Assembly (NCBI RefSeq): GCF_016406125.1
Contig: NZ_CP066339.1
Coordinates: 4,030,001 to 4,094,000, forward strand
Direction of reading: 5' to 3'
Source of the DNA: Alicyclobacillus sp. SO9
GTDB lineage: Bacteria; Bacillota; Bacilli; Alicyclobacillales; Alicyclobacillaceae
Length of the DNA stretch: 64,000 nt
Under the pieces are notes generated by a model. It made no database searches. It was not told where the DNA came from and worked only from the letters and a program-made list of their open reading frames with translations. How positions within the stretch are numbered: the stretch's first letter is position 1; every line of letters begins with the position of its first letter. The position numbers and the translations under genes were made by a program. Shown piece by piece: positions 1-64,000 of this stretch.

Positions 1-150
1 GCAACCACAGACATGCTAGCGCATTTCGGACGCGCAAAGTTTCTTGGCGAACGTTCGAAATTTGTCATGGATCCAGGTTCTGCATCGGTATCTTTCTTAT
101 TCGAAGGACTTTACACGGCGGCCAGTACCGTAGCTTCCGGTGAGCTATAA
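1..150 (+). CDS. DhaL-type dihydroxyacetone kinase subunit, C-terminal end (5' end outside window)
   Basis: The reading frame is open from base 1 to the TAA at 148-150. It encodes about 49 residues containing GRAKFLGERS followed by DPGSASVSFLFEGLYTA. This matches the last two helices of the ATP-binding DhaL/DAK2 domain, where GRAxYLGERS and DPGA are conserved. The family phosphorylates dihydroxyacetone or short ketoses. The stop overlaps the ATG of the next gene by one base, so the two are almost certainly translated together. Whether it is a separate DhaL or the end of a fused DhaK-DhaL cannot be seen. The neighbouring TIM paralogue points to an erythrulose-type kinase rather than a glycerol pathway, but that is inference. 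Confidence 0.75.
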   Translation, partial: ATTDMLAHFGRAKFLGERSKFVMDPGSASVSFLFEGLYTAASTVASGEL

Positions 151-926
151 TGAGCAAGCAAATTTGGATGGGTACTAATTGGAAAATGAATATGAGTCCT
201 GACTCCGCAAAAGTCTGGGCTGAGCATGTTGGGAAATACGCAAAGGCCCATCAAGGTGTTTTGAATCTATTCGTAATGCCGCCATTTCCATTGATTCCGT
301 TATTGCAAACCGAACTGAAAGGAAGCGCGGTCCTTGTCGGTGCTCAAAATTGTCACTGGGAAGAAAGCGGGCCCTTTACAGGGGAAACCTCCGCACAACT
401 CCTGGCTCAAACCAACGTAGACATGGTCCTGTTAGGCCATGCTGAACGACGTGCGCAATTTAACGAGTCGGATGAGATTATCCATAGGAAGTTGCAAGCG
501 GTCGTAAACCATGGAATGCGGGCCGTCCTGTGCATCGGAGAGGATAAATCTGTTAAAGGGAACCAGACTGCAACAGAGAAGTTATTACGTCAACAGTTGG
601 AGACGGCCGTGCATCATCTACAACCAAGTTACTCACAGCAAATTATTGTAGCCTATGAGCCTGTTTGGGCAATTGGCAATCAAGGTGTGGAGCCGCGCAA
701 TGAGGATATAAAATCAAATCTGCAATTTATCAAGGATGTCGCCAATGATATCCTTGAAAACGACGTGCCTGTCATTTACGGCGGCAGTGTAACCTCAGAG
801 AACTGTCGTGATTTGATGACTCTGCCGTCTATAGATGGGCTGTTTGTTGGCAGGCATGCTCTGGATGGTAAGACATTCGTGAAAATTATGGGGCTTGCGG
901 TTTCCGAAGGAGTAGAGAGTATATGA
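150..926 (+). CDS. Triose-phosphate isomerase family protein, divergent paralogue (possible tetrulose-phosphate isomerase)
   Basis: The 258-residue protein has the TIM-barrel catalytic set: Lys12 in NWKMN, His97 in LLGHAERR and Glu170 in AYEPVWAIG, plus the phosphate-binding IYGGSV near 209-214. Two spots differ from glycolytic TpiA. The usual Ser after the catalytic His is Ala98, and the loop-6 segment after WAIG reads NQGVEP instead of the typical TGKTAT. It overlaps a DhaL-type kinase gene upstream and a DeoR-type regulator downstream. Kinase, TIM paralogue and DeoR regulator occur together in erythritol/threitol catabolism (EryH/LerI with LerK), where the TIM-like enzyme isomerises tetrulose phosphates. 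That role is likely here but not proven; a second ordinary TIM is the alternative. Confidence 0.8.
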   Translation: MSKQIWMGTNWKMNMSPDSAKVWAEHVGKYAKAHQGVLNLFVMPPFPLIPLLQTELKGSAVLVGAQNCHWEESGPFTGETSAQLLAQTNVDMVLLGHAERRAQFNESDEIIHRKLQAVVNHGMRAVLCIGEDKSVKGNQTATEKLLRQQLETAVHHLQPSYSQQIIVAYEPVWAIGNQGVEPRNEDIKSNLQFIKDVANDILENDVPVIYGGSVTSENCRDLMTLPSIDGLFVGRHALDGKTFVKIMGLAVSEGVESI

Positions 927-1720
927 ATGAACGCGATCGACGTCTTGAAGATATTGTTGAAATTGTCGAACAGAAAGAGAGCGTCACAGTCGAGTACCTT
1001 CAGGAACTGCTCGGCGTTTCTGGGTCGACGGTACGAAGCGACCTTCGGCTCCTGGTACGAGATGGAAAGATCCATCGAGAGCACGGAAAAGTGACTAAGC
1101 TTCCGGAGTTTAACGTAGACGACAAGGGCATCTTACCGTCGTTTGGCCAACGGCTTCACATTCATCTAGCTCAAAAGGAAGCCATTGCTCAAATTGCCGA
1201 AAGTTTCATAGACGACAATGATTCCATCATTCTCGATGCAAGTTCTACCTGCTTCCTGTTAGCTAAGCGGTTGGTGAACTCCGGAAAGACGCTCACTGTT
1301 GTTACAAACAGCATCAGTGCTGCAAACCTGCTTCATCAAGCTCCGCGCCTTCAAGTGATTTTGTTGGGCGGAACACTGGGTGTTCAGAACAATACAGAAG
1401 GGACGCTGGGCATCGGTGCCTTTAACCATTTGAACATAAAAAAATGCTTTATATCAGGTTTTGGTGTCTCTCTGCAGCAAGGAGTCACGGATTTTAGCCT
1501 GTTGGAGATCGATCTGAAACGCAGATTTGTGGAACTTGCTCAACGGACTTATGCACTCATCGATTCTAGTAAATTTGACGTGGTCTCAGTAGGTACCGTC
1601 GCTTCCCTAAACGATGTAGATGCCATTATTACGGACGATGAATTGTCTCAAGAACGTTTGGACGAATACCAACGGGAAGCTGCCGTCATAAATCCTTCTC
1701 ACCATAAAGTACAGAACTAA
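923..1720 (+). CDS. DeoR/GlpR-family transcriptional regulator
   Basis: The protein has 265 residues. The N-terminal winged helix-turn-helix (about 15-60) contains VTVEYLQELLGVSGSTVRSD, the DeoR signature. The C-terminal sensor domain (about 80-240) has the sugar-phosphate-binding motifs ILDASSTC, VVTNS and LLGGTL of the NagB-like DeoRC fold. The ATG overlaps the stop of the TIM-like gene by 4 bases (ATGA), so it is co-translated with it. Family members usually repress their own operon and respond to a phosphorylated sugar intermediate, here probably the substrate of the neighbouring isomerase. Confidence 0.87.
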   Translation: MNERDRRLEDIVEIVEQKESVTVEYLQELLGVSGSTVRSDLRLLVRDGKIHREHGKVTKLPEFNVDDKGILPSFGQRLHIHLAQKEAIAQIAESFIDDNDSIILDASSTCFLLAKRLVNSGKTLTVVTNSISAANLLHQAPRLQVILLGGTLGVQNNTEGTLGIGAFNHLNIKKCFISGFGVSLQQGVTDFSLLEIDLKRRFVELAQRTYALIDSSKFDVVSVGTVASLNDVDAIITDDELSQERLDEYQREAAVINPSHHKVQN

Positions 1721-1753
1721 CAGATATTCAGTGAATGGAGGCCGAGAAAGACA

Positions 1754-2602
1754 ATGAATTATTTCTACCAGAGTCACTCCGCACTCCGAAACGACATTAT
1801 CCAAACCCGTGTCCCGGAGCCAGGGCTTGCAGTTTGGAGTCTGGGCCAAGCTGGCTTTGTCATTAAAGGGGGAAACAGCGATGAATATATCGTTCTGGAC
1901 CCTTATTTGACCCGCTCGATAGAGGAAGGAGATGTGGATACGGAGTTCATCAGAGAGTATGATCCGCCTTTGGCACCGTCTGAGTTAAAAGGGGCGCTTG
2001 CTGTACTCATTTCGCATCATCACGACGATCACTTGGACCTGCCTACGCTAACGGAGCTTCACCAGGTCTCCCCAGAGACAAAATTCCTTCTCCCGACTGC
2101 ACACCGTCAGATGCTGCGAAGTGTTGATGGTCAGGCCATTGTCGGTATGACCAATGCACAGCAAGTGGAGGTCGGAACGTTTTCTATTAAACCTATTGCA
2201 GCGGCACATACAGAATACGAATTCGATGCTGACGGGAACCACCTATACTTGGGCTACTTGATTTCCGTACACGGCATCCGAATCTACTTCAGCGGAGATA
2301 CGATAGTAACAAGAGAACTTCTTGATGCTGTGCGCACATTTGAACCTCACATCGCGATGCTGCCAATCAACGGAGGTGATTTTTTCCGTACTTCAAGAAA
2401 CATTATTGGAAACATGTCTGGACGAGAGGCGGTAGATTTTTGCCGCTACGTCAATGCAGACTTATTTATACCGTTTCACTACGATATGTTTCCAAATAAC
2501 CGGGATAATCCGGCCCATACAGTCGATTACCTTTTTCATCAACACCGTGATTTAAAATTTCACATGATGGCTCTAGGGGAGCGTTTTGTCTATCTCCGCT
2601 AG
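1754..2602 (+). CDS. UlaG-type metallo-beta-lactamase-fold hydrolase
   Basis: The 282-residue protein carries the metal-binding signature ISHHHDDHLD near residue 85, a later AAHTEYEFDADG segment, YFSGDT and a C-terminal IPFHYDMFP. This layout fits the UlaG subgroup (L-ascorbate-6-phosphate lactonase type). GGAGG at 1737-1741 lies 12 bases before the ATG. It follows the kinase, isomerase and regulator genes on the same strand. A lactonase or phosphoester hydrolase acting on the same sugar acid or sugar phosphate is plausible, but the substrate cannot be read from sequence. Confidence 0.75.
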   Translation: MNYFYQSHSALRNDIIQTRVPEPGLAVWSLGQAGFVIKGGNSDEYIVLDPYLTRSIEEGDVDTEFIREYDPPLAPSELKGALAVLISHHHDDHLDLPTLTELHQVSPETKFLLPTAHRQMLRSVDGQAIVGMTNAQQVEVGTFSIKPIAAAHTEYEFDADGNHLYLGYLISVHGIRIYFSGDTIVTRELLDAVRTFEPHIAMLPINGGDFFRTSRNIIGNMSGREAVDFCRYVNADLFIPFHYDMFPNNRDNPAHTVDYLFHQHRDLKFHMMALGERFVYLR

Positions 2603-2625
2603 GCGGCAGAGATGATGGCATTAAC

Positions 2626-2653
2626 AGGTTTGGACGAAGGAAAGTCTAAACCT
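2626..2653. terminator. Hairpin between convergent genes
   Basis: AGGTTTGGAC and GTCTAAACCT form a 10-bp stem (one G-U pair) around an 8-base loop. It lies between the end of the UlaG-type gene and the end of the convergent regulator gene. There is no strong T-run on either side, so termination efficiency is uncertain. Confidence 0.45.
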
Positions 2654-2664
2654 CTGCGACTGAA

Positions 2665-3795
2665 TCAAGGCATTTTTGAAGGACTGTGAGTTGCTATACG
2701 TTTCGTTGAAGACCGAATAGACAGTTCAGTCGGATAGATATAATCATCTACAGTCTCCTTGGAATTATGTTGCCTAATCCGGACTGATGTTAAAATGCGG
2801 TCTGCAGCTTTTACACCCATATCGTACTTTGGGTGTTTGACGGAAGTCAGATGGTTTACCTCAGCCAAGTGAGAATCGTCAAAGCTAAGAACGGATAAGT
2901 CATCAGGCACACTAATGCCTAGTTCTAGAAACGCACTGAGGAGTTTTGCTGCGAGAGCGTCATTGTAACAGAGTAACGCAGTCGGCCTTTCCTCAGATTT
3001 AACCCCAGCAATCATTTTTGCATATTGAGAGACGTTTTCGTCCGTCTCTTCGGTAGAGCTGAAGCGAATCCATTCCGGCAATATGTCAATTCCCATTCGA
3101 GTACTCATCCGCATAAAGCCGCGAAAACGCAGTTTACCCTGAATGTCGTCCGTTTTCATGAGAACGCCGATTTTTTTATGTCCTAAACTATGCAGGTGCT
3201 CTGTTGCGAGCGCTCCTCCTTCTTCGTCATCGAGGCGAACGCAAGGGAGTCCCAGTTCAACGTAGGAGCCGTGCAACATGACAATGGGAATGCGTCTGGC
3301 TAGAATTGATAAGAATTTCCTTGTGTTAGGGTTATAGTGAGAGCTTTTGGTTGGCTCTAGTATGATGCCATCAATGGGTGTCTGCAGAATACTCTCAAGC
3401 GCTTGTGACTCTTTTTGATGATCATTGTTCGTACTTAATAAAAGCATGGAATATCCGTCTTGGCTCAGGCGTGTTTCAATCCCGCGAATGATAGGTGGAA
3501 AAATATAGTCGGAAATATATGTCGTAACCACGGCAATAATTCTGTGAGATATGTCTGTACCCTTACCACTTAAAAAACCATTAGAGAGAAAAGTTCCTCT
3601 GCCCTGAACCCTGTACAAGACCCCTTCGTGCTCTAATTCGTTCATAGCCATTCGAATCGTCTGCCGACTCATCTGAAACTGTTCTGCCAACTGGTGTTCA
3701 GTTGGCACTTGTTCTCCTGGTCTGATTTCACCCGTCGCTGCCCATTCTTTAATTTTGGATTTGACATACATATATTTTGGTACTTGAACCGGCAT
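2665..3795 (-). CDS. araR: AraR-type repressor: GntR HTH fused to a LacI-type sugar-binding domain
   Basis: Residues 1-75 form a GntR winged helix (VPKYMYVKSKIKEW, PTEHQLAEQFQMSRQTIR, GVLYRVQGRGTF). About 85-350 match the periplasmic-binding-protein-like effector domain of LacI regulators. This fusion is the AraR architecture, and the length (about 376 residues) is close to Bacillus AraR. I start at the ATG at 3793-3795 because it has GGTGGAG 8 bases upstream and places VPKYMYVK at the N terminus as in relatives; an in-frame start at 3843 also exists. The downstream cluster encodes an arabinofuranosidase and an AraNPQ-like importer, which supports L-arabinose as effector. Confidence 0.85.
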   Translation of the reverse strand: MPVQVPKYMYVKSKIKEWAATGEIRPGEQVPTEHQLAEQFQMSRQTIRMAMNELEHEGVLYRVQGRGTFLSNGFLSGKGTDISHRIIAVVTTYISDYIFPPIIRGIETRLSQDGYSMLLLSTNNDHQKESQALESILQTPIDGIILEPTKSSHYNPNTRKFLSILARRIPIVMLHGSYVELGLPCVRLDDEEGGALATEHLHSLGHKKIGVLMKTDDIQGKLRFRGFMRMSTRMGIDILPEWIRFSSTEETDENVSQYAKMIAGVKSEERPTALLCYNDALAAKLLSAFLELGISVPDDLSVLSFDDSHLAEVNHLTSVKHPKYDMGVKAADRILTSVRIRQHNSKETVDDYIYPTELSIRSSTKRIATHSPSKMP

Positions 3796-3926
3796 GTGGT
3801 CGTCTCCACCTTCTCCTAAGCATGTGCACAATACATCACCCACTACCTCTAGGGTTACCCTCTATATTCTACAACAAAACATGCAGTAGATTCACAGGAC
3901 AAAGCTTTGTATGAACCTGTCTTCTA

Positions 3927-4790
3927 CTATCCCGCAGCTAACGAGGGATTCACTGGCGTTTTTCGGAGCGCGTCTGGGAGTTCATTGGAGCGCAACGTGT
4001 AGAGATCCCTGTCAAGAATGTCATCTAGATTGAGAAGGATGGTATCGAGATTGTCGTGCACACTGAAAATGCGCCCACTAAGCCGGTCAAAGTCCCCGGA
4101 AATGATTTGTGCCATTAACTGCGGGGCGGTTTCAGGTGATTCATCCACCCCCTGTTTAAATAGGCCGGCCATATCCGGAAGGTATTTTTTACCTAATTCA
4201 GTCTCGCGCTGATACTTTGTCATATCTGTGTCGTTCAGTCCAGGATCGATTGCAAAGACTCTAATCCCTGTATCCCGAAGTTCAGCAGCCATTGTTTCTG
4301 CAAGGCGGGCCAGAGCTGTCTTTGACGATCCGTATGCAGAACCAAACGGGAATGCACCTTTTGTCCCGCCTCCAACAATGTGGATGATATATCCTTCATT
4401 TCGCTTTCTCATTGATGGCAACACCGCTTTTGAACACAAGAACGCTCCTCTTACATTCACCGTGAAGTCGTGCCACCACTTCCCTGCGTCAACTTCCCAA
4501 ACCGGGCCGATAGTCTCAAATGAACCCGCATTGTTAATGAGAACATCGACGGGGCCAAAAATGCCGTCAATCCCTTGAAAGGCCTTCGTAACCGAAGCTG
4601 CATCGATGACGTCCACCTGCCGCAGTGCTGCCTCTCCGCCGTCGTTTTGAATCTCGTCAACGACACTTGCAAGGTTGTCCTTGTTGCGCGCCAGTAAAAT
4701 AACCTTCGTCCCCTGCCTCGAGAGATGCACAGCCGTATTTCGTCCAATTCCACGACTTGCCCCCGTGATAACGGCTACCTTGTTTTTCAT
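3927..4790 (-). CDS. Short-chain dehydrogenase/reductase
   Basis: This is a classical SDR with the cofactor motif TGASRGIGRN near the N terminus, the NNAG motif near residue 90, and the catalytic Tyr/Lys in YGSSK near 155. The length of about 287 residues is slightly above average because of a C-terminal tail. The ATG at 4790 has AAGGTG 6 bases upstream and is preferred over the in-frame GTG at 4799. It lies 51 bases after the AraM/EgsA-type gene and so is probably in the arabinose cluster. It could oxidise a pentose or polyol; the substrate is unknown. Confidence 0.82.
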   Translation of the reverse strand: MKNKVAVITGASRGIGRNTAVHLSRQGTKVILLARNKDNLASVVDEIQNDGGEAALRQVDVIDAASVTKAFQGIDGIFGPVDVLINNAGSFETIGPVWEVDAGKWWHDFTVNVRGAFLCSKAVLPSMRKRNEGYIIHIVGGGTKGAFPFGSAYGSSKTALARLAETMAAELRDTGIRVFAIDPGLNDTDMTKYQRETELGKKYLPDMAGLFKQGVDESPETAPQLMAQIISGDFDRLSGRIFSVHDNLDTILLNLDDILDRDLYTLRSNELPDALRKTPVNPSLAAG

Positions 4791-4841
4791 ACTCCACACC
4801 TTCTATGAACAAATTTGTAAAGCGAAGTTGAGAACTCCGCT

Positions 4842-6173
4842 TCAGGATGCATGCAGCGACAGCACGGCCCGATCAATCATTTCTGCTAACAGACCCTGCC
4901 CTTCGAGAAAATCAAAAACCGTATAGCGTGAGCGAAGGTCCTTTGCGTGCTCAAAGGTCAGTCGAAGCAACTCCTCAGACAACTCGAGCGACTCTGGTTC
5001 ACTTGAAATACTCATCACGGTCAATGCGTTTTCCAATTGTTGCATCATCGTGGTTGTCGGTTGAAGGACGCTGTGTAATCCTTCGTTTGTAAGTTCCTGT
5101 GCTTGAAACGGGCTTTCTTTCAACCAATGGGATTTTGCAGTTTGTGCCTGAATGACTTCATCAGCCCCTGCCCCGTAAAACCTATGAGCAAACTGTTGAA
5201 ATGAATCCGAAACCACAAATGGAACGGGTTCTTGCACAGAGTCCAGATGCAGCACATCCCGGTAAAACCGAGTCATCCAGCGGGTTGCATACCCTACCTG
5301 CAAGCCATGTGAAGCGTGTCCTCGATGTCCCTTGTACGCCATTAGGTCCCAAAAGTGCGAGCAATGGTGTTCACTGCCGCTGCAGGGGCGTGAATGGCCC
5401 ATCATTGCCATTGCAATACCAGAATTGATGAGGCCAGTGAATAACCCCTTCACTGATTTCGAATCGCGTCGTTCGAGATGTGCAGCGTTTTTAATGATAT
5501 AACTCAGAGGTTCCGAAACAAGATTGTAGCTTTGTTGACAGAAATGTTCACCATAGAAATCCTTTGCCAGCAACCAATCCGACAAGGAGATGACCTTTCC
5601 AATCAGGTCCCCAAAACCCGACTGGAGAAGTTCGAAAGGAGCATCCATGAGCACAGACAGGTCCGCAAAAATGGCTTGGGGCGGATGCGCCTTTGACGTA
5701 ACTTTTAACCCGTCAAATTGCATGGCTGCCATGTTGGATGCATAACCGTCCATAGATGGCGCCGTTGCGACAGCGATGTATTGTAGCCCTTGGTGAAAGG
5801 TACTATAGCGAACGAGATCGTTGATAACTCCGCTGCCAACTGCAAGGACGGTGTCAAAGTCTGCAGATTCTATCTGCTGTGTCACCTTTTGCACACCCGC
5901 CTCGTCCGGCAAAAGACCGTGGCGTTCGGAGAAAATGCACGTTCCAACGTTAAACCCGGTATCCTGAAGATATCGTTCAAGCCTCGCACCAAAAACTTCA
6001 AAAGTATTGCTATCTGCAACCAGTAGCAGATTCCTGTATTTTTTCCTTTCCAAATACTCCGCCATGAGATACTGTACATCGTGGTGCACTGCGACTTCCT
6101 CAATGGGTACGAAATGAGTCATACCACAGGCACATTTTACAGATTTATTTAAAAGATGAGCCGGCACGTCCAT
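4842..6173 (-). CDS. egsA: AraM/EgsA-type glycerol-1-phosphate dehydrogenase
   Basis: The protein (about 443 residues) shows the iron-dependent alcohol dehydrogenase-like fold of glycerol-1-phosphate dehydrogenase. Visible motifs are VLAVGSGVINDLVRY (NAD(P) binding), ATAPSMDGYASN, and metal-ligand regions near SGFGDLIGK and HSRPCSGSEHH. Bacillus AraM makes sn-glycerol-1-phosphate and is encoded in the araABDLMNPQ-abfA operon. The same gene class here lies next to abfA and an AraNPQ-like importer. The ATG at 6173 has a perfect GGAGGTG upstream; the in-frame GTG at 6188 falls inside that ribosome-binding site and is rejected. No araA, araB or araD is present nearby. Confidence 0.85.
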   Translation of the reverse strand: MDVPAHLLNKSVKCACGMTHFVPIEEVAVHHDVQYLMAEYLERKKYRNLLLVADSNTFEVFGARLERYLQDTGFNVGTCIFSERHGLLPDEAGVQKVTQQIESADFDTVLAVGSGVINDLVRYSTFHQGLQYIAVATAPSMDGYASNMAAMQFDGLKVTSKAHPPQAIFADLSVLMDAPFELLQSGFGDLIGKVISLSDWLLAKDFYGEHFCQQSYNLVSEPLSYIIKNAAHLERRDSKSVKGLFTGLINSGIAMAMMGHSRPCSGSEHHCSHFWDLMAYKGHRGHASHGLQVGYATRWMTRFYRDVLHLDSVQEPVPFVVSDSFQQFAHRFYGAGADEVIQAQTAKSHWLKESPFQAQELTNEGLHSVLQPTTTMMQQLENALTVMSISSEPESLELSEELLRLTFEHAKDLRSRYTVFDFLEGQGLLAEMIDRAVLSLHAS

Positions 6174-6231
6174 AAATGTCACCTCCACCGAAAGTCATGT
6201 CTGTAAATGAAACCAAAGCAACTGTGATGGA

Positions 6232-8671
<2,440 letters not shown>

Positions 8672-8713
8672 GGCTTACCCCTCCTTCTATGCAGATTCAG
8701 TTTGCAAGCAGAT

Positions 8714-9583
8714 TCAAGTCTGAGCTGGTCTGGAGTTGCCTCCTTGAATTCTCCCAACCATTCTAAGAATGAACAGTGCAAGAAAAGACAGAATAATTGA
8801 GATGACACCTAGCAAAACTGCTAAGGTGGCACCATAGGGTTCGTTTGACACACCGATAGCCATGTTGAAAATAGCTAGATTAGGTGTGAAATTCGGTGAA
8901 ATAGCAGTCAAACTCTCCAGTATGAACGGCTCGTTAAACAACTGAACCGAGCCTATCATACTCAAAAGAACCGTCATAACAATCGTCGGCTGAAGGAGTG
9001 GCAGTTTAACATTCCAAGCCAGTTTCCATTCGCCGCAACCGTCGATTCTAGCTGCCTCGAACAAGTCTCGATTTTGGCCAGCCAAACTGGCAATATAAAT
9101 CGTCATGTTATAGCCTACCCATTCCCAAACAGTAATGTTCAAGATGGAATACAGCAAAACGCCGCTGCTGAGAGGTTTGAAATGGATAGCACTTAAAATC
9201 GGGTCGATACGAGTCGAGTACATAAACCCCCACAGAATCGCGGCCAGGACACCAGGAACTGCATAGGGCAAAAAATACACCAGCCGAAAGAAGGCTTTGC
9301 CTCTCGCGTAAGGAGTGTCAAGGAGAAGCGCCAAGACAATGGCAAGCCCAATCATTAAAATCGCTTGAAGCACGCCATAGTACAGCACCCTCAAGATAGA
9401 TACCCAAAACGCACCGTTGTGCAGAGCAATGATGTAGTTGTGAAAACCTATGAAGTGAAGTACGCCCATCCGCTGTACAAACAGGCTGATATAAAAGGCA
9501 TAAATGAGCGGACCAATCAGAAACACAACGAACAAAAGCATGAATGGAAGAAGAAATCCCCAAGCCGATTTTTCTGATTTCAC
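8714..9583 (-). CDS. araP: Carbohydrate ABC transporter permease, AraP/MalF type
   Basis: The 289-residue protein has six predicted transmembrane segments and the EAA motif EAARIDGCGEWKLAWNVKLPL near residue 180. A GTG start at 9583 is preceded by GAGGTG. It lies between the substrate-binding-protein gene and the second permease, as in araNPQ. The pair forms the membrane channel. No ATP-binding subunit is encoded here. Confidence 0.88.
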   Translation of the reverse strand: MKSEKSAWGFLLPFMLLFVVFLIGPLIYAFYISLFVQRMGVLHFIGFHNYIIALHNGAFWVSILRVLYYGVLQAILMIGLAIVLALLLDTPYARGKAFFRLVYFLPYAVPGVLAAILWGFMYSTRIDPILSAIHFKPLSSGVLLYSILNITVWEWVGYNMTIYIASLAGQNRDLFEAARIDGCGEWKLAWNVKLPLLQPTIVMTVLLSMIGSVQLFNEPFILESLTAISPNFTPNLAIFNMAIGVSNEPYGATLAVLLGVISIILSFLALFILRMVGRIQGGNSRPAQT

Positions 9584-9616
9584 CCTAGCATCACCTCAAT
9601 TACTCGTGAATTTACC

Positions 9617-9664
9617 AGAGAAGGCATCTCGATGAGACACACCACTCCACGAGACGCCTTCTCT
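9617..9664 (-). other. Intercistronic hairpin after the AraN-type gene
   Basis: AGAGAAGGC plus TCTCG pairs with CGAGA plus GCCTTCTCT, a 14-bp stem broken by one mismatch. It lies between the stop of the binding-protein gene and the next permease. There is no T-run, so it more likely protects the upstream mRNA from 3' decay, or partly attenuates transcription, than fully terminates. Confidence 0.6.
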
Positions 9665-9669
9665 AGCTA

Positions 9670-11055
9670 CTATCCTTGCACCTTATACCCCTGCGACTTA
9701 GCATAATTCACGATTTTGTTCTGAGTATTCGTCAGGGCCTGCTTCCAACTCTCCTGGCCTTTCGCTGCTTTGGTGAGTTGCGAAGAAAGCTCGTTAAATG
9801 TGTACGATGCCCATGGATTCCACTGCCAGTTTGCATCGACTCTCGTAGCCTCCTTCTTAAAAATCTGTGCATTGGCTTTCTGACCTCCGAGAGCCGGATT
9901 CCCAGCGTTGAACTGAGTTGTTTTAAAGCCGCTTTCATAGGCAGGAAACAGTCCCCCGCCTCCCTGTTTAGCAGGCTTCACATTGTGCGGTTGCTCATAT
10001 TTGCTTGTATTGATGAATGTAGCAAAAATTGCTGCAGCCTCTGGATGTTTCGATTGCTTCGTGACCGCATCCGCGGACCCGCCCCAGTCACCGTCCACGG
10101 TCTGCCCTGCACTCCACTCGGGAATCATTGCCGCACGCCAGTTGTGCTGACTGAGGTTCTTATCAAAATTGACAAGGAATTCACTAGGATACCAAGCTGA
10201 GCCAACAATGGTTGCAAATTTGCCCTGTGTCAACTCCTTATGAAATCCAGGCGAACCGTCCGTTACAGGTTCTACCGCTCCGGATTTAATAAGGTTCCCC
10301 CAGTACTTAAAGACTTTAACGGATTGAGGAGAGTCCAAGTTTATTTTCCAACCTTTAGATGTGTGCTGGAATGGGTTGATGCCTGCTGCCCAAAGTAAAC
10401 CCAACTCCCACTGGGCATCGTTTGTAGCAAAGTAGCTCCAATACTGGTTCGGATTCTTCTTATGAAAGCTTGCAGCCTCCGTCTGATACTGCGCCCACGT
10501 CGTCGGAACTTTAATGTTGTCTTTACTGAAAATTGATTTTTGATAATACAGTCCCAGCGGACCTGTGTCCTCCGGAACGGAGTAGATGTTGTTCTTATAT
10601 GAAACCTGATTCATAACCCATTTCGGATACTTGCTTGCAAACGGTTTCACATAACTCGTGATTGAGCGTAGACCTCCGGACTGTATGAACTGCGGCATCA
10701 TATCATATTCCAACATGACAACATCAGGCGCTCCCGAGCCGGACTGGAAAGCTGTACTCAGCTTCTGATATTCAGGGCCCCCCGCACCCACATCCTGCAA
10801 TTTCACTTTAATATTTGGATAGTATTTTTCGAAAATCTGGACCCTCTTCTTATCGTTTGGAACCCAACTCCAGAAGCTAATCGTTACGTTCTTCTTATAC
10901 ACAGGAAGGCCCGTCTTTGGATTAATCTTCGAAGACTTAGACACAGAAGTAGATGAACCGGAGCCTCCGCTTCCCGATGATCCGCACCCCACTGCCAAAA
11001 GTGATAACGTGGAAATTGAAGCAAGCCCAACCATTGCTTTACGAGTCCTACGCAT
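9670..11055 (-). CDS. araN: Sugar-binding lipoprotein of ABC importer, AraN type
   Basis: The 461-residue extracellular solute-binding protein (family 1) starts with a lipoprotein signal: MRRTRKAM, a hydrophobic stretch and the lipobox LAVGC near residue 24, then a Ser/Gly linker. The mature part shows the SBP pattern VTISFWSW near 58 and AAAIFATFINTSKYEQPH further on. GAGGGGGAG lies before the ATG. First gene of the leftward transcript that carries the two permeases and abfA. It would be anchored outside the membrane and capture arabino-oligosaccharides. Confidence 0.88.
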   Translation of the reverse strand: MRRTRKAMVGLASISTLSLLAVGCGSSGSGGSGSSTSVSKSSKINPKTGLPVYKKNVTISFWSWVPNDKKRVQIFEKYYPNIKVKLQDVGAGGPEYQKLSTAFQSGSGAPDVVMLEYDMMPQFIQSGGLRSITSYVKPFASKYPKWVMNQVSYKNNIYSVPEDTGPLGLYYQKSIFSKDNIKVPTTWAQYQTEAASFHKKNPNQYWSYFATNDAQWELGLLWAAGINPFQHTSKGWKINLDSPQSVKVFKYWGNLIKSGAVEPVTDGSPGFHKELTQGKFATIVGSAWYPSEFLVNFDKNLSQHNWRAAMIPEWSAGQTVDGDWGGSADAVTKQSKHPEAAAIFATFINTSKYEQPHNVKPAKQGGGGLFPAYESGFKTTQFNAGNPALGGQKANAQIFKKEATRVDANWQWNPWASYTFNELSSQLTKAAKGQESWKQALTNTQNKIVNYAKSQGYKVQG

Positions 11056-11228
11056 CGTTCTCCCCCTCTTTCACTTCAGATAGCGTTTTCACCGATTTCA
11101 AGCACAGACACAGTGACTCAGATTCTCACAAAATCAAGTTTCACTCCTTCGTTCCCATTTTCAGATACCGGTCTAGACAGTACTAGTTTTCTGAGTTCAT
11201 AGTATTTAGAGAATGATTTGATATTTCT

Positions 11229-11257
11229 ATGTTGTCACTACAATTAATATGTGTCAA
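11229..11257 (-). promoter_or_regulatory. Predicted sigma-A promoter of the araN-type operon
   Basis: On the minus strand a perfect -35 box TTGACA (11252-11257) is followed after 17 bases by the weak -10 CAACAT (11229-11234). It lies about 175 bases before the araN-type start. The -35 overlaps the palindromic operator at 11254-11279. Confidence 0.5.
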
Positions 11258-11279
11258 ATTTATGTATATACAAATTTGA
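11254..11279. promoter_or_regulatory. Candidate AraR operator
   Basis: A 26-bp imperfect palindrome with outer arms TCAAATTT and AAATTTGA and centre GTATATAC (22 of 26 positions symmetric). It resembles the Bacillus AraR box, which has ATTTGT and ACAAAT arms around a central TACGTA-like core. It covers the -35 element, as expected for repression. Confidence 0.55.
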
Positions 11280-11299
11280 TAAGGGGTTTTTGTGACTAG

Positions 11300-11313
11300 C
11301 CATACAAATATGG
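11300..11313. promoter_or_regulatory. Second inverted repeat upstream of the araN-type operon
   Basis: CCATA and TATGG flank CAAA as a perfect 5-bp inverted repeat, 46 bases from the large palindrome. It may be an auxiliary operator for cooperative AraR binding by looping; this is speculative. The remaining bases between 11056 and 11490 hold nothing else I can name. Confidence 0.3.
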
Positions 11314-11431
11314 TGCTTTTTTATAGGTCTTTGAATACTAATGGGCGGCTCCCGTCAAACCATACCTATCGGAAGCCGCACCAGTGCTAGGAAATCGGTA
11401 TTGTGAAAGTCAAACTACTTCTGAAAGAGAG

Positions 11432-11448
11432 AGGCAGCACCGCTGCCT
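11432..11448 (-). terminator. Possible terminator after the GH127 gene
   Basis: AGGCAGC and GCTGCCT form a perfect 7-bp stem with a 3-base loop. On the minus strand a pyrimidine-rich tail CTCTCTTTC follows. It lies 42 bases past the GH127 stop and would separate that operon from the araN-type operon. Confidence 0.45.
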
Positions 11449-11490
11449 GGTTGAACCCGGCTTAAACAACCAAGCTCGTTTCCTAACAAC

Positions 11491-13410
11491 TTATGATGTC
11501 GTTCGTACCCAAACGAGCATTTCCCCTGGCGTTCTATTACACCAAGAAAAGTACGGCACAAACGTCACTTCTACGGAACGATAAGACATATTCGTCGCTT
11601 CATACAACTGCTCAGCATTGGGCACGTCACGCCGTCCAGGAACCTTCAGAATGGGAATACCACCGAGAACACTATCATTTCTCTCCACGAGAACTTTTGC
11701 ATCATCCGCAATAGAAATCGCCGAGAGATTTTCACCATTATCCACCTCCTCCATACAATAAATCATGGGACCTCGTTGCAAAGCGACTTTACCGGCGTCG
11801 GCTCGGACTTGTGGATGTGCATGAATACGCTGTGTGACCATTGGCAGAGATAAAGAAATTCTGTCACCTGACGACCATACGCTTCGAACCCTCATATACC
11901 CTCGTTCCACAATACACGAATCCACGGGCTCTCCATTGACCCGCACTTGGGCATCACGGCACCAAGAGGGGATACGCATAACCAGGTCGAATTCAGCCCG
12001 TCCCTCAAGAGACAGTTCAATGTCGACCTGTCCATCCCAGGGATACTCAGTCCTCTGCACAATGGTTACCTCATGGCCGCCAACGTCAACTTGAACTTCA
12101 CTGTCTGTGTATGTGTGAACATACAATCCATCTGCATCAACTGAATACAGATAGTCTTCAATAGAAGCGACTAAACGGGCAATATTCGGAGGGCAGCAGG
12201 CGCAGCCAAACCATTTCTGACGTTCCGGCTTTACCGTCGTCATATCGTGACGGTTTAGAGCTGCGGAAGGCCATACTTCCAGAGGGTTTACGTAGAAATA
12301 CTTCTTGCCGTCCAGCGACATTCCGCTCAAGATGCCATTGTACAGTGCTCTATCAATGACATCGCCGTAGATTCCGTCCGTATCTATCTGCAGCATTCGA
12401 TGGGCCCAAAAAACCAATCCGATGGCAGCGCATGTTTCTGTATACGCACGGTCATTGGGCAAATCAAAGTCAACTGTAAATGATTCTTCATACTGACTTG
12501 AGCCAATTCCACCGGTGATGTACATGCGTTTTTTTGTCACGTTGTCCCATAAGTTTCGGCACGCAGAGAGAAGGCTCTCATCTTGATACTCAGCAGCCAA
12601 ATCGGCCATGGCACTATACAGGTACATGGCTCTGACGGCATGACCCTCCGCAGTATTCTGTTCGCGTACAGGAGCATGAGACTGTGAGTAGGCAAAGTTG
12701 TAGCTACTGTGATCTCCCCTCACTTCGGCTTCTTTAGCGAAGAAACGAGGCTCTGCTCCGCGCTCATCTACGAAAAACTTAGAGAGCGTAAGGTATTCCT
12801 TACGACCGGTGACTCGATACAACTTGACCAGAGCTAACTCAATTTCCTCATGTCCTGGATACCCGCGAATCTTGCCGTCTTCCTCACCGAAGGTCTCCAT
12901 AATGTGGTCGACGAGGCGGCATGATATGTCGAGTATTTTGGTTTTGCCTGTAGACTGATAGTATGCCACGGCCCCTTCTATCAGATGTCCGGCGCAGTAG
13001 AGTTCGTGCAAATCTCGTACGTTCGTCCATTTTTCATCAGGTTTGGCTACGATAAAGTACGTATCTAGGTAGCCATTCGGCTCCTGAGCCTTCTCCATCA
13101 AGTCTATGACCGAATCGGCAAGGGTTTCGAGCTCCGGGTTCGGATGCCGCCGCAAGCTAAAGCCCACCGCTTCCAACCATTTTGAAAGATCGCTGTCCTG
13201 AAAAACCATGCCTTGGTACTGACCCGTGGATTCGCCTGCGGCTATGCGAAAATTTTCTATCGTGTGACTGGGAGCCGTCGAAGGTTCCTCGTCATTCAAC
13301 ATCCTCCATTGGTAGGGGATGACTTCTTCTCTTACCAAACGTGAACGTTCTGACCAGAACGAATTCATAAGTCGAATGTTGTTCGCTGATACAGGCTCAA
13401 GCTTTCTCAA
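11491..13410 (-). CDS. GH127 beta-L-arabinofuranosidase
   Basis: The protein matches GH127 (HypBA1 type). In the long numbering from 13425 it has ETC with Glu330 and Cys332, and CACCPPN with Cys408, Cys410 and Cys411. The spacing fits the zinc ligands and the nucleophilic cysteine known from HypBA1 (E338, C340, C417, C418). It removes beta-L-arabinofuranose from hydroxyproline-linked or pectic side chains, in the cytoplasm (no signal peptide). I place the start at the TTG at 13410, because GGAGG lies 8 bases upstream of it but downstream of the first base of the ATG at 13425. Last gene of an operon with its own importer. Confidence 0.92.
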   Translation of the reverse strand: MRKLEPVSANNIRLMNSFWSERSRLVREEVIPYQWRMLNDEEPSTAPSHTIENFRIAAGESTGQYQGMVFQDSDLSKWLEAVGFSLRRHPNPELETLADSVIDLMEKAQEPNGYLDTYFIVAKPDEKWTNVRDLHELYCAGHLIEGAVAYYQSTGKTKILDISCRLVDHIMETFGEEDGKIRGYPGHEEIELALVKLYRVTGRKEYLTLSKFFVDERGAEPRFFAKEAEVRGDHSSYNFAYSQSHAPVREQNTAEGHAVRAMYLYSAMADLAAEYQDESLLSACRNLWDNVTKKRMYITGGIGSSQYEESFTVDFDLPNDRAYTETCAAIGLVFWAHRMLQIDTDGIYGDVIDRALYNGILSGMSLDGKKYFYVNPLEVWPSAALNRHDMTTVKPERQKWFGCACCPPNIARLVASIEDYLYSVDADGLYVHTYTDSEVQVDVGGHEVTIVQRTEYPWDGQVDIELSLEGRAEFDLVMRIPSWCRDAQVRVNGEPVDSCIVERGYMRVRSVWSSGDRISLSLPMVTQRIHAHPQVRADAGKVALQRGPMIYCMEEVDNGENLSAISIADDAKVLVERNDSVLGGIPILKVPGRRDVPNAEQLYEATNMSYRSVEVTFVPYFSWCNRTPGEMLVWVRTTS

Positions 13411-13464
13411 TTGTAAATCCTCCATAACTTGTTGTTTTAAACTATGTTGTCAAAGACAAAACCA

Positions 13465-14280
13465 TTAGCCTTTTACTGAATTACTGGCAATGCCGGCCGT
13501 AATATACCTTTGCGAAAGTATGAGCAATATGGCTGCCGGAATGGACGCCAACACCGCCGCAGCCATCATGTCGCTCCACGACTGGCTGTAAGAACTGATA
13601 TAGCTGTAAATGCTGACTGTAATAGGTTCAATTTTATTGCTCGTCATCATCGTGACAGCGAACAGAAAGTCTCCCCAACCAAACAAGAAGGCAAACAGAC
13701 CCGCAGTCACTAGGGACGACCTGCTGATAGGAACAATGACCGACAGAAACGTCCTCCAATCCCCAGCTCCATCCACAACAGCCGCTTCTGAAATTGCGCG
13801 TGGAATTGACCCCATAAATGCCCTTAGAATGAGAACATCAAAGGGAATGGAGAACGAACAATCTGAGAGAATCAAAGAGAAATAATTGTTTAGAAGACCC
13901 AGCTTGTTGAAGATGAGAAACAGCGCATTGGCTAACGATACACCCGGAATCATTTGGGTTATGAGCAAGATGGACACTAAAAAGGTTACGCCGCGATAAC
14001 GAAAGTGGGTTATGGCATAAGCCGCAGGGGCCGCCACTGCCAAAGATACGACTGTCGTGCCTGTAGCCACGATGAAGCTGCTAAGCAAGTGGGGAAGTTG
14101 CGTCGCAAAAGCTGATGCATATGCGTGAAGCGTTGGCGCCGGAGGAAACAAGTAAGGCGGATCTCGGAAAATTTGCGTGTTTGTCTCAAGCGATCCCGTT
14201 ATGGTCCAGTACAGTGGAAACAACATGACTGCAGATATAAGCAGTGAAACGATGAGCAACGCATATTTTTTTACTTTCAT
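13465..14280 (-). CDS. Carbohydrate ABC transporter permease (MalG type)
   Basis: The 271-residue protein has six predicted membrane helices and the EAA-type loop EAAVVDGAGDWRTFLSVIVPI near residue 165. It follows the partner permease by 15 bases and precedes the GH127 gene, so the importer probably brings in beta-arabinosides. The N terminus has a hydrophobic segment (YALLIVSLLISAVMLFPLYW). Confidence 0.88.
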   Translation of the reverse strand: MKVKKYALLIVSLLISAVMLFPLYWTITGSLETNTQIFRDPPYLFPPAPTLHAYASAFATQLPHLLSSFIVATGTTVVSLAVAAPAAYAITHFRYRGVTFLVSILLITQMIPGVSLANALFLIFNKLGLLNNYFSLILSDCSFSIPFDVLILRAFMGSIPRAISEAAVVDGAGDWRTFLSVIVPISRSSLVTAGLFAFLFGWGDFLFAVTMMTSNKIEPITVSIYSYISSYSQSWSDMMAAAVLASIPAAILLILSQRYITAGIASNSVKG

Positions 14281-14295
14281 CTGTAGCTACCCCCA

Positions 14296-15237
14296 TCATG
14301 CATCGCGGACAACCCGCATGTAAATAAATGAAAACAAGAGCGAAATTGCAATCATAATGTTCCCGACTGCGGCACCCTTGCCGAACGACATATTTTGAAA
14401 CGATAGGATATACGACCATGTGGACAGAATGTTAGACGAGTTTGCTGGTCCGCCGCCGGTCAGGACCATGATGATGTCGAAAACCTTGAGCGTATAAATA
14501 AGGCCGAGCATCAACACGATTGCTACCACAGATTTCATGGACGGCAGCGTCACAGACCAAAATCTTTGCCAAGCATTTGCGCCGTCCAATTGGGACGCTT
14601 CATAGAGCTCGGCTGGGATATCTTGAAGGCCGCTGTAAAACAACACCATATTAAACGGGATCCCGACCCAAATATTTGTAATTATCACGGAGAGCAGTGC
14701 TACGTGTGGCGATACAAGCCATCCAATGGGTGAGTGAATGATGTGCAGTCGCAAAAGAACCGAGTTTAAGACCCCGTGGGACTGGTCAAAAATCCACTTG
14801 AATGCTGTACCCGATACAACGAGAGGCAGTAACCAGGGTATCAGCATGAGCGTACGCAAAAAGCGACTTAACGGAAACTTTTTGTTGAACAGCAACGCTA
14901 ACAACATTCCAATGATGACCTGAAACACAATTGAACCAACCACAAATGCGAATGTGTTTACGGTCGTTTTTCTCATGAGAGGTTCCGAGAATAGGTGTAT
15001 ATAGTTTTGAAAACCGATAAACGGTGCACTACCCGTGGCTATAGACGATGTCGTGTAATTCTCCAGACTCATCTTAATGTTATAAATCACGGGAAAGAAG
15101 AGAAACAGAGTGATATATACAAGAAGCGGTAGAATAAACAAAAGCCTTGACCAAGTTTTTCCTCGAGTTCTCCACCGTGAGCGAGTTATCCCTTTTAAGC
15201 TTCCATCCACCTCGAACACACTCCTATTGAATTTCAC
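14296..15237 (-). CDS. Carbohydrate ABC transporter permease (MalF type)
   Basis: The 313-residue protein has about six transmembrane helices and the EAA-type loop EASQLDGANAWQRFWSVTLPS near 215. A longer cytoplasmic N terminus (about 30 residues, basic) precedes the first helix. It lies between the binding-protein gene (separated by a hairpin) and the second permease, the usual order in family CUT1 importers. Confidence 0.88.
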   Translation of the reverse strand: MKFNRSVFEVDGSLKGITRSRWRTRGKTWSRLLFILPLLVYITLFLFFPVIYNIKMSLENYTTSSIATGSAPFIGFQNYIHLFSEPLMRKTTVNTFAFVVGSIVFQVIIGMLLALLFNKKFPLSRFLRTLMLIPWLLPLVVSGTAFKWIFDQSHGVLNSVLLRLHIIHSPIGWLVSPHVALLSVIITNIWVGIPFNMVLFYSGLQDIPAELYEASQLDGANAWQRFWSVTLPSMKSVVAIVLMLGLIYTLKVFDIIMVLTGGGPANSSNILSTWSYILSFQNMSFGKGAAVGNIMIAISLLFSFIYMRVVRDA

Positions 15238-15251
15238 TACTGGTTGGTAAG

Positions 15252-15286
15252 CCCCCCTGCACCCCAGCTTTAGCAGTACAGGGGGG
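15252..15286 (-). other. Intercistronic hairpin after the second binding-protein gene
   Basis: CCCCCCTG (15252-15259) and CAGGGGGG (15279-15286) form a perfect 8-bp GC-rich stem. It lies in the 54-base gap between the binding-protein stop and the permease start. No T-run follows, so mRNA stabilisation or partial attenuation is more likely than full termination. Confidence 0.6.
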
Positions 15287-15291
15287 ATGTG

Positions 15292-16557
15292 TTAATTCTT
15301 TGGAAGTGCACTAATCGTCTGTTGAGCCGTTTTCACAGCCGCTTGCGTAGTCGACGATCCTGTAAGAGCAGACTGCAAAGCAGTCGCTACAGCATCCGAG
15401 ACTTTTGGTAAATTCGTACCCACATTTGTGAATAGAGCCTGTGAATGCTTTAACTGGTTGGCAAATACAGCATAGTTCTGATGGTCCTTTACAAACTGGT
15501 TAAATGCCGGTTTATATGCAGGCATGTAACCAAAGGCTGCATCAAATTTCTCGAGTCGAGTCTTGTTTTGCACCCATTTAATAAATGTGAATGCAGCCTT
15601 CTTCTGTGCGGTGGATGCATTTTTCGCTATGGTCCAGGCCTCACCGCCAATAGGACTCATCATTTGCTGAGACGACTGGTTCACTGGGAGAGGGGCCACA
15701 CCGTACTTGATGTTCTTTCCTTTTAACGCAGGGATTTCCCACGGTCCCATCACCATCATTGCAGCTCTGCCAGCCGCAAATTCATTGTAGACATCCGTCT
15801 GACTGAAGTTCACAACTGATTTCGATGCCCCGCCTTCTTTCACCAGCTTTGCCCACAAATTTACAGCCTGTTCAGCTCCGCTGGAGCTCATTTGAGTAAA
15901 TTTCCCACCATTGCTCCACACGAACGGGGCCAACTGCCACATGGCTTGTTCATTGTTCGGGGCTGAAAATGCAATGCCGTAGGTAGATCCCTTGTGAAGT
16001 TTCTTTGCATCGGTCAACAGCTCGGACCAAGTCTTCGGAGGAGAAGAGATACCTGCCTGTTTCAACATCGTCTTGTTGTAATACAAGGCCAGGTCATTGT
16101 TTCCAACCGGCAATCCGTACAGTTTTCCATTTTGCGTTACCGTCGTGAGCGATCCCTTTAAGTATTGAGAGGTATCTACCTGCCCAACACTGGTCAACGG
16201 AACCAATCCCCCGGTTTGAACCATGGTTGGAATATTCAGATTATCTGTAACAAGTATGGTAGGAAGGGTATGACTTGTTGCCTCTTGCAAAGACTTCGGC
16301 AACAGTTGTGTATACGGCACAGCGGTTCTATCAATCTTAATATTCGGATGACTCTGTTCAAATTGACTAATCAGGTTTTTGATAGCACTGGCCTGGGTCT
16401 GTGCAGTATAATAGTCCATCTCCGATATCGTTACCGTTTTACTGCCGCTCGTACTGTTCCCACTGCTACTGTTGGAAGGTTTGCTTGTACCACAGGCGAC
16501 TACCAGAGCCGGTGCTGCGCACAGCGTTGCGATAATCCCCAACTTTTTAATTCCCAT
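15292..16557 (-). CDS. Sugar-binding lipoprotein of ABC importer
   Basis: The 421-residue family-1 solute-binding protein has a short lipoprotein signal with lipobox LVVACG (Cys22) and a Ser/Asn-rich linker. Mature-domain motifs include VTISEMDYY, LYGLPVGNNDLALYYNKTML and a late AAFTFIKWVQNK. A GAGGGGGA ribosome site precedes the ATG. First gene of the leftward operon (importer, then GH127), so the ligand is probably a beta-L-arabinoside oligosaccharide. Confidence 0.87.
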   Translation of the reverse strand: MGIKKLGIIATLCAAPALVVACGTSKPSNSSSGNSTSGSKTVTISEMDYYTAQTQASAIKNLISQFEQSHPNIKIDRTAVPYTQLLPKSLQEATSHTLPTILVTDNLNIPTMVQTGGLVPLTSVGQVDTSQYLKGSLTTVTQNGKLYGLPVGNNDLALYYNKTMLKQAGISSPPKTWSELLTDAKKLHKGSTYGIAFSAPNNEQAMWQLAPFVWSNGGKFTQMSSSGAEQAVNLWAKLVKEGGASKSVVNFSQTDVYNEFAAGRAAMMVMGPWEIPALKGKNIKYGVAPLPVNQSSQQMMSPIGGEAWTIAKNASTAQKKAAFTFIKWVQNKTRLEKFDAAFGYMPAYKPAFNQFVKDHQNYAVFANQLKHSQALFTNVGTNLPKVSDAVATALQSALTGSSTTQAAVKTAQQTISALPKN

Positions 16558-16613
16558 TTTCTACATCCCCCTCGAATTCGCTTTCATTGCGAGAAAAAAT
16601 AATTATTGTGTAC

Positions 16614-16642
16614 ATATTGTCCCATCCCAGAACAAATGTCAA
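16614..16642 (-). promoter_or_regulatory. Predicted promoter of the GH127/importer operon
   Basis: On the minus strand, a consensus -35 TTGACA (16637-16642), a 17-base spacer and a weak -10 CAATAT (16614-16619) lie 57 bases before the binding-protein start. The perfect palindrome at 16652-16663 is just upstream of the -35. Confidence 0.5.
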
Positions 16643-16651
16643 TACAAATTT

Positions 16652-16663
16652 GCAATCGATTGC
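16652..16663. promoter_or_regulatory. LacI-family operator O1
   Basis: GCAATCGATTGC is a perfect 12-bp palindrome with the central CG step typical of LacI/GalR operators. It lies between the divergent importer operon and the LacI-type gene, 9 bases upstream of the predicted -35. Confidence 0.6.
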
Positions 16664-16728
16664 GTTATAATTATATCGTATTTAGAACTTATATAGCTTT
16701 ACAAATAAGGGTAACAATGAGTATTATA

Positions 16729-16740
16729 GCAATCGGTTGC
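16729..16740. promoter_or_regulatory. LacI-family operator O2 (imperfect)
   Basis: GCAATCGGTTGC differs from the perfect palindrome at 16652-16663 by one base. The centres are 77 bp apart, about seven helical turns, compatible with looping between two sites bound by one regulator. Confidence 0.5.
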
Positions 16741-16940
16741 GCATACGTATTGGGCTACACGACACGATTTACAATTGAGCTTTTCAGCGACATCCAACTG
16801 TCGTCTGACAGCCTTGGCTCAACCTTGTTAAAGAAACGGAAACTCCTAGTTCGAGTATGGCGTTGATTCTAGTACTGAACGAGTCTAGACTTTGTATATG
16901 TCTTCTCTTGGCTGGTTTGTTATGGTAACGCTTTTAGGTA

Positions 16941-17969
16941 GTGATAACGTTTAGTCTAGGAGTGGGGAACATCGTTACGATTCATGATATAGCAAAGCAA
17001 CTAGGCATAAACTCAAGCACTGTTTCCCGCGCTCTTAGTGGTCGCGCAGGCGTGAGTGAAGAGCTGAGGGCGAAAATTTTGGCGAGAGCTGAGGAACTGG
17101 GGTATCGACCCAATTTAATGGCGAGATACCTTCGTCAGCAATCTTCGAATGTCATCGGGCTAGTGATGGATGAAGAGTTTAATTGGTATATTTCCACGTT
17201 AGCACAAGGGGTGCAGAGTGCCGCCAAAGAACTGGGGTTCAGTGTAATGATTTGGAATGCTCCAGAAATTGAAAATCAGAAGGCAGGACTTGAACTTTTT
17301 GAACAACTTCGATTAGCTGGAGTTATATTGGCAAGCAGTTACGTTTCAAACAGAAATCCCTACTTGAAGTCTTCACTGCCAACAGTCTGTATTAATCGAA
17401 CTGAGGTACACGATACCATCAACTTTGTCCATGATGATGAACACGGGGCAGTCCTCGGAATTCTCCATTTGATTTCTCTGGGTCATAAGCGAATCGGATT
17501 TATCAATGGGCCGTCTGACTGGAGTCCATCAATCTCCCGCTATCGCGGTGTCAAACATGCGTTATCGTCAGCGGGACTGGATTTTGATGAAGCACTGTAC
17601 GCCTGTGGGGATTGGTTTAGAGACTCTGCTTACCGCGAGGCGATACGAATGTTGAGCCTGCCGGATAGACCCACGGCCATTTTTGCCGCAAATGACTTAA
17701 TGGCCGTGGGTGTCTATCAAGCGGCTCGAGAACTGGGTTTGGATATCCCCCATGAGCTGTCCGTTCTTGGCTACAACGATGATCCGCTCTGCACTTACCT
17801 GGTTCCGGAACTGACCACAATTGACCTTGCAAATAAAGACATTGGGTATCAAGCTGCCAAAACACTGTTTTCTCAGTTCACGGAGAATACGGAATCGTGC
17901 GGCCCCACGGCTGTTAAAGGAGAGCTAATCGTTCGGGGGTCGACACACCAGGCTCCACGTTCCATCTAG
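16941..17969 (+). CDS. LacI-family transcriptional regulator
   Basis: The N-terminal helix-turn-helix reads VTIHDIAKQLGINSSTVSRALSGRAGVSEE, followed by a hinge and a sugar-binding domain (VIGLVMDEEFNWY, AIFAANDLMAVGVYQ, LSVLGYNDDPL). The open frame starts at GTG 16941 (342 residues), but that start lacks a spaced ribosome site. AGGAG at 16958-16962 lies 8 bases before ATC at 16971, which would give the family-typical N terminus (M)VTIHDIA; a GTG at 16962 is the other choice. It is divergent from the GH127/importer operon and probably represses it through the GCAATCGATTGC sites. Confidence 0.88.
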   Translation: MITFSLGVGNIVTIHDIAKQLGINSSTVSRALSGRAGVSEELRAKILARAEELGYRPNLMARYLRQQSSNVIGLVMDEEFNWYISTLAQGVQSAAKELGFSVMIWNAPEIENQKAGLELFEQLRLAGVILASSYVSNRNPYLKSSLPTVCINRTEVHDTINFVHDDEHGAVLGILHLISLGHKRIGFINGPSDWSPSISRYRGVKHALSSAGLDFDEALYACGDWFRDSAYREAIRMLSLPDRPTAIFAANDLMAVGVYQAARELGLDIPHELSVLGYNDDPLCTYLVPELTTIDLANKDIGYQAAKTLFSQFTENTESCGPTAVKGELIVRGSTHQAPRSI

Positions 17970-17978
17970 TTATCCCAT

Positions 17979-18476
17979 TTAGGGTACGGGAACAATCGGC
18001 TTTCCGGCTGTGGGCCACCCTGACGGTGTCCAGCTCAACTTTCTGATTTGCAGCCTGGCCGCGCCAGCTTCTTTTGCGTCATAGTAGTGATAAACCATAT
18101 AATACGTGCTTCCATGCTTGTAAATGGATTGTCCTCCTGGTCCAATCATATTACCCTGGCTCTTCAGAACTTCGGTACCTCCGCCTTGAAGTAACCGTTT
18201 TCCTGACTTATCAACATAAGCACCCGTTACGGTCTTTGAACGGCCAACCATAATATGATACGTACTATTCACTCCACGGCAACACAGCCCAAACGAAGTG
18301 AATAGGTAATAATAAGGCTTCCGATAGATAATGTACCCTGCCTCAATTGCATCGGGCGCCTTGAGGCGTTGAGCCAGAGCGTAGACGTGAGGAGTGGACG
18401 TCTGTGGTTTTCCCGTACTGGCATTAAGCTGAACCAGTTTGACTAAATAAATATGATTCCCTGTGATTCCCGCTAT
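17979..18476 (-). pseudogene. Remnant of GH43 endo-arabinanase (C-terminal half)
   Basis: The open frame (about 166 codons) matches the second half of arabinan endo-1,5-alpha-L-arabinosidases. It contains GNHIYLVKL, LKAPDAIEAGYIIY (general-acid Glu), YYYLFTSFGLCCRGVNSTY and MVGRSKTVTGAYVDK, ending with LQIRKLSW. A TAA at 18477-18479 ends the frame upstream. The bases beyond, up to 18556, do not encode the missing N-terminal blades, where the catalytic Asp residues and signal peptide should be. It is convergent with the LacI gene with only 9 bases between stops. I read it as an inactivated gene of the arabinan cluster. Confidence 0.82.
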
Positions 18477-18514
18477 TTATATCTTGTTGGGCACGAAATG
18501 CCAATACCGGAGAA

Positions 18515-18544
18515 GGACCACTTGCCCACTTTAGCAAATGGTCC
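18515..18544. terminator. Inverted repeat after the alpha-galactosidase gene
   Basis: On the minus strand GGACCATTTGC pairs with GCAAGTGGTCC (11 bp, one G-U) around an 8-base loop, just past the alpha-galactosidase stop. No T-run follows on either strand, so termination is only possible. Confidence 0.35.
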
Positions 18545-18556
18545 GCGAGACGATGA

Positions 18557-20743
18557 TTAAACTACTTTAAAGTGCCACATGAAGCTTTTAAAGTCTTGTT
18601 GACAGGGAGGAATAAAAATTCCTAGTTGCATGAGCTCGTCACCATAATACATCTCGTCCGTACTGGTAACTTGGTATCGAGCCTCCACATCCAATCCTTT
18701 TAATTTTAGGCGTCTAATTGGAGGATTAGCCTCGCTCAACTCCTTAAAGTAAAACGCTAGAATCTCAGTCCGGTCTTCAGAGATAAATTCCCAAGCCGTC
18801 TCGTTACATTCAAACGGATTCCTTAGGCGATAAAAATCTCCAAATTGAACGATATGACGAATTTCTTTATATACCGACACTTGTTCTCTCATCATCGCTT
18901 GCTCTTCGGTACTAAGCTTCTGAACATCCAGTTCGTAACCCAAGTTACCTGACATTGCCACGTGACCTCTAAACTCCAACGGGGTTATTCGACCAACCTG
19001 ATGATTCGGAACCATAGAAACATGGGACCCCATAGTCACAGCTGGATAGACAATACTCGTTCCATATTGAATGCGCAGCCTCGAGACTGCATCGGTATTA
19101 TCGCTGGTCCATGTTTGAGGCATGTAATACAGCATTCCAGGGTCAAACCGACCTCCACCACCAGAGCAGCTTTCGAACAAAATGTCAGGAAACTTTGAAG
19201 TGATTTCTTCCAAGACTTGATACAAGCCTAGCATATACCTGTGGTACGTTTCCCGCTGCCGTTCAGGCGGAAGTGCAGACGAACCTACTTCTGACATGTT
19301 GCGGTTCATGTCCCATTTAACATAAGAAACTGGTGCTTTCAAAAGCACCTCCGAGAGGGAACGAATAATTTCAGCACATACTTCTTTCTTAGAAAAATCT
19401 AAAATCAGCTGATTCCTTCCTTCCGAGCGAGTTCTGTCAGGGACATGAATACACCAATCTGGATGTTGCCGATAAAGATTACTGTCCACAGAAACCATTT
19501 CAGGCTCGAACCATAACCCGAAAGCCAGCCCCTTTTTGTTAATACTAGCTGCTAGACCGTCAATACCAATTGGTAGTTTAGATTTATGCGGAATCCAATC
19601 CCCTAGCGAAGACGTATCATCTTCTCTGTGTCCAAACCAGCCATCATCCAATACAAACAACTCTAGTCCTAAATCACTGGCAACACTTGAGAGGTCTTCA
19701 ATTTGACCATGGTCAAAGTCAAAATACGTCGCTTCCCAGTTATTAATCAACACCGGGCGCTCAGTGTCCCGGTACCGACCTCGAGACAAGTGCTCACGAT
19801 AGAGGCGGTGGTAGGTTCGTGACATGCCGCCAATGCCGTTGCTTGAGTAGACCATGACCACCTCCGGAGTCTGGAATTCCTCTCCAGGGTCTAACACCCA
19901 CGAGAACTCAAAAGGATTGATGCCCATAGAGATTCGGGCGGAGTCGTATTGATCGACTTCTACAGCAGCAATGAAGTTGCCGCTGTAGACAAAACTGAAG
20001 CCGTAGACTTCCCCGTAATCCTCAGTTGCATCCTTGCGTAAAAGTGCCATGAAAGGGTTTTGTTGATGACTGCTTGCTCCCCTACGGCTCTCTATAGACT
20101 GGATACCGCTGTGCAAGGACGCTCTTTCAATCTGCCGTTCCCTGCCCCACGCGCCAGATAGTCGAAGTAAATCAAAATTTGAGTCGGAAAAATCAATACT
20201 CATACTTAAGGCCCGTAAAAGAATCAATTTTTCCTTTCCTATGTTCTCGAACCGCACTGAACGCGTAATGACATTCTCACGTTCGAAAACTGTGTACTGT
20301 AAGATTACTTGTAATTGCAAGACGGGATCTAGCATGGTGATTTCTAACGTTTGTGCCTTTGAATCATTGTCCACGTAAGTTGCTGGTAGCCCTGATAGTA
20401 TGGGCTTACCATCATAAATCTTGTGGTCTCTATACTCTAAATCGGTAATCCGAGTTCCGTCGCGACGCTCAACTTGGAAACTTGGGAATCTTAAATCAGT
20501 TCTTCCGAACGATGCAAATTCCTGAGGTAATGTGTCTAATGAAAAGGATGGGTCCTCGGAGAGAGGTACGGGTGAAAATGGACGTGCCTGGAACCTCAGC
20601 AAATTGTCACCATTAACCTGCCTTATACTTTCACCCCAATATATATGTGCCAAATACTTCGATTTTACTAGCTTCATAATGTAACTGGTGCGATGTGCCC
20701 GGAGATAGAAAAGGCCTGAGTCTTGTTCAAATCGAATCGTCAT
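18557..20743 (-). CDS. GH36 alpha-galactosidase
   Basis: The 728-residue enzyme has the GH36 signatures: NNWEATYFDF, LFVLDDGWFG, the nucleophile in YVKWDMNRN (Asp478 from the start used here), CSGGGGRFD and the acid/base SDNTDA (Asp548). Both positions coincide with those reported for Geobacillus AgaA/AgaN-type enzymes. It hydrolyses alpha-1,6-galactosides such as raffinose or galactomannan fragments, in the cytoplasm. The ATG at 20743 has GGAGG 5 bases upstream; the ATG at 20755 overlaps that site and is rejected. It follows the third importer and ends the operon. Confidence 0.95.
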   Translation of the reverse strand: MTIRFEQDSGLFYLRAHRTSYIMKLVKSKYLAHIYWGESIRQVNGDNLLRFQARPFSPVPLSEDPSFSLDTLPQEFASFGRTDLRFPSFQVERRDGTRITDLEYRDHKIYDGKPILSGLPATYVDNDSKAQTLEITMLDPVLQLQVILQYTVFERENVITRSVRFENIGKEKLILLRALSMSIDFSDSNFDLLRLSGAWGRERQIERASLHSGIQSIESRRGASSHQQNPFMALLRKDATEDYGEVYGFSFVYSGNFIAAVEVDQYDSARISMGINPFEFSWVLDPGEEFQTPEVVMVYSSNGIGGMSRTYHRLYREHLSRGRYRDTERPVLINNWEATYFDFDHGQIEDLSSVASDLGLELFVLDDGWFGHREDDTSSLGDWIPHKSKLPIGIDGLAASINKKGLAFGLWFEPEMVSVDSNLYRQHPDWCIHVPDRTRSEGRNQLILDFSKKEVCAEIIRSLSEVLLKAPVSYVKWDMNRNMSEVGSSALPPERQRETYHRYMLGLYQVLEEITSKFPDILFESCSGGGGRFDPGMLYYMPQTWTSDNTDAVSRLRIQYGTSIVYPAVTMGSHVSMVPNHQVGRITPLEFRGHVAMSGNLGYELDVQKLSTEEQAMMREQVSVYKEIRHIVQFGDFYRLRNPFECNETAWEFISEDRTEILAFYFKELSEANPPIRRLKLKGLDVEARYQVTSTDEMYYGDELMQLGIFIPPCQQDFKSFMWHFKVV

Positions 20744-20840
20744 GATGTCCTCCATAATGTAAAGAATTTACCGGTTCAAACTACTGGAATAGTCGTAGTA
20801 GGAGATGGGCTTTGCCCCTTATCGTATTACGTGTAGAACA

Positions 20841-20869
20841 GTACAAGGAGGATATTCTCCTCCTTGTAC
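20841..20869 (-). other. Perfect intercistronic hairpin after the third binding-protein gene
   Basis: GTACAAGGAGGA (20841-20852) and TCCTCCTTGTAC (20858-20869) form a perfect 12-bp stem with a 5-base loop. It lies in the 149-base gap between the binding-protein stop and the alpha-galactosidase start. No T-run follows. It likely shapes differential mRNA stability. Confidence 0.65.
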
Positions 20870-20892
20870 GGCCCTGCCAAAGAACAACAATT

Positions 20893-22263
20893 TTACTTTC
20901 CCTTAGCCGCTGATTGGAAAGCGGCATCTGCTTCTTGAACAGCTTTCTTAGCAGCCTGAGAGGCTGACAGTTGATTCAGATACATAAGATTCATCGTATT
21001 ACGAATTTTTGTATATGCTTCGTTCCACCCATAGGTTATAGGGAAACTCACTGTCTGTCCCTTTGCTTCCTTCATGAATGGTGTGACATTAATGCCTTTT
21101 TTCTTCCAATATGCTATAAAATTCTTATCCTGTGATGGACGCGGGCTCCAGACCCAACCACCGCTGGTTAACAGATTTTCGGATTTCTTTCCGGCCAACC
21201 ACTTTACAAGTTCCCAAGCCTGCTGTGGATGTTTGGTATGCGCATAGACAGCATCGGAAAGTCCGTTCATCACACTTACGCGACCAGCCGGACCCATTGG
21301 AAGCTCTGCAACGCCAATCTTGAAATTAGCGCCCTTTGCGATTGGCGTTAGCATCCAATCACCTTCTGTTGTCATCGCGACTTTGCCGGAGTCAAACAAA
21401 GTCTGGTCAGATGTCGCCCCCTTTGTCTGAGACCCTGGTGGTGATACGTGATATTTATAAATTAGGTTTTGCATAAATTGAAGCGCCTGTACGGCCTTTG
21501 GCGAGTCGTATTGTAGTTTTGTTCCAAACTTCTTGTCGAGAAATTTTCCTCCGTTTTCTGCTACGAAATTTAAATAACCCTCCTGATTTTGATTCCATGA
21601 AAGGTACCCGTACTGCTTAATTTGTTTTGGGTTAAAGCCTGGTTGCGTAGCATTTTTCCCATTCTTATCAACCGTAAGCTTCTCAGCAAGTTTCAAAAAG
21701 CTACCACCGTTTTGCGGATTCCAAGTCAGTTTCCCAGGCATCTTGATGCCCATTTTTTTAAACTCTGTCTTATTATATAGGAGAGCAATTGTATCCCAAT
21801 CCTTAGGTAAACCGTAGTAGTTCCCTTTATACTTGTATTGATTGACGAGGCTCTTATAATATCCACTCAACTTCACATTGTCCTTTTTAATGTAAGGTGA
21901 GAGATTAAGTAATTCTCCAGAAGACACGAGTTGTGGGAAGTACGTCACGTGGTCCCAAAATACGTCTGGAGCGTCGCCAGCTGCCATCTCAGTTAACAAC
22001 TTGTGCCAATAGGTACTCCAACTGTACTGCTCAAGCGTAACCTTAATGTCAGGGTGTAACTTCTCAAACTCTTTAATTGATTTCTTATAGCCCACTTCTT
22101 CATTCGGATCCCATACCATGTACCTTAGATGGACAACTTTACCTGTTGACCCCCCTTGTGCAGTGCTTGAGTTATTAGAGTTGTTATTCCCACAACCCGT
22201 CAATGCCAAAGCACCGACTGCGACACCAGCAAGAAGGATTTTACTAACATATTGCCGCCTCAC
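20893..22263 (-). CDS. Sugar-binding lipoprotein of ABC importer (alpha-galactoside cluster)
   Basis: This family-1 solute-binding protein (about 456 residues) has a signal and lipobox ALALTGCG near residue 24, then an Asn/Ser linker. Motifs include HLRYMVWDPNEEVGYKKSI, DVFWDHVTYFPQL and AWELVKWLAGKK. I start at the GTG at 22263 because GGAGG lies 7 bases upstream. The in-frame start at 22302 would add a charged tail before the signal. It is the third transport gene of the leftward operon; the ligand is probably raffinose-type or galactomannan oligosaccharide. Confidence 0.87.
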   Translation of the reverse strand: MRRQYVSKILLAGVAVGALALTGCGNNNSNNSSTAQGGSTGKVVHLRYMVWDPNEEVGYKKSIKEFEKLHPDIKVTLEQYSWSTYWHKLLTEMAAGDAPDVFWDHVTYFPQLVSSGELLNLSPYIKKDNVKLSGYYKSLVNQYKYKGNYYGLPKDWDTIALLYNKTEFKKMGIKMPGKLTWNPQNGGSFLKLAEKLTVDKNGKNATQPGFNPKQIKQYGYLSWNQNQEGYLNFVAENGGKFLDKKFGTKLQYDSPKAVQALQFMQNLIYKYHVSPPGSQTKGATSDQTLFDSGKVAMTTEGDWMLTPIAKGANFKIGVAELPMGPAGRVSVMNGLSDAVYAHTKHPQQAWELVKWLAGKKSENLLTSGGWVWSPRPSQDKNFIAYWKKKGINVTPFMKEAKGQTVSFPITYGWNEAYTKIRNTMNLMYLNQLSASQAAKKAVQEADAAFQSAAKGK

Positions 22264-22308
22264 ATTGATCCCTCCGTTCGCAAATTTTATATCCACGGGC
22301 ATCGGATT

Positions 22309-23142
22309 TTATTTTGATGCACTCAGTTGGATACCGTTAATAATGTACCGTTGGAACAAAATGAAAATAATAAGGAGCGGTATCGTTGTCAGTAACACAA
22401 CGACCATTAAATAATTCCACTCTGAACCGTATTGCGTTTGGAAACCCGCCACCGCCAGTGTCAGGACCTTATACCTGTCACTATTAATCACAATTACCGG
22501 CCAAATAAAGTTGTTCCATGTCATAACAAAACTGATAAGTCCGAGTGTCGTTAATGCCGGTTTCGTCATCGGCAATATAATTCTCCAGAAAATTCGCATC
22601 ACGCTTGCCCCATCGATTCTGGCTGCTTCTTCTAGTTCGATAGGAATTGTGAGAAAGAACTGCCGCAGCAAAAATATCCCAAGCGGCGTGCCCAGTACAG
22701 TCGGGGCTATCAAAGCATAATAAGTATTTATCCATCCCAAATGCTTCATTAAGATAAACAAAGGGATCATCGTGACAACTGGCGGAACCATCATTGTACT
22801 TAAATACATCCCAAAAATTACGTTTTTACCCACGAACTTCATGCGAGCAAAAGCGTATGCACCTAGTGCTCCAAACAACATCTGACCAAGTGCGGTCACA
22901 ATCGATACAAAAAATGTGTTGAAAATGTACCTGCCAAACGGTTCAACAGTCCATACATGTACGTAATTGCTCCATTCAAACGGATGCGGAATCCATCCAA
23001 GCGGGTCGCTAAAGACCTGACTTGTTGACTTGAGAGAGGTACTAAGAGCCCAGAATACAGGGAAAATTGAAATAATAGCACCTAGAATCAATAGCAGAAA
23101 CACGAGAGTGCTCCCGGTCAGCTTTTTCTTCTTCAGTTTCAT
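22309..23142 (-). CDS. Carbohydrate ABC transporter permease (MalG type)
   Basis: The 277-residue membrane protein has about six helices and the EAA-type loop EEAARIDGASVMRIFWRIILP near 175. It follows its partner permease by 11 bases and precedes the binding-protein gene. In this cluster the order is regulator, permease, permease, binding protein, enzyme, unlike the other two. Confidence 0.88.
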   Translation of the reverse strand: MKLKKKKLTGSTLVFLLLILGAIISIFPVFWALSTSLKSTSQVFSDPLGWIPHPFEWSNYVHVWTVEPFGRYIFNTFFVSIVTALGQMLFGALGAYAFARMKFVGKNVIFGMYLSTMMVPPVVTMIPLFILMKHLGWINTYYALIAPTVLGTPLGIFLLRQFFLTIPIELEEAARIDGASVMRIFWRIILPMTKPALTTLGLISFVMTWNNFIWPVIVINSDRYKVLTLAVAGFQTQYGSEWNYLMVVVLLTTIPLLIIFILFQRYIINGIQLSASK

Positions 23143-23153
23143 GAGATCTCTCC

Positions 23154-24077
23154 TCAGCTAAAGTCATACGTGGTATGACGTCGGAAGTATAAAAATTGCA
23201 AAAGTGTGACGACCAGAATACCAAGGAACAGTATGACGGCTAGTGCTGACGCATAACCCATGTGGAAGAATTGAAATGCCTCTTGGTAAATCTCATAGAC
23301 AATGGCATTGGTAGCATTGCCCGGACCACCTTGCGTCATAACGTATATCGTTCCGAACACTTGAAAGGAACCTATGACAGACGTAATTAAGACGAACATG
23401 GTCGTAGGTTGCAGCAACGGCAGAGTGATTGTAAAAAACCGTCTAACGGGACCAGCACCGTCTATTTCCGCGGCCTCATATAGATGAGTCGGTATACCTT
23501 GAAGACCAGCGAGAAAAAACAAGGTATTGTAGCCAGTGAATTCCCATATATTAACTAACGCGATCGCTGGCATCGCTAACTGCTTCGACGAGACCCATGC
23601 AGGGGAAATTCCAAATAATACAGTCAAAATATGATCAAAATATCCGTAACCTGGATTCATAAGCCAGAGCCACGTTGCTGCCACCGCAACAGGTGTAAGT
23701 AACCAGGGCAAAACAAAAATTGGACGAAACACAGCCATCCATCGACTTTTTCGGTTGAGGAGTATCGCAAGTAATATCGCCAGAATAGTCTGTAAAGGAA
23801 TGTTAAGTAGAACATAATACGCAGTCACAAGAAGAGAGTGGATAGCGGTAGAACTATGTATTAGCTTTGCATAATTGGAAAACCCAACAAACTGGGGACT
23901 GCTAATCATGTTCCACTTTAGAAAACTAATAACCATAATTGCTGCCGCCGGCAGTAACAAGAAGGCTAATACCCCAACCAAACTTGGCAATATAAACAGG
24001 TATGGAGCAATTTGAAACCTGCGAAACCGCTTACTTTGCTGGTGAACAGAATTCACTGTAGACAGTTCAGTTCCCAT
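23154..24077 (-). CDS. Carbohydrate ABC transporter permease (MalF type)
   Basis: The 307-residue protein has six membrane helices and the EAA-type loop YEAAEIDGAGPVRRFFTITLP near 210. The ATG at 24077 lies directly after the stop of the LacI-type gene (stop codon 24079-24081), implying translational coupling. A short polar N terminus (about 25 residues) precedes the first helix. Confidence 0.88.
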   Translation of the reverse strand: MGTELSTVNSVHQQSKRFRRFQIAPYLFILPSLVGVLAFLLLPAAAIMVISFLKWNMISSPQFVGFSNYAKLIHSSTAIHSLLVTAYYVLLNIPLQTILAILLAILLNRKSRWMAVFRPIFVLPWLLTPVAVAATWLWLMNPGYGYFDHILTVLFGISPAWVSSKQLAMPAIALVNIWEFTGYNTLFFLAGLQGIPTHLYEAAEIDGAGPVRRFFTITLPLLQPTTMFVLITSVIGSFQVFGTIYVMTQGGPGNATNAIVYEIYQEAFQFFHMGYASALAVILFLGILVVTLLQFLYFRRHTTYDFS

Positions 24078-24078
24078 C

Positions 24079-25418
<1,340 letters not shown>

Positions 25419-25456
25419 ATCGAGTAGGAGGGGGCGCCTAGCCCCCGACCTCTCAC

Positions 25457-25488
25457 ACCACCGTACAAGCGGGTCCGCATACGGCGGT
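25457..25488 (-). ncRNA. Group IIC intron domain V (catalytic hairpin)
   Basis: On the minus strand ACCGCCGTA pairs with TACGGTGGT (9 bp, one G-U), with an inner GCGG/CCGC stem. The catalytic triad position reads CGC, typical of class IIC rather than AGC. A GC-rich stem GGGGGC/GCCCCC that fits domain VI follows, then the 3' end CCTACTCGAT. Confidence 0.7.
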
Positions 25489-26505
25489 TCACAAAGCACT
25501 ACGAAGTTCTAAGTATCTTTCCTCTACACTCCTCAGTCCCAGTTGTTCAAAGTAGGTTTTGTTCATAGCATTATTCAAGTTTCTTGCCATTTCCCAATAC
25601 CCTCTGCGCGAGTTCGCTATCATGAATACAATCCATTCAGGCTGTCCGAGTGCCCGTAATTCGCGTATCCACGTGCGCACTCTTTTCCACTGTTTCCAGA
25701 TGCACATTCGTAAGCGACGACGAATCCAGTCATCGAATCGCTTACAATGCGTTTTCATCTCCGCTAAGCGGAAATAGGAAGCCCAGCCCAAGACGTAGGC
25801 GTTGAGTTTGCGGATTCTTTCGTGGATAGACATGCTTCGGGTTCGGCTCGTAATCTCTCTCACACGTTCCTTGAACCGCTGGATGGTTTTGTCGGCAAGT
25901 CGGATGGGGGCGCGTTTGTGAGATCGAAAGCTATATCCAAGAAACTTCCGTTTCCATGGTCTTCCCACATCGCTCTTCTCTCGATTCACCTTGAGTTTTA
26001 GAGTGCCTTCCAAATACTTGGTTAGGGATTCCTTGACTCGTTCTCCTGCTCTGCGACTTTTGACGTAAACGTTACAATCATCCGCGTAACGTACAAAGCG
26101 GTGTCCCCGTTTTGTTAGTTCTCGGTCAAAGTCGTCAAGAAGGATATTTGCGAGTAAAGGACTTAAAGGTCCACCTTGTGGCGTTCCCTCTTCCGACCTA
26201 ACTGCAACACCATTCTCCATAATCCCTGCTTTGAGGTAGGCACGAATCAGTTTAAGAATTCGCTTGTCCTGCACCTTCCGAGCCACTCGCGACATGAGAA
26301 TGTCGTGATTTACTCGGTCAAAGAATTTCTCCAAGTCCATGTCTACAGTCCATCGGTATCCCTCTTGGATATACGCTTGCGCTTGTAGTACAGCATCGTG
26401 CGCTTTCCTTCTTGGGCGAAAGCCGTAACTGAATGGAGAAAACGCTGGGTCGAATAATGGTGTAAGTATTTGGAGTAGGGCTTGCTGGATGAGCCTATCT
26501 AGCAC
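25489..26505 (-). pseudogene. ltrA: Group II intron reverse transcriptase/maturase, C-terminal part
   Basis: From the break point (VLDRLIQQALLQ) onward the frame encodes the palm and thumb of a class IIC maturase: FSYGFRPRRKAHDAV, VDMDLEKFFDRVNHD, EGTPQGGPLSPLLANI, the catalytic FVRYADDCNVYV, and the X domain (LNAYVLGWASYFRLAE). The N-terminal part lies at 29476-29721. Joining the two parts at the GTG codon gives about 419 residues starting MLLLERML, the size of GsI-IIC RT. The protein is broken by the serine-recombinase element, so the intron should be inactive unless that element excises. Confidence 0.88.
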
Positions 26506-26507
26506 GG

Positions 26508-26828
26508 TTGGGACGGTCAGTGCAAAATGCACTTCAGCCCAATTCTCTTTCGGAATCTGTAACTATCACTCATCCATTTCATCCACTCCATGGGCAGACC
26601 TTTACTCTGCTCAAAATCAAACACGTCAATGGGATCCCACTGTATTCACTTCAAACAGACTCCAGTGTAATTTGTGTTCCAGAATCCTGGACGGACCGGC
26701 ATCGTCCTCAGGATACTAAGCCAGTCACACCATTCAACGGGTTGGACTTAAAGGAATTAGTTGAACTCCTTCGGAGCTTAGATGATTCCTCTGTCTCAAC
26801 AGCGAATTTAATTGACAATTCCAAATGA
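26508..26828 (+). CDS. Small protein of the serine-recombinase element (DUF5372-like)
   Basis: The 106-residue frame includes SVTITHPFHPLHGQTFTLLK and VICVPESWTDRHRP, a pattern I associate with small DUF5372/Y4bD-like proteins that accompany recombinases. This is from memory and needs a profile check. The first possible start (TTG 26508) is 2 bases inside the element and has no ribosome site, so the real start is uncertain, with GTG 26520 as an option. It is followed by a DUF6788-like gene 18 bases downstream. Its role is unknown; a DNA-binding or accessory function for recombination is conceivable. Confidence 0.6.
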   Translation: MGRSVQNALQPNSLSESVTITHPFHPLHGQTFTLLKIKHVNGIPLYSLQTDSSVICVPESWTDRHRPQDTKPVTPFNGLDLKELVELLRSLDDSSVSTANLIDNSK

Positions 26829-26846
26829 AGGAGGTAATTTCTTATT

Positions 26847-27209
26847 ATGAACACTACTGATAAGAATAAGTCACCTAGAAGATTTAAATCTGTTCCTTCT
26901 CAGGAACTCAAAGAACGAAAACTGCAACTATTGGAGGCGTTGCCACCTATGGGCCATGTTCTCCGCGGTTCCCTTATCACTCGGCAGGTGAAGTGTGGCA
27001 AGCCAACCTGTCACTGTGCTACTGGCGCTGGTCATAAAAGTTTGTACTTGTCATCTTTTTACCATGGTAAAACCCATATGGATTACGTTCCTGCAGCCTG
27101 GGAGCAGCAGGTACGAGCCGGACTTGAAAATTTTGAGGTCGCACAGGACATTCTCTCGGAACTGACTGAGCTCAACCTGGAACTACTTCGACGCCGAGAT
27201 AACGAATAG
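26847..27209 (+). CDS. DUF6788-like small zinc-binding-type protein
   Basis: The 120-residue protein contains RGSLITRQVKCGKPTCHCATG and YLSSFYHGKTHMDYVP. It is a basic protein with a C-x4-C-x-C cluster that resembles DUF6788 proteins found next to large serine recombinases. GAAGGAGG lies upstream with loose spacing. The C-terminal third is helical and acidic. The function is unknown; the basic Cys-containing core suggests nucleic-acid binding. Confidence 0.75.
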   Translation: MNTTDKNKSPRRFKSVPSQELKERKLQLLEALPPMGHVLRGSLITRQVKCGKPTCHCATGAGHKSLYLSSFYHGKTHMDYVPAAWEQQVRAGLENFEVAQDILSELTELNLELLRRRDNE

Positions 27210-27237
27210 TTCATCGGCCTCGTCGGAGGGGATATTA

Positions 27238-27729
27238 GTGACTAGTTCAGCATTAGCCGCATTGGTCGGAAATGATGCACAGAGCGTGGACGAGCTCATC
27301 ACGGTCGTCGCTGGGATGGTGCGTTCGTGCCTTGCGGCAATGCATGAGGAGGAACAAATTCATGACGACAATACCGTCGAAAGTTCACCCAGAACACCTG
27401 AAGAGAACAGCGATTGTGTACATTCGTCAGTCGACCATAGCCCAAGTTCGGTTTCACCGGGAGAGCACGGAACGCCAGTATGCCCTTCGGGAGAGAGCTC
27501 TCACCCTAGGATGGGCTTCGGAACAAATTCAGGTGATCGACGAAGACCTCGGAATTTCAGGGTCTGGCCGTTCTCAGCGCTTGGGCTTCCAAAACCTTGT
27601 GGCTCAAGTCTCACTTGGCGAAGTTGGCGCCATCTTTGGTCTGGAGATTTCCCGCTTAGCACGTTCTTCAGCAGATCTACTGCGTCTGCTCGAACTCTGC
27701 GGATTATTCAACACAATCGTAGTGGATGA
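27238..27729 (+). CDS. Small overlapping ORF ahead of the recombinase (uncertain)
   Basis: A GTG at 27238 follows GGAGG by 8 bases, and the first 40 or so residues (SALAALVGNDAQSVDELITV, then AGMVRSCLAAMHEEE) look like a real helical protein. Beyond about 27362 the frame overlaps the recombinase gene and becomes Ser/Pro-rich, as expected of an out-of-frame reading. It may be a short coupled leader protein, or the remains of a longer gene whose end was replaced by the recombinase start. Confidence 0.35.
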   Translation: MTSSALAALVGNDAQSVDELITVVAGMVRSCLAAMHEEEQIHDDNTVESSPRTPEENSDCVHSSVDHSPSSVSPGEHGTPVCPSGESSHPRMGFGTNSGDRRRPRNFRVWPFSALGLPKPCGSSLTWRSWRHLWSGDFPLSTFFSRSTASARTLRIIQHNRSG

Positions 27730-29404
27730 AGACGGCATCTACGACATGCGAGATTTTAATGACCGGTTAATTCTCGGCTTCAAAGGAACCATGAGCGAAG
27801 CAGAACTGCATTTCCTGCGTGCTCGGCTAATCGGTGGCAAGAAGAACAAAGCGAAAAAAGGTGAACTCCGCTTTCCGCTGCCCGTTGGATATGTGTACGA
27901 CACCACCGGACAGACAGTTTTGGATCCGGACGAAGAGGTCCAAACTGCTGTTCACAATGTATTTCATGCATTTCGTACGACAGGCAGCGCCTACGGCGTA
28001 GTTCAGTTCTTTGCCCAAAACGGCCTCCGGTTTCCAAAACGAGCCTACGGTGGTGCTTGGGCTGGAAAACTCGTTTGGGCAACACTGAACCACAGCCGAG
28101 TTTTAGGGATCCTATACAATCCTGCATATGCAGGGGCCTATGTATATGGTCGGTATCGAGACCAAAAGCGCGTGAATCCACAAGGACTGTTTATTCATCA
28201 CACCGTGCTCCTTCCCCGTGAGGAGTGGGAAGTTTTCATTCCAGATCATCACCCAGGCTATATCACGTGGGAGGAATATGAGAGAAATCTAAAGCAGCTA
28301 CATTCGAACCGTACCAACCTTGAGAAAAGCGGAGCAGCACGAGAAGGCACAGCTCTACTTCAAGGACTCGTTATATGTGGAAAATGTGGTCGCCGCATGA
28401 GTGTACGCTACACCAGCAACGGAGGAATCCATCCACATTATGAATGTAAAGGGCGGTGGGAACACGGACACCGCGCCACTTGCACTACCGTGCCGGCGTT
28501 GAAAATCGACCAAGCTATCTCAGAGCGTCTGTTGCAGGCCATGCAACCCGCTGAATTAGAGCTTGCTCTACAGGTAATGGACAAACTGCTGCATGAAGAA
28601 GATGATGTAGATAAGGGCTGGAAGTTATCTCTAGAACGAGCACGCTACGAAGCAGACCGAGCGGAGAGGCAATACCAACAGGTAGAACCAGAAAATCGCC
28701 TAGTAGCGCGTAGTCTTGAGGTAAGATGGAACGAAAAGCTCGCCGAATTGGCAGAACTTCAGGAACAGTACACCCAGTATGTAGATCGACGTAGTTGGCG
28801 GCCTACAGAACACGACAAAGCGGAGATTTTAAGCCTTGCGAAGGAATTACCTCGAATTTGGTCCAAATCATCCACTACACCCAAGGACCGCAAACGCATT
28901 CTTCGCCTACTCGTTGAAGATGTGACCATAGTTGCTGAGGCAAGAAACCCGAATGTCCGACTTGGCTTGCGCTGGCGCAACCAACATTGCGAAGAACTAT
29001 GGGTGCGTAAGCCGCTGCCACCACATATAGCAACGAAACATTCATCTGAGACCGTTGAGCTCGTTCGCAGGTTAGCCGAAACGATGATAGACCGCCAGAT
29101 TGTAAAGTATTTAAACGAATCAGGTATACGCACATCAGGTGGCAGGATGTTCACGCTTGACTCCATCAAGTGGATTCGCTACGTACACCGCATTCCTGGA
29201 TATACTTCACAACGCCGTGGTTTATCCGTCAAACAAGTTGCGGAACGACTCAAAGTGACTTCAGGGGTTGTCTACTACTGGCTCAACCGTGGCATTCTTA
29301 CGGGCACGAAAGTGGCTCCAGGCTGTCCATGGGACATTCAACTAGATGACCGAAAGGAGGTCGAACTGCGCAAGCGAGTCCAGGAATCTAGCCATTTAAA
29401 TTAA
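27362..29404 (+). CDS. Large serine recombinase with C-terminal HTH
   Basis: The 680-residue protein has a resolvase catalytic domain (TAIVYIRQSTIAQVR, nucleophile Ser24; GLEISRLARSSADL), a recombinase domain (about 165-290), a zinc ribbon (CGKCGRRM, then CKGRW and a later Cys) and a long coiled-coil segment. A C-terminal HTH/MerR-like segment (LSVKQVAERLKVTSGVVYYWLNRG) follows. The ATG at 27362 is preceded by GAGGAGG at 9 bases, so I reject the in-frame start 30 codons earlier. It mediates integration and possibly excision of the surrounding element. The HTH tail is not part of the basic large serine integrase layout. Confidence 0.92.
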   Translation: MTTIPSKVHPEHLKRTAIVYIRQSTIAQVRFHRESTERQYALRERALTLGWASEQIQVIDEDLGISGSGRSQRLGFQNLVAQVSLGEVGAIFGLEISRLARSSADLLRLLELCGLFNTIVVDEDGIYDMRDFNDRLILGFKGTMSEAELHFLRARLIGGKKNKAKKGELRFPLPVGYVYDTTGQTVLDPDEEVQTAVHNVFHAFRTTGSAYGVVQFFAQNGLRFPKRAYGGAWAGKLVWATLNHSRVLGILYNPAYAGAYVYGRYRDQKRVNPQGLFIHHTVLLPREEWEVFIPDHHPGYITWEEYERNLKQLHSNRTNLEKSGAAREGTALLQGLVICGKCGRRMSVRYTSNGGIHPHYECKGRWEHGHRATCTTVPALKIDQAISERLLQAMQPAELELALQVMDKLLHEEDDVDKGWKLSLERARYEADRAERQYQQVEPENRLVARSLEVRWNEKLAELAELQEQYTQYVDRRSWRPTEHDKAEILSLAKELPRIWSKSSTTPKDRKRILRLLVEDVTIVAEARNPNVRLGLRWRNQHCEELWVRKPLPPHIATKHSSETVELVRRLAETMIDRQIVKYLNESGIRTSGGRMFTLDSIKWIRYVHRIPGYTSQRRGLSVKQVAERLKVTSGVVYYWLNRGILTGTKVAPGCPWDIQLDDRKEVELRKRVQESSHLN

Positions 29405-29475
29405 GCAGCATACTATGAATTTTGTTAATAGCGCTCTAAGTCCAAAACCTTATTGGGAGGCATGTAGTATGAATT

Positions 29476-29721
29476 CACCGTCGGAATACCTAGTCCCCGC
29501 TTCCCGCCTCCGGGTTTCGGGATTTCGACTCGTCTGACAGGTTGCGGTTTGTAGGTTCCTGCGAGCAACTGCTGACGAATGTCAGCCCAGTGTTCCATGA
29601 CGTAACTTCGTAAGGATTTTACGTCGACGCCATCGACCCCTGGAGCTCCCTTGTTCGACTCAACTCGTTTCAGGGCTAGGAGCAGGTTTTCCCTCTCTAG
29701 CATCCTTTCCAGCAATAACAT
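29476..29721 (-). pseudogene. ltrA: Group II intron reverse transcriptase/maturase, N-terminal part
   Basis: The frame encodes MLLLERMLERENLLLALKRV, APGVDGVDVKSL and RRVEIPKPGGGKRGLGIPTV and is then broken by the insertion at 29476-29478. Beyond the break 16 foreign residues precede a stop at 29425. The frame is open upstream to 29958, but the extra 79 residues are read from intron leader RNA and have no counterpart in class IIC maturases, so I place the start at 29721. The other part is at 25489-26505. Confidence 0.85.
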
Positions 29722-29958
29722 ACTGTCTTCGCAGGGTAGTGTCTCTACTTGTGCCGACGATGAGCTAAACCCTCTTTGTTCAGCCCCTTGCGGCTTCACC
29801 GCTACCTTCTGAACCGAGGCTCCTCGCGGAGTATTCTGCTGTCGATGTTCATCATGCGAACGCATAAAGTCTGCCCTCACTTCGTGTTCAGTCCTTCCAG
29901 CGACAAGCGCTTGTCGCTGTACTATGACCTCTGCTGACCCCTGCCGGTTCAGCGTCAT

Positions 29959-30272
29959 CTCTCGATGACGGTTACTAGTCCTACTAGCGTATCCAGCAGG
30001 TCTCCCCAGATAAGAACGGACTCTTTCCTCTCATGCACCTGCCACATTTACTGCCGTAGCCCTTGGCAACTTGGGACTTTGTTGTGTTCAGGCAACTCGT
30101 CCGACTATGACAGCCTCAGATGTGATTCGTGTCCCTCAGGTCGAGAGTTTGCCTCCAGCTTCCTTCAGATTCCACCTCACGATGGACACCCTTGCTCTTG
30201 GCTAACGGTAGGTCTGTTGCCAACCCCCGTTCGGGACTTTCACCCTAAAGATTCCGCCCATGCTGGGCGTAC
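29959..30272 (-). ncRNA. Group IIC intron 5' region (domain I and following)
   Basis: On the minus strand this stretch starts GTACGCCCAGCATGGGCG and continues with the conserved group II blocks AGGGTGAAAGTCCCGAACGG and TTGGCAACAGACCTACCG. It encodes no protein. The first five bases are GTACG instead of the consensus GTGCG. Confidence 0.65.
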
Positions 30273-30283
30273 TATGAAGAAAT

Positions 30284-30303
30284 GACCCGGATTTATCCGG
30301 GCC
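30284..30303 (-). terminator. Terminator hairpin, probable original tRNA-Leu terminator and intron target
   Basis: On the minus strand GGCCCGGAT and ATCCGGGTC form a 9-bp stem with a 2-base loop, followed by ATTTCTTC. The intron starts 11 bases after the stem. The copy of the tRNA-Leu 3' end at 30320-30333 lies 16 bases upstream, so before the island inserted this hairpin would have terminated the tRNA gene. Confidence 0.75.
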
Positions 30304-30319
30304 ATTTGTTTATGGCTAA

Positions 30320-30333
30320 TGGTGTCGGGAAGG
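30320..30333. repeat. att-type direct repeat, distal copy of the tRNA-Leu 3' end
   Basis: TGGTGTCGGGAAGG is identical, in the same orientation, to 39142-39155, the last 14 bases of the tRNA-Leu gene including CCA. This is the signature of integration by a tyrosine recombinase into a tRNA 3' end. Confidence 0.75.
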
Positions 30334-30486
30334 CACGTCTAAATCCTCAAAATGACGCTTGATGCTTAACCCTGAACTGACGCACACTTCGGCCGTGACG
30401 AAATCCAGCTGCCCAGCAAAACAAGTGGAACAAGTGGAGGTTGTTTAAGAAAAGCAAGAATAGGGACAAATGTACATTTACGTTGG

Positions 30487-30723
30487 TTAGCAAGGAGGGA
30501 GTTTATTAAAAAAAGTAAGGGGAACGGTGTTTAAGAGAAATAATCCTCTGATTGAAATCCTCGATGTGGTAAACCGCTCAGTCTCGTACCACTTGAAATA
30601 CTCAAGATACAAATCCAGATTAATCTTGTCACAATCCCAATATACGGGAATAGCTGCAATTTTGCTCGGATGGTACAAATACGCTCTCGTGTGACCATCC
30701 GTGAAAACACCTGTTGCTGGTGC
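30487..30723 (-). pseudogene. Fragment of a ParB-like N-terminal domain protein
   Basis: The open frame, with no proper start, reads TGVFTDGHTRAYLYHPSKIA, then IPVYWDCDKINLDLYLEYFKW. TDGHTRA followed by IPVYW is a motif of ParB/sulfiredoxin-like domain proteins. A TGA (30724-30726) cuts the frame upstream where the first half of the domain should be. Only about 75 residues remain, so it is a remnant. An alternative is a small unrelated gene starting at 30678. Confidence 0.45.
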
Positions 30724-30827
30724 TCAATCTAACGCGCCGATATAGTAAGCCTACACAGGCGAAATTATAGAAGGCTATCAATCGCGTTTTTTCTTAAAGA
30801 AGAATCCGCATATTATACGAGATTGAA

Positions 30828-30856
30828 GCTGCACGGCCAATAATAAACCGTGCAGC
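30828..30856 (-). terminator. Hairpin after the 20-codon gene
   Basis: GCTGCACGG (30828-30836) and CCGTGCAGC (30848-30856) form a perfect 9-bp stem with an 11-base loop, starting 8 bases past the stop of the small gene on the minus strand. The tail TTCAATC is a weak T-tract. Confidence 0.5.
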
Positions 30857-30863
30857 CCACAAC

Positions 30864-30926
30864 TTACCTCCAGGTGCTTGGCTGACAGATTACCATTGTT
30901 TCTTGGCTTAAGACTTCTACTTTCAT
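30864..30926 (-). CDS. 20-residue peptide gene of unknown function
   Basis: The ATG at 30926 is preceded by GGGAGGTGA with 6 bases of spacing, one of the best ribosome sites in the island. The 20-codon frame starts MKVEVLSQET and ends CQPSTWR, and a perfect hairpin follows the stop. There is no signal peptide, but there is one Cys. It lies on the same strand as the MccB-like gene, separated from it by the two IS110 genes. It could be a modified-peptide precursor; this is unproven. Confidence 0.45.
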   Translation of the reverse strand: MKVEVLSQETMVICQPSTWR

Positions 30927-31059
30927 GATATTCACCTCCCACTATAAATTAATGTTTTCTCCTATTTACTCTCTTATTCTCACGATTACGCACCTTGACT
31001 ATTTGAGAGAGATTACCAGAATGCTAGATGAGCGAATTTTCAAACGGGTACTCCGTAGC

Positions 31060-31343
31060 AGGAACAGAGATTGGTGCTGTTTTACCAATACATGGAACAT
31101 AAATCTGTTCGCACATTTGGATGTCCACACGTTCCCTTGCGGTTTACCCTCCCATGTCACACTGGGTCTATGCCCTCACATTCCTTCGTACTACCTCTCA
31201 AGGGGTGGATGCCGTTTCTTGCTCCTTTACTGGGTCGTTGCCCTTATGGTGTGGATACTACGGCTTATCCGTGCTTCTGTTTGTCTTGGCGATTCATCGT
31301 GTACAAGCGAGTAAATCGAACTGACGAGTTTGATTCAAATCGG
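31060..31343 (-). other. Structured non-coding end of the first IS110 element (bridge-RNA candidate)
   Basis: About 280 bases downstream of the transposase carry no credible gene but include repeated CCCAGT-type segments with pairing potential (for example CCCAGTGTGACATGGG on the minus strand). In IS1111-type members of the IS110 family the guide (bridge) RNA is encoded after the transposase gene. The element ends are not determined. The stretch 30927-31059 shows nothing else I can name. Confidence 0.35.
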
Positions 31344-32642
31344 TTAAGCTGCCACCTGTAGTTGGGACCTCCGAAGTGGCCCCAGTAAATCCTCAGCGTT
31401 GTACTGAACTTGCTTTGTCCCCAATGTGTGTAGAACACGAATGAGTTTTCCACATAGTGCAATGAGCGACTGTTTCTTCTTCAAGGGATTATGTGCCCGT
31501 GTCGTGTAATACTCGTGCAGTGCCTTGAATTCAGCGTTCTTAGCTACCATCGGTAATATTGCCCGAAATAGTAATGCCCTCAGCCGAGAACGACCTCGTT
31601 TGGTAATGCCTGTTTTTCCTTTTCTTACCCCAGAACTGTTCTCTTTGAGATTCAGTCCAGCAAGCCGAATGATCTGTTGTCCATGCTCATATCCCTGTAG
31701 CTCACCGACTTCAGCCAAGAATCCAGCAAGTGTCGTAAAACCCATTCCTGGCACACTGAGCATTTCTTCTGTGCCTGGAATTTGGTTCAGTAGTTGCTCT
31801 ACCTGAGCCATGATTTCATCACGCTGCCGTGTGAACATGTCGTACTGTTCCAGCAAAGCTTTCATCTCTATCCTGGCAGCTGTGAGCCCCTCTTTCAGAC
31901 CAATGGACCTTTCAGCGGTACTGACAAGCCGTATGGCTCGCTTCATACCGACAGCCCGCTTCACACCATCCTTTTTCCACTGCCTCACAACCTCACTGGC
32001 GCCTAGCGAGAGTATGTCCTGCGGAAACGGAGACGTACGCAGTGTAATGAGTGACGCCTTGCCTTCCCAGTCCTTAAACACCTGGGTGTATTCCGGAAAG
32101 AAGCGATCAAGCCAGTTCTGAATCCGCATTTGCACTTGCCCCAAATTCACCATGACCTTCTCTCTGAGGTTCATGAGGATTCTTAAATCCGCATAAACAC
32201 CAGTCGGGAGTTTGGGCTCGGTGTACTTGCCGTCTTTCACGAGATTGGCAATGACCTTAGCATCCTTGTAGTCGTTTTTCGTCGGTGAGTTATCCTCTAA
32301 ATCTTTGCTCTTGTTGACGTGATGTGGGTTCACAAGCACGAATCGAACATTCAAGTCTTGTATGAAGGCACCTAACGGGAACCAGTAGTGTCCGGTCGGC
32401 TCGACGCCAAACACAACATCGGTTTTGCTGTGCAGTTGTTGCAACTCCTTCATCCACGTTACAAGTTTCGTTAGGCCCTCATCATCGTTACTGAACACAC
32501 ATTCTTTACCAAGCTCAATTCCACGAAAGTCAATGGCTCTTGCAACATGGGTGTGCTTTGCAATATCAGCACCCACAATGATGGTACAATCGGTAATTTG
32601 TTGAATTCGTTGATTTTGTTTCTGCTGCATCTTATACTTCAT
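31344..32642 (-). CDS. IS110-family transposase (first copy)
   Basis: The protein has about 432 residues. It has the N-terminal DEDD RuvC-like domain with Asp in IIVGADIAKHTH, Glu in FGVEPTGHYW and the pair in NDYKDAKVIANLV. The C-terminal Transposase_20 domain reads LLSVPGMGFTTLAGFLAEVG and LAGLNLKENSSG. The ATG at 32642 has AGGAGG 9 bases upstream, so the in-frame start at 32660 is rejected. It is an RNA-guided recombinase family. Its ribosome site is embedded in a long hairpin (32646-32709). It differs clearly from the second IS110 protein in this island. Confidence 0.92.
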   Translation of the reverse strand: MKYKMQQKQNQRIQQITDCTIIVGADIAKHTHVARAIDFRGIELGKECVFSNDDEGLTKLVTWMKELQQLHSKTDVVFGVEPTGHYWFPLGAFIQDLNVRFVLVNPHHVNKSKDLEDNSPTKNDYKDAKVIANLVKDGKYTEPKLPTGVYADLRILMNLREKVMVNLGQVQMRIQNWLDRFFPEYTQVFKDWEGKASLITLRTSPFPQDILSLGASEVVRQWKKDGVKRAVGMKRAIRLVSTAERSIGLKEGLTAARIEMKALLEQYDMFTRQRDEIMAQVEQLLNQIPGTEEMLSVPGMGFTTLAGFLAEVGELQGYEHGQQIIRLAGLNLKENSSGVRKGKTGITKRGRSRLRALLFRAILPMVAKNAEFKALHEYYTTRAHNPLKKKQSLIALCGKLIRVLHTLGTKQVQYNAEDLLGPLRRSQLQVAA

Positions 32643-32645
32643 GTT

Positions 32646-32715
32646 GAGCGTCCTCCTCAATTAGGGAATGAATGTCCTGCATTCGGAACCCAGCATACAG
32701 GAGGCGCTCTTTTTT
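32646..32715. promoter_or_regulatory. Long hairpin covering the transposase ribosome site, with T-run on the plus strand
   Basis: GAGCGTCCTCCT (32646-32657) pairs with AGGAGGCGCTC (32699-32709) apart from one bulged T, and TTTTTT follows on the plus strand. Read rightward it is an intrinsic terminator. Read leftward, the stem hides the AGGAGG ribosome site of the transposase in transcripts that start outside, a known way IS elements avoid expression from impinging transcription. Confidence 0.55.
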
Positions 32716-32879
32716 GTTCAAACCCGAAATTAATTCATTACAGGAATAGCTCCTTGTATATTAAGAACAGCTGCTGAATTGGTTTACGTAAAACCATAAT
32801 GTAGTTGCTCTATTAAATTTCTGTTCCTTGAAAACCTAATCAAATGTTGATAGACCTTTCTGTGACAAAGTGAGTGTTT

Positions 32880-33180
32880 ACGACCTCGGGCTGATCTTGG
32901 GAAAATAGCCGTAGGTGTCTACCAAGGGAATGTTCCTATCCCTCCCGTTGCCCCTCATCTGAGGGTGTCTTCCGAGGAAAGATTGTTCCCCTGGCCCCAT
33001 GGAATAGACCTACACGCTGACTGTTTCCCGGTCCGTCATCCCTCCTGCCAGCAGAAGGAGGCTCGTGCACCGATGACGTCTGGTGTATTCCAATAGCTCG
33101 CAAGGCTGTCGTTCATGGGTTTCCCAGGGTCATCCCGAGGTCGCAGGCATCTGCATCCCAACCTGAAGGAGGTGATTATA
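32880..33180 (+). other. Structured 5' non-coding end of the second IS110 element (bridge-RNA candidate)
   Basis: About 300 bases without a credible gene precede the transposase start. They include CCCTC-ATCT-GAGGG (32952-32965), a perfect small hairpin, and several GC-rich segments. In the IS110 group the long left end before the transposase encodes the bridge RNA with target- and donor-binding loops. The exact element boundary is not determined. Confidence 0.4.
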
Positions 33181-34431
33181 TTGACTTCCTCCTTGTTTGT
33201 CGGAATTGATGTAGGCAGCCAAGAGAACGTGGTTTGCTGCTTAACACAGGACGATGAGAAACGACCTGTGAGTCGATTCACCGTTACCAACAATCGTCCT
33301 GGGATTTTAGAGTTTCAGGATCGTATCTCCAAGCTGGCAAAACAGAAACAGGCTGAAGAGATTCTCTTTGGTCTCGAACATACTGGATGCTACTCAACCC
33401 ATGCCGCCATGTATCTGCAACGTCATTTGGACTTTGGTGTTCAGCGTAGGGTCTACGTCTTTAACCCCAGTCTTATCAGGGAGTTTAAGAAATCCCATTA
33501 CCTGAGTGCCCCCAAGAACGATAGAGTAGATGCCTGGTTTATCGCAGCTAAGCTTCGGACAGGCCTTCTCCCGCATCCCTTTACCTGGAGCGAGCCGCTC
33601 ATGGCGTTGCAGCGCTTGACGCGAGCCCGCTACCACCTGATGCAGGATCTGTCTAGAGAGAGCAACTTCCTCATGACGAACTTGTATCTCAAGTTCAGTG
33701 ACTACAGCAGCACAGGTCCCTTTAAGAGAAACAAGCTCTCGGCAACTTCCATTGCTGTCATGGAGGAATTCGAATCCGTTGAGGAACTCTGTGAGATGCC
33801 CCTTGAGCGTCTCATTGAATTCCTTGTGGCACATGGCAAGAACCGATTCGAAAATCCTGAGGTCGTTGCTAAAGTGCTACAGAAGGCTGCTCGCTCCTCG
33901 TACCGGCTACCCCAGTCGATGTCGGACTCGGTCAATCTCGCAATGGCTTCTAGTATTCGCGTGATTCGAACGGTACAAGAGCAACTGAAGGCACTACGCA
34001 AAGGAATTGAGGACCACTTGGCGACGATCCCGCAAACCCTTGATTCCATTCCCGGTATCGGTCCCATTCTTGCTTCCGGCATTGTAGCTGAGCTGGATGT
34101 AAGCCAGTTTAAGAGCCACGCGGAAGCCGCTAAACACGCCGGGCTCGCTTGGACCGTTCACCAGTCCGGGAAATTCACAGCCAACCGAACTCGACTGATT
34201 CATTCTGGCAACCGCTACCTCAAGTACTACATGGTTGAAGCGGCAAACAGTGTCCGGGTGCACGACCCTGTTTTCGCCGAGTACTATGCCAAGAAGAGAG
34301 CGGAGCCAAAGGAATTTGCCGAGGGACGTACCCTTGCGCTTACAGCCCGGAAACTGATGCGAGTGGTCTTCTATCTGCTAAAGACCAACCGACTTTACAC
34401 TCCGGAAGGAGGGGTCCGACAACGCGCATAA
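33181..34431 (+). CDS. IS110-family transposase (second copy)
   Basis: The 416-residue protein has the DEDD motif set (LFVGIDVGSQENV, FGLEHTGCYS, NDRVDAWFIAAKL) and the C-terminal Transposase_20 part (LDSIPGIGPILASGIVAELD and AKHAGLAWTVHQSGKF). I start at TTG 33181, which follows AGGAGGTG by 7 bases. The in-frame start at 33115 adds 22 residues with no family match. It is read rightward and ends about 170 bases before the end of the MccB-like gene, so insertion may have removed whatever followed that gene. Confidence 0.92.
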   Translation: MTSSLFVGIDVGSQENVVCCLTQDDEKRPVSRFTVTNNRPGILEFQDRISKLAKQKQAEEILFGLEHTGCYSTHAAMYLQRHLDFGVQRRVYVFNPSLIREFKKSHYLSAPKNDRVDAWFIAAKLRTGLLPHPFTWSEPLMALQRLTRARYHLMQDLSRESNFLMTNLYLKFSDYSSTGPFKRNKLSATSIAVMEEFESVEELCEMPLERLIEFLVAHGKNRFENPEVVAKVLQKAARSSYRLPQSMSDSVNLAMASSIRVIRTVQEQLKALRKGIEDHLATIPQTLDSIPGIGPILASGIVAELDVSQFKSHAEAAKHAGLAWTVHQSGKFTANRTRLIHSGNRYLKYYMVEAANSVRVHDPVFAEYYAKKRAEPKEFAEGRTLALTARKLMRVVFYLLKTNRLYTPEGGVRQRA

Positions 34432-34462
34432 ACTTACCGCGATCGACCTCTATCCACCAGTT

Positions 34463-34495
34463 CCTAGGTTTTTCACCATATTTTAAAAATCTAGG
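34463..34495. repeat. Inverted repeat after the second IS110 gene
   Basis: CCTAGGTTTTT (34463-34473) and AAAAATCTAGG (34485-34495) can pair over 11 positions with one G-U. It lies between the convergent transposase and MccB-like genes and may be a bidirectional terminator or part of the IS right end. Confidence 0.45.
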
Positions 34496-34603
34496 TAGGG
34501 TGGGCTTAGTTGAGTATTGCTAATTTTGGCACCACGTCCAACGTAGTAGCAATTCGACAAATATTATGTCACCTTAGGGCCTTGACATCGTACCGCTGCT
34601 CTT

Positions 34604-35665
34604 TCAATGGCACACAGTACAGTTCTTGTGTCTCTTTATTTCGGTTAATTTCAGTTCAAGGCTTTCGATATCAATTTCCACCTGAGTATCCGTAAACAGT
34701 GGTTGAGAATAACCGGTTAGCACCTTCACTATCTCCGCACATTGCATACTAGTGACGAGACTCACAAGCGGATAGTATGAGCCACCTGATTTAGCGCGAC
34801 TAATGAGTTCCGAACCGCTATCTTGGAACTTATTTTTCTCTTTTAACCATAAAGTATGGCAATTACTGCAAGCGGTTTCATCAGGGATACACGTTTGACC
34901 CACGCTACCCCCATGGTAGTTGTAGCCTCCAGCGATGAAGTGAGGAATTTTATGTTCCCAACAAGCAGTACTTACCCATATTCCTGTCTGTTCCGTACTT
35001 GGCTGATCCATACAGTCCACGATGAGATCAATCGGGCGTTCTTGTTTCAAGATTCTCACAATGTCATCTGACCCTGAAATACTTTCACGATATGTAGAGA
35101 CATGGGAAGAATCAACGCGCTCCTCTATCCACGTTCTGATTACTTCTATCTTCGGTTTTCCAACGTCCTTCTTTCGAAACATTGATGTACGATTAAGATT
35201 CGTTAAATCAACTGTGTCTGGGTCCACCAAAACAAAATTACGAACACCCACCATGGCAAGTTGTTGTGTCAAACTAGCCCCAATTCCACCTGTACCTAAG
35301 ACAAGAACTTTGGCGTGTTCCAAACGTTCACGGATCTCTGGTCCATTAAATCCTGCTCCGGTAAAAAATACATCCTGTCGATTCAACATTTGATTTTCAT
35401 TTGAAGTTGCTGACCGTGGTACGACTATGCCCACTTCTAATAACGAATGTAGTGCTGATTCGTAGTCCTTTTGAGATACATGATGTTTATCTGATATGGT
35501 ACTGAACCAGTTCGTGGAGTCTTCTTGCCTTCCAATTGATAGGAGAGTCTCCAACGCAGGATCATATGTCAGCTTCAGTTCTTTTCTTGATGAGTACATT
35601 CTTACGATAATTACATTGTCATTTTTTCTAACTTCAATGTATGGATTTACCACATAATCTCCCAT
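34604..35665 (-). CDS. MccB-like peptide-adenylating E1 enzyme with N-terminal RRE-like domain
   Basis: The 353-residue protein has the length and layout of microcin C7 synthetase MccB. A mixed alpha/beta N-terminal module (about 1-85) resembles an RRE peptide-binding domain. A ThiF/MoeB-type adenylation domain follows, with GTGGIG at 124-129, the arginine finger in NLNRT (Arg159), DVGKPK, Asp217 in DCMD, and the zinc pairs CSNC (266/269) and CTVC (349/352). The segment NRQDVFFTGAG ahead of the nucleotide loop also aligns with MccB. It starts 28 bases after a 41-codon exported-peptide gene. A sulfur-carrier activating enzyme is the alternative, but no ThiS-like partner is nearby. Confidence 0.8.
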   Translation of the reverse strand: MGDYVVNPYIEVRKNDNVIIVRMYSSRKELKLTYDPALETLLSIGRQEDSTNWFSTISDKHHVSQKDYESALHSLLEVGIVVPRSATSNENQMLNRQDVFFTGAGFNGPEIRERLEHAKVLVLGTGGIGASLTQQLAMVGVRNFVLVDPDTVDLTNLNRTSMFRKKDVGKPKIEVIRTWIEERVDSSHVSTYRESISGSDDIVRILKQERPIDLIVDCMDQPSTEQTGIWVSTACWEHKIPHFIAGGYNYHGGSVGQTCIPDETACSNCHTLWLKEKNKFQDSGSELISRAKSGGSYYPLVSLVTSMQCAEIVKVLTGYSQPLFTDTQVEIDIESLELKLTEIKRHKNCTVCH

Positions 35666-35693
35666 GTGCGTCTCTGCCCCCTTAGCGCTGTCT

Positions 35694-35819
35694 CTATTGT
35701 GACAGCGTAGTAACTACATCAACGCCGGGCCCGGGAATTTCAGTGGTCGATACAGATGCTAATGCGTTCAAAGTGGTTACTGCGGTCAAAAGTAACAAGA
35801 TATAAGTCAGCCTTTTCAT
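35694..35819 (-). CDS. 41-residue exported peptide precursor (signalling peptide or RiPP precursor candidate)
   Basis: The ATG at 35819 follows AAGGAGAGGG by 6 bases. The product starts MKRLTYILLLLTAVTTLNAL, a textbook signal sequence with an AxA-type cleavage site after residue 22. It then has a short tail containing STTEIPGPGVDVVTTLSQ. Length and layout match Phr/NprX/PapR-type pheromone precursors. It is divergent from an HTH-TPR regulator (87 bases between starts) and 28 bases ahead of the MccB-like gene, so it may be the regulator's ligand, the enzyme's substrate, or both. Confidence 0.65.
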   Translation of the reverse strand: MKRLTYILLLLTAVTTLNALASVSTTEIPGPGVDVVTTLSQ

Positions 35820-35867
35820 CTCGATCCCTCTCCTTCGCTGTCATTTATGGTACTCTATAACAAATAC

Positions 35868-35879
35868 TCTCGCACGAGA
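35868..35879. promoter_or_regulatory. Candidate operator between peptide gene and HTH-TPR regulator
   Basis: TCTCG and CGAGA flank a CA dinucleotide as a perfect 5-bp inverted repeat, in the middle of the 87-base divergent intergenic region. A short dyad here is what an XRE-type dimer controlling both directions would bind. Promoter hexamers around it are weak. Confidence 0.45.
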
Positions 35880-35906
35880 AAATTCAGAATAAAAGGGGGA
35901 TTTTCG

Positions 35907-37049
35907 GTGCCCATTGGTGAGAAAATTCGTACACTGAGGGTAAGCCGAGGGTTAACTCAGAAACAATTAGTAAAAGGTCTATATGAAAGGTCCTACATCA
36001 GCTTAATAGAACGAGGTAAAATAAAGCCAACTACTGAAGCTCTATCCCTAATTGCGTCTCGCTTAGGTGTCAGTATGGAAGAATTAGCCGCCCGAGACCA
36101 AGAGACTTTCGATCATTCACTACTTCTATACAAACAGGGGATTGAGACGCAAGACGTATCCAATCTCGAGAGGGCATGGAAAGGTTTTTTTCAATGCGGT
36201 TCATTGAATAACATGGTATCTTGCGTGAAAAAATGGGCCTCACTGGTATCAAACAGTGAAGTCCTAACTGCCCTGAAGACTACGTTAAGGCGTGCGCAGG
36301 GAACTGATATTAATACATATATAAAATGCGAGTTAAGAGTCCTCATGGGTAACTGCTATTTCAATATGAGTATGTTAAAAAATGCGGTATGGGAGTATGA
36401 GGACATTTTAAGTGATTATCCTCCGGAAAGTTTCCTATCAAGAATCCATGTAAACCTTGGCAGCGCCATGATGGAACTAGCGGACTATAATTCTGCTGTC
36501 ACCTCGTTTCAAAACGCATTAAAATATGATACGGAACCGCGCAGGGCTATGAGGGCTTATCTTGGCCTCGGAAGATGCTATCGATATCTTGCCCATTCCG
36601 ACAAAGCACTAGAGTATTTTAAACAAGTCAATTGTTGGGCAAAAGAGCATGATGAAGACCTATTTTATTTATCACACCACTCCATTGGAGTGGTGTTATT
36701 AGATCAAGGCAACGTCTCAGAAGGCATTTCATATTTAACAAAAGTGTGGAGTTACTACAAAATGAAACACCTCTCTCTTCACGAAGCAGAAGTTGTAGAG
36801 GAATTCATTAGAGCAGATACTTATTTTAAAGACTATACTCGCGCTCTGTCTTGGTGCGAATACGGTTTATTACTTTTAGGTGAACAAAACAAACATCTTA
36901 GCGGAAGGATACTACTTTGGAAGAGTCAGATATACAAAACCTTGGGGAACGATGAGACTGCAAAAAATCTAGAATCAGCAGCCAAAGTTGTGTTAAACGG
37001 TGATTTTCACACGCATCAAAAGTATCTAAATGCTTTTACGCTTATCTGA
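35907..37049 (+). CDS. RRNPP-type regulator: XRE HTH plus TPR repeats
   Basis: Residues 1-60 are an XRE helix-turn-helix (IGEKIRTLRVSRGLTQKQLV, YISLIERGKIKPTTEAL). The rest (about 85-375) consists of helical repeats, including clear TPRs such as SRIHVNLGSAMMELADYNSA and RAYLGLGRCYRYLAHSDKA. HTH followed by TPRs over about 380 residues is the layout of PlcR/NprR/Rgg-like regulators that bind exported and re-imported peptides. GTG at 35907 has AGGGGG 7 bases upstream; the earlier in-frame start at 35847 is rejected. It is divergent from a Phr-like peptide gene. Confidence 0.87.
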   Translation: MPIGEKIRTLRVSRGLTQKQLVKGLYERSYISLIERGKIKPTTEALSLIASRLGVSMEELAARDQETFDHSLLLYKQGIETQDVSNLERAWKGFFQCGSLNNMVSCVKKWASLVSNSEVLTALKTTLRRAQGTDINTYIKCELRVLMGNCYFNMSMLKNAVWEYEDILSDYPPESFLSRIHVNLGSAMMELADYNSAVTSFQNALKYDTEPRRAMRAYLGLGRCYRYLAHSDKALEYFKQVNCWAKEHDEDLFYLSHHSIGVVLLDQGNVSEGISYLTKVWSYYKMKHLSLHEAEVVEEFIRADTYFKDYTRALSWCEYGLLLLGEQNKHLSGRILLWKSQIYKTLGNDETAKNLESAAKVVLNGDFHTHQKYLNAFTLI

Positions 37050-37069
37050 GGGACGGGAACCTAAAGAAA

Positions 37070-37282
37070 TCAAAGACAGAAATTGTGTAAATTCACAATA
37101 ATGGAGTCCACAAAACGATTAATATCCAATCCAGAATTGCGATAAAACACAGAATGCAAAGTGAGTCCATTAGCCGAGAGGACGCCTGGATGGTTACACC
37201 CGATAAGGCAAGCGTTCGATACCGGATATCGCAAATGTGAGGACGATTTCCCGTGATTTGTAACAACGGCATCCCCATTCAT
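37070..37282 (-). CDS. Hypothetical small protein, 70 residues
   Basis: The ATG at 37282 follows GAGGG by 6 bases and lies 17 bases after the stop of a 39-codon membrane peptide on the same strand. The product (MNGDAVVTNHGKSSSHLRYP onward) is polar, with three Cys and several His. I recognise no family. An overlapping frame in another phase (37093-37278) is equally long, so coding is uncertain. Confidence 0.35.
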   Translation of the reverse strand: MNGDAVVTNHGKSSSHLRYPVSNACLIGCNHPGVLSANGLTLHSVFYRNSGLDINRFVDSIIVNLHNFCL

Positions 37283-37299
37283 TTATTACCCTCTTCGAA

Positions 37300-37419
37300 C
37301 TATTCTTTAAGCTTCTTTATAAACATATACAAAATCGATACTACACTAAAAACAAACAGACCAATGATTCCTGCAGTCACTGGAATTTTGTGAAACACCA
37401 ACCATGCAACAGTTGGCAT
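37300..37419 (-). CDS. Hypothetical 39-residue membrane peptide
   Basis: The frame from ATG 37419 encodes MPTVAWLVFHKIPVTAGIIG, a hydrophobic segment and the basic tail YMFIKKLKE: one transmembrane helix with a positive C terminus. A second frame starting nearby (ATG after GAGGAG, MYKFLMAVIIYMITY) overlaps it, which could indicate a frameshifted longer gene. Single-helix peptides of this kind include toxins and small regulators; the function is unknown. Confidence 0.4.
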   Translation of the reverse strand: MPTVAWLVFHKIPVTAGIIGLFVFSVVSILYMFIKKLKE

Positions 37420-37946
37420 ACGTTATCATATAAATAATTACTGCCATTAGAAATTTATACATAATTTATACTCCTCGTCATGCAGAGTTGCACCCTCTTC
37501 GGCCCAACAATCTTCCAATCATATACAACTTACAGCGAGAAATCTCCCACTGTCAAGGCAGGAAGCGGCCTGCGCATTTATCGGCACAATACTTGCAGCA
37601 AAGACTGAAAACCTTGCCGCTATGGGGATAGGAGAAGCCTTAGGCACGCTTACTGGACTAATGCGGTCAGGCAACATGTCGCTCCTGAACGACGAAAATG
37701 GAACAATGTGGATTGGATAGTCTTCGCCGCATACGATAAACATCGGTAGCTCACTAATTGCCAACATCATTGCCCTTATACGGAAATTAGTCCGCGGGTA
37801 TCTCATAGCGTTACCATTCCAATGTCATGAAAACCAGTACCATACTAGAGTAATATGCGACTTAAATATCATTCTTTCTTCGTGCTACCCCTCATGAAAT
37901 CAATGAATTTCTACATGTCAATTATTATGTAAATACTTAATTTGGG
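37420..37946. other. Intergenic stretch with no confident gene
   Basis: On the plus strand a frame without a start runs to TAG at 37718-37720 and reads EAACAFIGTILAAKTENLAA, then MGIGEALGTLTGLMRSGNMS. This looks protein-like and may be a gene fragment. The complementary frame (37519-37806) is probably its shadow. Nothing else is recognisable. Confidence 0.3.
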
Positions 37947-38237
37947 TTGCACCGGCTGTCACAACCTTTGTGCTGCTACGACCCGAATCTAATCTACAGA
38001 TACCAAGCGTATCGACAGCGACATGTACTTCTCCTCTGTCACTGGATTCGGGTTCTCATGGCAGAGCGAGATTTTACAGTGAAAGTGTTGTCTTATTCGT
38101 CGGATGTATCTAGGGCGACGATATCGGCTTTAAGAAGTGGTCATGTTAAGCGCCTGAACAGAGAAACATCTGAGCTGATAGCAGACGCTTTAGGTGTCCG
38201 GCTTAACATGATATGGCCTAATAAGCTTGATGAATAG
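37947..38237 (+). CDS. Small XRE-family HTH protein
   Basis: The C-terminal 65 residues form a Cro/CI-type helix-turn-helix: IRVLMAERDFTVKVLSYSSD, VSRATISALRSGHVKR, TSELIADALGVRLNMIWPN. The first 35 residues (Cys- and Tyr-rich) may not be translated; ATG 38058 is an alternative start but has no good ribosome site. It is typical of phage or island control genes. Its end overlaps the opposite-strand coiled-coil gene, so one of the two ends is probably decayed. Confidence 0.6.
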   Translation: MHRLSQPLCCYDPNLIYRYQAYRQRHVLLLCHWIRVLMAERDFTVKVLSYSSDVSRATISALRSGHVKRLNRETSELIADALGVRLNMIWPNKLDE

Positions 38238-38566
38238 TGTGTCCTTGAGAAGGTGAATATGCGAGGAAATAACAGGAACTGCGTATCAGCAGCCCTGAAT
38301 ATTGGAACGATGGTTTTATTAATGTTCATCTGCTTGAAGCAAATAGATGTCTTTTCGGCTTTGGCCAGCCGAGTACGCTGATGGTCCAGTCTTTGATTTA
38401 CAACTGCCAACTGACCTTCGACACGGTCTAAGCGTTCGTTTGCTTCTCTTCTGAAATCCTCCAACTTGTTGTCAATGGAATCAGTTTTAGCGCGTACATC
38501 TGCTACATTGCTGATGAGTTGCGCAAGCAAGTCTTCAATTCGGTCTAATTGACTCTTATCCGACAT
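38141..38566 (-). CDS. Coiled-coil protein, probably with a decayed C terminus
   Basis: From the ATG at 38566 the product begins MSDKSQLDRIEDLLAQLISN and continues as a charged heptad coil (DSIDNKLEDFRREANERLDR). After about residue 75 the sequence loses this character and overlaps the opposite XRE gene by 97 bases. Short coiled-coil proteins like this are common next to integrases. A frameshift or deletion in the second half is likely. Confidence 0.55.
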   Translation of the reverse strand: MSDKSQLDRIEDLLAQLISNVADVRAKTDSIDNKLEDFRREANERLDRVEGQLAVVNQRLDHQRTRLAKAEKTSICFKQMNINKTIVPIFRAADTQFLLFPRIFTFSRTHYSSSLLGHIMLSRTPKASAISSDVSLFRRLT

Positions 38567-38617
38567 GGTTTGTATCGCTCCCGCTCTTGTCACTCTGCTT
38601 CTGATTGTACAACAAAT

Positions 38618-38894
38618 TTAGTCATTTTCCTCATCCAAATATATCTTGGTCACTTTATCACGCTCGTGTCCCAGCAGGTCCGACAGGGTCTTGCGTGCTC
38701 CTGAGGCGGATGCCTTGATTGCGACATTCATCGTAACGCTCCCTTGCATACAGGTGGCTCAACCTGTGGAATGTAATGTGTGTTCTATTGCGAAGCGCTC
38801 CAATCGCTTTCAGATATGCAGCATCACGCCGTTCTGCCTGGCGATAATCCTCTTCGACTTTTGAACGATGATTGGCAATCCCTCGGAAAACCGC
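38618..38894 (-). pseudogene. Tyrosine recombinase (integrase) C-terminal remnant, frameshifted
   Basis: One frame encodes KVEEDYRQAERRDAAYLKAI and then HITFHRLSHLYARERYDECR. Shifting frame near 38720 continues with ASGARKTLSDLLGHERDKVTKIYLDEEND and a stop at 38618-38620. HRLSH, LLGH and the final Y are the catalytic block of phage-type integrases. The N-terminal domains are missing (TAA at 38895-38897). It lies about 250 bases from the tRNA-Leu att site, the normal place for the island's integrase. Confidence 0.75.
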
Positions 38895-39086
38895 TTACTG
38901 CTTCGGAGAATCCATTTATCCCCTTCAGAAAAAGGAGAGATCAAGATTTTGTATTACCCTTAAAACCCATTCTTGAAAGGCGAGCTAATAATCACCATCA
39001 TTTTCAATACCAAGGTGAATCTGACACTCAACTCTCCCTTCACCTCATGGAGCTCCCGAAGCATCCCATTTTAGCCCATAAAGAAA

Positions 39087-39114
39087 TATAGGCCGGACAG
39101 CTCCGGCCTATATC
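39087..39114 (-). terminator. tRNA-Leu terminator supplied by the island
   Basis: ATATAGGCCGGA and TCCGGCCTATAT form a perfect 12-bp stem with loop CAGC, followed on the minus strand by TTTCTTTAT. It lies 27 bases past the tRNA 3' end, on the island side of the att repeat. It therefore replaces the terminator displaced to 30284-30303. Confidence 0.8.
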
Positions 39115-39141
39115 ACATCTTGATATGGTAATGCAAATTGT

Positions 39142-39155
39142 TGGTGTCGGGAAGG
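39142..39155. repeat. att-type direct repeat at the tRNA-Leu 3' end
   Basis: TGGTGTCGGGAAGG is the complement of the last 14 bases of the tRNA (including CCA) and is repeated at 30320-30333. Flanking bases differ at both ends. Confidence 0.75.
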
Positions 39156-39226
39156 GGACTTGAACCCCTACGGATTTCTCCACACGCCCCTCAAACGTGC
39201 GCGTCTGCCGATTCCGCCACCCCGAC
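39142..39226 (-). tRNA. tRNA-Leu (anticodon GAG)
   Basis: On the minus strand the gene starts GTCGGGGTGGCGGAATCGGC and ends TTCCCGACACCA with encoded CCA. Acceptor GTCGGGG pairs with TCCCGAC. The anticodon stem CACGT/GCGTG holds the loop TTGAGGG, giving GAG. A variable arm (TGGAGAAATCCG type) and T arm AGGGG-TTCAAGT-CCCCT are present, as for a class II tRNA. The 3' 14 bases are the island attachment site. Confidence 0.95.
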
Positions 39227-39448
39227 ATGTTTGTTTGGTCAACGAGATTGATTATACGAAATCCAGGCTCTATGTGTCAACCTTTAAAAGCGATTTGTGG
39301 ACTGTATTTTATTCCTATTCGGACCTTTGTCATGTCTACCGTTTGCATCGCCACATGTGGCTGTAGCTCACATGTGATGCTAGCTGCCTACAGGGGCAAC
39401 AGCGCGGCCGCACCATGGACTGTGAACCCTGCGCCGTTGAACATACCC

Positions 39449-40096
39449 TTATTTTCCAAGTGTCTTGTCTTTTCCATAGATGCGGCCGTACAGGTGATAG
39501 TTATAAAACACTCTGTCTACAAAGTGGCGAGTCTCTCCAACAGGTATGTCTTGAATCGTTTGAAGTCGCCCGTTCCACTTCTTCTCTGAGAGCCAGTCGC
39601 CAACACGCTTTGGGCCCGCGTTATATGCGGCAATGGCAGCGACTTCGTTTCCATTGAATTGCTTTGTCAGATAGTGAATGTACCAAGCACCAAGGCGAAT
39701 GTTTTGAGTGGGGTTGGATAGTTTCTGTCTCGTAATTTTGCCAATAACAATACCGTTCGCGTTCACGTTTCTGTCAGCCTTCATTTTCTGCTCAATCCAG
39801 CCGGCAGTTCCAGGCATCAACTGCATCAATCCCACGGCACCGGCGTGGGACACGTCAGTTCTTTTAAACTTGCTTTCGACACGAATCACGCTTGCTACCA
39901 GCAACGGATCGACTTGTGCCTCAGTCGCTGCGTTCCGAATCTGTGACTGATAGTTGATGGGATACATCCATCGCCAAAACCTGTTGGACGAGATTAGGGT
40001 TACTACTGCAACAAGTAAAACAAAGCTGATTAGAACTCTGCGGTTGATGACGATGAGTCGTAGCTTTCTTTGGCCTTCATCTGGAGCTTTCGCCAT
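39449..40096 (-). CDS. Lytic transglycosylase (SLT domain) with N-terminal membrane anchor
   Basis: The 215-residue protein has a basic start, one transmembrane helix (about 20-40: VLISFVLLVAVVTLI) and a soluble lytic transglycosylase domain with the catalytic Glu in RVESKFK, then GLMQLMPGTAGW and AIAAYNAGPKRVG. It cleaves peptidoglycan outside the membrane. The start at 40096 (AGGTG 8 bases upstream) overlaps the end of coaE by 67 bases. The region 39227-39448 before the tRNA holds nothing I can name. Confidence 0.9.
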   Translation of the reverse strand: MAKAPDEGQRKLRLIVINRRVLISFVLLVAVVTLISSNRFWRWMYPINYQSQIRNAATEAQVDPLLVASVIRVESKFKRTDVSHAGAVGLMQLMPGTAGWIEQKMKADRNVNANGIVIGKITRQKLSNPTQNIRLGAWYIHYLTKQFNGNEVAAIAAYNAGPKRVGDWLSEKKWNGRLQTIQDIPVGETRHFVDRVFYNYHLYGRIYGKDKTLGK

Positions 40097-40668
40097 AGAC
40101 GCTGCACCTGCTCCTTTGTGTTTTCTAGACTGTTTGAGTTGTCAATCACGTAATCCGCAAAGGATTTTTTCCGGTCGATGGGAATCTGTGACGCTATACG
40201 CGCCATAGCATCCTCTTGAGAAATGCCGTCACGCGCCATTAAACGCTGTAACTGTGTCTGTTCATCCACATATACCAGGATGGACACATCCACTAAGTGC
40301 CGTGTGTCTCCTTCAAATAAGAGCGGAACGTCCCATACCACAGGCTCATCCGGATGCTTATGCGCAAACATTTCAGTCTCTTTCTTCATACCGTTTCTAA
40401 TCTTGGGATGGGTAATGGCGTTCAAGGATTCTCTCGCTGATTTATCATGAAACACAATACTGCCCAAGGCCTGTCTATTTAGCGTACCATCGGGGTTCAA
40501 AACGGCTGGACCGAACATTTCCACAATCTCGCGCAAACCGTCAGAACCCTTCTCGACCACGTTTCGAGCCCAAACGTCGGCATCAACCACATGGGCTCCC
40601 ACTTCTCTGAGCATCTTCGTTACTGTACTTTTCCCCGTTGCTATACTGCCTGTCAGTCCAACAATCAT
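40030..40668 (-). CDS. coaE: Dephospho-CoA kinase
   Basis: The 212-residue P-loop kinase starts MIVGLTGSIATGKSTVTKML. It has the CoaE motifs VVDADVWAR and a lid region with FADYVIDNSN. It catalyses the last step of coenzyme A synthesis. It is encoded downstream of mutM on the same strand, the order seen in Bacillus (polA, mutM, coaE). The length is normal. Confidence 0.95.
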   Translation of the reverse strand: MIVGLTGSIATGKSTVTKMLREVGAHVVDADVWARNVVEKGSDGLREIVEMFGPAVLNPDGTLNRQALGSIVFHDKSARESLNAITHPKIRNGMKKETEMFAHKHPDEPVVWDVPLLFEGDTRHLVDVSILVYVDEQTQLQRLMARDGISQEDAMARIASQIPIDRKKSFADYVIDNSNSLENTKEQVQRLWRKLQMKAKESYDSSSSTAEF

Positions 40669-40842
40669 GAGGTTGACACCTTCCCTCTCCAGCGGCCTTT
40701 GTACAGCCTGTTCTCGTACTTAGTCCAATCAATTTTGATTCATATACGTAAAATCCATACCCCGTGCGTAAGTATTATCATCGCGACATAAACCACGAGG
40801 GGGGCGGTTTTAATATATTTAGCTCCGACTCAAGGCTTGTGT

Positions 40843-41706
40843 TCAGGGCTTTGCAGCAATTGAACGTTTCTTGCGATCGCGTGGACGCGGCTGACACTGT
40901 GGACAATAGTGCGTCCCTCTTCCCGCGACGCGCGTTTTTTCAATGAGGGACCCACAGCGACGACAAGGCTGTCCGTCTCTTGCGTAGACTTCCAGTTGCA
41001 GTTGAAAGCCACCGTGACGTCCATAACCATTTACGTAGGTACGAATAGAAGAACCACCAGCCGCAATAGCCTTCTCCAACACAATTTGAATTTCCTTTAA
41101 CAACTTTTCAGCTTGCCGTTTTGTCACCTTCTCCGCAGTCCTTGCCGGGTGAATTTCAGCCGCAAACAATGCCTCGTCCACATAGATATTCCCCAATCCG
41201 GCAAGACATTCCTGGTTCAGTAACACAGCCTTAACCGGAGCTTTTCGCGTGTGCAGAATCTGGTAGAATACAGCCGGTGTGAGGGCCTCGTCAAAAGGTT
41301 CTGGACCAAGCAATGAAAGGCCTTTCGGTAACGGCCCTCCCTCGGAGACTAAGTCCATGGTACCGAATTGGCGAACATCGCGATAGCGAAGCTCGGAGCC
41401 GTCTGTAAAGTGAAAAATGACGTGAGTATGGGGCGCAATCTCCTCATTCCCCTCGACAAAGCGATACTGGCCTTCCATCCTTAGATGCGAGACGAGTTGA
41501 AAAGGCGGAACCTCAAATATTAGATACTTTCCGCGACGGGCAACAGCCTTGATGGTGCAGCCTGCCAATTCAGCCTGAAAGCGAAGCACATCGTCAGGTG
41601 TTCGAATGATTCGCGGTAATCCTACGTACACACTCTTAATGGTCTTGCCAACTACCAGACTCTCCAGACTTCTTTTCACATTTTCAACTTCAGGTAATTC
41701 GGGCAC
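40843..41706 (-). CDS. mutM: Formamidopyrimidine-DNA glycosylase
   Basis: The 287-residue enzyme begins MPELPEVENVKRSL with catalytic Pro2 and Glu3. It has the helix-two-turn-helix segment with LAGLGNIYVDEALF, and a C-terminal zinc finger CRRCGSLIEKTRVAGRGTHYCPQC truncated here to its Cys pairs (two CxxC). It removes 8-oxoguanine and related lesions. It lies after polA and before coaE; both work in repair or core metabolism and the order is conserved in Bacilli. Confidence 0.95.
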   Translation of the reverse strand: MPELPEVENVKRSLESLVVGKTIKSVYVGLPRIIRTPDDVLRFQAELAGCTIKAVARRGKYLIFEVPPFQLVSHLRMEGQYRFVEGNEEIAPHTHVIFHFTDGSELRYRDVRQFGTMDLVSEGGPLPKGLSLLGPEPFDEALTPAVFYQILHTRKAPVKAVLLNQECLAGLGNIYVDEALFAAEIHPARTAEKVTKRQAEKLLKEIQIVLEKAIAAGGSSIRTYVNGYGRHGGFQLQLEVYARDGQPCRRCGSLIEKTRVAGRGTHYCPQCQPRPRDRKKRSIAAKP

Positions 41707-41795
41707 ACAAGTTCCTCCGTTGTGTCACTGACACTGCAATTCATAGGCAATTTAAAGGGCTCAATCTAACGTCATCACCGTTTACACAGATATCT

Positions 41796-41896
41796 CGGAA
41801 GCTCTGCTCACTTGACCTCATAATATCAGCGAACCTCCGTTCACTTGGCTTCGTACCATACTACTCGCGAAGCTCCGTTCACTTGGCCTCGTACCA
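41796..41896 (-). repeat. Three imperfect copies of the polA 3' end
   Basis: A unit of about 30 bases occurs at 41867-41896 (containing the last polA codons and stop), 41829-41858 and 41796-41825. The shared core on the plus strand is GAAGCTCCGTTCACTTGGCC with 2-7 changes per copy. Spacing is 33 and 38 bases. The two outer copies lie in the polA-mutM gap and look like decaying tandem duplications. Confidence 0.65.
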
Positions 41897-44542
41897 GGTC
41901 TTCCCCACATTGATATCCACTCTAAGCGGTACATTAAGAGCTACGGCGTTTTCCATATTCTCTTCCACCAGGGCTGTGAGTTCTTGAACCTCTTTTTCTG
42001 GACATTCAAAAATTAACTCATCGTGTACTTGCAACATCATTCTTGAGGAGAGATTAGAATCGGAAAGAGCCTTGTCAATCTTCACCATTGCCAGTTTTAT
42101 TACGTCTGCTGCAGTTCCCTGAATAGGGGTATTCATGGCTGTCCGTTCAGCAAAGCTTCGCAAGTTGTAGTTACGATGATGGATGTCAGGCAAATACCTG
42201 CGCCGGTTTAACAGTGTTGTCACGTAGCCGTCCTTGCGAGCTGCTTCTACAATCTCCTTCATATACTTTGCAACTCCAGGAAACTTATCAAAATAGTCTT
42301 TAATTAATTGACCGGCATGAGCTCTGGTAATCCCTAGGTTTTGAGACAAACCATAGTCGCTGATACCATAGACGATGCCGAAGTTGACCGCTTTCGCTTG
42401 ACGGCGCAAGAAGGAATCAACCTCCTCCGGTGCGACCTCAAAGACTGTGGCTGCGGTGCTGGTGTGAATATCCATGTTATTTCGGAATGCCTCTATAAGC
42501 GCATCGTCACCAGAAAGATGTGCGAGAATGCGCAGTTCTACCTGCGAATAGTCAGCTGATACAATAACCCAATCTGGATAACTAGGCTCAAAGGCTTGTC
42601 GCAGCTTTCTGCCTTCTTCCATTCGAATAGGGATATTCTGCAAATTCGGTTCACTGCTCGACAATCGTCCGGTTGCGGTTAGCGTCTGATGGAACCTTGT
42701 ATAGACACGCCCGGTATCCGGCCGAATCACCTTGAGCAGGCCCTCGACATAAGTAGACTGTAGTTTGCCAAGCTGCCTGTAATCCAAAATTTTTTGAACC
42801 ACGTCATGATAAGGAGCCAATTTCTCCAGTACATCAGCACTGGTCGAATAACCGGTCTTGGTCTTTTTTTGCGGAGGCAAAGCAAGCTTGTCAAACAGCA
42901 CCTCACCCAGCTGCTTGGGTGAGTTGATATTAAACTCGCTGCCGGCCAATTCATAAATCTGTTTCATTAGCTCCTGCAATTGAATTGTTAATTCAGAACC
43001 GTAACGTTTTAACCAATCAGCGTTGACTTGAAAACCCAGGGTCTCCATTTTCGCGAGTACTAAGGCTAAGGGAAACTCGACCTTGTGGTAGAGATCGTCC
43101 AGTTCTTGTGCCGCCAAAGCGCTGCGAAAGTGTTTGCGGAGGTCTGGCAGCATGGACGTGATTCTGACCAGCTCTTCCTTGCTGTTCTCATAGCGCAGCC
43201 CGCCGGCAGGAATATGAAGCTCACGCTCAACCAGACTTTCCAAGGTAAGCTCTCCGTCAGAAGGATTCAACAAATACCCTGCAATCATTGTGTCGTACCA
43301 GCCCTCATCAACACCAACGGTATGTCCATGACTGTCGAGAATCACCGCCAAGGACTTGACATTAAAGACGGATTTATCCAGTTCATCCGACCACAGCGGC
43401 TTTAGGTCCGCGACACTCAGCTCTTCCTCAAAAGAAACGTAGTAGCCTCTATCTCTATCGCTAACGGCCATGCCTTTCAAATCTGCTACATGGTAATTTT
43501 CGCTGTCTAAATCAGGCATAACGCCCATGTGTCCATTCAGGTCATGCCACATGGTTTCCAAGTCTTTTCTCTTCGAAATGTAGGCAACCGACAGGTCATT
43601 GGCAGGATGCGAAGCCAAAGAACTACCTTCGTTGTCGTCTTGAGCATCATTCGCCGTCGAATTGTCGATTTCCCCGGAAATCTTGTCGACAAGACTCTTG
43701 AATCCCAAGTCGACAAAAACCTTACGCACTTGGCCTGCATCATAGCCCTTATATTCTAATTCATCCAAAGTTATGGAAATCGGTACTTCCCGCGTGATTG
43801 TAGCCAGTCGTTTAGAGAGCAATGCCTGATCGCGGTTCTCATTTAACCTCTCACGAAGTTTCGGTCCCGACACCTCGTCGATGTGATTAAGAACTTCTTC
43901 CACACTATGGTACTGCTTCAGTAGTTTTATGGCCGTTTTCTCGCCAACCCCTGGAACTCCGGGGATATTATCAGAGTTGTCACCCATCAAGCCCTTCAGA
44001 TCTATAATCTGTAAAGGCGTGAGTTCAAATCGTTCTTTCACTGCCTCAACATCATAGTATTTCACATCGGTAATTCCCTTGCGCGTCAATGCTGCATGGA
44101 CGGTATCTGTTACAAGTTGCAGCAAGTCTTTATCTCCTGAGACCACAACCGTATGCAAGCCGGCCGCTTCACTCATCGATGCAAGGGTGCCGATGATGTC
44201 GTCTGCCTCATAGTTTTCGATTTCAATCACAGGAATCGCCAGTGCATCAACAACCTGTTTTACCAGAGGAAATTGCTCTGAGAGCTCACTGGGCGTCTTT
44301 TGGCGGGTGCCCTTGTAAGCCTGGTACACTTCATGACGAAAATTTTTCTTTCCTTTGTCGAAAGCGACGGCAATATGCGTGGGTTGTTCGTCCTGTAACA
44401 GTTTTAAGAGCATTTGTGTAAAACCGTACACGGCATTTGTGTACTGTCCTTTTGCATTTGAAAGTTCTGGCAACGCAAAAAAGGCGCGATACGCAATGCT
44501 GTTCCCGTCTATCACAACCAATTTTGAATTTGGTTTGGTCAT
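41879..44542 (-). CDS. polA: DNA polymerase I
   Basis: The protein has about 887 residues. It has an N-terminal 5'-3' exonuclease (LVVIDGNSIAYRAFFALP, GLMGDNSDNIPGVPGVGEKTA), a middle domain that resembles the 3'-5' exonuclease but lacks its metal-binding Asp-x-Glu, as in Bacillus Pol I, and a polymerase domain with motif A (SADYSQVELRILAHLSGDD), motif B (RRQAKAVNFGIVYGISDYG) and motif C (LQVHDELIFE). I start at ATG 44542; an in-frame TTG lies at 44569. It acts in Okazaki fragment processing and repair. It is followed by mutM. Confidence 0.96.
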   Translation of the reverse strand: MTKPNSKLVVIDGNSIAYRAFFALPELSNAKGQYTNAVYGFTQMLLKLLQDEQPTHIAVAFDKGKKNFRHEVYQAYKGTRQKTPSELSEQFPLVKQVVDALAIPVIEIENYEADDIIGTLASMSEAAGLHTVVVSGDKDLLQLVTDTVHAALTRKGITDVKYYDVEAVKERFELTPLQIIDLKGLMGDNSDNIPGVPGVGEKTAIKLLKQYHSVEEVLNHIDEVSGPKLRERLNENRDQALLSKRLATITREVPISITLDELEYKGYDAGQVRKVFVDLGFKSLVDKISGEIDNSTANDAQDDNEGSSLASHPANDLSVAYISKRKDLETMWHDLNGHMGVMPDLDSENYHVADLKGMAVSDRDRGYYVSFEEELSVADLKPLWSDELDKSVFNVKSLAVILDSHGHTVGVDEGWYDTMIAGYLLNPSDGELTLESLVERELHIPAGGLRYENSKEELVRITSMLPDLRKHFRSALAAQELDDLYHKVEFPLALVLAKMETLGFQVNADWLKRYGSELTIQLQELMKQIYELAGSEFNINSPKQLGEVLFDKLALPPQKKTKTGYSTSADVLEKLAPYHDVVQKILDYRQLGKLQSTYVEGLLKVIRPDTGRVYTRFHQTLTATGRLSSSEPNLQNIPIRMEEGRKLRQAFEPSYPDWVIVSADYSQVELRILAHLSGDDALIEAFRNNMDIHTSTAATVFEVAPEEVDSFLRRQAKAVNFGIVYGISDYGLSQNLGITRAHAGQLIKDYFDKFPGVAKYMKEIVEAARKDGYVTTLLNRRRYLPDIHHRNYNLRSFAERTAMNTPIQGTAADVIKLAMVKIDKALSDSNLSSRMMLQVHDELIFECPEKEVQELTALVEENMENAVALNVPLRVDINVGKTWYEAK

Positions 44543-44648
44543 AAAGCACCCCACATCCACCGGATTCAAAGCTTCAATTCCACCGCCAACATTGTATCAT
44601 ATCGGCGGCATTCGTACCCCCGTCTAAACGATTCGAACCAATACTAAA

Positions 44649-44673
44649 GCAGACTGCCAAAGGGGCAGTCTGC
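44649..44673 (-). terminator. Terminator after mdh
   Basis: GCAGACTGCC (44649-44658) and GGCAGTCTGC (44664-44673) form a perfect 10-bp stem with a 5-base loop. On the minus strand TTTAGTATT follows. It lies 88 bases past the mdh stop. Confidence 0.75.
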
Positions 44674-44760
44674 AACAGTTGTGCATGGATTGTGCATTGA
44701 CACTACGTACATTCTGATTTCGAATGTGGTCTTTGCAGATGAGATGATTTCGCAAGTACT

Positions 44761-45705
44761 TTACGAATTGGCGGAAACTACTTCGACAACATTTCGGACT
44801 GCTTGAGCTGACTTGTCGAGTGCTTCTTTTTCTTCTGGAAGTAGTTCGAGCTCGAAGATTTTTTCAATCCCATTGCCGCCTAAAACTGTTGGGACGCCAA
44901 GGAACAAATCGTTGTAGCCGTATTCACCTTCCAGTAATGCAATGGACGGCAAGACACGGCGCTTATCCAGTAGAATTGCCTCTGCCATTTGTGTTAAAGA
45001 AGCAGCCGGTGCATAGTAAGCACTGCCGTTTCCGAGTAAACCAACAATTTCTCCGCCGCCTTTGCGCGTCCGCTCTACAATTTCGTCAATACGCGTTTGA
45101 GGCAGCAACTTTTCTAACGGAATGCCGCCAACATAGGAATAGCGAACCAACGGAACCATGCTGTCGCCGTGAACACCCATAACGAACCCGGACACGTCTT
45201 CGACTGAAACGCCCAACTCTTCGGCTACGAACGTACAGAACCGAGACGTATCGAGAACGCCAGCCTGACCAATGACGCGGTTTTTAGGAAACCCGGAGGT
45301 CTTGTAGGCTTGATAGGTCATGGCATCAACAGGGTTGCTGAGAATGACTAGAATGGTATCTGGAGAATACTTCACGATTTGCTCTGTAACGGATTTAACG
45401 ATACCCGCATTGGTTGAAACCAGGTCGTCTCGGCTCATGCCCGGCTTGCGTGGAATGCCTGCAGTAATGATGACGAGATCGGAATCAGCCGTATCCTCAT
45501 AGCTCGAGGTGCCTATCACATGCACGTCTGCACCGACTACGGGCATTGCTTCCTGGATGTCTAGAGCCTTTCCCTTGGTGGGGTTCTCCATTTGAGGAAT
45601 GTCGACAAGTACGACATCTCCCAGTTGTTTTTGGGCAAGCATCAATGCTGTTGTCGCTCCCGTAAACCCAGCTCCAATTACGGAAATCTTTTTGCGTTTA
45701 ATCAT
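44761..45705 (-). CDS. mdh: Malate dehydrogenase
   Basis: The 314-residue LDH/MDH-fold enzyme has [17 protein letters not shown] at the N terminus, [12 protein letters not shown], catalytic [14 protein letters not shown] and a Bacillus-type C terminus. The ATG at 45705 is preceded by GGGAGGT at 7 bases; the open frame extends 26 codons upstream without family similarity. It oxidises malate in the TCA cycle. It lies after icd on the same strand, as in Bacillus (citZ-icd-mdh), but citZ is not in this window. Confidence 0.95.
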
Positions 45706-45851
45706 TCTTTCTACCTCCCACAGTTTAATATGTGAAACTGTATCATGTGAAGCAGAGTGACCTAGTTGAACGCGATACCGCACAAAAGCAAGACCTTACA
45801 TCTACCCAAAGACCCGGTTTACATCCGTAATGGACCTGAAGTCAAACGAGC

Positions 45852-47147
45852 TTACAGATTTCGAATAAGCGCATCCGCAAAACCGGACGTCTTGACTTCT
45901 GTGGCACCCTCCATCAGGCGAGCAAAGTCGTAGGTGACAACTTTTTCTTCAATGGTTTTCTCCAAAGAACGCGTAATTAAATCGGCTGCTTCATTCCAAC
46001 CCATGTATTCCAGCATCATAACACCGGATAAAATCAGCGACCCAGGATTCACTTTGTCCAATCCTGCATATTTTGGTGCGGTTCCGTGGGTGGCTTCGAA
46101 AACAGCCCAACCGTTTTCGTAATTAATGTTGGCGCCAGGTGCAATACCGATGCCGCCAACTTGTGCTGCCAATGCATCAGAGACGTAGTCGCCATTCAAA
46201 TTCAAGGTTGCGATGACGTCGTACTCAGCAGGACGTGTCAGAATCTGCTGCAAAAATGCATCTGCAATGACGTCTTTTACAAGCAGTTTCCCACTGTTGA
46301 GGGCTTCATTTTGAGCAGCGTCTGCAGCCTCTTTGCCTTGCTCATCTTTGATGCGGTCATATTGCCACCAGGTGAACACTTTGTCTGCATATTCTTTTTC
46401 AGCCAACTCATAGCCCCAATTTTTAAAGGAGCCTTCAGTAAACTTCATGATGTTGCCCTTGTGAACCAGGGTTACGCTCTTGCGGCCGTGCAATAAGGCA
46501 AAGTCAATAGCTGCCCGAACGAGCCGCTCTGTACCTTCTTTCGATACAGGTTTAATGCCGATACCAGATGTTTCTGGAAAACGGATTTTTGTGACACCCA
46601 TGTCTTTGGTCAAGAATTCAACAACTTTATGAACGTCGTCCGTTCCTTCCTGCCATTCAACACCAGCGTAAATATCCTCTGAATTCTCTCTAAAAATGAC
46701 CATATCTACGAGTTCGGGTTTCTTTACAGGTGATGGAACGCCGTCAAAATATCGTACCGGGCGCTGACACACATATAGATCTAACTCCTGTCGCAGTGCA
46801 ACGTTCAACGAACGAATTCCACCGCCGACAGGAGTTGTCAAAGGTCCTTTTATGCCGACTAAATATGTAGATAAGGCCGTTAGTGTGTCCTCAGGCAGCC
46901 ATTCACCGTACTTTTCGTAGGATTTCTCACCGGCGTACACTTCATACCAAGCAATTTCTCGTTGGCCGTTGTATGCCTTCTTGACTGCTGCGTCGAAAAC
47001 TCTCTTACTTGCTCTCCAGATGTCCGGACCCGTTCCGTCTCCTTCAATAAAGGGGAGAATTGGGTTGTTTGGAACATGCAATTCGCCGTTATCCATCGTA
47101 ATGGCTTCGCCAGCTGTCGGTGCAGTGTACTTCTTAAACTCAACCAT
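45852..47147 (-). CDS. icd: NADP-dependent isocitrate dehydrogenase
   Basis: The 431-residue protein has [13 protein letters not shown], the substrate loop [20 protein letters not shown] with the regulatory/substrate Ser, [26 protein letters not shown] and [18 protein letters not shown]. Length and motifs match Bacillus/E. coli-type homodimeric ICDH. It is followed by mdh. A hairpin lies in its 5' leader (47190-47228). Confidence 0.95.
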
Positions 47148-47189
47148 TGGAGGCCCTCCCTATGTTTCACTTACGTGGCTCTTTGGGGT

Positions 47190-47228
47190 GGGTATTCAAC
47201 CGTTTTGCCTAGTCCAATTGGAATACCC
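47190..47228 (-). promoter_or_regulatory. Hairpin in the icd leader
   Basis: GGGTATTC (47190-47197) and GAATACCC (47221-47228) pair perfectly over 8 bp, 43 bases upstream of the icd start. No T-run follows. It may affect icd mRNA stability or be the binding site of a regulator such as aconitase or a CcpC-like protein; there is no direct evidence. Confidence 0.35.
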
Positions 47229-47342
47229 TTTTGGATCATACCACAGGCATTTTAGGTTGAAAAATCACCTATTTTTCAGATAATACAGGTAATTGCACAT
47301 AGGAATTGACAAGTATCTTCCCACTGACTATAAAGTGCAACC

Positions 47343-48530
47343 TTAGTCCTTCGGTACCAGTGCAGGGACGCGTACCGTCGCAGTCACTTCTGAACCCGTC
47401 TGTGTCAACTCCACAGTCCCTCCCATCGACTCAACTAACCTGTGAACAATGGAAATGCCAAATCCAGTAAAATTCTTAGAGTGCAATTCATGAGTTACGT
47501 AGGTTTGTGCAGGGACTTCGTTCGTGACGACTAACTGCACCAGTCTGTCTGTTCTTGTAAGATGCCACGAGGCTTGGGACGGTGTTGCAGCGTGATCGAC
47601 CACATTTTTTAGAAGAGTACTGACAAGTCGCTTCCAATACTCCGGGTTGGTCTCCACAAACACACCTTGCTCAGCCTTTCCTGAAAGCACAATCCCGTTG
47701 CGCTCGGCCAGAATGCACAGTCGGACGGCAACTTCCTCCGTCAAGTCAGAGACGGCAACTGGTTCAACGTCCTCTGTTGGCAACGAGCGGAGCTTTGCCA
47801 GGTAAAGAATGTCTTGAATCAAGTCAGAAGCGTGAAGAACTTCATACTGCAACTGTTCCCTGAGGGCGGGTTGTTCAACCTGAGCAGAGAGTACGTTCAG
47901 TGTAGCCAAAGGTGTTTGCATTTCGTGGGAGAGTTCCGTCATCAGATTCTGTTGCATGTTGAACATATCTAGGGCGGGATTCAGGACCCGGCGACCCAGC
48001 CACAAGTTGAGACCCAATGCCACCATCATACCGATTGCTCCTGACAGAAGCATTAGTTGAAGTGCCCTGTGGAGCGTATGTTCTTGGGCCCAAATCGACT
48101 TGATAACGTGGATTGTAAAAGTCTTGTCGTGGTATGTCCAAGTTGTCGAATAGACCAAATACGGCAATTCGTGATACTCCAACACATGATGAGATCCGCC
48201 GCTGGCTAAGTCGAGCTGTAACTGCTTTGCAGAAGTAGGCAGTGTGGCTGAAGAAGCAACAACTTTATGACGATTTAGAATCAAAAAATAGATGTGCTGG
48301 CCCTTGTCGTCATGCAAATGGTATTTCTTAGGTTCATGCTTGGAGTCAATCAAATAGGGACTTGCAACCAGCGTCTCTATCTCCGGCAGTTCAGACTGTA
48401 GGTCTACCTTTTCATCGTGCCGGAGTTGCGCCCGAAGTTCCCAATACACACTGCCGCCGATGACTAGAAAGAGCGCTAACGTGCTCGCCATCAACATTGT
48501 GGCAATCTGCCAGTATACCCTTCGAAACAT
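47343..48530 (-). CDS. Membrane sensor histidine kinase
   Basis: The 395-residue protein has two transmembrane helices (about 8-30 and 158-180) around an extracellular domain of about 125 residues. The HisKA region LMTELSHEMQTPLATLNVLS has the phosphorylated His, followed by an N box LVSTLLKNVVDHA and G box FTGFGISIVHRLVESMGG. A canonical HAMP domain is not evident. It lies 16 bases after the response-regulator gene with GGAGG before its ATG, so the two are a pair. The signal is unknown. It is not clearly PhoR, which holds this position in Bacillus. Confidence 0.9.
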   Translation of the reverse strand: MFRRVYWQIATMLMASTLALFLVIGGSVYWELRAQLRHDEKVDLQSELPEIETLVASPYLIDSKHEPKKYHLHDDKGQHIYFLILNRHKVVASSATLPTSAKQLQLDLASGGSHHVLEYHELPYLVYSTTWTYHDKTFTIHVIKSIWAQEHTLHRALQLMLLSGAIGMMVALGLNLWLGRRVLNPALDMFNMQQNLMTELSHEMQTPLATLNVLSAQVEQPALREQLQYEVLHASDLIQDILYLAKLRSLPTEDVEPVAVSDLTEEVAVRLCILAERNGIVLSGKAEQGVFVETNPEYWKRLVSTLLKNVVDHAATPSQASWHLTRTDRLVQLVVTNEVPAQTYVTHELHSKNFTGFGISIVHRLVESMGGTVELTQTGSEVTATVRVPALVPKD

Positions 48531-48546
48531 AACCGTCCTCCAGCCC

Positions 48547-49215
48547 CTAGTTTAGCCGATAGCCCTGACCGCGCACGGTTTGGATTGCAGACTTGAGTCC
48601 CACCGAATCGCATTTTTTGCGCAGAAAATAGATGTACGTGTCCAGTGCATTGTCTGCGACCTCGGCGTCAGGTCCCCAAACATGAGCGAGCAGTTGATCA
48701 CGTGTGAGAACTTGACCCTGGTTCCTTACCAGATACTCAAGCAGCAAAAACTCCTTGCTGGAGAGTTCAGCCGTTTTCTCCTTCATCGACAGCGTTCTGG
48801 ACTTCCTGTGCAGGACGGCATTTCCAATATGAATTTCGTCGGAACTCTTCGTAGGAGCGGAACGACGAACCAGCGCCTTTACGCGCGCCAACAACTCCTC
48901 GTTGTCAAACGGCTTCCCAAGGTAGTCATCGGCACCTGCGTTCAGTCCACGAACGCGATCGTCTGTGTTGTTTTGAACGGTCAACACCAAAATCGGAGTG
49001 ACACATCCCATTTCTCTAGCTTCCTCTATCAACTCAATTCCGTTGCCATCCGGCAACCTTACGTCCACAACAAAACAGTCGTACACTCCAGTGCTGACGG
49101 CATCTAATCCATCGTAAACTGTAGATCTCCAGTCCACTGTGATATTTTCCCGCTCCAACAGTTCTGAAATCGCTCTAGCGAGATGGCGCTCATCTTCTAT
49201 TAGCAAGACTCTCAT
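48547..49215 (-). CDS. OmpR-family response regulator
   Basis: The 222-residue protein has a receiver domain (LLIEDERHLARAI, phospho-acceptor Asp in FVVDVRLPDGNG near 51, Lys in YLGKPFDNEELLARV) and a C-terminal winged helix (SSKEFLLLEYLVRNQGQVLT, HVWGPDAEVADNALDTYIYF). It is cotranscribed with the histidine kinase that follows. It activates or represses unknown targets. Confidence 0.93.
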   Translation of the reverse strand: MRVLLIEDERHLARAISELLERENITVDWRSTVYDGLDAVSTGVYDCFVVDVRLPDGNGIELIEEAREMGCVTPILVLTVQNNTDDRVRGLNAGADDYLGKPFDNEELLARVKALVRRSAPTKSSDEIHIGNAVLHRKSRTLSMKEKTAELSSKEFLLLEYLVRNQGQVLTRDQLLAHVWGPDAEVADNALDTYIYFLRKKCDSVGLKSAIQTVRGQGYRLN

Positions 49216-49285
49216 GCCATTCTCCTCTTTTGACCAGGATTTGAGACAACCTCACTCTACTTTACTACAGTTTGCGGGGCAGGTG

Positions 49286-50307
<1,022 letters not shown>

Positions 50308-50390
50308 CCGTATGTGTGCCGAGGGTGCTAACGTGAAACAATTCACTTACGGGCTGCGGGTCTCGGCGGATGCCAGAACCAGCCTCCTTC

Positions 50391-50443
50391 GAAAAAGGAC
50401 TATTCCGCCGCGATTTGAGTGACATCGCTTTGGAACAGTCCTT
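50391..50443 (-). terminator. Terminator after pyk
   Basis: On the minus strand AAGGACTGTTCC pairs with GGAATAGTCCTT (12 bp, one G-U), with an inner GCGAT/ATCGC stem, and TTTTTCG follows directly. It is a long, strong intrinsic terminator 47 bases past the pyk stop. Confidence 0.85.
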
Positions 50444-50490
50444 GAGGCATCATGTGCAGAGTACTGCGTTTCACAAATTGGGTACTGACA

Positions 50491-52245
50491 TTATAAGACG
50501 GTAGCAAACCCTCGATAAACGAGTCCGTGCTGCGGATCCACTGTAACGGATTGACCATCTGCTACCAAAGCCATAGCGTCTTTCGCACCTACAATAACCG
50601 GCTTGCCTAAGTTTAATCCAATGACTGCGGCCTCTGAAGTCATCCCACCGGCTTCAGCAATTACGGCAGATGCCCGCTCCACAGCAGGAACGGCATCCTT
50701 GTCAATGCCGACAGTGACAATGACATCGCCTTCCTGTACCCTTTCCAGCAGTTTGGCGGTAGACTTCTCAACCACAGCTTTGCCGCTTGCTGCGCGTTGA
50801 CCAATCCCCGTACCCTTTACCAGCACTTCACCTATAGTATGTACTTTAATGAGGTTTGTAGTGCCATGTTGTCCAACAGGTACCCCGGCAATGATAATCA
50901 CCATATCTCCGTGATTGACATACCCTGCGTTTAAAGCACCTTCTACTGCCGTTTCGAGAACTTCGTCTGTCGATTTTGCATCGGGAACCACCACTGGATA
51001 GACCCCAGAACTAACAGCCAAACGGCGCGCAACCTTTGCGGACGGAGTTGATGCAACTATCAGTGTTTCCGGTCGGTGTTTCGAAATCATGCGGGCGGTG
51101 TGGCCGGAGTGTGTCGCTGTCAAGACAGCGCGTACGCCTAATTCCGAAGCCATGGATTCCACGGCCTGGCCAATGACATCGGTGACCGTCTTCTCCACGC
51201 TGTCGCTGTGGCGGCTGTTCACTTCATGAGACAAAAGCGCTTGTTCTGCTCGCTCAGCAATCTGCGCCATGGTACTTACCGATTCAAAAGGATAACGGCC
51301 GGCAGCTGTTTCCCCTGACAGCATGATAGCGTCAGTGCCGTCAAAAATCGCGTTCGCAACGTCGCTTGCTTCTGCTCTCGTTGGTCTGGGATTTCTCTGC
51401 ATTGAGTCAAGCATTTGTGTCGCAGTAATGACCGGCTTCCCAAATTTGTTGCACAGCTTAATCATGCGTTTTTGGGCAAGGGGTACCTCTTCTGTCGGAA
51501 TTTCAACACCAAGGTCCCCACGAGCTACCATAATGCCGTCAGATACTTCCACGATTTCATCGAGTCTGTCCATGCCCTCTTGCGTTTCAATCTTGGAAAT
51601 AATATCCGCGTGATAGTTGCCTTTTTCCAACAAGCCGCGAACTTCTAAGACGTCGCCAGCCTTGCGTACAAATGAGGCTGCAATAAAATCAACACCCTGC
51701 TCCATTCCGAATTGAATGTCTGCTTTGTCCTTCTCGGTAACGCCAGGAATGCGCAGGGTTACTCCCGGCACATTGATTCCTTTGTTGTTTTTTAGCGGAC
51801 CTCCGTTTGTCACCCGACAGACAATGTCAGTTCCTTCTGTCCGCTCTACTTCGAGACCAATTAATCCGTCGTCAATTCTTATGGGAGCCCCAGGATACAC
51901 ATCCTCCAGCAGTCCCTTGTAAGAAATCGACACCCGTTCCTTCGTTCCTATTTCCAACTCATCAATGGTCAGTCGAAGCGTGTCTCCGTCTTGAAGTTCA
52001 ACTTCTCCATTCTCAATTTTTCCGGTCCGGATTTTCGGGCCTTTGATATCCAACATAATACCTACATGCTTACCAACAGCCTTTGCAGCTTCGCGAATTC
52101 TTTGGATGCGCAGCGCATGCTCTTCGTAGGTTCCGTGTGAAAAGTTTAAACGAGCTACGTCCAGCCCAGCCTCAATCAAGGATTTCAACATTTCCGGGCT
52201 TTCACTTGCAGGGCCAATGGTGCAGACAATCTTTGTACGTCGCAT
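50491..52245 (-). CDS. pyk: Pyruvate kinase
   Basis: The 584-residue enzyme has RRTKIVCTIGPASESPE, LDIKGPKIRTG, ISKIETQEGMDRLDEI, MVARGDLGVEIP and the C-terminal PEP-utiliser-like extension (GGMTSEAAVIGLNLGKPVIV) characteristic of Bacillus pyruvate kinases. The ATG at 52245 has GGAGGAG upstream; the open frame starts 7 codons earlier inside that site. It is cotranscribed with pfkA upstream. Confidence 0.96.
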   Translation of the reverse strand: MRRTKIVCTIGPASESPEMLKSLIEAGLDVARLNFSHGTYEEHALRIQRIREAAKAVGKHVGIMLDIKGPKIRTGKIENGEVELQDGDTLRLTIDELEIGTKERVSISYKGLLEDVYPGAPIRIDDGLIGLEVERTEGTDIVCRVTNGGPLKNNKGINVPGVTLRIPGVTEKDKADIQFGMEQGVDFIAASFVRKAGDVLEVRGLLEKGNYHADIISKIETQEGMDRLDEIVEVSDGIMVARGDLGVEIPTEEVPLAQKRMIKLCNKFGKPVITATQMLDSMQRNPRPTRAEASDVANAIFDGTDAIMLSGETAAGRYPFESVSTMAQIAERAEQALLSHEVNSRHSDSVEKTVTDVIGQAVESMASELGVRAVLTATHSGHTARMISKHRPETLIVASTPSAKVARRLAVSSGVYPVVVPDAKSTDEVLETAVEGALNAGYVNHGDMVIIIAGVPVGQHGTTNLIKVHTIGEVLVKGTGIGQRAASGKAVVEKSTAKLLERVQEGDVIVTVGIDKDAVPAVERASAVIAEAGGMTSEAAVIGLNLGKPVIVGAKDAMALVADGQSVTVDPQHGLVYRGFATVL

Positions 52246-52316
52246 CCGTTTCTCCTCCGATTTCATTGCTTATTTCAAGTTCATGTACTTGCTTCACTGC
52301 GCGAATTTGAGTCCTA

Positions 52317-53318
<1,002 letters not shown>

Positions 53319-53431
53319 CTATTTACGTCCCCAAAGAGATATACGGAACTGACTGCAGATCCACACGTCATTGAGCAAAGTACGGGCCAGTACCTGCAGC
53401 CTTTGCAGGTACTGTTCATTCATTGCAAGTG

Positions 53432-54385
53432 TTACTCAGAATATACGCCCATGTTCCGATATTTATTGTAACGAGCTTCGAGCAACTCTGAAACAGACAA
53501 CTGTGACAGTTCTCGAAGAGATTTCACAGCAATCTGCTTCACCGTCTCAATCATCTTATGCGGGTCTTTTTGAGCGCCCCCTGCGGGCTCCGGTACGAGT
53601 TGGTCCGCAACGCCAAAGTCGATTAAATCCTTGGCACCAATTTTCATTGTTTCTGCTGCTCTCGCCCCTTGAGTACTGTCCTTCCACAGGATGGCTGCAG
53701 CGGATTCGGGTGCAATCACGGAATACCACGCGTACTCGAGTACAAAGATTTGGTCCGTAACACCTAATCCCAGTGCACCCCCGCTTCCGCCTTCGCCCGT
53801 TACAAAGCACACCGTCGGCGTCTTGAGTCCTGCCATCTCTCGCAGATTGACAGCAATGGCTTCACTCTGACCGCGCTCTTCTGCAGACATTCCCGGATAA
53901 GCGCCGGCAGTATCGATAAACAAAATCACCGGCCTGCCGAATTTCTCCGCCTGCTTCATCAGTCGAAGGGCTTTACGGTAGCCTTCGGGATGTGCCATAC
54001 CAAAGTTGCGATAAATGTTTTCTTTCGTATCTCGGCCCTTCTGATGGCCAATGACTGTTACGGGAGTGCCTTCAAGAACGCCGATGCCTCCAACGATGGC
54101 TGGATCATCCCGAAAGTTCCTGTCTCCGTGTAATTCAATAAACTCAGAACAGATTCCTTCAATGTATTCCAGAGTTGTTGGACGACCGGGTTGCCGTGCG
54201 ATTTGTACACGTTGCCAAGGCGTTAACTCATCGTAAACCTGATTGGATAATGTCTGAAGTTGTTCCTCCAACTCCTGAATTTGCGCCGTCAGGTCCACTC
54301 CGCTGTCGGTCATAAAACTTCTCAACTGCTGTATCTTTGCTTGCAGTTCCTTTAGCGGTTTTTCAAAATCCAATTCACTCGGCAT
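53432..54385 (-). CDS. accA: Acetyl-CoA carboxylase carboxyltransferase subunit alpha
   Basis: The 317-residue protein has the N-terminal coiled region ([14 protein letters not shown]), [41 protein letters not shown] and the oxyanion-hole region [17 protein letters not shown]. It pairs with AccD to transfer carboxyl from biotin to acetyl-CoA in fatty-acid synthesis. Its start overlaps the accD stop by 11 bases. Confidence 0.96.
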
Positions 54386-55271
54386 TGACCTTACCTCCCG
54401 GTGAATGAATGTGCAGGATGGTGGCCAATGTTTCCCGCAGCTCTTTGCGATGTACTACCTTATCTATCATTCCGTGCTTCAGCATAAACTCAGCCGTTTG
54501 AAAGTCGTCCGGCAGCTTTTGCCGAATCGTCTGTTCAATGACCCTTCGACCAGCAAACCCAAACAAAGCTCCGGGCTCTGCCAGAATAATGTCTCCGAGA
54601 CTGGCAAAACTAGCACTTACGCCGCCTGTGGTCGGATGTGTAATAACAGAAATAAAAAGGGCACCGCGTTCATGCATCCGCTGCAATGCAGCCGACGTCT
54701 TAGCCATCTGCATCAGAGACAGCACGCCTTCCTGCATACGAGCCCCGCCTGATGCGGTAAACAAAACGAAAGGATGTCGCTCGTCTGCAGCCCGCTCCAT
54801 CGCCCGGGTGATTTTTTCGCCCACTGCAGCGCCCATGCTTCCCATAATAAACCTGGAATCCATCACACCGATGCTGAGTGGATTACCGCCAAGCGTTCCA
54901 TAGCCAGTAACGACCCCTTCAAGCAAATCTGAATCAGTTTGGGCTTTTCTTATCTTATCCATGTAACCAGGAAAGCCAAGGGGATCCTCGGAACTGACGT
55001 CTGCGTCATACTCTGTGAAACCTTCGTCGTCCAGCGTAGCAAGAATTCTCGAAGCAGCATCCATAGAAAAGTGGTAACCACAATGAGGACAAGTATGCAG
55101 ATGCTTGTGTAATTCCTTGGCAATCAAAATTGCGCCGCAGGATTTACACTTGTTTACGATTCCTTTAGGAATACTATCTTTTTGTTGCTCACCATCAACC
55201 GGCCTGGTTGGGACTTCAACCTTGCCTATTGTGGCATAATGGCGTTTTTTATGAAACAAGTCTTTAAACAC
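54375..55271 (-). CDS. accD: Acetyl-CoA carboxylase carboxyltransferase subunit beta
   Basis: The 298-residue protein has the N-terminal zinc ribbon [13 protein letters not shown] plus CPHCGYHF, then the crotonase-like core with [34 protein letters not shown] and [14 protein letters not shown]. The start is a GTG at 55271 after GAGGTG. It is cotranslated with accA. Confidence 0.96.
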
Positions 55272-55314
55272 AATTTCACCTCGATTTCTCGAGAACCTAC
55301 GTCAAGATAGGTGC

Positions 55315-55506
55315 TCAGTGCCCGTGCAGAATTTCATTCAAAACTTCCTGCACTTCATCCAGTTCCGTTTCGGGAACGACAATTTCATATTGTTGTTTGG
55401 ACACGCCAGAGCCTCGAATCTTGGCTAAAAAGCCTTCAGCATTGAGTTTCTGCGTTACCTGATTGGCGAGCTTCTCCGACTGTGCGATATAAATGACAGT
55501 CCACAT
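55315..55506 (-). CDS. Conserved small protein upstream of accD
   Basis: The 63-residue product (MWTVIYIAQSEKLANQVTQK, then LNAEGFLAKIRGSG and YEIVVPETELDEVQEVLNEI) has a DUF2007-like alpha/beta pattern, i.e. a putative signal-transducing or ligand-binding ACT-like fold. The ATG at 55506 follows AGGAG by 8 bases; an in-frame upstream start is rejected. It lies between the yutG-type gene and accD on the same strand. The function is unknown. Confidence 0.75.
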   Translation of the reverse strand: MWTVIYIAQSEKLANQVTQKLNAEGFLAKIRGSGVSKQQYEIVVPETELDEVQEVLNEILHGH

Positions 55507-55580
55507 TGTCACCGCTCCTGTTTCTGTCGATAGCTTCAAGAATTATACCACGAATTACTCATGTTTCCGAACAAGCTGTG

Positions 55581-56078
55581 TCAGGATTTGTCCCGCTGCG
55601 AATCCTCATAGGACCTTGCGTGCCGTTGATGCGCCAGTCGAGCCGCGGCTGATGCTATGATGCTGGCAACGAGATCGTCCAAAAATACATGAATCTGGCC
55701 TTCGTGGTTGTTCAGCTTACCGATAATCCCTTGCTTGGTTTTGTCCAAATACCCGAAATTGGTCATTGCGATTGAACCATACACGTTTGTAATGGAAAGC
55801 GCAAGAATTTCATCAATACCGTAAAGCGGCTCATCCTGTTCCATAATTTTCTGCAAGGGCTCAGGCAGGTTCCCGGCCTCTGCCAGCATATCCAGTGCAA
55901 TACCTGTATAAACTGCGTGCTGAACCTCTCTTTTTGTCAGTACTCGCCGTACATTTTCTTCACATTCTTCAAGTGTAAGAGTAGAATGGTACGGTTTCTG
56001 CAAACTAAAGACAATCTCGGCGAGTTGAGCAACCTCAACACCCCGGTCTTTGAGCATTTTAATCATTCCGTCCAGCAT
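55581..56078 (-). CDS. Phosphatidylglycerophosphatase A-type protein (YutG family)
   Basis: The 165-residue protein has GIALDMLAEAGNLPEPLQKI, YGIDEILALSITNVYGSIAM, NFGYLDKTKQGIIGKLN and HVFLDDLVASIIASAAARLA, which fit the soluble YutG branch of the PgpA fold. Family members dephosphorylate phosphatidylglycerophosphate or act on related substrates. It is encoded 3 bases after the dnaE stop. Confidence 0.85.
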   Translation of the reverse strand: MLDGMIKMLKDRGVEVAQLAEIVFSLQKPYHSTLTLEECEENVRRVLTKREVQHAVYTGIALDMLAEAGNLPEPLQKIMEQDEPLYGIDEILALSITNVYGSIAMTNFGYLDKTKQGIIGKLNNHEGQIHVFLDDLVASIIASAAARLAHQRHARSYEDSQRDKS

Positions 56079-56081
56079 TGT

Positions 56082-59000
56082 CTATTCCTCCTGTGTTTGC
56101 GTCGAGGGCATCCGACCGATTTTCACATTCCCCATACCCACGATTTCCTCTAGTGCACCAATGAGTTCAGGAGAGAGTTCGACGGAGAACCGCTCTTCAA
56201 GCAGACGTGTTTTTCTCTTATCACTGTCATACAGAACCACTCGAGTTGCACCCGGTGCATCTGTTAACATTGTACGGACTTTTTTCAGGATTGTTTCCTT
56301 AACAGCCGCGGTTGAAGCGTGCTTTAAGGGAGCAGCAGACGGGGTCTTGACAGGCTGTGGACCATACCGAATGTACAAGACGTTCGGCGGCTTGGGGGAC
56401 GAAGATTCCTGCCCGCCAGATGGATGTACAGTTCCATTTACAGGCTCCACTCTAGCGCTGTTCGCAGATTGATTCCCCCGGTCAAACTGAAGCCCCAGAC
56501 CAGCCATTTGCTTACCTTCTGCGGCTTCATTGTAGGCTTCGCCCAACATGGATTTTTTCACCTCCGGAGAAACACTGGCGGGCAGAAAATCGTCTAACGC
56601 CCCTGCCTCAAGCAAGCTTTCCACCGCTTTACGATTGCAGGTTCGAGAGTTGATGCGTTGGAGAAAGTCGACCAGGGATGTAAATTGCCCGTTGTTTCGG
56701 ACTTCCATGATGTTTTCGACTGCACTTTTGCCCACATTGCGGACAGATAAAAGTCCGGTTCGAATCACATTTTTCGATTCAACCGTATAGAGTACGTCGC
56801 TGGTTTGTACAGAAGGACTCAAGACTTCAATTTTATGTTTCTTGGCATCTTTTTTGTATTCCGCCTCTTTCCCAGCGTTGCCAACAGTCATTGACAGCAA
56901 CGCTGCCAAAAAGTCCGGCAAGTAGTTAGCGCGAAGCCAGGCTGTGCGATACGACAACACGGCATATGCTGCCGCATGGCTCCGGTTATAGCCGTAATCT
57001 GCAAATCGTACGACCAAGTCATAGACTTGGTCTGCTGTTTCTTCATCATAGCCGTTTGCCACGGCCCCAGATACAAATGCAGACCTTTGTGCATCGAGCA
57101 CATCGCGTTTCTTTTTGCCGACGGCCCGTCTCAGCAGGTCAGCCTGCCCAAGGCTAAACCCTGCCATCCTCGCAGCTATTTGCATGATTTGTTCCTGATA
57201 GACAATGACTCCGTATGTGTCTTTCAGAATCTGCTCCAAATCAGGATGTGGGTACGAAACGGGAATACGCCCGTGACGAGCCTTGATGAAAGTAGGGATA
57301 TTCTCCATTGGCCCCGGCCTGTATAGAGAAATAACAGCAATCAAGTCTTCTAGTCGGGTTGGCCGCAAATCACGCAATACTCTCCGCACACCGGCCGATT
57401 CCAACTGAAAGCAACCCTCGGTCTCACCTCGCCCCAGCATTTGAAAGGTTGCCTTATCACCGTCAGGTATGCGCGTCCAATTGAGTGTCTTGCCTGTACG
57501 AGCCTTGATACTGTTAGCGGTGTTGTCAATGAGAGTGAGGGTCCTGAGGCCGAGAAAATCCATCTTCACAAGCCCGAGCGCCTCCACATCCTCCATATCG
57601 TATTGAGTTACAGGAATCCCGTCAGCGCCTTCTTGAACGGGCACCAAATCAGAGAGAACAAACGGGGAAATAACAACGCCGGCGGCATGAACAGAAGTGT
57701 GGCGAGGCAGACCTTCCAAAGCCAGCGCCTGCTCCCATAAGGGTTTGAGTCGTGACTCCGCCTGCAACAAATCATTTAAATCTTGGACTTCCTTTCGTGC
57801 CCGTTTCAAGGTCATGCCGGGGACACCGGGGACCAGTTTTGCAACGCGATCGACCAGTTTTGCATCTGTCTGCAACGCCCGGCCCACATCCCGTAAAGCC
57901 GCTCTGGCCGCCAGTGTTCCAAACGTACCAATCTGTGCGACCCGCTCTTGACCGTAGCGAGAGAGAACGTACTGAATGACCTCGTTGCGTCGCTCATATT
58001 CAAAATCCGTATCTATATCCGGCCAATTCACGCGCTCTGGATTGAGAAAACGTTCAAACAGAAGTCGGTTCGACAGCGGATCCACATCAGTAATGCGAAG
58101 ACTGTATGCGACCAAGCTGCCTGCAGCAGAACCCCTTCCTGGGCCTGTTGAAATACCATTCTTGTGAGCAAATCGAATAAAGTCAGCCACCACCAGAAAG
58201 TAATCGGCAAATCCGAGGCGATTGATGATCTCCAGTTCATAATCCAGACGGTCTCTGAGTTCCTCGGTTTCCGTACCGTAACGCTGAAGCATCCCTACTC
58301 TCGCAGCCTTGGTCAACACTTCTGCAGCCGGTTCACCGCTAGAGGTGGGGTATTTGGGCATATGAGCTTGCCCAAGGGGCAATTCAACAGTACAACGCTC
58401 TGCAATGCGAAGGGTATTTTCAATTGCGTTCGGAATCTGACCCAGGCGCCGCTCCATTTCAGCAGGGCTTGCAAAGTCATGGCGGTTTCCTTGAAGTGGA
58501 CTGTTCCACAGGCTGTTGTCAAGCTGTGACAAAGTCCGCTGAATACCTGCGTCTGTTTCATACAGGTAATGTACATCATTCGTTGCGACGACGGGAACCT
58601 GCGCTTCAGTTGCCCACTGCAGCAACTCGCGTAAAGCCTGCCGTTCGCTGGTCATACCGTGGTCTTGAACATCAATATAGAGGTGGCTGTGCCGCCAAAT
58701 TTGATGCCAATCGTGCAACCACTCCCGGGCAGTTTGTGCCGACTGCTGTGCAAAACTCCTGGCAATCTGAGACTCACTGCCTGCAATCAATGCAATCACA
58801 CCGTCTCTGTGACTGGCTGCCTCGGACAGGGTTACAACGGGGTTGCGATGCCGGGTATTGGCCAGCGATACGAGTTTCACCAAATTGCGGTAACCCTCCA
58901 ATGATTCTGCCAGCAACACGGCTGCATCAATTTGCGGCCCACGCGGCCGCCCAAGGGCTGCTTCGTCTAAATCTTGGTCTTTACAAACAGACAATTGCAC

Positions 59001-59204
59001 ACCAAGTATGGGCTTGATACCTGCCTTGCGTGCTGCTTTATAAAATTTCACTGCACCGTACAAACCGTTTCTATCTGTCACCGCAACAGCAGGCGCATCA
59101 TGCTCTACCGCCTGATTCACCAGTTGTGATATGCGCAGTGTACTCTCGCGAAGGGAATACTCGCTGTGAACATGCAAATGGACAAACGTAGACAATCCGC
59201 TCAC
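56082..59204 (-). CDS. dnaE: DNA polymerase III subunit alpha, DnaE type
   Basis: The 1040-residue protein starts with a PHP domain (FVHLHVHSEYSLRES) and has the C-family polymerase catalytic motifs GRGSAAGSLVAYSLRITDVD, NWPDIDTDFEYERRNEV and QYDMEDVEALGLVKMDFLGL. A helix-hairpin-helix (GLLSVRNVGKSAVENIMEVR) and a C-terminal OB-like region follow. The length is close to Bacillus DnaE. The GTG start overlaps the end of the YtoI-type gene by 4 bases. It extends primers on the lagging strand together with PolC. Confidence 0.95.
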   Translation of the reverse strand: MSGLSTFVHLHVHSEYSLRESTLRISQLVNQAVEHDAPAVAVTDRNGLYGAVKFYKAARKAGIKPILGVQLSVCKDQDLDEAALGRPRGPQIDAAVLLAESLEGYRNLVKLVSLANTRHRNPVVTLSEAASHRDGVIALIAGSESQIARSFAQQSAQTAREWLHDWHQIWRHSHLYIDVQDHGMTSERQALRELLQWATEAQVPVVATNDVHYLYETDAGIQRTLSQLDNSLWNSPLQGNRHDFASPAEMERRLGQIPNAIENTLRIAERCTVELPLGQAHMPKYPTSSGEPAAEVLTKAARVGMLQRYGTETEELRDRLDYELEIINRLGFADYFLVVADFIRFAHKNGISTGPGRGSAAGSLVAYSLRITDVDPLSNRLLFERFLNPERVNWPDIDTDFEYERRNEVIQYVLSRYGQERVAQIGTFGTLAARAALRDVGRALQTDAKLVDRVAKLVPGVPGMTLKRARKEVQDLNDLLQAESRLKPLWEQALALEGLPRHTSVHAAGVVISPFVLSDLVPVQEGADGIPVTQYDMEDVEALGLVKMDFLGLRTLTLIDNTANSIKARTGKTLNWTRIPDGDKATFQMLGRGETEGCFQLESAGVRRVLRDLRPTRLEDLIAVISLYRPGPMENIPTFIKARHGRIPVSYPHPDLEQILKDTYGVIVYQEQIMQIAARMAGFSLGQADLLRRAVGKKKRDVLDAQRSAFVSGAVANGYDEETADQVYDLVVRFADYGYNRSHAAAYAVLSYRTAWLRANYLPDFLAALLSMTVGNAGKEAEYKKDAKKHKIEVLSPSVQTSDVLYTVESKNVIRTGLLSVRNVGKSAVENIMEVRNNGQFTSLVDFLQRINSRTCNRKAVESLLEAGALDDFLPASVSPEVKKSMLGEAYNEAAEGKQMAGLGLQFDRGNQSANSARVEPVNGTVHPSGGQESSSPKPPNVLYIRYGPQPVKTPSAAPLKHASTAAVKETILKKVRTMLTDAPGATRVVLYDSDKRKTRLLEERFSVELSPELIGALEEIVGMGNVKIGRMPSTQTQEE

Positions 59205-60505
59205 CTTTCCAGCATCTGTGTCGTCAAGAGAGCTTTGACAGCGCGCTCATCACTGTCGTAGACTTCCACTTCAACCTTTCCAATGCGCCGGCCATAGTCG
59301 AGAATTCGGCAACGAATATCAATTGTCGTATCCACTGATACCGGCTTCAAAGAATACAGCGACACGTTATCCACCACCATATCAGACCTTCGGTTGCGCT
59401 GCAGGCATAAAACCGCGCCGTATTCAATCAGCGTGGTCAGGGTTCCAGTCCCTAAAATTCCGGCAGAACTCGTCATTTGCGGGGTAACCACACCCACCAG
59501 CGATAAGCTTCCGTCAGCGTGACGAACCTCTTGAAAGCGTTGGAGAACGCTGTCCACCAGCGTTTCTCCAACCTGTGGCTGCCTGTTCATGGACTGAAAA
59601 GCCTTTAATACATCCTGCCTGCTCAAAACGCCGACAAGCTGCCGATTTTCAACTACAGGCAAAAGTTCTATGCCCTCCCAGACCATCCGATGGGCTGCAG
59701 ATGCAACCGTAGACTTCAATGATACGGAATAGGCTTGTCTCGCCATATGTTGATCAATCAAATCCGTTGGCTTTGCCTCGGCAACGTCTCGAGCCGTAAT
59801 GATTCCAACTACTCGGCCTCGCTCGTCCACGACAGGCATCCGTCCATGCCCAGTGATGTCTACTAATTCAATGTATTTTTTTACCGTTGCCCCTGCGGAT
59901 ACGGTAGTGGGATTCCTCACAACAATATCTTCAACAAAAAGGATATCTTTCTTAATCAGTCGGTCGTAAATGGCTCTGTTTATCAGAGCTGCTGTGGTAT
60001 ATGTATCGTAAGTGCACGAAATCAGCGGAAGTTGTCTTTCATTGGCAAGCTTTTGGATTTCATCTGATGCGTCAAAATCACCAGTAATCAGAACTGCGGC
60101 CCCATTCTCCAAGGACAGTCTGTGTACTTGTTCGCGGTTCCCAACTATCATGAGACTCCCAGGTTCTATATAGCGACCAATGGCCTCTAACTGCATTGCA
60201 CCAATGACAAATTTGTGCAGGGTTTTGTGAAGACCGTCTCGGCCTCCAAGGACCGTGCCCTCGACGATATTGACAACCTCTGCGAATGTCAGACGTTCAA
60301 TATTTTTCTTTTCCTTCGTTTCGATACGAACTGTTCCGATGCGGTCAATTGCGCTGACGAGACCCCTTAGTTCGGCTTCCTTAATTGCCCTGTACGCTGT
60401 ACCCTCACTGACTTCCAACCGCTTGGCGATGCGCCGAACTGAAATCCGCGTTCCTACTTCTAGCCCTTCAATGTAATCAAGTATCTGTTCGTGCTTTGTA
60501 GCCAT
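59201..60505 (-). CDS. ytoI: HTH-DRTGG-CBS-hotdog protein (YtoI type)
   Basis: The protein has about 434 residues. An N-terminal helix-turn-helix (IGTRISVRRIAKRLEVSEGT region), a DRTGG domain (about 70-180), a CBS pair (about 190-305: GHGRMPVVDERGRVVGIITA, ELLPVVENRQLVGVLSRQDV) and a thioesterase-like hotdog domain follow in order, the YtoI layout. The ATG at 60505 follows GGGGTG and fits the family length. CBS and DRTGG domains suggest sensing of adenine nucleotides; targets are unknown. It overlaps dnaE by 4 bases. Confidence 0.88.
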   Translation of the reverse strand: MATKHEQILDYIEGLEVGTRISVRRIAKRLEVSEGTAYRAIKEAELRGLVSAIDRIGTVRIETKEKKNIERLTFAEVVNIVEGTVLGGRDGLHKTLHKFVIGAMQLEAIGRYIEPGSLMIVGNREQVHRLSLENGAAVLITGDFDASDEIQKLANERQLPLISCTYDTYTTAALINRAIYDRLIKKDILFVEDIVVRNPTTVSAGATVKKYIELVDITGHGRMPVVDERGRVVGIITARDVAEAKPTDLIDQHMARQAYSVSLKSTVASAAHRMVWEGIELLPVVENRQLVGVLSRQDVLKAFQSMNRQPQVGETLVDSVLQRFQEVRHADGSLSLVGVVTPQMTSSAGILGTGTLTTLIEYGAVLCLQRNRRSDMVVDNVSLYSLKPVSVDTTIDIRCRILDYGRRIGKVEVEVYDSDERAVKALLTTQMLER

Positions 60506-60684
60506 GCCTACACCCCATCCGCAGCCATAAATCGTGTCATGGCCTATTATACACTTTGCTGTACACCGCTGCCTTTGCTGACCGCTCAGAACAAACAAAG
60601 GCTGAAAAACAGCTTTCAAGCGCCTCTGAAGGAGAGTAAGTTTTTGAAGACGGGACAAAATAATTCAGTCTATGGAGCTCACAA

Positions 60685-60909
60685 ATGGTAGTCATGGAGA
60701 TGTTGAAACTGAAACACATCATTCCGTTCCTTATGATGATGGCCTTCCTTGTCATGTTTTTCACACCTGTATACAGCGTCGTTGTATGGCTGCCGCAGCG
60801 AGCCGGCAAAACCCTGTGGTATGGATTGCCTTGGTTTATTGGCATTGTTCTGGTCTTTATCATCGCGAATGTAGCTTTAACCTTAAAATACAGAGAACAC
60901 TATAAGTAA
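60685..60909 (+). CDS. Small two-helix membrane protein (DUF3311-like?)
   Basis: The 74-residue product starts MVVMEMLKLKHIIPFLMMMA and has two transmembrane helices joined by PVYSVVVWLPQRAGKTLWYGLPWF. GGAG lies 7 bases upstream of ATG 60685; ATG 60694 is an alternative. The GLPWF segment and layout vaguely resemble DUF3311 proteins, often partners of sodium symporters, but no symporter is here. It is divergent from the YtoI-type gene. The 235 bases after it contain only a GGGGTAC/GTACCCC inverted repeat (about 60919-60955). Confidence 0.55.
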   Translation: MVVMEMLKLKHIIPFLMMMAFLVMFFTPVYSVVVWLPQRAGKTLWYGLPWFIGIVLVFIIANVALTLKYREHYK

Positions 60910-61143
60910 AGGTCTTCTGGGGTACACCATCGAAATTTTTTCAGGGTACCCCGGCAGAAATGCGAGGTCCCGCAGCGGACATCGAGGAACAGCCGGGCTC
61001 TGAGCCATGACCACTGCACAAACAAAAATGCAGGGGGCTATGCTTCAAACCGTTTACGCTTTCCTCCTTTTGGTTATACCGATAAAAGACACGTAGTTAC
61101 TAGACTTACGTAATCTAGAATGGTTGAAGGAGGACACAATGCT

Positions 61144-61359
61144 ATGAAGCAGATTCCACTGACGATTGTTTTTGCAGCTCTGATCCTTATCTTTGCGCAG
61201 TGGCCCTCAATCCAAACATGGGCCGACATCACGAGTATGCATCACTATCTCGTTCATACACTCTATCTATTGTCCGGAGGAATCATCGGATGGCAGACCA
61301 GTCGTTGGAACGTCCGCACTGTGCGGCAGGCTGGCGAAGATGCGGGGGTGACGTCGTGA
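61144..61359 (+). CDS. Small membrane protein, first of an overlapping pair
   Basis: The 71-residue product (MKQIPLTIVFAALILIFAQW, then MHHYLVHTLYLLSGGIIGWQ) has two membrane helices. AAGGAGG lies 10 bases before the ATG. Its stop overlaps the GTG of the next gene by 4 bases. The His-rich start of the second helix is reminiscent of heme- or copper-related membrane proteins such as CtaG or DUF1404 types; this is not established. Confidence 0.6.
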   Translation: MKQIPLTIVFAALILIFAQWPSIQTWADITSMHHYLVHTLYLLSGGIIGWQTSRWNVRTVRQAGEDAGVTS

Positions 61360-61571
61360 AGCGGCAGGCAGGCAAAGCTACGTTTTACGCCTATATTGGT
61401 GCGGTGTTGATTCTCGTAAGCTTCATCCCAGGACTGGCCACTTTTTTATCCCGGTCACTGTTACTGCACGCGCTGTGGCATTTCGCCATCTTTGCGGGAG
61501 CAGCACTGATGGTCTATGGTCTTGAATCCCTCCGCAGTTTGGCAAGGCGTTACCGCAGAATGACTTCCTGA
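61356..61571 (+). CDS. Small membrane protein, second of an overlapping pair
   Basis: The 71-residue product from GTG 61356 (MKRQAGKATFYAYIGAVLIL, then LLLHALWHFAIFAGAALMVY) has two membrane helices. It has a LLLHALWHF motif at the start of helix two, mirroring HHYLVH in its partner. The GTGA overlap with the previous stop implies coupled translation. The two may form one four-helix protein split into halves. The function is unknown. Confidence 0.6.
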   Translation: MKRQAGKATFYAYIGAVLILVSFIPGLATFLSRSLLLHALWHFAIFAGAALMVYGLESLRSLARRYRRMTS

Positions 61572-61667
61572 TTTCAACTCTGAGGCAAAACCGGATACGC
61601 GTAAAAGCGGCAAAACCTGGGCTGTGAGTTACCCGCAGGATTGCCGTTTTGCACGTTTACTGGAACT

Positions 61668-62303
61668 TTACGTTGATTGGACAGCTCCAATTAGCTTTCG
61701 AGTCGCGTTGGCGGGGTCTTTGGCACTCATCACCGCAGACACAACGGCGACCCCGCAAGCCCCAGCTTCAGTGACCATTCTGGCATTGTCTGCAGTAATG
61801 CCGCCAATCCCTACAACAGGGATTGATACTCTGCCTGCAATCTCTTTGAGCCCTTCAAGACCAGTGAAACCTGCGTCAGGTTTTGACCGAGTCGGATACA
61901 CTGCGCCGACCCCCAAATAATCTGCTCCGTCGCGCTCGGCAGTCAGTGCCTGGGCCAAGGTTTCCGCGGACACTCCAATGATTTTCTCAGAACCGAGCAT
62001 CCGCCGCGCATCTGCGCAAGAGACGTCATCTTGCCCAACGTGAACACCGTCAGCGTCTGTGAGCAGGGCTATGTCAACCCTGCCGTTAACCAAAAACAGC
62101 ACTCCTGCCTTCCTGGTTACTTCCCTGATTTTGAGCCCCAACTGAACAAACGTCCGACCTAGTTCATTTTTTCTGCGAAGCTGAATCGCTGTAGCACCTC
62201 CGCGAATGGCTTGGTAGATGATTTCTACCAGTTCTTCTCCTCGCTGACGTTCATCCGTCACCGCATAGACCTGCAAGGCCTGGTTGAGTTCAGACGACTT
62301 CAC
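61668..62303 (-). CDS. thiE: Thiamine-phosphate synthase
   Basis: The 211-residue TIM-barrel enzyme has AIQLRRKNE, LTDADGVHVGQDD, VSAETLAQAL, GADYLGVGAVYPTRSKPD and VPVVGIGGITADNA. It couples HMP-pyrophosphate with thiazole phosphate to make thiamine phosphate. It is the last gene of the leftward thiD-thiM-thiE unit, starting with GTG 6 bases after the thiM stop. Confidence 0.95.
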   Translation of the reverse strand: MKSSELNQALQVYAVTDERQRGEELVEIIYQAIRGGATAIQLRRKNELGRTFVQLGLKIREVTRKAGVLFLVNGRVDIALLTDADGVHVGQDDVSCADARRMLGSEKIIGVSAETLAQALTAERDGADYLGVGAVYPTRSKPDAGFTGLEGLKEIAGRVSIPVVGIGGITADNARMVTEAGACGVAVVSAVMSAKDPANATRKLIGAVQST

Positions 62304-62309
62304 ACGTCA

Positions 62310-63143
62310 TCACTCACTTTCAGTCACAGTCCGAACTTGAGATTTTTCTTCTAAAATCACGGGGTCCAGGCCATAAATCTGGTCAAACAACACCATTTGA
62401 AAGGTACCTGGACCGTTGGCGCCCAAAGCGGCCATCTCACCCGCCACATTGTAACAGGTCAGTGCTGCAACACAGGCTTCCGCATACCTTCTCAGAGGAG
62501 ACCCTTGTTTCACCACAGCGACAAAGGATGCAATCAATCCGGTGGCAATACAACCCGACCCAGTAATCGCCCCCATGAGCGGGTGGCCGTTGCTCAATTC
62601 CCACATCGATTCTCCATCCGTTACATAGTCCACTTCTCCTGTGGCAACGACAATGCACTGCCGCTCTCTGGCATAAGATTGCATAGCATGTTGCAGCCCT
62701 GTACCGCCTCCCGCTGAGTCAACACCTTTAACCGCTCCTCCGGTACCAAGCAGTACACTTAGCTCGCCCCGGTTGCCGCGCAGGACGGATAGTTTCACAT
62801 CGTGTATCAACGCTCGCGCCGTTTCAGTGCGATATGGAGTGGCGCCGACGCCGACGGGATCGAAGACAACAGGAACACCCATCTGATTGGCAGCTTGGCC
62901 AGCGAGCAGCATGGCTTCCACCACTTCTTCATTTAATGTTCCCATGTTTAACGCTACGGCCTTTGCAATCCGAGCCATGTCTGCGACTTCCTGCTTCGCA
63001 TAAGCCATAACCGGAGACGCACCCATGGAAATTTCGGCGTTCGCCACAATATTTGTTACAACCCAGTTGGTAATGTTATGCACCAGGGGCTTTTCCAGCC
63101 GCACTTGTTGCAGCCATTTACCAAAGTCAATCGAAGCATTCAT
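62310..63143 (-). CDS. thiM: Hydroxyethylthiazole kinase
   Basis: The 277-residue ribokinase-like enzyme has PLVHNITNWVVTNIVANAEI, GASPVMAYAKQE, VFDPVGVGATPYR, LRGNRGEL and a late GSGCIATGLIASF anion hole. The ATG at 63143 follows GGGAGGT by 6 bases; the frame stays open 42 codons upstream inside thiD. It salvages thiazole. It overlaps the thiD stop by 4 bases. Confidence 0.95.
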   Translation of the reverse strand: MNASIDFGKWLQQVRLEKPLVHNITNWVVTNIVANAEISMGASPVMAYAKQEVADMARIAKAVALNMGTLNEEVVEAMLLAGQAANQMGVPVVFDPVGVGATPYRTETARALIHDVKLSVLRGNRGELSVLLGTGGAVKGVDSAGGGTGLQHAMQSYARERQCIVVATGEVDYVTDGESMWELSNGHPLMGAITGSGCIATGLIASFVAVVKQGSPLRRYAEACVAALTCYNVAGEMAALGANGPGTFQMVLFDQIYGLDPVILEEKSQVRTVTESE

Positions 63144-64000
63144 CCAATTACCTCCCAGTTCGACCGCTCGACATCTTTCAACAGATACCACTGCCCTGCA
63201 GTCAGTCCCCTCGCAAAAGAGGGCCTTACCGAATGGTCTGTTGGACCGTGCCCATGTCCGACAGACCATGTTGCCGCACCTAGAATCGCCTCGTAAATGA
63301 ATTGCTTAGCCGTGCCAACGGCCTCATACAGATTTAAACCGGCTGCCAATCCGCCTGCAACGGCCGATGAGAAGGTACACCCCGTCCCATGAGTCTTTTG
63401 ACTCTCAACGTGAGGTGTTACAAAGTATGTGAAGCGAGAACCGTCGAACAACACATCTATAGCAAACGCTTCTTTTTGTAACTCTTTTGGCAGAGTATCC
63501 CGGGTCCATGCGGCAGAAGCGTGACCCCCCTTGAGAATAACAGCTGACGCCCCAAGTCGCGACAGCACCGCAGCAGCTTTAGCGCACTCATCCCATGAGC
63601 GAATTGAGCTGCCTGTCAAATGTTCTGCCTCCGGTATATTCGGTGTAACAACTGCGGCTTGCGGAAACAGATGTTCTATAACGGCCGCCACGGCATCTTC
63701 CTTCAGCAGGCTTTCGCCCCCTTTTGCAACCATAACGGGATCGAGGACAACCGGTCCTTGGTAGACACTTGAGAGCCTCTGTGCTACAGCCGTTGTAACG
63801 GAAGCTGTTCCTAACATGCCAATTTTCACTGCATCGGCCCCAATGTCATTTAACACAGAATCTATTTGCTGCAAAACGAGGGTTTCATCAAGCACCTGCA
63901 CCTGTTGAACACCGACCGTATTTTGCGCTGTTACGGCTGTCAGCGCAGATGCGCCGTAAATTTCAAATGCAGCAAAGGTTTTGAGGTCAGCCTGAATACC
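63140..64000 (-). CDS. thiD: Hydroxymethylpyrimidine (phosphate) kinase, N terminus outside window
   Basis: The frame is open to the window edge and reads GIQADLKTFAAFEIYGASAL then TAVTAQNTVGVQ at the right end, the start of the ThiD core. It continues with VLDPVMVAKGGESLLKE, VVTPNIPEAEHLTG, VILKGGHA and the anion-hole motif THGTGCTFSSAVAG. It phosphorylates HMP and HMP-P. Only a few N-terminal residues are missing. Any TPP riboswitch would lie outside the window. Confidence 0.94.
   Translation of the reverse strand, partial: GIQADLKTFAAFEIYGASALTAVTAQNTVGVQQVQVLDETLVLQQIDSVLNDIGADAVKIGMLGTASVTTAVAQRLSSVYQGPVVLDPVMVAKGGESLLKEDAVAAVIEHLFPQAAVVTPNIPEAEHLTGSSIRSWDECAKAAAVLSRLGASAVILKGGHASAAWTRDTLPKELQKEAFAIDVLFDGSRFTYFVTPHVESQKTHGTGCTFSSAVAGGLAAGLNLYEAVGTAKQFIYEAILGAATWSVGHGHGPTDHSVRPSFARGLTAGQWYLLKDVERSNWEVIG

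Follow-up and report, generated by a model that had tools for sequence, protein, structure and literature searches.

Organization of the locus

The window, a stretch of 64,000 nucleotides from Alicyclobacillus sp. SO9, contains a gene encoding an HTH-TPR regulator and, divergent from it, an open reading frame (ORF) of 41 codons with the sequence MKRLTYILLLLTAVTTLNALASVSTTEIPGPGVDVVTTLSQ (Table 1). A preliminary description had given the coordinates, strand and length of this ORF correctly, and the divergent arrangement that it reported for the two genes is also seen here. The ATG starts 10 nt beyond an AAGGAG Shine-Dalgarno (SD) sequence, in keeping with the strong ribosome site claimed for the gene. 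The N-terminal part of the 41-mer comprises a charged n-region, a hydrophobic core and a signal-peptidase-like site, ALA/S, as read by eye and in a hydrophobicity scan. This signal-like N-terminus fits the claim of a secreted peptide, and cleavage at the predicted site would leave a tail of 20 residues, not the 19 given previously. The peptide gene heads an enzyme gene, as had been described: a gene of the ThiF family lies 28 nt behind its end on the same strand. No Pfam and no NCBIfam family matched the 41-mer when both databases were scanned.

Table 1. Genes and sequence elements around the peptide ORF, in window coordinates.
Feature	Position	Strand	Basis
IS110 transposase, convergent to the ThiF gene	33115..34431	+	Pfam, NCBIfam
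25-codon ORF with TTG start and SD AGGTGA, directly behind the ThiF gene; candidate alternative substrate	34483..34560	-	Position
MccB-like adenylyltransferase of the ThiF family, 28 nt downstream of the peptide gene	34604..35665	-	Pfam ThiF, MccB match, aligned residues
Proposed pheromone propeptide gene, 41 aa	35694..35819	-	ORF reading, relatives, alignment, codon comparison
Conserved core codons (EIPGPGVDVV, residues 27-36), proposed pheromone core	35712..35741	-	Alignment and codon comparison
Signal-sequence-like part, residues 1-21, ending in ALA	35757..35819	-	Sequence and hydrophobicity scan
SD AAGGAG of the peptide gene	35830..35835	-	Sequence and ORF scan
Possible -10 element TATAGA for the peptide gene, lacking a good -35	35854..35859	-	Weak, inferred
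Candidate operator TCTCG-CA-CGAGA	35868..35879	.	TCTCGTGC conservation in 5 intergenic regions
HTH-TPR regulator, PlcR-like RRNPP-type receptor, GTG start	35907..37049	+	Pfam HTH_3 and TPR, family profile, relatives

The regulator has the N-terminal HTH and C-terminal TPR repeats of RRNPP receptors (Pfam HTH_3 and TPR), and next to its gene lies a short ORF with the basic N-terminus and hydrophobic signal-like part (the latter from the hydrophobicity scan only) that such systems call for. Among the best 60 of 129 matches of a profile of the regulator family were PlcR, aligned over positions 3-258 from the HTH through the TPR region (E 5.5e-15), and also Rap proteins. The AimR model of Pfam matched the regulator weakly, below its own cut-off, and no Rgg model was found among the 14 Pfam and 18 NCBIfam matches of the window at E<=0.1. 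The predicted fold of the regulator adds little, its match being general to TPR proteins: in a single-sequence model (pLDDT 68.9), the predicted TPR part superposed as well on unrelated TPR proteins as on PlcR-PapR7 (3u3w; Z 18.6, rmsd 3.4, 194 residues) or Rap-CSF (4gyo; Z 19.6, rmsd 6.1, 239 residues). The best 50 Foldseek rows for the model contained TPR proteins in general and did not include PlcR.

Regarding the surroundings, overlapping small membrane-type ORFs in two frames are found behind the regulator (37300-37462) and look like one gene broken by a frameshift. The interval 27272-39226 includes a serine recombinase, a group II intron reverse-transcriptase fragment and two IS110 transposases, and a tRNA-Leu is located at 39142-39226; the recombinase, intron fragment, IS110 elements and tRNA suggest that the locus may lie within a mobile island.

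Distribution of the regulator and the peptide

Among 59 genomes of the order, the regulator or a relative was present in 14 (E<=1e-15), counting the source genome; the two closest relatives (in genomes G028 and G020) are 45% identical. The stretches around the regulators of the 13 other genomes were compared together with the window. Alignment A1 included 11 of the 14 regulators. Excluded were L059, which nearly duplicates L057, L061 with its internal stop, and L063, interrupted by an IS110. Outside the order, the 11-regulator profile was run against 398 genomes each from the class and the phylum, with 4 candidates scored per genome; no match reached E<=1e-90, and the best had E-values of about 1e-42 and 1e-44, respectively. 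Viral contigs gave no match to alignment A1, phages none to the regulator family at 1e-10, and plasmids a single record at 1e-20, from A. fastidiosus. A short-pattern scan of genome contigs, of a kind that reaches close relatives, returned two HTH-only matches.

At 10 of the 14 regulator loci there is a small ORF of secreted type whose core is PG[VI]. It is divergent from the regulator in 9, these being the nine loci with PGV; the peptide was not found at the remaining four (L057, L058, L059 and L060). With cut-offs that were fixed after a first look at the data, 118 SD-preceded, signal-like ORFs of 25-75 aa were collected from the 13 related stretches and the window; 9 contain PGV, and every one of these is the ORF divergent from the regulator. 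The placement of the PGV ORF beside the regulator is therefore more than chance. When the 59 genomes were searched with a peptide profile, its own nine rows were returned (E<=3e-12), and among the three best new matches (L134, L135 and L116; the remainder had E 0.08 or more) two were convincing by their place. One, in G006, is a 42-aa ORF with a GTG start, a strong SD and the core VIGPGIDIV (E 0.05), located 1.2 kb upstream of the family regulator, here a pseudogene, on the same strand. The other, in G052, has SIPGPGVQLV within a 46-codon ORF with a GTG start and without a clear SD (E 1.4e-3). This ORF (L134:1489-1629, minus strand) is divergent from a second, different HTH-TPR regulator (L134:1754-2986, plus strand). 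The match in L135 belongs to a longer frame of 137 codons and was dropped.

On the A. fastidiosus plasmid (NZ_CP104068.1, L137:807-3514), the family regulator is split by an IS110 transposase gene and the peptide ORF is intact; this ORF has no gene in the annotation table viewed, which is incomplete by design. This case suggests that such peptide genes are easily missed.

A conserved internal core in the peptide

P-G-V are the only invariant columns across nine aligned peptides, and the block EIPGPGVDVV is identical in the window and its two nearest relatives (L053 and L054, from G028 and G020). Lack of conservation of the frame in related islands had been named as evidence that would speak against the gene. 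The frame is kept in 9 relatives besides the window, and a comparison of synonymous and nonsynonymous changes shows the core of the two nearest relatives varying at third positions only. Six of the 10 core codons vary among the three loci, with 6, 5 and 4 nucleotide differences between pairs (window, G028, G020). Six random changes would all be synonymous with a frequency of 1.1e-4, a figure that overstates the case because the 10-codon block was picked for its identity. These observations make the ORF very probably a real gene.

The peptide is conserved together with its receptor, as expected of RRNPP pairs: it accompanies 10 of the 14 receptors, and over 8 pairs the similarities of cores and receptors were correlated (Mantel r 0.72, 156 of 40320 permutations), a relation that shared ancestry predicts likewise. 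The test used 8 of the 9 peptides, IS110-split, pseudogene and near-copy regulators having been left out of the alignment.

The last 5-10 residues had been proposed as the part in which to look for conservation. The alignment points elsewhere: the 5-7 residues behind the core are unconserved, with differing tails (TTLSQ, HVGVHQL and QVGVS) after an identical EIPGPGVDVV, and the signal-like parts ahead of it also differ in sequence. As judged from these comparisons, the putative pheromone code is internal (residues 27-36) and not in the last five residues. The core is C-terminal in L062, L064 and L065 and internal in the window, where, with an unconserved five-residue tail behind it, a second cleavage would be needed. 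No paper naming a PGV code was found in the literature by word searches, which are poor for sequence motifs.

The intergenic region

In five aligned intergenic regions TCTCGTGC is invariant, and in three it lies inside the dyad TCTCG-CA-CGAGA. The dyad of the window taken alone is not above shuffled sequence (P 0.55). In three other intergenic regions a TATACT box is preceded by palindromes with arms of 14-16 bp, which none of the 300 shuffles made for each region reached, and the candidate operator of the window is likewise upstream of TATAGA. A sigma-70 scan yielded 8 sites against 6.3 expected and no match in the divergent region; a dyad upstream of TATAGA without a sigma-70 match would fit an activator-dependent promoter. 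The operator pattern occurs at two sites in the genome, the other exact copy being inside an ORF. As the reversed control also gave 2, a wider regulon is without evidence, and the idea that the operator marks one was dropped.

The ThiF-family enzyme

The best match of the ThiF protein among solved structures is MccB (2e-27), with PaaA at 1.4e-14. In the alignment, the Arg, Lys and Asp and the four Cys residues of MccB are kept, and the adenylation domain has intact ATP/Mg residues (Pfam ThiF, MccB alignment), so that the enzyme is apparently intact. In ThiF-like RiPP enzymes an N-terminal RRE binds the leader of the precursor; in the present protein about 100 residues precede the ThiF domain as delimited by Pfam, and the MccB match begins at residue 59. 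A single-sequence model of the protein (pLDDT 31.1) was too poor for use.

At E<=1e-20, its own genome was the only one of the 59 from the order in which the enzyme was found; a partial match (5.9e-16) occurs in G043. The best match in 398 genomes of the class is 28% identical, and relatives occur on 139 plasmid records, all below 60% identity. One of these, on a L. plantarum plasmid, has an MFS gene behind it. Short-pattern scans of genome and viral contigs with the ThiF protein, which reach close relatives, gave nothing useful. As the enzyme is confined to one genome of the order at this threshold, the peptide goes with the regulator and not with the enzyme, and a conserved pair including the ThiF gene was ruled out. 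Elsewhere, the genes behind the peptide encode an EAL protein, MauE and thioredoxin-like proteins, or a secreted-looking protein followed by a subtilase. Since these are unrelated, the ThiF enzyme is best taken as variable cargo, and it is probably a regulated cargo of a pheromone/receptor pair. Genomes that gave no match to the enzyme at E<=1e-20 have the identical core, and the signal thus seems independent of it. The operon may have been truncated by the IS110 transposase gene that converges on the ThiF gene.

In genus g25 the gene behind the peptide was scanned in L062 (440-1366) and encodes an EAL-domain protein; those in L064 (4479-5330) and L065 (4201-5055) were assigned by their similar start. 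If the g25 gene were regulated by the pheromone, cyclic-di-GMP would come under pheromone control.

A probable pheromone/receptor pair

The comparisons disclose, at the level of sequence, a conserved frame and core beside HTH-TPR regulators of a PlcR-like family, with a conserved intergenic footprint in the nearest relatives. The preliminary description is borne out as to the gene and its class: a peptide of secreted type, conserved in relatives, forms a pair with an RRNPP-like regulator, and its gene heads that of an enzyme. It is quite likely that the locus encodes an RRNPP-type pheromone/receptor pair with a PGV core, in which the 41-mer is the propeptide and the ThiF gene is under the control of the pair. 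The propeptide would be exported via Sec, and proteases would release a short peptide around IPGPGVDVV, to be imported by an oligopeptide permease; the genome encodes 12 oligopeptide-binding-type proteins (PF00496). Bound in the TPR groove of the regulator, the peptide would lead it to act at the palindrome upstream of the -10 and raise expression of the peptide, a positive feedback, and likewise of the gene behind it, here that of the MccB-like ThiF enzyme. Cell density would then turn on a peptide-modifying enzyme. Such a pair would offer a testable pheromone code, xIPGPGVDVV and its variants, in an order whose peptide signalling has been little described, and a case of an MccB-like enzyme behind a pair of this kind outside the streptococci.

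Among known systems, PlcR-PapR of the Bacillus cereus group shares the HTH and TPR receptor, matched by the profile over most of PlcR, and an adjacent gene for a small secreted propeptide. papR follows plcR in the same orientation, and the PapR pheromone is C-terminal. The present locus departs from PlcR-PapR proper in its divergent peptide gene and in its core and operator sequences. Divergence had been set against the usual Phr layout, in which the peptide gene follows its receptor; the arrangement is nevertheless ordinary for SHP/Rgg groups I-II of streptococci and for LCP/RopB, according to the available text of PMC13361665, and the view of it as exceptional was rejected. The likeness to SHP/Rgg extends to enzyme genes, as 11 of the 21 S. 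thermophilus rgg regions have ThiF or radical-SAM genes (PMC12445099, in part). The receptor here, by contrast, is PlcR-like and the core is PGV, and SHPs are exported by PptAB and are unrecognized as Sec substrates (PMC10075063, in part). AloR-AloP of Paenibacillus polymyxa likewise combines a TPR receptor with the gene of a small secreted peptide (32-50 aa), but aloP is just downstream of aloR; the string PGV appears nowhere in the available text on this system (PMC7425212). Literature searches for RRNPP with Alicyclobacillus found nothing, those with Alicyclobacillaceae only PMC10075063, and those pairing ThiF with Alicyclobacillus nothing among the matches listed. PMC10075063, as far as its available text goes, counts 10 clusters of Alicyclobacillaceae as neighbours of RRNPP candidates; its tables may already contain this subfamily, so that priority is uncertain.

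Alternative explanations

The 41-mer could instead be the substrate of the ThiF enzyme, that is, a RiPP precursor with its C-terminal part activated or cyclized, whether or not it signals. Its gene immediately precedes that of the enzyme, a position taken in L005 by a short precursor-like ORF (read by eye); the enzyme keeps the MccB residues listed above, and none of the 8 other aligned peptides has the tail TTLSQ. The enzyme shares its ThiF domain with the RiPP enzymes MccB, PaaA, GrcB, EnfB and IndF; it differs from them in having no transporter or protease gene directly beside its own and in being preceded by a peptide with a Sec-type signal, which the ORF of L005 lacks. By position there are two candidate precursors, the 41-mer upstream and the 25-codon ORF downstream, of which the 41-mer is the better supported, and the second weakens the case for it. 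Peptides with the identical core occur in G020 and G028, where the enzyme was not found at E<=1e-20, and it is the core that is conserved and not the C-terminus, the part that EnfB, for example, activates (PMC12250964, in part). On balance, a RiPP precursor is unlikely. Action of the enzyme on the pheromone, such as activation or cyclization of its TTLSQ end, is quite improbable; in that case the density signal that reaches the PlcR-type receptor in the cytoplasm would be a peptide with a chemical modification.

Some short secreted peptides encoded next to regulators are bacteriocins. An antimicrobial or other effector peptide, regulated by the regulator but unsensed by it, would accord with this and with Alicyclobacillaceae clusters adjoining RRNPP candidates (PMC10075063, in part), but the core variants stand beside receptors ahead of the unrelated genes described above, and a short invariant core amid variable surroundings is the pattern of a ligand, which renders an effector highly doubtful. 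A chance ORF, or a leader in which the DNA rather than the peptide is conserved, is hardly credible: one antisense frame of the core is equally conserved in the three nearest genomes (9 of 9), but across nine loci it lacks a consistent start or length (a start codon ahead of the block in 3 of 9, open for only 12 codons in two), and the peptide recurs at 10 of 14 loci with core changes confined to third positions and differing signal-like sequences ahead of it.

A probable further pheromone/receptor pair

The regulator profile also led to genus g51 (6.4-7.6 Mb), where all 8 matched genomes (L080, L082 and L084-L089) have a short signal-like ORF near an HTH-TPR gene, apparently on the opposite strand and beyond the 3' end of the regulator. 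These ORFs end in LDLNDP[VI]P followed by 1-5 residues and, with the HTH-TPR gene, probably constitute another pheromone/receptor pair.
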